Below, piece after piece: positions 1-23,043 of a stretch of DNA of 23,043 nt (its first letter is position 1; each line of letters starts with the position of its first letter). The notes under the pieces are model-generated. The model was given only the letters and a program-made list of their open reading frames with translations, searched no databases and was not told the DNA's origin. This DNA is from a virus. The stretch spans positions 1 through 23,043 of IMG/VR virus record IMGVR_UViG_3300006332_000110, one strand, 5' to 3'. The translations under genes and the position numbers were made by a program.

Positions 1-583
1 CACCTTCGTTTATACTACCACTAGGGAATGTATTAAAAGACATAGTAAATCTATCCTTAATAGTGAGATTAGGATCTGATCCATGCACCAGATAACTAGG
101 AAAAATATATAAACCTCCTGGTATAGGACGTAGATACTGAGTAGAATCTTCTATAGGACCACCGTCAACATGTAGTTGTGCCCACTCTCTTTGTTGTAAT
201 GGATCTACAAAATGTGTGGGTGGTCCTTCAGTAAGATAATATATCGCACTCAAGAATGACATAGGATGTCTGTGAGGGGCATGATGATGACCACTATCAG
301 CATCAGATCTATTTGCCCATGACTTATTAACAATTATTCTATCACATGTCCATGAGTTATCAGCATGAAGGGTATCAATACACTCCTGAAACCACTCATG
401 TAAGTCATAGAAGTCTGGATTATGTTGCAATTCATCTGAGGTACCTACACCAAACTCAGCATTATAGTTTCTATACGCTAGTGTCTGCACCTTAGCATAG
501 GTATCCTTAAGTAATTTCTTGGAGGACTTAAACGAGAAGCACCTCACTGGAAACATAGGATTTGTCTGATACTCTTGTCTCAT
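1..583 (-). CDS. 2OG-Fe(II) oxygenase family protein (C-terminus cut by window edge)
   Basis: My own translation from the ATG at 583 gives about 194 residues, open to the window start. It carries the pattern of the phage 2OG-Fe(II) oxygenase family (2OG-FeII_Oxy_5 type): a His-rich iron-binding stretch ending HRHP followed by SFLSAIYYL, an FVDP strand, then GGLYIFPSYLVHGSDP supplying the distal His, and an Arg in DRFTMSFN that would bind 2-oxoglutarate. Such enzymes hydroxylate a substrate using Fe(II), O2 and 2-oxoglutarate; the substrate here is unknown. The start ATG overlaps the stop of the upstream PD-(D/E)XK-like gene as ATGA, so the two are probably translationally coupled. The family is common in marine T4-like phages. 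Its true end lies outside the window. Confidence 0.85.
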   Translation of the reverse strand, partial: MRQEYQTNPMFPVRCFSFKSSKKLLKDTYAKVQTLAYRNYNAEFGVGTSDELQHNPDFYDLHEWFQECIDTLHADNSWTCDRIIVNKSWANRSDADSGHHHAPHRHPMSFLSAIYYLTEGPPTHFVDPLQQREWAQLHVDGGPIEDSTQYLRPIPGGLYIFPSYLVHGSDPNLTIKDRFTMSFNTFPSGSINEG

Positions 584-1302
584 TGTCTTAATACCTCCCA
601 GTCTAAAGGTGTTAAACCTTTACTCCTCCTAGTAGGATAGAGAGATAAACCACTCTTACAATTTCCTACTACCTTCTGGGGGTTATATACATCATTACCA
701 TTCTCATCCTTCACCACTTCCATCTTACCAGTCTTTTTATTCAACTTCTTTTTCTTCTGTGCCTTTGGTATCTTCTCACCAGGTTGATAGAAACACTCTT
801 TGTTAGATACAAGAGTAAATGGAGTCTGACGACCCTTTTTCTTCCAAGTATCAGTTGCATCAAACACTAACAGAAGATCAAAAGACTCCATAGTATAATT
901 GTTATTAACAACAGTACCTTTCGCTAGAGAAGTTCTAGTCCTTTCTAACTTAACATGGTTGGTAGCAGTTTTCTTCCCTGTATTATTAAACCTTTTAACT
1001 TGTATTTTCAAAAACTTACCAGTCTTAAGGTTCAAAAGAGCATAATCAAATCCTTTATCTAAAGGCACTCTGGATAGTTGTAGATCCTCAGTTTTTACCC
1101 ACTCATAAAAGCATGCTTCAAAAGCCAGCTCAGCAGCAATACCCCATACTCTAGACAATTGTGTATTCTGAGGAGAGGTTTCAGTTAATTCTCCCTCATA
1201 AGGATGGTAATTAGGATTGTCAGATATAACATGCCTAACATCATTCTTAAGAGGGGCTGGCTCTGCCACCTTCATAAACATTACTTCACTTAAGTCTTTC
1301 AT
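580..1302 (-). CDS. PD-(D/E)XK nuclease-like protein
   Basis: A 240-residue protein that I do not know by name. Residues 50-105 follow the layout of the PD-(D/E)XK endonuclease fold: a helix with Glu58 (WGIAAELAFE), Asp86 in GFDYALL, and Gln101-Val-Lys103 in LKIQVKR, which corresponds to the (D/E)xK strand of that fold. The C-terminal half holds a Lys-rich stretch (about 179-193) and no recognisable domain. The gene sits directly after clamp loader gene 44 with an ATGA overlap and is followed by the oxygenase with another ATGA. In T4 and many relatives gene 62 occupies this slot, but I see no similarity to gp62. Nuclease activity is inferred from the motif pattern only; a catalytically dead or structural role is also possible. 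Confidence 0.6.
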   Translation of the reverse strand: MKDLSEVMFMKVAEPAPLKNDVRHVISDNPNYHPYEGELTETSPQNTQLSRVWGIAAELAFEACFYEWVKTEDLQLSRVPLDKGFDYALLNLKTGKFLKIQVKRFNNTGKKTATNHVKLERTRTSLAKGTVVNNNYTMESFDLLLVFDATDTWKKKGRQTPFTLVSNKECFYQPGEKIPKAQKKKKLNKKTGKMEVVKDENGNDVYNPQKVVGNCKSGLSLYPTRRSKGLTPLDWEVLRQ

Positions 1303-2234
1303 CTGTATTCACACCTCATCATTAACTCTGTCATAAATGCAACTAGATTAATCTCTTGATCCACTACGAAGGAAGACTTGTATTGATACTCAGAGATGAT
1401 CAACACTGCTTCAGGGATAGACTTAGGATCAAAGTAATTGTATAGACCATCATAGATCTTACGCATGATAACTTGTGGTTCGTTGTCCATATTCTGAGCA
1501 ACCCACTTCTTCATGTTAGTAAACTCCTTCTTACGAAGGTGGCCAACTACCTTATCTATACTAAATTCATTACCCGAAGTTAGTATACCAGAATCTATCT
1601 TACCTGTAGCAGAATATCTCTGCAATTCATTAAGAGTCCTACGAAAGTCAGGGAAGTATTTCATTACTACTTCTGCTACCACCTTCTCTTCATACTTGAT
1701 CATCTCCATCTCAAGTATAACCTTGACCCTATGGAAGAATGCTTCAGCAATCTCCTTCTTATCTTGTCCTTTAACACTAAAGTCTACTACTGAGCACCTA
1801 CTATGCAGTGGTGCTATGATCTTATTCTTATAGTTACACGTGAAGATGAACCTGCAGTTCTTTTGAAACTCCTCAATCGACGCACGTAGTAATAGTTGTA
1901 CGTCTGGTGTTGTATTATCTGCCTCATCCACAATGATAACTTTGTGACGAGATTCAGATGTAAGAGAAACAGTACTAGCAAAGGTCTTTGCCTGATTGCG
2001 TACAGTGTCCAAGAATCGACCCTCATCAGACCCATTAATGACATAACTATCTGCTCCTAACTCTTCACATAATGCCTTCGCTATGGTAGTTTTACCAACA
2101 CCCGCAGACCCAGAGAGCAAGAGGTTTGGAATCTCCTCTTGCTCTAGAAATCCTTTGAATACTTTCTTAGTATCTTCGGGTAGTATGCATTCATCAATAG
2201 ATTTAGGTCGATACTTCTCTACCCATAGAAACAT
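1299..2234 (-). CDS. gp44: Clamp loader large subunit (gp44-like AAA+ ATPase)
   Basis: A 311-residue AAA+ protein, close to T4 gp44 (319 residues). It has the RFC/clamp-loader N-terminus (WVEKYRPKSIDE), Walker A GSAGVGKTT at residues 42-50, Walker B VIIVDEAD at 99-106, and the SRC arginine-finger motif at 145-147. With the small subunit gp62 it would load the gp45 ring onto primer-template junctions and, in T4-type phages, also serve late transcription. It follows gene 45 with the start abutting that gene's stop, and ends in an ATGA overlap with the next gene. The partner gp62 is not visible in this window. Identification is firm from motifs and gene order. Confidence 0.96.
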   Translation of the reverse strand: MFLWVEKYRPKSIDECILPEDTKKVFKGFLEQEEIPNLLLSGSAGVGKTTIAKALCEELGADSYVINGSDEGRFLDTVRNQAKTFASTVSLTSESRHKVIIVDEADNTTPDVQLLLRASIEEFQKNCRFIFTCNYKNKIIAPLHSRCSVVDFSVKGQDKKEIAEAFFHRVKVILEMEMIKYEEKVVAEVVMKYFPDFRRTLNELQRYSATGKIDSGILTSGNEFSIDKVVGHLRKKEFTNMKKWVAQNMDNEPQVIMRKIYDGLYNYFDPKSIPEAVLIISEYQYKSSFVVDQEINLVAFMTELMMRCEYR

Positions 2235-3014
2235 TTAGTTTGGCTCCAATGCTATAAAGTAATTCATATTGTTATGTGACAATGAATTGAAGTTAGCAAT
2301 GTTTTTATTACTAATTGTCACATGATAAGTTGCGTCTATCAACTTAAGATTCTCCACCTTAAAGCAGAAACAGAATGTCTTACGCTCTAGTGTCAACTTG
2401 TATGGTGCATCATCAAGTTCACCCTTACCTTGGTTAAAGATAACCTTTTTAAGAGGTAATGAGAATACATTAGAAGTAGTATTCTTCTTGTCCCTTACAC
2501 AGACACTATACTCACCTTCAAATCCATTGATACATAGATCCTCCACACCATATACCTTAGCAGCTTGCATCAACTGAGTGATATCATTCTGAGGTAGATC
2601 AAACATTAACTCTACGTCTGGAAGTTGAGGGTTAAACTCTGGTGCAGTTACAATGATCTCAGGATCACTGTAATAGAATGTTGTCTTACCTTTAGTTTCC
2701 TCATCATATATGATGACCTTCTTCTTATCTGGGAAGAATAACCATGGCTTCTTGAATAGTGACAGTGCACCTAAGAATAATGGTAGATCATAGATCGCCA
2801 TCTGCTCAGGAATATGCTCAGTAATCTGTGACTGTCCAATAATATTCTTATTGACTGACATAGTTTGAATAAACTTACCAGGTTCAATAAGTACCGACTT
2901 ATTAATGGTACTGAAGTTACGAAGAATATCAATAGTCTTCTTACTCAGTTGAATATTGGTCTTGAAATCTACTTGACCACCTTGTTGAATACCTGTTGGT
3001 GTTGCACTAATCAT
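2235..3014 (-). CDS. gp45: DNA polymerase sliding clamp (gp45-like)
   Basis: A 259-residue protein similar to T4 gp45 (228 residues). Shared features are the opening segment LSKKTIDILRNFSTIN, the following EPGKFIQT strand, and IYDLPLFLGALSLF, which matches the T4 pattern AIYDLNGFLGILSL. The C-terminus ends NYFIALEPN like the T4 NYVVALEAD. It forms the trimeric ring that tethers the polymerase and, in T4, activates late promoters together with gp55. About 20 extra N-terminal residues precede the conserved part. The start overlaps the end of the DUF3310 gene by 8 bases, and gene 44 begins immediately after its stop, which is the usual 45-44 order. Confidence 0.93.
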   Translation of the reverse strand: MISATPTGIQQGGQVDFKTNIQLSKKTIDILRNFSTINKSVLIEPGKFIQTMSVNKNIIGQSQITEHIPEQMAIYDLPLFLGALSLFKKPWLFFPDKKKVIIYDEETKGKTTFYYSDPEIIVTAPEFNPQLPDVELMFDLPQNDITQLMQAAKVYGVEDLCINGFEGEYSVCVRDKKNTTSNVFSLPLKKVIFNQGKGELDDAPYKLTLERKTFCFCFKVENLKLIDATYHVTISNKNIANFNSLSHNNMNYFIALEPN

Positions 3015-3324
3015 AATCTAAAAACTGCTCTGGAGTTGGGACATTTTCTGGTTTATCGTCAGGATAAGAGGTGCCTGAGAAATAATATAATAGTATAGCA
3101 TAGTGAATGATTTTTAGCACGTCATCCTTATGCTTACCTTTCTTTCTATAACGTGAAGCATACTTAATAATATTAGACTGACAGAAGTGCTCTGCTGTCC
3201 CTATTGCTTCAAGGAGATCCAGTGTTTGGACCCCCTTCTCTTCGTTACTGTAGTGAGACCGATAGGTCTGGGAGATATAATCTTCCACGACCTTGATCGT
3301 CTCGTTTTCCTTATACTTCATCAT
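3007..3324 (-). CDS. DUF3310-family protein
   Basis: A 105-residue protein with the DUF3310 layout: a TLDLLEAIGTAEHFCQSN segment, then IIKYASRYRKKGKHKDDVLKIIHYA, in which the KYASRYRKKG...DD..K..HY pattern is typical. The family is widespread in phages, where members are sometimes labelled nucleotide-kinase-like without proof. No catalytic P-loop is visible. Two ATG codons are adjacent (3324 and 3321); an AGGA at short spacing upstream could serve either. The gene sits between the CobS-like ATPase, whose stop is one base away, and the sliding clamp, with an 8-base overlap. Function is unknown. Confidence 0.8.
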   Translation of the reverse strand: MMKYKENETIKVVEDYISQTYRSHYSNEEKGVQTLDLLEAIGTAEHFCQSNIIKYASRYRKKGKHKDDVLKIIHYAILLYYFSGTSYPDDKPENVPTPEQFLDYD

Positions 3325-3325
3325 A

Positions 3326-4453
3326 TCAGGATCCTAGTACTGTGTCAAGTGATTCAATGTCAACCTCGTTATCTATCTTATCATATAATTCTAAGAAAGA
3401 CTGCTTTGTTTCATCATCGAAACGATTCAAGCATACCTTGATTGCTTTAACCCTATCAGAGAATATAGCATATGCTCTGATGATGTGCACAAGTCTACGT
3501 GTTGAGATAACCTCATCTGTGCCACCGTCATTGAATGTTTTACGGATAATCTCTGCCCATGTGGTGAGATTAGCAATGTATTTATCATCACAGCAATCCA
3601 ATTCCTTACAGTAGTTGTTAAGCATTCTGATCTCTGTTTTAGCAGCAGGATAATCTTGCTCAAATGTAATTGGGAATCTCTCTAGGAATGCTTCATTCAA
3701 TACATTAGTACCAATGAATCTACCATCCTCTGATCCTTTACCCTTAGTGTTAGCAGTAGCGATGACTGTGAATCCTTCAGCAGGTGTTACATACTTGCCA
3801 AGTTTCTTGAGGAATACACCCTTGCCTTCCAAGATTGATTGAAGGCATAAGATCTTGTTACTGGCGAGGTCAAGCTCGTCGAGTAGTAGAACTGCTCCAC
3901 GTTGGAGTGCTTCGATAACTGGACCGTTGTGCCACACAGTGCTACCATCCACGAGACGAAAACCGCCAATAAGATCATCTTCATCAGTTTCAATTGTAAT
4001 GTTTACTCGGATAAGATCCCTCTTTGCTTGAGCACATGCTTGCTCTACACCAAATGTTTTTCCGTTACCTGATAGACCAGTAATGAATGTTGGATAGAAG
4101 ATCTTAGATGCTATAACTTTCTTAAGATCATTAAAGGCACCGAATGGTACGAAGTGATCATCTCTATCTGGTACCAGATCCTTACCTGCTAGGTAGGCAG
4201 GGTCAAATGAATCTACAATCTGTGTCTTTGCTTGTGAATACACTTGCTCTAGTTTCTCTTTGGTCTCTGCTACTGTTAAGTTCCAGACTCCACGTTTAAC
4301 TTTGTATTGACTGATGTATTTTGATACGGTTTGATATGCAAGACCGAAATGGTCACATGCATTTTGTAACTCAGGAGTTGTAACGTTGACTCCGAATTCT
4401 CCGATAAGATAATCTCTTATTTGCTCTGGAGTAACTTGTAATTTAACAGGCAT
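3326..4453 (-). CDS. cobS: CobS-like / MoxR-type AAA+ ATPase
   Basis: A 375-residue AAA+ ATPase of the CobS/MoxR group, annotated in many cyanophages as CobS. Walker A is GLSGNGKT at residues 126-133 and Walker B is VLLLDELD at 188-195. Sensor 1 is in VIATANTKGKG, and the Arg finger region is NEAFLERFP. Residues 25-58 look like a helix-turn-helix (TPELQNACDHFGLAYQTVSK), which I would not expect in bacterial CobS. In bacteria CobS works with the VWA protein CobT in aerobic cobalt chelation; MoxR/VWA pairs in general remodel proteins. A CobT-like protein is encoded just upstream at 5578-7770, but the chelating subunit CobN is absent, so cobalamin synthesis is unproven. The leader resembles that of the CobT-like gene. 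Confidence 0.85.
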   Translation of the reverse strand: MPVKLQVTPEQIRDYLIGEFGVNVTTPELQNACDHFGLAYQTVSKYISQYKVKRGVWNLTVAETKEKLEQVYSQAKTQIVDSFDPAYLAGKDLVPDRDDHFVPFGAFNDLKKVIASKIFYPTFITGLSGNGKTFGVEQACAQAKRDLIRVNITIETDEDDLIGGFRLVDGSTVWHNGPVIEALQRGAVLLLDELDLASNKILCLQSILEGKGVFLKKLGKYVTPAEGFTVIATANTKGKGSEDGRFIGTNVLNEAFLERFPITFEQDYPAAKTEIRMLNNYCKELDCCDDKYIANLTTWAEIIRKTFNDGGTDEVISTRRLVHIIRAYAIFSDRVKAIKVCLNRFDDETKQSFLELYDKIDNEVDIESLDTVLGS

Positions 4454-4484
4454 TTGATTTTGTTTTGTTTATACTATTATTATA
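4454..4484 (-). promoter_or_regulatory. Leader and putative promoter of cobS
   Basis: The stretch before ATG 4453 reads, on the minus strand, as TATAATAATAG, then TATAAACAAAACAAAATCAA up to the ATG. It matches the leader of the CobT-like gene at about two thirds of positions without gaps and better with a one-base shift. It holds TATAAT-like elements and no Shine-Dalgarno sequence. A separate promoter for cobS is inferred from this. Confidence 0.4.
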
Positions 4485-5016
4485 ACCCTATATCGAGAGG
4501 TTGTGTAGGTAACCATGACGGTTTCTTATCTGGCACACGGTAGTTATCTAATGCCCACTTTTTAGTGCTGAGGTACATCCTATATGCAGTGATAGTATCA
4601 ATGGTAGTATCATACTTTAATGTATCAGGCATTGCTCTAACAAATGGAGTGTGTTTCTCTGGACATCCATTATCCATTTGTGTTAATGCAGCTAGTCTAA
4701 TACTATTCTCACATGCATGTTTCTTACCATACCTATCAGTATACTCTTGACATAATGATATCCCATGCTGAAATAACCATTGTAGATTGTCAGCATTCTC
4801 TGCTGCCCACTTAGTGCATGGATGATTCCTAAAGGCACCCCTCTCTGTCTTGTATGCAGTGCCATCTAATTTTAATACTGGTCCTACATTCCAATACCAC
4901 TTACTAAAGACTAATGCAATCATTTGAGTAGTCTCTAGTGGCATCTTAACAATATGCTTATCAGGTAAAGCGAATGCTGCTAGTGCAGGATCTTCATCTA
5001 CTGCAAATATATTCAT
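4480..5016 (-). CDS. Conserved phage protein of unknown function
   Basis: A 178-residue protein starting MNIFAVDEDPALAAFALPDK. It resembles a family of unknown function that I recall from T4-like cyanophages, with the landmarks DKHIVKMPLETTQM, NHPCTKWAAENADNLQWL, CQEYTDRYGKKH and TPFVRAMPD. The conserved His, Cys and Trp residues suggest a structured, possibly metal- or nucleic-acid-binding protein, but no catalytic motif can be named. It is not a DenV-type pyrimidine-dimer glycosylase by any motif I can see. The start ATG overlaps the stop of the 37-residue gene upstream as ATGA. A 26-base gap separates its end from the cobS start. Confidence 0.75.
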   Translation of the reverse strand: MNIFAVDEDPALAAFALPDKHIVKMPLETTQMIALVFSKWYWNVGPVLKLDGTAYKTERGAFRNHPCTKWAAENADNLQWLFQHGISLCQEYTDRYGKKHACENSIRLAALTQMDNGCPEKHTPFVRAMPDTLKYDTTIDTITAYRMYLSTKKWALDNYRVPDKKPSWLPTQPLDIGL

Positions 5017-5126
5017 AGTATTGTTATCGTTTGAGACCCATCTTTATTATCAGTTACAGTTATCTTTTTACCTGGAAATGATTTTGATAGTAAACGTTTT
5101 AATCTTTGGTGTTTAAATAAATTCAT
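5013..5126 (-). CDS. Small 37-residue protein of unknown function
   Basis: An ORF of 37 codons plus stop fills the only gap between the JmjC-like gene and the 178-residue gene. Its ATG (5126-5124) overlaps the upstream TGA as ATGA, and its own TGA (5015-5013) overlaps the downstream ATG as ATGA. This is the same coupling seen at many junctions here. The peptide starts MNLFKHQRLKRLLSKSF, is strongly basic in its first 22 residues, and ends in a strand-like stretch KKITVTDNKDGSQTITIL. No family recognised. The double overlap and exact filling of the gap are the evidence; there is no homology support. Confidence 0.65.
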   Translation of the reverse strand: MNLFKHQRLKRLLSKSFPGKKITVTDNKDGSQTITIL

Positions 5127-5581
5127 AATAAACCGAAACTTACTGTTGCTCTAGGACTGTGGACAGTAGGGTTATGATAGACTCCCTTTGGTATAAAAAT
5201 ACTATCACCAGGATCCAACACATATAATTTCCCATCGTCAAATCCATACTCCATTCGACCTATTGCTTGTACAATTAAAACATCCTTATCATCACAGTGT
5301 CTACCATGATTGCATGCATCTTTACAAAATGAAACGTACACATCAACATCACAGTAATCATATTTAGATTCCAGATCAGGTTGTACTAACCTTACTAGAT
5401 CATTAAGAGTACCAGGAAAATAATTGTTGTGACATACAACCCCAACTCTCGGATGAAAGTCTGATGGTCCTCCAGAAACTTGAAGATAGTGAGACCCCTC
5501 AGTGAACTCACTATCTAGCTTCTTTATTACATCATCCCAAGAAACCCATGAGGGGTAATGGTTTTTCTTGTATAGTATCAT
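5123..5581 (-). CDS. Cupin / JmjC-like Fe(II)-dependent protein
   Basis: A 152-residue protein with a double-stranded beta-helix pattern. The putative metal ligands are His95 and Asp97 (GRHCDDKDVLIVQ) and distal His136 in LDPGDSIFIPKGVYHNP. PGD...IP.G..H is the classic second cupin motif, and HxD...H is the Fe(II)/2OG ligand set of JmjC-type hydroxylases. It may therefore hydroxylate a protein or small molecule, but the substrate is unknown. It starts in an ATGA overlap with the CobT-like gene, and its stop overlaps the small 37-residue gene. The placement between the CobT-like and CobS-like genes may indicate joint expression. Confidence 0.65.
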   Translation of the reverse strand: MILYKKNHYPSWVSWDDVIKKLDSEFTEGSHYLQVSGGPSDFHPRVGVVCHNNYFPGTLNDLVRLVQPDLESKYDYCDVDVYVSFCKDACNHGRHCDDKDVLIVQAIGRMEYGFDDGKLYVLDPGDSIFIPKGVYHNPTVHSPRATVSFGLL

Positions 5582-7770
5582 GCTATCTGTTGGATGAATG
5601 ATGATAAGATCTTCTTATTGTTTGACTTACCCTTAAGAGATTTACTGAATGCTCTCTTAATGTCTGCCTTAGAGTCAGACTTAGGTTCGAAGTCAGTAGA
5701 ATCATTTAGATTCTTAGAATTCATGAAGTATATCTCTTGATAACCCATGATCTTAGCAGCACATGACTTGTTTTTAGTCCACTGATTCTTGTAAGGTGCT
5801 TGCTTTTCATAGTCAATCTCGTTAGCAAGATACCTATTGAAATCTCTAGCAACACATAGTCTGAAACCTAAGAAGTTACACTGTGGGAATTTACCTTTAA
5901 GGTATTGTAATATTTGCTTAGTAAGTCCCTGTGACTGACTGTATCTTTGAGGTGCAAAAGTCCTACCACTTTTTCTATCTCTGATATGAGTATTAGATCT
6001 GATAGAAGATCTGTGTAACCTTCTCTTACCATTCCACTCAGTCTCTACGTACTGTGCAGAGTATGCAGCTTCACCATCAGTTAAGATAGCAACGTGTACT
6101 TTCTCTGCCTTAGTCTTCGCTTGGAATTGTGGGATAAGAGATTGAAGACAAACAATTGCTTCATTCAAAGGAGTACCACCCAACTGTAGATGTGGTGGAA
6201 TAGCATCAGGGACAGTGCAAGGATTCTGCCAATTCCATTGCTTTCTCAACTCACCATATCTTGCGTTATACATGTATGTGATTCTCCACATATCTCTTGC
6301 ATACTTATCGAAGGTTGAATTGTTTAACTTGTTATTCAATAAGTTAAGTAGGAAGAAATGATCTGGGATGTGGAATGTATCCTTACGTCCATTCTCTTCC
6401 CACTTCTCTCTATCATGTCCTTCGGGGAAGAAGTATCCATCTTGCACGAATGCATACACATCGAAAGGAATGTTTGACTTACGACAGAAGAGACACAATG
6501 ATAAGAGTTGCTTGTATGTGTCATGGATAATGTCTGCCATTGATCCAGACCAGTCTAGTAGAAATATCATTCCATGATTCTTACCATCAGGGACAGAGGT
6601 AATCTTCTTAAAGATATCATCATTAAACTTATACTGGTGAAGTTTGTTAGTGTCAATAACACCAGTCTTTGATACTGTTGCTCTTACATATGCAGTTGCT
6701 GCCTTCTTCATCTCAAACTCTTTGCAGAGATAGTTTACTTCACGAGAGCACTCTCTCTTAAACTTACGATACTCAGCATCAACATCAGTGAAATCTAATT
6801 CTCTGAAGTAATCAGAGTCTTTAACAGTAAATCTCTCACTATTCCAGAATTCTTGTGACTCTCTGTTGATTCTATGAGCATCTACAACATGATGACCTAG
6901 GTCAGCATTTGTAATCTCCATATACTGAGGACGCTCATGCTCATTCTTACTCGCTTGCTCTGCTAGATTCTCTGCTAATGCTCTGTCAGTAAGAGAATCT
7001 AAGTCACCTGCTTCCTGACCACCTGACTTCTCGTAGTCTCCATATTCGTCATCATCTTCATCTTCATCTTCACCATCACCCTCTTCAGATCCTTGAGGTG
7101 TCTTATTTTTCTCACCATCACCATCCTCTTGACCACCAGCATTACCTTCATTCTCTCCATCTGGTGACCAGTCTATATTAATGTCTGCTGTGTCCTTATC
7201 TCCTTTGATAGCAGAGACTTTCTCCTCTTCTTTTTTATTCTTTTCGTATGCATAAATTGCTTCTGCAACCTCTAATGCCTCTTCAAAGGTTTCTGTCTCT
7301 CCTGTAGCGTCTCTGAGGGGTATCTCAGCGTCAGTAAATGGGATGATTGCATATGATCCTACCTTATAGTGTAGATTAATTCTATCGATGAGGTTTAGTT
7401 TCTCAATCTCCATGTCACCTAGACCAAAGAAGTCCTGATCATTGAGTTGAGAGTATCCTTTGAAAAAATCCTTAGCAAGACCAGGAAACTTTCTCTTCAT
7501 TAGTTTCTCAATCCTTGCATCCTCTGTAATATTGATGTAAGACTTAGGTACTGGTATGTCTGCCCAGTCTGTGTTGGGTGTGAATAGTGCATGACCTACC
7601 TCATGACCCACTAGCATATTATATACGGTGTTAGACACATCCCAGATAGGAAGTAGCAAGACTCTACGATCCACATCGAATGATGCTGTCTCTACTACCC
7701 TATGCTCAACGATTAGGTTCTCTGTTGCGAGTAGTTTTGCTAGGTTTCCTTTAACTTCTTGATTCTGCAT
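5578..7770 (-). CDS. cobT: CobT-like VWA protein with HEXXH motif
   Basis: About 730 residues from the ATG at 7770. The order is: a zincin-like N-terminal region with HEVGH at about residues 56-60 and ITEDARIE some 25 residues later (a possible third ligand); a very acidic low-complexity hinge (about 205-260, rich in Asp, Glu and Gly); a helical middle; and a C-terminal von Willebrand A domain with a full MIDAS (DWSGS at about 406-410, GGTPLNEA, AILTDGEA). Acidic hinge plus C-terminal VWA is the CobT plan; HEXXH adds a possible metallopeptidase. It probably works with the CobS-like ATPase at 3326-4453. A start at 7794 is open, but 7770 is preferred because the 31 bases before it resemble the cobS leader. 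Confidence 0.8.
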   Translation of the reverse strand: MQNQEVKGNLAKLLATENLIVEHRVVETASFDVDRRVLLLPIWDVSNTVYNMLVGHEVGHALFTPNTDWADIPVPKSYINITEDARIEKLMKRKFPGLAKDFFKGYSQLNDQDFFGLGDMEIEKLNLIDRINLHYKVGSYAIIPFTDAEIPLRDATGETETFEEALEVAEAIYAYEKNKKEEEKVSAIKGDKDTADINIDWSPDGENEGNAGGQEDGDGEKNKTPQGSEEGDGEDEDEDDDEYGDYEKSGGQEAGDLDSLTDRALAENLAEQASKNEHERPQYMEITNADLGHHVVDAHRINRESQEFWNSERFTVKDSDYFRELDFTDVDAEYRKFKRECSREVNYLCKEFEMKKAATAYVRATVSKTGVIDTNKLHQYKFNDDIFKKITSVPDGKNHGMIFLLDWSGSMADIIHDTYKQLLSLCLFCRKSNIPFDVYAFVQDGYFFPEGHDREKWEENGRKDTFHIPDHFFLLNLLNNKLNNSTFDKYARDMWRITYMYNARYGELRKQWNWQNPCTVPDAIPPHLQLGGTPLNEAIVCLQSLIPQFQAKTKAEKVHVAILTDGEAAYSAQYVETEWNGKRRLHRSSIRSNTHIRDRKSGRTFAPQRYSQSQGLTKQILQYLKGKFPQCNFLGFRLCVARDFNRYLANEIDYEKQAPYKNQWTKNKSCAAKIMGYQEIYFMNSKNLNDSTDFEPKSDSKADIKRAFSKSLKGKSNNKKILSSFIQQIA

Positions 7771-7939
7771 GTGATTTCGTTTGTATATACACATTATAAT
7801 AGGAAACCCTCCGCTTGGGAGGGTTTAGTAGACACTTTTTCAACTGTCTAGTCCTTTTTCGTGCTTGTCGGAGTGCTTGCGGTTTAAGATGACGCTTTGC
7901 CTCCTTCTTGCTATGATGCTGCCAGTTTGGAAAAATCAT
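7751..7939 (-). CDS. Possible small basic protein overlapping the end of gene 46
   Basis: An open frame from ATG 7939 codes for about 62 residues with a strikingly basic core, beginning MIFPNWQHHSKKEAKRHLKP and continuing with repeated Arg/Lys/Gln residues. It overlaps the last 29 bases of gene 46 and fills the otherwise empty stretch 7771-7910. Against it: the frame runs through the hairpin at 7804-7826 and into the CobT-like gene, and the start has only a weak ribosome binding site. If real, the functional part probably ends near 7830. Low confidence; composition is the main evidence. Confidence 0.25.
   Translation of the reverse strand: MIFPNWQHHSKKEAKRHLKPQALRQARKRTRQLKKCLLNPPKRRVSYYNVYIQTKSHAESRS
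7771..7801 (-). promoter_or_regulatory. Leader and putative promoter of the CobT-like gene
   Basis: The 31 bases before ATG 7770 contain TATTATAAT and GTATATACAAA, then CGAAATCAC next to the ATG, and lie just after the hairpin at 7804-7826. The same 31-base stretch before cobS (4454-4484) begins TATAATAAT, contains GTATAAACAAA and ends AAAATCAA. TATAAT-like elements suggest a host-type -10. There is no Shine-Dalgarno sequence in either leader. Confidence 0.45.
7804..7826 (-). terminator. Hairpin, probable terminator after gene 46
   Basis: A perfect 9-bp inverted repeat (AAACCCTCC / GGAGGGTTT) with a 5-base loop lies between gene 46 and the CobT-like gene. On the minus strand it is followed by CCTATTATAAT and not by a long U-run, so it may be a weak intrinsic terminator or an RNA-stability hairpin. 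It would separate the recombination operon from the cobT-cobS operon. Confidence 0.65.
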
Positions 7940-9572
7940 TGGTCTTGCTGAATCGGAGGGTTTTCTCAAATTTATCAAGAAGTAGCTCCCCTTTGTGAGA
8001 AATGACAAATAAATTAACATTGTCACCCAATCCCCTTAGAATCTTGAGTAATTCGTCAGTTGCTTGGTCATCCAGAGAGGAATCAAACACCTCATCTAGT
8101 ATGAGGAGGTTGGTAGCAGCAGAGTTCTTGAGTGTAGCGATGTCTCTCCATGTAAAGAGCAACGATAGGTCAATTTTCTGCTTCTCACCCTCTGAGAAGG
8201 ATGCATAAGAGAAGTCGTCTCGATATCTGGACTTGATTACTTCATTGAACTCATCATCAAGTGTGAAGTTGAAGTAAGTGTCCATACGTTGTAAGTATTT
8301 ATTTATAGATTTGTTAATAATTGGTACAAACTTGCTAATGATCTTACTTTTTATACCAGAATCCCTCAGTAAGGTACCAACCACCTTTAAATTGTCATGG
8401 TCCTTGTTAACTTCTGAACACTCGATAGAAATGGCCAGGTTCTTGTCCCTATACTGCTTTAATATTTCCTTCTCAGCATCTATGTTAGGTGTCTCTCTAT
8501 TAACATCCTTAAACAATCTATTTCTCTCTGCGGTTAGTGCCTTTGATTGATGGGTACTAGCATTAATCTTGTCTGCATACTCCTTTAACTCCTTAATCTG
8601 CTTGTTTCCTCTGTTAAGTGAGTCAGTAATGACATTCAATCCATTTAAAAATCTTGCCTTCCTTGTCTGTGCACCATCAATCAGTGCTGTTTTGTCTGAT
8701 ACTACCTGATTACAGGTAGGACACTCATCATTTTCCCAATAAAACTTTAAATCCCTCTCTGCCTTGTCAAGATTGCTCTGAATCTTAACTCTCATGTCTT
8801 TCATCTCATCATACTTCTCTTGTATGTCTTGCATTCGATCAATCTTCTTGGTGAATAATTCTACCTCAGCATAATTTTCTTGAATCTTACCATCAATCTC
8901 TTTAATCCTTGCTTGCATCTTACCTGTATGCTTTGCAGACATCTTTTCCATCTGTTCAATGGTTTTCTTCTGTGTTGATACGTCCTTCTCGGACATCGCT
9001 AACTTATGCTCACAGTCTTTAAGGATCTCTCTTGCATCTTTCATCCGATCCTTAAGGATATTATTCATTCTTGAGAAGATCTGGATGTCCAATAGATCTT
9101 CGATAACTTCTCTCCTGACAGGAGCGTTGAGTTGCATGAAGGGGACAAATGTGGATGAACCAAGGATGACAACCTGTGTGAAACTCTTGAAGTTGAACTT
9201 AAGGACGGACTGCTCAAGATACTTCTGTTGATCTTTGGAAGCAGCGTCTTGGTCAAGTATGTTACCGTTTCTATGAATCTCAAATACATTTGGTTTAATA
9301 CCCCTAATAACTTTGTAATCTGTGCCACCGATACGAAATTCTATTTCTACTACCGTCTCTCTTTCATTTATACTATTAACTAACTGACTCTTACTAATCT
9401 TTCTGAATGGTCTGTTGAACAACACAAAGCACAGAGCATCTAACATTGTAGATTTCCCTGCACCGTTAGGTCCTACGACCAAATGTGATTGAGCATCAGT
9501 AATATTCACATATGTGAAAGAGTTCCCTGTAGATAAGAAATTCTTCCAACGAATCTTTTCAAAAACGATCAT
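7911..9572 (-). CDS. gp46: Recombination endonuclease subunit gp46 (SbcC/Rad50-like)
   Basis: A 553-residue SMC-like ATPase, close to T4 gp46 (560). Walker A is GPNGAGKST at residues 34-42. A coiled coil runs from about 170 to 395 with a zinc hook CPTC at 284-287. The ABC signature FSEGEKQKIDL is at 459-469 and Walker B LLILDEVFD at 489-497. With gp47 it forms the Mre11/Rad50-type complex that resects DNA ends for recombination-dependent replication and, in T4, helps host DNA breakdown. The gene starts directly after the DUF3110 gene and ends before the hairpin at 7804-7826. Confidence 0.96.
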   Translation of the reverse strand: MIVFEKIRWKNFLSTGNSFTYVNITDAQSHLVVGPNGAGKSTMLDALCFVLFNRPFRKISKSQLVNSINERETVVEIEFRIGGTDYKVIRGIKPNVFEIHRNGNILDQDAASKDQQKYLEQSVLKFNFKSFTQVVILGSSTFVPFMQLNAPVRREVIEDLLDIQIFSRMNNILKDRMKDAREILKDCEHKLAMSEKDVSTQKKTIEQMEKMSAKHTGKMQARIKEIDGKIQENYAEVELFTKKIDRMQDIQEKYDEMKDMRVKIQSNLDKAERDLKFYWENDECPTCNQVVSDKTALIDGAQTRKARFLNGLNVITDSLNRGNKQIKELKEYADKINASTHQSKALTAERNRLFKDVNRETPNIDAEKEILKQYRDKNLAISIECSEVNKDHDNLKVVGTLLRDSGIKSKIISKFVPIINKSINKYLQRMDTYFNFTLDDEFNEVIKSRYRDDFSYASFSEGEKQKIDLSLLFTWRDIATLKNSAATNLLILDEVFDSSLDDQATDELLKILRGLGDNVNLFVISHKGELLLDKFEKTLRFSKTNDFSKLAAS

Positions 9573-9833
9573 TCAATCTTGGGGTGGTGGTATAACGAAG
9601 TCGTCAGGTCTGATAAAACTGAATGCATATCCATGCATTGTGCAGTTTTCTTTCACTTGATCCTCTTCTATCTCTTGGACAGATAATTTACGAGGATAGT
9701 TATCAGCTCTCAACAGTTGATAATAACGTACAGCATCATCCTTGTCAAGAAATATCTGCACCACACGCTCGGTATGGTTGTCATCTCTTACAGCATATAC
9801 ACCACCTGTCTTTTTGTCAAGTAGCACAAACAT
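9573..9833 (-). CDS. DUF3110-family small protein
   Basis: An 86-residue protein beginning MFVLLDKKTGGVYAVRDD when started at 9833. It fits DUF3110, a family known from cyanobacteria and cyanophages: FVLLxxxxxGVYAV, then IFLDKDDAVRYYQLLRADNYP, which matches the DDA.RYA..LEAQ.FP pattern, and a C-terminal pair of Pro-rich turns. A longer frame reaches 9902, but it would overlap gene 47 by 86 bases and the added residues are unlike the family. The 9833 start overlaps gene 47 by only 17 bases. It lies between genes 47 and 46. Function unknown; the family supports a cyanobacterial host. Confidence 0.78.
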   Translation of the reverse strand: MFVLLDKKTGGVYAVRDDNHTERVVQIFLDKDDAVRYYQLLRADNYPRKLSVQEIEEDQVKENCTMHGYAFSFIRPDDFVIPPPQD

Positions 9834-10860
9834 CTGATGCCTCCATGTATAAGGACTTAAGTATCTTAAATATTCCTTCCTTATTTTCAAAGTCAGAAAC
9901 ACACTGCTCTAGTATAGTTAAAGTATCTGCTATCTCCACGTCGTCATCTACATCATCCAGATCATATGCCATGTCCTCAATTATCTTGAGGTCTGCTAAG
10001 TCAGCAGCCTGTAATCTACGGACTAGACTATCAAATTTAAGTTGATCATTCTTTTCTTCTACTATAACCTTTACATACATTCCGTCAAGGTTTTTAATAT
10101 CTACTGGAGACAAAGATGTCTCATCAGTATAGTATATTTTATGGAATGTCTCAAAAGGATTCTCATAAAATTTAAGACTTCCTTTACCCCTAGTATTTAG
10201 AATATGAAACCCTCTTTTCTGACCGTAGTCATTCCAGTAGAGTTGGCATGGGTTACCTAGGTAAGTAATGTTTGATTTAGTACTCTTGACATGATAGTGA
10301 CCAGTGCATACCATTTTAAATTTTTGTAATGGAGTAGGGTCATCACCATGTGTCATAGTATATCCAGGTATGGGATCAAATCCATTCAATTCAAGATGAC
10401 CCATACAATAATCAGCATCTGTATCTTGTATTGCTTCCCATGTGGTTTCCCTATTCTCATCACAGATCCAAGGGACAAGCATCATCTTCTTACCACCTAT
10501 AAGTCTTTCACCTGGACAATAAATGATCTCAATATTATCAAACTCCCCAAGGAGAAGCTCAGGAGAATTAACCCTGAGAGTATTCTTGAAATAGATGTCA
10601 TGATTCCCTAACAGCATTGTCATTTTAACTCCTCTGTCTTGTAGAGGTCGGAACCACATCTCTTTGGCTGCCTCTAAGGAAGCGAAGTTAACTCCCTTTC
10701 TTCTATCAAACGTATCACCTAGACATAATACCTCTGTGATACCTTCTTCATCAATTTTAGGTAGGACTACCTCAGTATAAAACTTACGATACCTCTCAAC
10801 ATAATGCAGATTATCATTTCGGACACCGAAATGCTGATCAGTTATTAGGAGTACTTTCAT
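9817..10860 (-). CDS. gp47: Recombination endonuclease subunit gp47 (SbcD/Mre11-like)
   Basis: A 347-residue metallophosphoesterase, similar in length to T4 gp47 (339). All the phosphoesterase motifs are present: TDQHFG at residues 7-12, GDTFDRR at 48-54, GNHD at 85-88, GHLE at 154-157 and GHYH at 187-190. These bind two metal ions at the nuclease site. It forms the end-processing nuclease with gp46. The start overlaps the stop of the preceding oxygenase gene as ATGA, and its end overlaps the DUF3110 gene. Confidence 0.96.
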   Translation of the reverse strand: MKVLLITDQHFGVRNDNLHYVERYRKFYTEVVLPKIDEEGITEVLCLGDTFDRRKGVNFASLEAAKEMWFRPLQDRGVKMTMLLGNHDIYFKNTLRVNSPELLLGEFDNIEIIYCPGERLIGGKKMMLVPWICDENRETTWEAIQDTDADYCMGHLELNGFDPIPGYTMTHGDDPTPLQKFKMVCTGHYHVKSTKSNITYLGNPCQLYWNDYGQKRGFHILNTRGKGSLKFYENPFETFHKIYYTDETSLSPVDIKNLDGMYVKVIVEEKNDQLKFDSLVRRLQAADLADLKIIEDMAYDLDDVDDDVEIADTLTILEQCVSDFENKEGIFKILKSLYMEASDVCAT

Positions 10861-11450
10861 ACAAGATTACCGTTAAAGTTTATACTTATTGCTTGCCTTT
10901 GTCCAGTTGCAAACTCTGTGCGATGACGTATCCATCCAGGAAATAACAGGAAGTCTCCTGTCCTAGTTGGCACCGTCTCAGTTATGATAGCATCACCGTG
11001 GTCATCCTGCAAGGGGGTCAACCTACGAATGTAATCTAATGGATCACAAAGTTGAATGTCACCACCCTCACCCTTCTCCAAATAGTATACAGATGCTATA
11101 TGACATCCAAACTTACCATTACAATGGGAATGCTCACCAGTGTTATCACCTTCCTGATGTATGTTAGACCAACATGCAGTAGGTTCTATTTGAGCAGGTG
11201 CAAACTTAAGATGTTGATCCCAATACTCACACACAGATCCCATCATATTCTCTATAAGTCCAGCAACTAGAGGTTCAGTCATATGAAGTTCAAGATCAAA
11301 TTCTCCCGTAGAATATCCCGTCTCAGATGCCCATTCACCTCTCTTACATTTCTTATATCTCTCCTCTAGTACTTCTATAAGACCTTCGGGAGGATCTATA
11401 TGTCCCTGCCAAACAGGTATAGAAAATAGATTATGTAATTTTCGGTTCAT
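10857..11450 (-). CDS. 2OG-Fe(II) oxygenase family protein
   Basis: A 197-residue protein when started at ATG 11450 (MNRKLHNLFSIPVW). It has the 2OG-FeII_Oxy_5 pattern: WSNIHQEGDNTGEHSH, with His107 and His109 likely at the metal site, VYYLEKGEGG with LCDP, then FLLFPGWIRHRTEF giving distal His176, and Arg185 before AISINF for 2-oxoglutarate. The substrate is unknown. A start at 11465 is open, but GAGG within the first codons of that longer frame is well placed as the ribosome binding site for 11450, and 11450 overlaps pcyA by 20 bases instead of 35. It lies between pcyA and gene 47. It differs from the oxygenase at 1-583 in sequence but shares the family plan. Confidence 0.85.
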   Translation of the reverse strand: MNRKLHNLFSIPVWQGHIDPPEGLIEVLEERYKKCKRGEWASETGYSTGEFDLELHMTEPLVAGLIENMMGSVCEYWDQHLKFAPAQIEPTACWSNIHQEGDNTGEHSHCNGKFGCHIASVYYLEKGEGGDIQLCDPLDYIRRLTPLQDDHGDAIITETVPTRTGDFLLFPGWIRHRTEFATGQRQAISINFNGNLV

Positions 11451-12117
11451 CGAATAATACCTCATTCATATACATGTCTGCAAAGGATTCATCAAACCAT
11501 TGCTTTAATATACCACGTGTCTTATCGTTTCTCTTCTGCTGTTTACAATACCAGATCTGATCATCCAATCTCTTCATAGTATTGACCCACTTGTCATCCT
11601 TTTTAGAGTCTAACACACCCTCTTTAAAGAAGGTAAGGTAGTGGAGTATAACACAATAGAAGTTTGCTATATCTATCTCCTCTTTCAACCGTGTAAACTT
11701 ACAGTATGGTGAGAAGATCTCATCACCCCATAGTGGTAATGGTCTCTTATGTTGAAAGTGATACTCATTACTTACTTCTCTTATACCACTCCAGAAATTA
11801 TCTGGGACTCCATGCACAGGAGATACATCAACGATAGCAGCAGTGACTTGTTCCTTACTAGCAACTACATCACACCCAAAAATAGGTAGAGGATAATGAG
11901 GATCGGGAAACAATACACAATGTAGTATTCTCATCTCATTAATCTCTGCCAACTCAAGGTGCATCTTCCTTAAGACAGGTGATTTATACATGGTATTCTT
12001 AATTATCAACCCTTCCTTCTTCACCTCATGTAGAGGACACTTTACCTTCTTCACGTCAGGTAGATCCTGCATAGCATAGGTTAATAAGACTGCTACATCT
12101 TCTACAAAATCACGCAT
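11431..12117 (-). CDS. pcyA: Phycocyanobilin:ferredoxin oxidoreductase (PcyA-type bilin reductase)
   Basis: A 228-residue ferredoxin-dependent bilin reductase. The segment LRKMHLELAE...ILHCVLFP...LPIFGCDVV closely follows cyanobacterial PcyA and keeps its three catalytic residues: Glu55 (Glu76 of Synechocystis PcyA), His66 (His88) and Asp83 (Asp105), with the same His-Asp spacing. WGDEIFSPYC, the KRNDKTRGIL motif and the ending MNEVLFD are also PcyA features. PcyA reduces biliverdin by four electrons to phycocyanobilin, the precursor of phycobilisome and phytochrome chromophores. It lies directly after pebS with an 8-base overlap. The alternative is the related phage enzyme PcyX, which makes phycoerythrobilin; the retained Glu argues for PcyA, but phylogeny is needed to settle it. 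Confidence 0.88.
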   Translation of the reverse strand: MRDFVEDVAVLLTYAMQDLPDVKKVKCPLHEVKKEGLIIKNTMYKSPVLRKMHLELAEINEMRILHCVLFPDPHYPLPIFGCDVVASKEQVTAAIVDVSPVHGVPDNFWSGIREVSNEYHFQHKRPLPLWGDEIFSPYCKFTRLKEEIDIANFYCVILHYLTFFKEGVLDSKKDDKWVNTMKRLDDQIWYCKQQKRNDKTRGILKQWFDESFADMYMNEVLFDEPKIT

Positions 12118-12760
12118 AACTAAAAAAGAATTCCTTTATTATTTGTTCCGACTCTTCTTTACCGAAGGCACTACCCAGATACCCTGAGATAGGATCTAAC
12201 TTGATCATATACTTATCAAAGTCATGGTAGTAACTACCATCTTCCCCAGTAGGTTTTCCTTCGTCTATTAAATGCTTATACCAAATTAGATATGTCTTAA
12301 ACATTGGTAGAAAATCATCTACCTCTGATGCTTTACAGTATCTAACGTAAATATTCTTTGAAAAATGATTACCCTTCTCAAAGAATCTATAATCTTTCTC
12401 TGCAAATGGTAGACTGTCTACCTCATACAGATAGTTCTCTATTGGATGTTGGAAATCAAATACTATTATAACTTTCTTCTCACTAAATCCCATCAAGTCC
12501 ATACCAAAGCAAGGGATTATCTCGTCTCCTACCTGTGGTGTCTTAGGATATATTATATTGTTGTGTATATTAAGATTTTTTCCGTCCCATATATCTACAT
12601 GCCTAGACTTGAGGAAGTATTTACCACTGTATAAGTCAGCAGTTAACTTAACTCCTTTCTTATTCTCCCACGTTGCATGATTAGATTCAAATGTTAGGTC
12701 AGGAAACGCATCAAAGACTGCTGACCTATAACCAGCCCATAAATCAGTCATGTATTCCAT
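12110..12760 (-). CDS. pebS: Phycoerythrobilin synthase (PebS-type bilin reductase)
   Basis: A 216-residue ferredoxin-dependent bilin reductase very like PebS of cyanophage P-SSM2 (233 residues). Shared blocks are YPKT...PCFGMDLM, KKVIIVFDFQHP, YRFFE.GNHFSKNI.VRYCK, and KP.GED followed by DFD.YM..LDP. The two catalytic Asp of PebS (105 and 206) are present as Asp88 in FGMD and Asp189 in KLDP. PebS converts biliverdin to phycoerythrobilin in two two-electron steps, a job that needs PebA plus PebB in the host. An ATG at 12751 has a GGA nearby and overlaps the upstream gene by 8 bases, so the first three residues are uncertain. It is co-transcribed with pcyA. Confidence 0.94.
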   Translation of the reverse strand: MEYMTDLWAGYRSAVFDAFPDLTFESNHATWENKKGVKLTADLYSGKYFLKSRHVDIWDGKNLNIHNNIIYPKTPQVGDEIIPCFGMDLMGFSEKKVIIVFDFQHPIENYLYEVDSLPFAEKDYRFFEKGNHFSKNIYVRYCKASEVDDFLPMFKTYLIWYKHLIDEGKPTGEDGSYYHDFDKYMIKLDPISGYLGSAFGKEESEQIIKEFFFSYA

Positions 12761-12938
12761 ATGGTGTTAGATCATATTTTGCCACCACTAAAGGTTCACC
12801 CTTACGTGGTGTTGGTTCACCTATCTTTGCTAGGATATCAGCTGGTATCTTCTTCATACTAATGTCATAGGGTATGGGTGCGTTAGATAGACATACTCTC
12901 ACACATTCCCACTCCTCCTCTGTTAATTCATACATCAC
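12744..12938 (-). CDS. Small protein of unknown function
   Basis: A 64-residue acidic protein starting MMYELTEEEWECVRVCLSNA, which looks helical, followed by a Pro- and Gly-rich second half. No family recognised. The start ATG overlaps the gp55 stop as ATGA and its end overlaps the pebS start, so it appears to be a real link in the gp55-pebS-pcyA operon. Support is positional only. Confidence 0.65.
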   Translation of the reverse strand: MMYELTEEEWECVRVCLSNAPIPYDISMKKIPADILAKIGEPTPRKGEPLVVAKYDLTPYGIHD

Positions 12939-13414
12939 TGTCGCATATTAGTTTCGATACGACCTTTAATCTGATTCATATCAGCATGGTTATCTTTATC
13001 ATCTGAATGGAATACTTGATCATATCCACTCTTTTCTATGAGTTTATCTCTGATATCCATTTGACGCTTCTCTTTTGCTATTCTTCTTAAGAAAGCGTAA
13101 TATATTATCTGTGTGAAATAGGCAAAGGGATTCTTAGATTTAGTTGGGTCAAAGTTATCAATATATTGGACACAATTTTCAACACCATCGGATATCATAT
13201 CCTCTTTAAACATATAGTTAATGAAGTTAGGTCTATATGATAAGTGTGTTGCTATTTTTAAAAAACATTCAGCAAGATATCTTGATATGACAGGTTTATC
13301 CCAGTCGGAAGCACGAGCATCATCAACAGCCTGACGATACTTTGTTATCTCTTCTAAAAACTTTTTGTTATCAACGTAATGTTGTTTCTGTTTACGTGCC
13401 ACCTTTCTTGCCAT
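12935..13414 (-). CDS. gp55: Late-transcription sigma factor (gp55-like)
   Basis: A 159-residue protein matching T4 gp55 (185). The match includes YVDNKKFLEEITKYR, then ISRYLAECFLKIATHLSYRPNF, KEDMISDGVENCVQYIDNFD, and KSKNPFAYFTQIIYYAFLRRIAKEKRQ, which is the sigma region 2-like part that contacts RNA polymerase and the late -10 element. gp55 directs RNA polymerase to late promoters of the TATAAATA type, helped by gp33 and the gp45 clamp. It is shorter than T4 gp55 at the C-terminus. Its presence fits the CTAAATA-like motifs upstream of the head genes in this window. The stop overlaps the next start as ATGA. Confidence 0.92.
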   Translation of the reverse strand: MARKVARKQKQHYVDNKKFLEEITKYRQAVDDARASDWDKPVISRYLAECFLKIATHLSYRPNFINYMFKEDMISDGVENCVQYIDNFDPTKSKNPFAYFTQIIYYAFLRRIAKEKRQMDIRDKLIEKSGYDQVFHSDDKDNHADMNQIKGRIETNMRQ

Positions 13415-13459
13415 ATCTCTATCTCACCTGATTCATTATAAGGAACTAATGTTGTTATG

Positions 13460-13894
13460 TCAAGCGTTAGTACGTCTCCAGAAGTCTTCTAATTTAGATC
13501 TAAAGTCAGAGACTTTACCAACAAGTCCCATATTTTTATTCATCTCAATCTCAACGTCTGAATTTTTACCGCCCTTCTCTTTCCTTAACCACATTTTATA
13601 CATTAATACTGCTTCCATTGCCATGGGAGCACACGTTATTACATCATCTTCGTTAACCATGTAGAAATCTTCATCGGAAAACATCATCCACTTGATAAGA
13701 CCTACCGCCATACCTGGTTGACCTTCCTTCTCCACTGGATGATTCACTGGAGAGGCAGGTTCTTGTATATAAAATACGGTTTTACCTGGTTGAAAATCTT
13801 CTTCGGTAGCAATCATGGATCCCATAATGGTTTCACCTGATCGCAATTTAATTATACCGTAGAATTCTTGCTCATGTTTAATATAATTAATCAT
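13460..13894 (-). CDS. Conserved hypothetical protein
   Basis: A 144-residue protein. The first third, FYGIIKLRSGETIMGSMI, has a strand-turn-strand look that could be a small Sm-like barrel. The C-terminal third (ALVMYKMW-like helix, then WLRKEKGG and a helix ending KLEDFWRRTNA) is helical. I recall similar genes next to uvsW in cyanophages but cannot name a function. The start overlaps the uvsW stop as ATGA. A gap of 45 bases separates it from gp55. Confidence 0.72.
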   Translation of the reverse strand: MINYIKHEQEFYGIIKLRSGETIMGSMIATEEDFQPGKTVFYIQEPASPVNHPVEKEGQPGMAVGLIKWMMFSDEDFYMVNEDDVITCAPMAMEAVLMYKMWLRKEKGGKNSDVEIEMNKNMGLVGKVSDFRSKLEDFWRRTNA

Positions 13895-15351
13895 TTCCTA
13901 AAGTTGATTTTAGTTATGTCATAATCAAATTCCTCTTCATCGTATATCTTCATCCTTTCAACGAGATGACGAAGAGTGTAATTATATTGAGACCCTTTAG
14001 AGCAGTCATCAGCAATGTCATACAACACTGCCTGTGCTTTATTGTCTCCCTTCCTTAAAACACGTCCTATAGACTGTAGATTCCTCACCCTAGACTTGCT
14101 AGGAGATGCGAAGATAACATTGTGTAAGTTTCTGATATTAATACCAGTGGAGAAAGTTCCATATGATGCCATTATTATAGCATCCTTTTCGGATTCGCAA
14201 ATTTTTCTTGCTTCTTCTCTCTCAACAGCATCTACACCACCGTGTATGTAAAAGATCTTACGATCCTTATTTACTTTACTATTTAGTAATTCCCAAAGTG
14301 GTTCTCCGTGTTTCTCTATGTAGTTAAAAAGCACCAATGTGTTACCTTCTAGGTCTAGTGCTAGGTTACAGATGAAATTACTACGCTTGGTGTGCATACA
14401 TAGGTAATCCATCTCCTGTTGGTAATGGTCAAAGGGTACCCACCCATGCTTAAGGACTAGACAACGCACCTTTAATGGTGTAAGATGTCCTTTCTTCATC
14501 AATTCCATTGTATTGGTGACCCTATCTACCCTACCAAAGAGTCCTTCTAACACCAGTTGGTGCGACTCCAGACCGTCTAGGGTACCAGTTAGTCCTACTT
14601 TATACTTCGCATCATAACACTTCGTGAGGATGCCAGTGAGCGACTTAGCTTTATATAAGTGTGCTTCATCCCCGATAATGACATCAAAACGTTCAAAGAA
14701 CTTCTTGGATTCTTTATAAATGCTCTGCCAAGTACTAATAACGACTGGATTATCAACATACTTCTCTTCACCCGCACTAATCTTGTGGACATAATGCCTG
14801 ACATTCCAACCATACTCTATAAAATCCTTATACAATTGTTCTACAAGCGAGACCGTAGGAACAATAATTAATATCTGCCTCTTCTTTAATAAGTGCCAAC
14901 GTACCAAGGCATATATTATCAGAGATTTACCTGACCCTGTAGGGGATAGTAAAAGCTTGCGACGAAATTTAATCGCTGTGTAAATTCCTCGCAGCTGGTA
15001 ATCTCGGACTTTGAAGGGGATCCTAAGAGCACGAATAAAAGCCGCTGTGCCTTCAGGTGTGACATATTCTTCTACTTCGTTAGGTCTACCATAATATTTA
15101 TCTTCTACTACCTTATAATCATACCCCTTTTCTTCTAGGTAATCAGTTAGGTAATCAAATAGACCACAATATATTTCTCCTGTACCAGGTGAGTAAAGTC
15201 TTATCTTTCCATCCCAATATCTACGTTTGACGGCTGGCATATACTTTGCACCAGGCACTTCAAACTGGAAATGATCAGATAATTCCTTATGTAGATGGGG
15301 TTCTGCCTCTACTTTCAGAAAGACTTCATTCTTTTTGTAGATGAGTGTCAC
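13891..15351 (-). CDS. uvsW: UvsW-like recombination helicase
   Basis: A 486-residue superfamily 2 helicase, similar to T4 UvsW (about 500). Motif I is SPTGSGKS at residues 136-143, motif II GDEAH at 227-231, motif III in GLTGTLDG, and motif VI QSIGRVLRKG. The N-terminal 100 residues before VRDYQLRGI match the small DNA-binding domain of UvsW (the segment MPAVKRRYWDGKIRLYSP is typical). UvsW unwinds branched DNA and R-loops and promotes the switch to recombination-dependent replication. It lies after uvsY with an ATGA overlap. Confidence 0.94.
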   Translation of the reverse strand: MTLIYKKNEVFLKVEAEPHLHKELSDHFQFEVPGAKYMPAVKRRYWDGKIRLYSPGTGEIYCGLFDYLTDYLEEKGYDYKVVEDKYYGRPNEVEEYVTPEGTAAFIRALRIPFKVRDYQLRGIYTAIKFRRKLLLSPTGSGKSLIIYALVRWHLLKKRQILIIVPTVSLVEQLYKDFIEYGWNVRHYVHKISAGEEKYVDNPVVISTWQSIYKESKKFFERFDVIIGDEAHLYKAKSLTGILTKCYDAKYKVGLTGTLDGLESHQLVLEGLFGRVDRVTNTMELMKKGHLTPLKVRCLVLKHGWVPFDHYQQEMDYLCMHTKRSNFICNLALDLEGNTLVLFNYIEKHGEPLWELLNSKVNKDRKIFYIHGGVDAVEREEARKICESEKDAIIMASYGTFSTGINIRNLHNVIFASPSKSRVRNLQSIGRVLRKGDNKAQAVLYDIADDCSKGSQYNYTLRHLVERMKIYDEEEFDYDITKINFRK

Positions 15352-15791
15352 CTAATTCCATAATACTTAACAATTTCAATAGTATTCTTGATGGCAAACC
15401 CACGTGAATCGATCTGCTTAAGAATCCTATCAACACAATTTATACAAGTTTCTAGGTAATCTATTTTTTGTTTGGCCTTGCACATCTGAGTATCACTATG
15501 GATGTACATGTCAAGGTCACCCTTTAATATCTTTAAATCAAAAGGATTTTCTTTGTATACATGAGATGGTGCTTTACCTGAGTAATATTCCCACTTCTCT
15601 CTTAGCAATTTTTTATACTTAACCTCAGCATCTGAGAGCATGAGTTTAAATTCATTATGTAATTGCACATATTTTGCATGGAGTCTAGGTGTTTCCATAC
15701 TATCGTTGGCAAGCAACTCTGGTAACTCCCTATGGTCGAAGAATGCTTGTGAATCCTTCTTCCATAACTCTTCAATTTTATCAAGATTCAT
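15348..15791 (-). CDS. uvsY: UvsY-like recombination mediator
   Basis: A 147-residue helical protein matching T4 UvsY (137). Shared marks are the opening MNLDKIEELWKKD, the central REKWEYYSGKA corresponding to ARLDYYSGRG, and the C-terminal IKQIDSRGFAIKN, which equals AIKSRGFAIKH in T4. UvsY loads UvsX recombinase onto gp32-coated single strands. Its ATG overlaps the stop of the upstream structural gene by one base, and its stop overlaps the uvsW start as ATGA. The T4 uvsW-uvsY neighbourhood is thus kept, in the order uvsY then uvsW. Confidence 0.92.
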   Translation of the reverse strand: MNLDKIEELWKKDSQAFFDHRELPELLANDSMETPRLHAKYVQLHNEFKLMLSDAEVKYKKLLREKWEYYSGKAPSHVYKENPFDLKILKGDLDMYIHSDTQMCKAKQKIDYLETCINCVDRILKQIDSRGFAIKNTIEIVKYYGIR

Positions 15792-16345
15792 TAATCTAGT
15801 TGTTTATTCCGCTTCGTATCTTCCTTAGTTCTGATTTCGTATGCCAAGTAACGGAATGATACCTGTGCCATAGCATATTCAGTACCATCTACTGTAGCAT
15901 TAAATTCCAATGCATTCAACCCTGTTGGTATTAAGTCTTCAAATACTACATCAAAGTTATGTTGGAAATTACTATTCAATACAAACAATGTAGCATCTGC
16001 ATAGAGTAAATTACCACCAAAATTCTGTCTGAATTTATTTAAATACTCTCCTCTTTCAGTACCAAACTCTGGTGTACCTAGTGCACGTATCCAGTTATGG
16101 AGAATCAAATAGTTTTCCATATTCTCATCCACTAAGAATGAGATAGTAAGTGGGTCATAGGTACAGAAACCTTCTAAAGGTAACTGTCTAGTAGGTGTTG
16201 GTTGCTCTTGAATATTTAAATTCAAGGTAGGTATGTTAGCACTCTGACAGAAGTAAGATACTTTTGGAAATTTTGCAATAGAAAACTTAAATCCTATGGG
16301 TGATAGGAAGTTTCTATTCTCTATTTGCTTGTTCCAGGTTGTCAT
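15791..16345 (-). CDS. Probable virion structural protein (tail-tube-like fold)
   Basis: A 184-residue protein resembling a structural protein family that I recall from T4-like cyanophages. It has the features NRNFLSPIGFKFSI, then PLTISFLVDENMENYLILHNWI, which is the kind of strand-helix seen in tail tube and tube-initiator proteins (gp19/gp54 type), and a C-terminal VDGTEYAMAQVSFRYLAYEI. No enzyme motif. I infer a tail or baseplate role from this pattern; the exact T4 counterpart is not clear. It overlaps the 61-residue gene by 32 bases. Confidence 0.6.
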   Translation of the reverse strand: MTTWNKQIENRNFLSPIGFKFSIAKFPKVSYFCQSANIPTLNLNIQEQPTPTRQLPLEGFCTYDPLTISFLVDENMENYLILHNWIRALGTPEFGTERGEYLNKFRQNFGGNLLYADATLFVLNSNFQHNFDVVFEDLIPTGLNALEFNATVDGTEYAMAQVSFRYLAYEIRTKEDTKRNKQLD

Positions 16346-16499
16346 ATCTATACGTTAGTCGTTCCCAGATTCCTCTGGCATGGTTGTTATGCTCAACTAA
16401 TTTCTGAGCCCAAATCCTATCTTCCAGACTAACTTCCCTGTTAAGTTTAGTTTTACAGGCAATGATTGTTAGTCTAAGTCTATAGTCCTTGCTTAACAT
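16314..16499 (-). CDS. Small conserved phage protein
   Basis: A 61-residue protein with the pattern SKDYRLRLTIIACK...VSLEDRIWAQKLVEHN, which I recall from short cyanophage proteins of unknown role. It is probably two helices. An AAGGA lies 7 bases before the ATG, a good ribosome binding site. A TATAAATA octamer lies at 16499-16506 on the minus strand, overlapping the start. Confidence 0.7.
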   Translation of the reverse strand: MLSKDYRLRLTIIACKTKLNREVSLEDRIWAQKLVEHNNHARGIWERLTYRYDNLEQANRE

Positions 16500-16501
16500 A
16501 T

Positions 16502-16828
16502 TTATATCCTTGGTATATATCCTTTATACTTCTGCACTTGTGGTAAAATATCTTCCTCTACTCTCTCTACAATCTTATCTATTATATCAATATCAATGTG
16601 CATAAATGGTGGGATGATTCCTAACATTCTGAGTGTACCATCTAAGAATAAAGCAAGAGTAGTAAAACCTAAGATCATACTAATGATAGTTGCTTCCCTA
16701 TTATGCTTACGCATCGACTCTTCATCAATTGCCCTTGCTTCTGCAACTGCAATCTCGACTGCCTGAGCAATCATCCTATCGACCTCCTCCTTTGTATAGG
16801 AGATCTTTTTGATCATTTCTTCGGTCAT
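16502..16828 (-). CDS. Small membrane protein of unknown function
   Basis: A 108-residue protein with one likely transmembrane helix around residues 48-70 (IISMILGFTTLALFLDG and following). Before it is a charged, helical stretch (EEVDRMIAQAVEIAVAEARA), and after it an amphipathic helix and a short tail YKGYIPRI. The layout suggests a small inner-membrane protein such as a holin- or spanin-like factor, but no motif proves this. It lies in the late region just after the 54-residue gene. There is no clear Shine-Dalgarno sequence. Confidence 0.6.
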   Translation of the reverse strand: MTEEMIKKISYTKEEVDRMIAQAVEIAVAEARAIDEESMRKHNREATIISMILGFTTLALFLDGTLRMLGIIPPFMHIDIDIIDKIVERVEEDILPQVQKYKGYIPRI

Positions 16829-16843
16829 AAACCCATTGTAGCA

Positions 16844-17008
16844 TTACATCCAATATTCGTCTAGTACGTCAAATGTTCTGTTTAGATAATCATTCGCACC
16901 TTTACACTCCCACTCACCCTTCTCTCCGATCTCACACTTGTAGTGCAATTCTCTTTTGAGTTGCATAAGTCTAGTGGTCATAGCAACTTTGTCCAATCTG
17001 CCGTTCAT
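16844..17008 (-). CDS. Small conserved protein of unknown function
   Basis: A 54-residue protein when started at ATG 17008: MNGRLDKVAMTTRLMQLKRE and on to a C-terminal helix ending VLDEYWM. Two helices flank a Cys-containing turn. A longer frame opens at 17047, but that ATG touches the U-run of the capsid terminator and has no ribosome binding site. The CTAAATA at 17031-17037 lies 29 bases before 17008, the same distance as for the gene at 20499. So I prefer the shorter start. Function unknown. Confidence 0.62.
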   Translation of the reverse strand: MNGRLDKVAMTTRLMQLKRELHYKCEIGEKGEWECKGANDYLNRTFDVLDEYWM

Positions 17009-17030
17009 GGCTATACCTATTCTACTTAAG

Positions 17031-17037
17031 TATTTAG
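17031..17037 (-). promoter_or_regulatory. Putative gp55-dependent late promoter (CTAAATA)
   Basis: The minus strand reads CTAAATACTT here, 29 bases upstream of ATG 17008 and just after the capsid terminator. It matches the CTAAATA elements found before the portal, prohead core and scaffold genes. It would restart transcription after the terminator. Confidence 0.5.
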
Positions 17038-17047
17038 GTAAATCCAT

Positions 17048-17073
17048 AAAAAAAGAGACCCCGAAGGGTCTCT
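17048..17073 (-). terminator. Strong intrinsic terminator after the capsid gene
   Basis: On the minus strand an 8-bp perfect stem (AGAGACCC / GGGTCTCT) with a TTCG tetraloop is followed directly by a run of T. It lies 24 bases after the gp23 stop codon. It is a textbook intrinsic terminator for the heavily transcribed capsid gene. Confidence 0.92.
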
Positions 17074-17096
17074 CTGTCTGTATATCGTAACGATAT

Positions 17097-18464
17097 TTAC
17101 ATTAGGTTTGTTACCTTAACACGTCTGTAATAACGGTTAGCGTTAGCAGTAAGAGCACCTTGACCTTGTGTAAGACCCTCAGCGAATGGGTTTGCAACCA
17201 TTCCGTAACGAGTCTTAAAGCCAATTTTTGGTTGGAATGTATCCTGACCAACGGCTCTGACCATCTGTAGAGGCACGTAAGGACAATAGAATAGTCCTGC
17301 GTCATATGCAGATGATCCCTTGTATCCAGAAACATAGAAGTGATTGTCACTTACGTTTGCTGAGTAAGGATCAACGTATACCTTGATACGTCCGTTAAGT
17401 GTACCAACTAGAGTAGAAGAGTTGTCATCTACGTTACCTAGTGGGTTTACAGCACTAGCAAGTCCAGAAGAGTAGTCAAGGACACCAGCCATTGATAGAG
17501 CAGAAGCCACATCAGCAGAGCAGATGAGGATGTTGCCCTTCCCACGACGAGTCTCATGCCCGATGGCATTCATGTCTCTTTCGATCTGGAAAAGAAGTCC
17601 CTTAAATTTTTCAACTGACCATCTACCGTTTGAGTCAACATCTAAGTCGAATACTCCAGCAGTAGCTGTGTTGTTTTGTGCACCTGGGCGAGCGATCTTG
17701 TAGACTGTTCTTACAACTTCACGGTTGATCTCAGCAAGAACCTCTGTTGAGAGGATGTTTGCCAATTCAGACTCAGCGTCTAGTCCGTGAACTGCCTTCA
17801 AGTCTTGAGCAAGCTCTAAACTGTACTCAGCTTTCAAAGCACGTGACTTAGCAGTAACAGTAACCTTCTCAATCGAGAATCCCATCTCGTTGAAGTGGTT
17901 GTTAGCTGCATCACCTAATGCTTCAGACTGAGCAGTAGTCATACCTTGACCACCGATGGTATACTGTCCAGCACCATCAGCAAGTAGACCTGGGTTAGAT
18001 CCAGTCTGAGTATTAGATGCAAGACCGTTGCTATCGTTCTCAGATGAATGCTCGGTATCAACTTCGTTGAAGAATGTTTCAACTGCACTGTTGTTGATAT
18101 CTCTGTTTGTACCCTTCGTGGATCTCATTGCGAAGATAAGTCCAGTAGGACCTGTCATCGGTTGAACTCCGCATATGTCATAAGCAATTAGCTTAGGCAT
18201 ACTACGACGGATTAATGAAATAAGAACTGGGTCGAAACCTGCAACAGGACCTGTAGCGGTGCTACCTCCTGAATAACCAGTACCACCCAAACTGTTGGTT
18301 GGTGCTGCTTCAGTTACGAGACCACGCTCTTCTTTCAAAAACTTTTCTTGGTTTTCCAAGAGGACTGAGGTAACCGCTTTTCTATAGGTATCCTTAATAG
18401 GATCGAGCTCAGAGTGCTCTAGAATAGGGTTCCACTTCTCTTGGAGTGATTCTGCGTTAAACAT
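17097..18464 (-). CDS. gp23: Major capsid protein (gp23-like)
   Basis: A 455-residue protein of the T4 gp23 family (T4: 521). The N-terminal helical region contains LLENQEKFLKEE. It is followed by AAPTNSLGGTG and the conserved FDPVLISLIRRSMPKLIAYDICGVQPMTGPTGLIFAMRS region; the C-terminus has YGMVANPFAEG, a gp23 hallmark. A likely gp21 cleavage site is near Glu52-Ala53 (LVTE/AAPT), inferred from the usual position. It assembles the head shell. The gene follows the scaffold gene with a GGAG ribosome binding site, and its codon choice is more C-ending than that of the early genes, as expected for high expression. It ends at a strong terminator. Confidence 0.97.
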   Translation of the reverse strand: MFNAESLQEKWNPILEHSELDPIKDTYRKAVTSVLLENQEKFLKEERGLVTEAAPTNSLGGTGYSGGSTATGPVAGFDPVLISLIRRSMPKLIAYDICGVQPMTGPTGLIFAMRSTKGTNRDINNSAVETFFNEVDTEHSSENDSNGLASNTQTGSNPGLLADGAGQYTIGGQGMTTAQSEALGDAANNHFNEMGFSIEKVTVTAKSRALKAEYSLELAQDLKAVHGLDAESELANILSTEVLAEINREVVRTVYKIARPGAQNNTATAGVFDLDVDSNGRWSVEKFKGLLFQIERDMNAIGHETRRGKGNILICSADVASALSMAGVLDYSSGLASAVNPLGNVDDNSSTLVGTLNGRIKVYVDPYSANVSDNHFYVSGYKGSSAYDAGLFYCPYVPLQMVRAVGQDTFQPKIGFKTRYGMVANPFAEGLTQGQGALTANANRYYRRVKVTNLM

Positions 18465-18500
18465 TTTAGTTAACTAACTCCGTATAAGAATTGAATTGTG

Positions 18501-18508
18501 GATTTATT
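18501..18508 (-). promoter_or_regulatory. Possible late promoter of the capsid gene (AATAAATC)
   Basis: The minus strand reads AAAATAAATCC, 37-44 bases before ATG 18464 and overlapping the end of the scaffold gene. It differs by one base from the T4-type pattern NATAAATA. Position fits a late promoter for gp23; the match is weaker than for the CTAAATA sites. Confidence 0.35.
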
Positions 18509-19544
18509 TTGCCCAGCGAGCAATTGCTTGTGAATATGCATCCATAGCACTGCCAGCCTCAGGGGCGTTCTCTACTTGGACATCCTCAGAGACTTCTGTC
18601 TTCTCAGGCTTCGTAGAGAAATAGGACTCACGTAGTGTAGACACTTTTGCTTTAAAAGCATCTTCATTTTCAAACTCAACAGCTTCTGCGAGGGAGACTA
18701 GTTTCTCCTTCTGAGAGAGACTTAAGCCCTCTGCAATCTCTGTCACAATCCCATTCTTAATATAGCCGCCAACTTTCTTAGAAAGTCCAACGTTTTCTTC
18801 AATTGATTCGTTGAGTTTAGACTCCATGTTATTGAGTTGCTCTTGTAGACCATCTACAAGGTCAACTTTCTCGTCGGGAAGGTCAATGTAATTCTCGACG
18901 AAAACTTTTTTAAGACCTGTTAATACAGACTCACCCATCTCAGCTTTAATACCACTCTCGATCTGTAGAGAATTCTTCTCCATCCACTGACCGACAGCAT
19001 AAGATAGATAGTCGTCAACTTTCTCAGAAAGTTCTGTTTTAACTGTCTCAATTTCTTTGTCTAGTGCCTTTGCATAGTCTTCATGCATTCGCTCTAGCTC
19101 TTCGTTTAGCTTAGAAACTACCGCAGCTTCAAAGATAGTCTTTGCTTTCTCTTTGAATTCTTCTGATAGGTCTTCACCTTCAGTAAGTGCAGCAACGTCA
19201 GCAGATAAATCTACTTCGATGACGCTTTCTTCAGCAGGGGTTTCAGCAATCACGTCGCCTTCGGGCTCGTGTCCTGCTTTCACATCACCTTTATCAGCGA
19301 AAGTCTGAGTAGATGCGGAAGCATCACTTGGTTTCGTTGTAGGTGCTTGTGCGTTTCCACCAGCGATAGTTTTATACTTGTTACTATCATCTGTTGGTTT
19401 GGAATTAAAAGGTGTAGGTCCACCTAAATCTTGTACACCACCGAGACTACTACCATCTGCTCCAAGTTTACCTTGGGGTTCTGCTGGCTTTGCTCCTGCG
19501 GTTACACTTGATTCATCCAGAGTTTTAGTATTCTCTTCTGACAT
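18504..19544 (-). CDS. gp22: Prohead core scaffolding protein (gp22-like)
   Basis: A 346-residue acidic, low-complexity and helical protein in the gp22 position between protease and capsid genes (T4 gp22: 269). Residues 1-100 are disordered and rich in Ala, Gly, Ser, Thr and Pro. Residues 105-290 form long charged helices (for example EEFKEKAKTIFEAAVVSKLNE). The tail ends DAYSQAIARWAK, a pattern kept in cyanophage gp22. It forms the inner core around which the prohead shell assembles and is then degraded by gp21. CGGAG six bases before the ATG is a good ribosome binding site. Confidence 0.88.
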   Translation of the reverse strand: MSEENTKTLDESSVTAGAKPAEPQGKLGADGSSLGGVQDLGGPTPFNSKPTDDSNKYKTIAGGNAQAPTTKPSDASASTQTFADKGDVKAGHEPEGDVIAETPAEESVIEVDLSADVAALTEGEDLSEEFKEKAKTIFEAAVVSKLNEELERMHEDYAKALDKEIETVKTELSEKVDDYLSYAVGQWMEKNSLQIESGIKAEMGESVLTGLKKVFVENYIDLPDEKVDLVDGLQEQLNNMESKLNESIEENVGLSKKVGGYIKNGIVTEIAEGLSLSQKEKLVSLAEAVEFENEDAFKAKVSTLRESYFSTKPEKTEVSEDVQVENAPEAGSAMDAYSQAIARWAK

Positions 19545-19582
19545 TGTAGTCTCCGTTACGACAAATTGCGATTGCTATAGAT

Positions 19583-19589
19583 TATTTAG
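19583..19589 (-). promoter_or_regulatory. Putative gp55-dependent late promoter (CTAAATA) of the scaffold gene
   Basis: CTAAATAATC on the minus strand lies in the 57-base gap between gp21 and gp22, starting 45 bases before ATG 19544. It is nearly identical to the sites at 20522-20528 and 22164-22170. Confidence 0.6.
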
Positions 19590-19601
19590 ACAAGTTTGAT
19601 A

Positions 19602-20249
19602 TTACAAACCTTGTAAATACTGTGAAAATGCGGAAAGTTTTACCTCTTCCATCTGATTTAGTGCAGCATTATCGATTCTTTTCTTAATCTGCTCCACTGT
19701 TTGCTCTTGAACTGACCCATTATTATAGATCCATTCCTTTCCTTCCATGATTCCATTGACGAAAGCATCGGGTGCGGAAGGGTCTGCCACTATATCAGCA
19801 GCAGTTGCGAGCATAAAGTCATCCATGACAACTTTAACACCGTCTCTTTCTCTTATAGTACCAAGTCCACGTGATGAAACACCTAACTTGACACCCTCAT
19901 CAATGAGGTTTTTAGCAATGTTACCCATTGGTGTATCCAATAGTCTTGCTTTACCCACATAGTTATTACCCTCTTGCTTAAGAGAAGTAATTAGATGTGA
20001 CACTCTATCTAGGTTGATAGTAGGACCATCTGGGTGACCTAACTCACCAAGTGCACGTCCTTTTTCGATGTACTTTTGGTTATAAGATCTTGCTTCACGC
20101 TGCAATGTCGAAATAGGATACATCCGACCATTGCGGTTTTTGATTTCACCCTGCAAAAAGACACCCTCGATAAAATGGTTTTTCTTACCATTCTTACCTT
20201 CGGTGATTGTTACTTTAGCGGTTTCAATCTCCTCCCTGATCAGTTTCAT
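19602..20249 (-). CDS. gp21: Prohead protease (gp21-like)
   Basis: A 215-residue protein from ATG 20249, matching T4 gp21 (212). The serine-protease core is seen in GVFLQGEIKNRNGRMYP, GRALGELGHPDGPTINLDRVSHLI (with the catalytic His) and GVKLGVSSRGLGTI (with the nucleophile Ser in the SSRG motif). It cleaves scaffold and capsid N-termini during head maturation. The frame is open to 20414, but the extra 55 residues are an out-of-frame reading of the small core gene, and GAGG nine bases before 20249 marks the true start. It overlaps the upstream gene by 26 bases. Confidence 0.93.
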   Translation of the reverse strand: MKLIREEIETAKVTITEGKNGKKNHFIEGVFLQGEIKNRNGRMYPISTLQREARSYNQKYIEKGRALGELGHPDGPTINLDRVSHLITSLKQEGNNYVGKARLLDTPMGNIAKNLIDEGVKLGVSSRGLGTIRERDGVKVVMDDFMLATAADIVADPSAPDAFVNGIMEGKEWIYNNGSVQEQTVEQIKKRIDNAALNQMEEVKLSAFSQYLQGL

Positions 20250-20499
20250 TTTTTGGTTCCTCGGTTTCGTTTTCAGTTTCAGCTGAAGCTTCAGGGGTTT
20301 CAGGTGCAGCATCTTCAGGTTGCTCGGTGTTTTCAGGACCGTCTTCCTGTGGTTTAAAGATCTGCTTTCCAACCTCCTTCTTGTGTGCATCAATGGCATC
20401 GACTGCTTTCGCATTCATACCCTGTACAACGTAATCGGACAGGTCTTTCTGTCCAGCAAACAGTGCGTTTACTATATCTCTTGCAACTTCAGTAGGCAT
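20224..20499 (-). CDS. Small prohead core protein (gp67/gp68 position)
   Basis: A 91-residue protein between portal and protease, where T4 has genes 67 and 68. The first half is helical (MPTEVARDIVNALFAGQKDL and AVDAIDAHKKEVGKQIF). The second half is very acidic, with many Glu, Pro and Thr. An acidic tail and position suggest an internal core protein processed by gp21. The sequence is too short and biased to decide between gp67 and gp68. It ends 26 bases inside the protease gene. Confidence 0.78.
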   Translation of the reverse strand: MPTEVARDIVNALFAGQKDLSDYVVQGMNAKAVDAIDAHKKEVGKQIFKPQEDGPENTEQPEDAAPETPEASAETENETEEPKNETDQGGD

Positions 20500-20521
20500 A
20501 ATTATACATTAGTTATAATAT

Positions 20522-20528
20522 TATTTAG
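20522..20528 (-). promoter_or_regulatory. Putative gp55-dependent late promoter (CTAAATA) of the prohead core gene
   Basis: CTAAATAATATTATAAC on the minus strand, 29 bases before ATG 20499 and overlapping the portal stop codon. Same element as before the scaffold and portal genes. Confidence 0.55.
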
Positions 20529-22135
20529 ATGTTTCCTTTTTTGTAGTCCGCATCACTGATACCAGCTTCCGCAGGATCAGGTTCTGGAGGCATCAAAGAC
20601 ATCTCCATTTGTGCAAGTTCTAGCTTCTGCATCTCTACAGGATCTACTAACTTACCCTCTGAGATCTCAGTCTCCATCTGACCTTGTATCTCATTGAACT
20701 CTTCATCAGTCTGACGTAATATCTGACGACGCATGTATTCAAGTGAGAAGTATTTACCAGCAAAAGGATCCATTTGAGCAACGAGAGCCATTCTCTCATT
20801 CATCATCTCTTGCTCTTTCAACTCACTGAAGTAGTTGTCAGCAACAAAGTCATACTGAATGTGCTCTTTTACTTCATCCCATTCTTCTATAGTTAATACT
20901 CCTTTGAGTACCAACTGAGTCTTAAGAAGATCGTTGAATAGATCAGAGAATCTTTTGCGGAGTCTTGCGATGAACTTTTGGAATTTTACTTCATCACGTG
21001 TGATCTCAGCAGATCTACCAACATTAAATGAACTATCTGATTCCAATCTTGACTCAGGTACATTTAATGCACGATAAAGTTTCTTCTGGAAGTACTTAAT
21101 GTCTTCCAATTCACCAAGATTTTGTCCGCCAGGTAGAGTAGAAATCTCTGTGCCTCTACCACCCTCACGTCTAGGAAGCCAGAAGTCTTCTAGCATAGAC
21201 ATGAATTTCTTATCGTCTCTTATCTCTCCAGTGTCAGCGTTGTATACTAACTTATTCCTATAGCGAGACATAACCTCTTTAAGGTATTGCTCTGCCTTCT
21301 GCTTAGGTAAATTACCTACATCTATATAGAAGATTCTACGCTCTGGTGCACGAGACATGCGGTAAATAACCAGTGAATCTTCAATCATTCTCAACTGGTT
21401 AGTTGCCTTAATTGCTTTATGTAGGTGAGATAGCACATAGTTACGCTGCATATCTAATTGTCCTGAGTGGACAAAACATATAGCGTCAGGTGCTATTTTA
21501 ATTCCTCTATTCTCATACCCACGTAACCCCTTGGGTGAATAAATGAAATACTCTACACTCTTAGGTACCAGTGTATTAATTTCTGGGTCAGCAGGTGACA
21601 CACGATCCTTTGGTTTATCATATTCGATAACCTTTTTAATCTTTCTAGGATCAATGTATCTCAACTCTGTCATTCCCTCTTGAGGATTGTCAGGGTTAAT
21701 CATCTTATGATAAAAAAGTCTTCCGTCGATGTACCACCTACGGAAGATATCATATGCTTTACGCTCAAAGTCTAGTAATGATAATACATTATCAAACTCT
21801 TCTCTAATTCTTCTTTTTACAGGCTCAGAAACACCTAGGTTTGAGAGCTCTACTTCTACAGGTTTATCATCTAGATCACCTGCTATTGCTTCTGCTACTA
21901 TATCACCTATTGCCTGATCCACTTCTGGATGCAAAGACATCTCACGATATCTACCGATGAGATCTACATCGCTTGCTTTGTTAGCTGCGTCACCAAGATC
22001 AACGTATTGACCAAAGTAACCACCTGCCACAATGGGTTGTGCTGCGTCATCCGAATCTTTCGTAACAAAAGAAGGGCCTAAACCTTTAGTACCCTTCTTC
22101 TTACGATCAATTGAATAACCAAATAGTTGTGACAT
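20525..22135 (-). CDS. gp20: Portal vertex protein (gp20-like)
   Basis: A 536-residue protein, close to T4 gp20 (524). Typical blocks are DLIGRYREMSLHPEVDQAIGDIVAEAI, FRRWYIDGRLFYHKMI, LRYIDPRKIKKV, RMSRAPERRIFYIDVGNLP, WLPRREGGRGTEISTLPGGQ and LNVPESRLESDSSFNVGRS. The portal ring sits at one head vertex, starts prohead assembly and is the DNA entry channel. GGAAGGA before the ATG is a strong ribosome binding site. It follows the tail tube gene as in T4. This gene is the common marker for cyanomyophage diversity. Confidence 0.97.
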   Translation of the reverse strand: MSQLFGYSIDRKKKGTKGLGPSFVTKDSDDAAQPIVAGGYFGQYVDLGDAANKASDVDLIGRYREMSLHPEVDQAIGDIVAEAIAGDLDDKPVEVELSNLGVSEPVKRRIREEFDNVLSLLDFERKAYDIFRRWYIDGRLFYHKMINPDNPQEGMTELRYIDPRKIKKVIEYDKPKDRVSPADPEINTLVPKSVEYFIYSPKGLRGYENRGIKIAPDAICFVHSGQLDMQRNYVLSHLHKAIKATNQLRMIEDSLVIYRMSRAPERRIFYIDVGNLPKQKAEQYLKEVMSRYRNKLVYNADTGEIRDDKKFMSMLEDFWLPRREGGRGTEISTLPGGQNLGELEDIKYFQKKLYRALNVPESRLESDSSFNVGRSAEITRDEVKFQKFIARLRKRFSDLFNDLLKTQLVLKGVLTIEEWDEVKEHIQYDFVADNYFSELKEQEMMNERMALVAQMDPFAGKYFSLEYMRRQILRQTDEEFNEIQGQMETEISEGKLVDPVEMQKLELAQMEMSLMPPEPDPAEAGISDADYKKGNI

Positions 22136-22163
22136 TTAGTTGTCCTTCCTTTTCATTATAAAG

Positions 22164-22170
22164 TATTTAG
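22164..22170 (-). promoter_or_regulatory. Putative gp55-dependent late promoter (CTAAATA) of the portal gene
   Basis: CTAAATACTTTATAATG on the minus strand, 35 bases before ATG 22135, in the 35-base gap after the tail tube stop. Same element as before the scaffold and core genes. Confidence 0.6.
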
Positions 22171-22812
22171 TTAGGTTCCAGTTAGTGAAACTGCGTTACC
22201 TGCGTTAGCGTCATTTGCGTATGTCCAGTACTGAACTTGGAATTCAACTGTATACTCTTCTGGAGTATCGTTGCTATCCCATGCTAGATCAATAGCGGAG
22301 ATAGTTGAGGGCCAGATACCTACAAACTTGTAAGATCTAACTACACTACCTTGTCTATCATACTGACGTACCATTGCATCAGATTGATACTCTGCAATAA
22401 CACGAGGTTCTTGTAAGTTCTGATGTAATGCTTGAATCTTAGTAGACCACTCTTCAAACTTAGAGCGAAGTGCGAATCCTTTGTCGTTAAGAACTGTAAT
22501 AGTCCATGGTTCAAAGGTTCTGTCTCCAGCAATCTTAAGTGTCCTACCTCTGTAGGGTACTTCGATTACTCCAACTGTAGAAGCTGGTATGTTTGCTGCT
22601 TTAACTAGGAAAGTAGCTAGTGATCCAGAGGATGCACCAGATCCAGCACGAGATGCTCCCGCACTTTCCTCTCCACGTTGCTCTTGTGATCCAGGGGTAG
22701 CACCTGACTGAGGTGTACCATTGTCTACTATCTGAGGGAATCCTACTTCAACCTGAAACAGGTTAGGGCGGGCTAAATCTCCAATCCTATTTCTAAAGTC
22801 TAGGATTGGAGC
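22171..22812 (-). CDS. gp19: Tail tube protein (gp19-like), N-terminus missing
   Basis: About 214 residues read from LDFRNRIGDLARPNLFQVEV to the stop. Tail tube marks are TFLVKAANIPASTVGVIEVP, GRTLKIAGDRTFEPWTITVLND, MVRQYDRQGSVVRSYKFVGIWP, and IDLAWDSNDTPEEYTVEFQVQYW at the C-terminus. It polymerises into the inner tube of the contractile tail. Position before the portal gene agrees with T4. Two oddities: no start codon exists where the N-terminus should be, because the frame continues into RND transporter sequence; and a low-complexity Gly/Ser/Ala/Glu segment of about 35 residues (near 22630-22730) sits before TFLVKAA. Confidence 0.88.
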   Translation of the reverse strand, partial: APILDFRNRIGDLARPNLFQVEVGFPQIVDNGTPQSGATPGSQEQRGEESAGASRAGSGASSGSLATFLVKAANIPASTVGVIEVPYRGRTLKIAGDRTFEPWTITVLNDKGFALRSKFEEWSTKIQALHQNLQEPRVIAEYQSDAMVRQYDRQGSVVRSYKFVGIWPSTISAIDLAWDSNDTPEEYTVEFQVQYWTYANDANAGNAVSLTGT

Positions 22813-23043
22813 GTTTATTGTTTTTCCTTTAATTTTTTTTATTGGTAGTTTTTTTATAGAGCTAATATCTGTATAAGTTTTTCCAAGGTCAATTGTAAGA
22901 TCTATATTGCTAGCCTCAATTGTTCCCGCAGGTACAGCAACATTATTTTTTCTAATAGCACTTTCTACTTCTTTGATATCAAGATCATTAGCACCTAGTT
23001 TAACAGGATTAAGATAAACTCTTACAGCTTTTTCATTTATTCC
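22813..23043 (-). pseudogene. Fragment of an RND efflux transporter (AcrB family), fused in frame to gp19
   Basis: The 77 codons upstream of the tail tube part, open to the window end, match the porter domain of RND (AcrB-type) pumps: EKAVRVYLNPVKLGANDLDI, then EVESAIRKNNVAVPAGTIEA, DLTIDLGKTYTDIS and a LPIKKIKGKTI strand. In AcrB relatives this reads as RVWLDPxKL...V..AI..QNVQVAAG. RND pumps are inner-membrane exporters of about 1000 residues, so this is a small internal piece. It stops matching at about 22816, where tail tube sequence begins. It is also richer in A and T, with T runs of 7 and 8 on the plus strand. Most likely the contig is a chimera here; a real recombination is less likely. 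Confidence 0.8.

Follow-up and report, generated by a model that had tools for sequence, protein, structure and literature searches.

We report two different bilin reductase genes, pebS and pcyA, which lie side by side and overlap by eight bases in a virus contig from IMG/VR (IMGVR_UViG_3300006332_000110; all 23,043 nucleotides analysed are referred to here as the window). The reading we favour, at a probability of roughly three in four, is that the pair is a two-enzyme cassette of T4-like cyanophages for the joint production of phycoerythrobilin and phycocyanobilin from biliverdin. A first-pass annotation of this DNA had described two distinct, co-directional reductases sharing eight bases, each with the catalytic residues of its own type. 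Both open reading frames were found as it placed them, on the minus strand, and alignment confirmed the residues: Asp88 and Asp189 in PebS, and Glu55, His66 and Asp83 in PcyA.

The first gene of the pair (12110–12760, minus strand) encodes a protein of 216 residues for which family, fold and clade all indicate phage phycoerythrobilin synthase. Its score against PF05996 is 51.6 bits (Pfam cut-off 31), it matches PHROG 7278, and the closest solved structure is PebS of phage P-SSM2 (PDB entry 2vck; E = 1e-66). The same structure is the top PDB fold match of its AlphaFold model (pLDDT 90.9), with a TM score of 0.93 and an r.m.s.d. of 1.4 Å. Asp88 and Asp189 align with Asp105 and Asp206 of the P-SSM2 enzyme, the positions mutated in PDB entries 2x9i and 2x9j, and both aspartates are kept in all 68 tandem and all 79 solo PebS rows. 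In a quick tree, all 20 PebS rows share one branch (support 100), apart from PebA and PebB. By these measures the protein is a PebS, with the four-electron reduction of biliverdin to phycoerythrobilin as its predicted reaction. Its true start may lie at codon 4 (12751) rather than at 12760, because 19 of the 21 tandem groups at the same genome site begin pebS at the equivalent codon; gene starts here are ORF calls of this analysis, taken as the nearest ATG to the aligned start.

The second gene (11431–12117, minus strand) encodes a protein of 228 residues, which profile, fold and tree assign to PcyA, the phycocyanobilin:ferredoxin oxidoreductase, with conversion of biliverdin to phycocyanobilin as its predicted reaction. 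It scores 173.2 bits against PF05996 (Pfam cut-off 31) and 224.6 bits against the NCBIfam PcyA equivalog NF002760 (cut-off 206), and it matches Synechocystis PcyA (2d1e) with an E value of 8e-41 versus 2e-8 for PcyX. The best PDB fold matches of its model (pLDDT 93.4) are PcyA structures (TM 0.92). Glu55, His66 and Asp83 align with Glu76, His88 and Asp105 of the Synechocystis enzyme, residue numbers along this alignment having been counted by hand. All three are kept in 65/65 tandem PcyA rows and in 71/71 rows from genome contigs, some of which lack a cyanobacterial title. All 60 solo phage rows retain Glu and Asp, and 59 retain His; phage metaG-MbCM1 (L116, 1959–2660) has Gln in place of this catalytic His88. 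A scan of the genome contigs using the window PcyA returned no relative, and an alignment query on the same set then gave 75. One of the contigs, 188 kb long and filed as Nonlabens xiamenensis (Bacteroidota; L218), has a PcyA whose neighbour in the tree is the P-TIM40 cyanophage protein; the contig is probably a cyanophage genome within a bacterial assembly.

The assignment to PcyA had to be distinguished from PcyX. Glu76 is described as specific to PcyA, as needed for reduction of the 18-vinyl group and as missing in PcyX (PMC10151467, as far as its accessible text goes). The protein of phage Mosig, PcyX-type according to the available part of PMC11480375 and putative PcyA in its own record, has Asp in the Glu76 column, where the window protein has Glu; the Mosig protein reaches 89.9 bits, below the PcyA cut-off of 206, and sits alone on a long branch in the quick tree. 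The placement relative to PcyX is that of the quick tree, as the Mosig and myxobacterial long-branch rows were omitted from the careful tree. Profile score, tree position and the Glu exclude a PcyX identity, and the placement among PcyX that the first-pass annotation had named as a possible refutation was not what we found: the protein groups with PcyA. By sequence and model, we take it to be PcyA and not PcyX, and its product is predicted to be phycocyanobilin.

The two genes share the bases ATGCGTGA (12110–12117, minus strand), in which the Tyr-Ala-stop end of PebS contains the ATG of PcyA. Loci with exact shared DNA were merged, which reduced 282 loci to 259 groups, and the pebS–pcyA pair was found in at least 81 groups of distinct DNA, including the window and the isolate P-RSM6. 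Because it is found in so many groups, the pair is not a chance arrangement. The spacing between the genes is −8 in 57 of these groups, −11 in 13, −17 in two, +2 in two and about +430 in seven, such that the pcyA start falls within the pebS end in 72/81; pebS comes first in every tandem counted as a consequence of how tandems were sought. In six of the seven gaps of about 430 bases, at the nrdB site, lies a gene of one family (L073, L075–L077, L079 and L082), assigned to PHROG 6464 in the one that was scanned (L077). Relatives of this gene stand directly upstream of pebS in L047, L050, L081 and L083.

The association follows the type of PebS. Among the 80 IMG/VR contigs that best matched the window PebS, 75 had enough downstream DNA to be judged, and 68 of them carry pcyA next, directly in 61 and after about 430 intervening bases in seven. 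For PebS of the P-SSM2 type, pcyA adjoins in 0/71 testable contigs of the best 80, and for the S-SSM7 type in 0/73 testable among 78 newly fetched contigs. As these counts draw on the best 80 of at most 599 matches per scan, they describe samples chosen by similarity and are no census. A scan with the junction pattern gave 73 new loci among the matches listed: 35 tandems (several on contigs already known), two pebS genes at a contig edge and 36 unrelated contigs without a bilin reductase. In annotated phage records, 27 PcyA and 31 PebS matches were obtained, and P-RSM6 is the only phage in both lists. This isolate, the host of which is Prochlorococcus NATL2A, has both a GenBank and a RefSeq entry, with pebS and pcyA annotated as adjacent genes overlapping by eight bases. 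P-RSM6 and the IMG/VR tandems exclude the uniqueness of the pair, and the first-pass statement that phage pebS and pcyA are known singly does not hold.

The pair occupies several places in phage genomes. Sites were assigned using neighbouring genes as markers, and the tandem groups are distributed as follows: 21 by gp55 (site A, that of the window), 11 by the terminase gene gp17 (B), 21 by peptidase/cobS (C), eight by gp32 (D) and 13 after nrdB (E), with seven assigned to no site. Applied to solo genes, these markers place pcyA at sites A, B, C and E and pebS at C and D. Phage records with a solo pcyA include P-SSM4 (site C), P-RSM4, P-RSM1 and metaG-MbCM1 (all site B) and ACG-2014j (site E). 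P-RSM6 carries its pair at a different site from the window, by terminase gp17. In one contig (L302, 2557–5062), the peptidase site is occupied by a P-SSM4-like pcyA, and a pebS of the solo type follows at a distance of 1.2 kb, not adjacent to it. The window also encodes a small cupin/JmjC-like protein (5123–5581; PHROG 4992), with a peptidase-like ORF on one side and a pyrimidine dimer glycosylase on the other, near a site where other phages hold the bilin pair.

The histories of the two halves differ. We built a careful tree from 58 rows selected by hand, and larger quick trees from 158 PebS and 128 PcyA rows; cut genes and exact duplicates with the same label were omitted, and P-RSM6 PcyA, identical to that of L371, is thus absent from the large tree. 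In the careful tree, the 13 tandem PebS rows, including that of the window, lie on one branch (support 95/99), whereas a single clade of the 13 tandem PcyA rows is rejected (AU test, p = 0.0004); the split had already been visible, before this test, in the quick tree with the 20 PebS rows. Tandem PcyA proteins mostly form groups of their own. The tandem label needs four changes in the PcyA part of the careful tree, at least three of them via well-supported branches, and each could be either a gain or a loss. The larger quick trees need two changes for PebS and four for PcyA. Over 61 loci with both genes, the distances in the two trees correlate at 0.65, a partial agreement, and among the 59 of them that have a site, this site changes ten times along the PebS tree and six times along the PcyA tree; for this count, L010, L022 and L029 were placed at site B, and L064 at site E, by hand. 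P-RSM6 and the window illustrate this disagreement, as their PebS proteins are 88% identical and their PcyA proteins are 44% identical and belong to different groups. Since the trees disagree, the pair would appear to have moved between sites and to have swapped one half for that of another lineage. Loss is also indicated. The solo-pebS contigs L056–L060 nest inside the tandem PebS clade (four rows), and PebS in all five ends with the tandem-type SYA, three more residues and a stop; this ending, together with the nesting, points to a loss of pcyA. Both genes are under purifying selection, with dN/dS values of 0.06–0.29 for pcyA and 0.08–0.24 for pebS in 14 hand-picked pairs.

In the window, the pair belongs to a series of overlapping genes on the minus strand: the gp55-like late sigma factor (12935–13414; PHROG 234, E = 4.1e-66), which is the upstream marker of site A; an ORF of 64 residues (12744–12938; PHROG 37679, E = 1.8e-40) that overlaps both gp55 and pebS; pebS; pcyA; and a 2OG-Fe(II) oxygenase (10857–11465; PF13759, E = 2.8e-12) that overlaps the end of pcyA. 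The 64-residue ORF is 100% identical in L005 and L006 and has no match in L074. Before gp55, and directed towards pebS and pcyA, is a promoter-like sequence, TTGACA-17-TATAAT (13435–13463, minus strand), which matches the sigma-70-type consensus at 12/12 positions. A single site of this kind means little, because the region contains 32 of them where 18.1 would be expected. A comparable site does precede gp55 in 8/8 of the pebS-bearing site-A loci examined; the comparison set comprised ten site-A loci, of which L099 and L100, without pebS, are not among the eight. A search for late-promoter motifs near pebS found none. A Shine–Dalgarno-like motif precedes pcyA by no more than 25 bases in 47/77 groups, with a long spacing of 12–14 in seven examples.

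No match to a heme oxygenase or a 2Fe–2S ferredoxin was found within the window, and to this extent the first-pass remark that no heme oxygenase is nearby stands. It holds only locally: heme oxygenase occurs elsewhere in four of eight tandem-carrying records, including three of the four longer than 160 kb, at distances of roughly 28–83 kb, and fragments may miss it. Ferredoxin was found in one of the eight records searched, with the same reservation about fragments. A CpeT-like gene is present in four of the eight, namely the four longer than 160 kb, with weak scores that are partly just over the cut-off. A contig of 162.7 kb with the exact window pair (G001), which may be incomplete, gave neither heme oxygenase nor 2Fe–2S ferredoxin.

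From these observations, the following scheme can be proposed. The window pebS and pcyA are probably co-transcribed with gp55 from a host-type promoter, and translation of the two proteins is probably coupled across the eight-base overlap. As family, fold and residues suggest, PebS would convert biliverdin to phycoerythrobilin and PcyA would convert it to phycocyanobilin, both using ferredoxin; the biliverdin itself would be produced from heme, either by a phage heme oxygenase whose gene lies outside the window or by the host enzyme. The infected cell would then make both chromophores at once, most likely keeping or reshaping its antenna. The benefit of both pigments is nevertheless hard to see, because Prochlorococcus, the host of P-RSM6, is without intact phycobilisomes according to the available text of PMC3037559.

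Two of the alternatives would deprive the pair of one of its products or of its existence. The window switches between G001-like and G002-like DNA inside pebS, so that an assembly artefact might have joined pebS and pcyA of different phages. It is 99.3% identical to G001 over 1.3–12.75 kb and 98–100% identical to G002 across most of 12.26–16.2 kb, and becomes G001-like again in parts of 16.6–20.2 kb after a second switch near 16.4 kb; a stretch of pebS common to both (12264–12751, minus strand) contains the switch point and has three mismatches to G001 and one to G002. By nucleotide comparison, then, DNA of two phage types alternates along the window, a mosaic that may reflect true recombination or an assembly join. 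Recombination is common in these phages, and the return to G001-like DNA suits it as well as it suits mis-joining. However, each parent holds its own pebS–pcyA tandem, that of G001 being the exact window pair at the protein level, and the tandem is also found in the isolate P-RSM6 and 77 further groups. The tandem therefore does not require a chimeric join and stands despite the mosaic, and we consider an artefact of the pair itself very improbable. A less remote but still improbable alternative is that one of the enzymes makes a different product or has lost its activity, in which case the pair would yield a single bilin. PcyX, described as a phage relative of PcyA that makes phycoerythrobilin (PMC11480375, in the part available), provides a precedent, and Ile203 of the window PcyA (Val225 in Synechocystis) departs from most cyanobacterial PcyA; Ile is found in this column in 58/65 tandem, 2/60 solo phage and 4/71 genome-contig rows. 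Against this, the window and every tandem row keep the PcyA-specific Glu76 that is Asp in Mosig, PcyA and PebS lie in their own clades, and selection acts to preserve both genes. The residues lend no support to the changed product that the first-pass annotation had raised.

It may also be asked whether adjacency has a function of its own, as the pair could be a by-product of gene-dense cargo sites into which two individually useful genes both insert. This would agree with solo pcyA at four sites that also hold tandems, with L302, in which both genes are present and non-adjacent, and with the apparent loss of pcyA in L056–L060. The placement of the pcyA start inside the pebS end in most groups, the pairing of a single PebS clade among the best matches and the persistence of the pair at no fewer than five genome sites speak against it, and we regard it as unlikely, although it merits more weight than the previous two. 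Our preferred reading, joint production of the two bilins, can be extended to a tentative account in which the cassette, translated from a single coupled message, is a biliverdin splitter: one PebS lineage was joined to PcyA, and a selected pigment ratio kept the pair together while it moved among at least five sites and gained PcyA partners fitting hosts or light. Tuning of the pigment ratio by the phage is plausible, and this longer history is a possibility that we would put well short of even odds. The recurrence of the pair, with its overlap conserved, suggests joint production of the two pigments in many ocean phages, and P-RSM6, which grows on Prochlorococcus NATL2A, is a cultured phage that offers a direct test.

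In the accessible portions of the literature cited here, both enzymes are familiar. In vitro activities of phage PebS and PcyA and the expression of pebS have been described (PMC3037559; PMC4928673), pebS is regarded as phage-only (PMC13198022), and PebS in Synechococcus 7942 gives a high supply of phycoerythrobilin (PMC13197396). A table of 16 cyanophages lists pebS in four and pcyA in three, never together (PMC3037559), and a survey in 2023 of 153 cyanophage genomes reports PcyA in 16 and PebS in nine, P-RSM6 among them (PMC10452541), without discussing the pair in the part of its text available. The same partial view of the open-licence PMC literature yielded no discussion of a pebS–pcyA pair. 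Why cyanophages, even those on Prochlorococcus, carry bilin genes is a standing puzzle (PMC3037559; PMC4928673).

Compared with known systems, the window PebS resembles that of P-SSM2 in fold and in both catalytic aspartates, but the two are about 52% identical, and P-SSM2 pebS has no adjoining pcyA and falls outside the tandem clade. The window PcyA shares Glu76, His88, Asp105 and an above-cut-off score with the cyanobacterial enzyme (2d1e) and with phage PcyA such as that of P-SSM4. At the position of Synechocystis Asp220 (residue 198 of the window PcyA), tandem and solo phage PcyA differ: 58/65 tandem rows and 71/71 genome-contig rows have Asp, but only 2/60 solo phage rows do, most of which carry Lys, Arg or Pro instead. 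P-RSM6 has the gene order, overlap and a close PebS in common with the window, and differs in genome site and PcyA group. The cyanobacterial pebA–pebB genes are also an overlapping two-reductase operon, with a four-base overlap in Synechococcus WH7803; however, PebA and PebB act serially to give one product (PMC13198022, as available), whereas PebS and PcyA would compete for one substrate. The hemO–pcyX genes of the pelagiphage Mosig are likewise a phage cassette for bilin synthesis that includes an enzyme related to PcyA (PMC11480375, in the accessible text), but they combine a heme oxygenase with one reductase, whereas the window pair consists of two reductases without a heme oxygenase alongside. 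The enzymes are of known kinds and the arrangement appears to be new: an overlapping two-reductase cassette, recurrent in uncultured cyanophages, annotated in one isolate and apparently undescribed.
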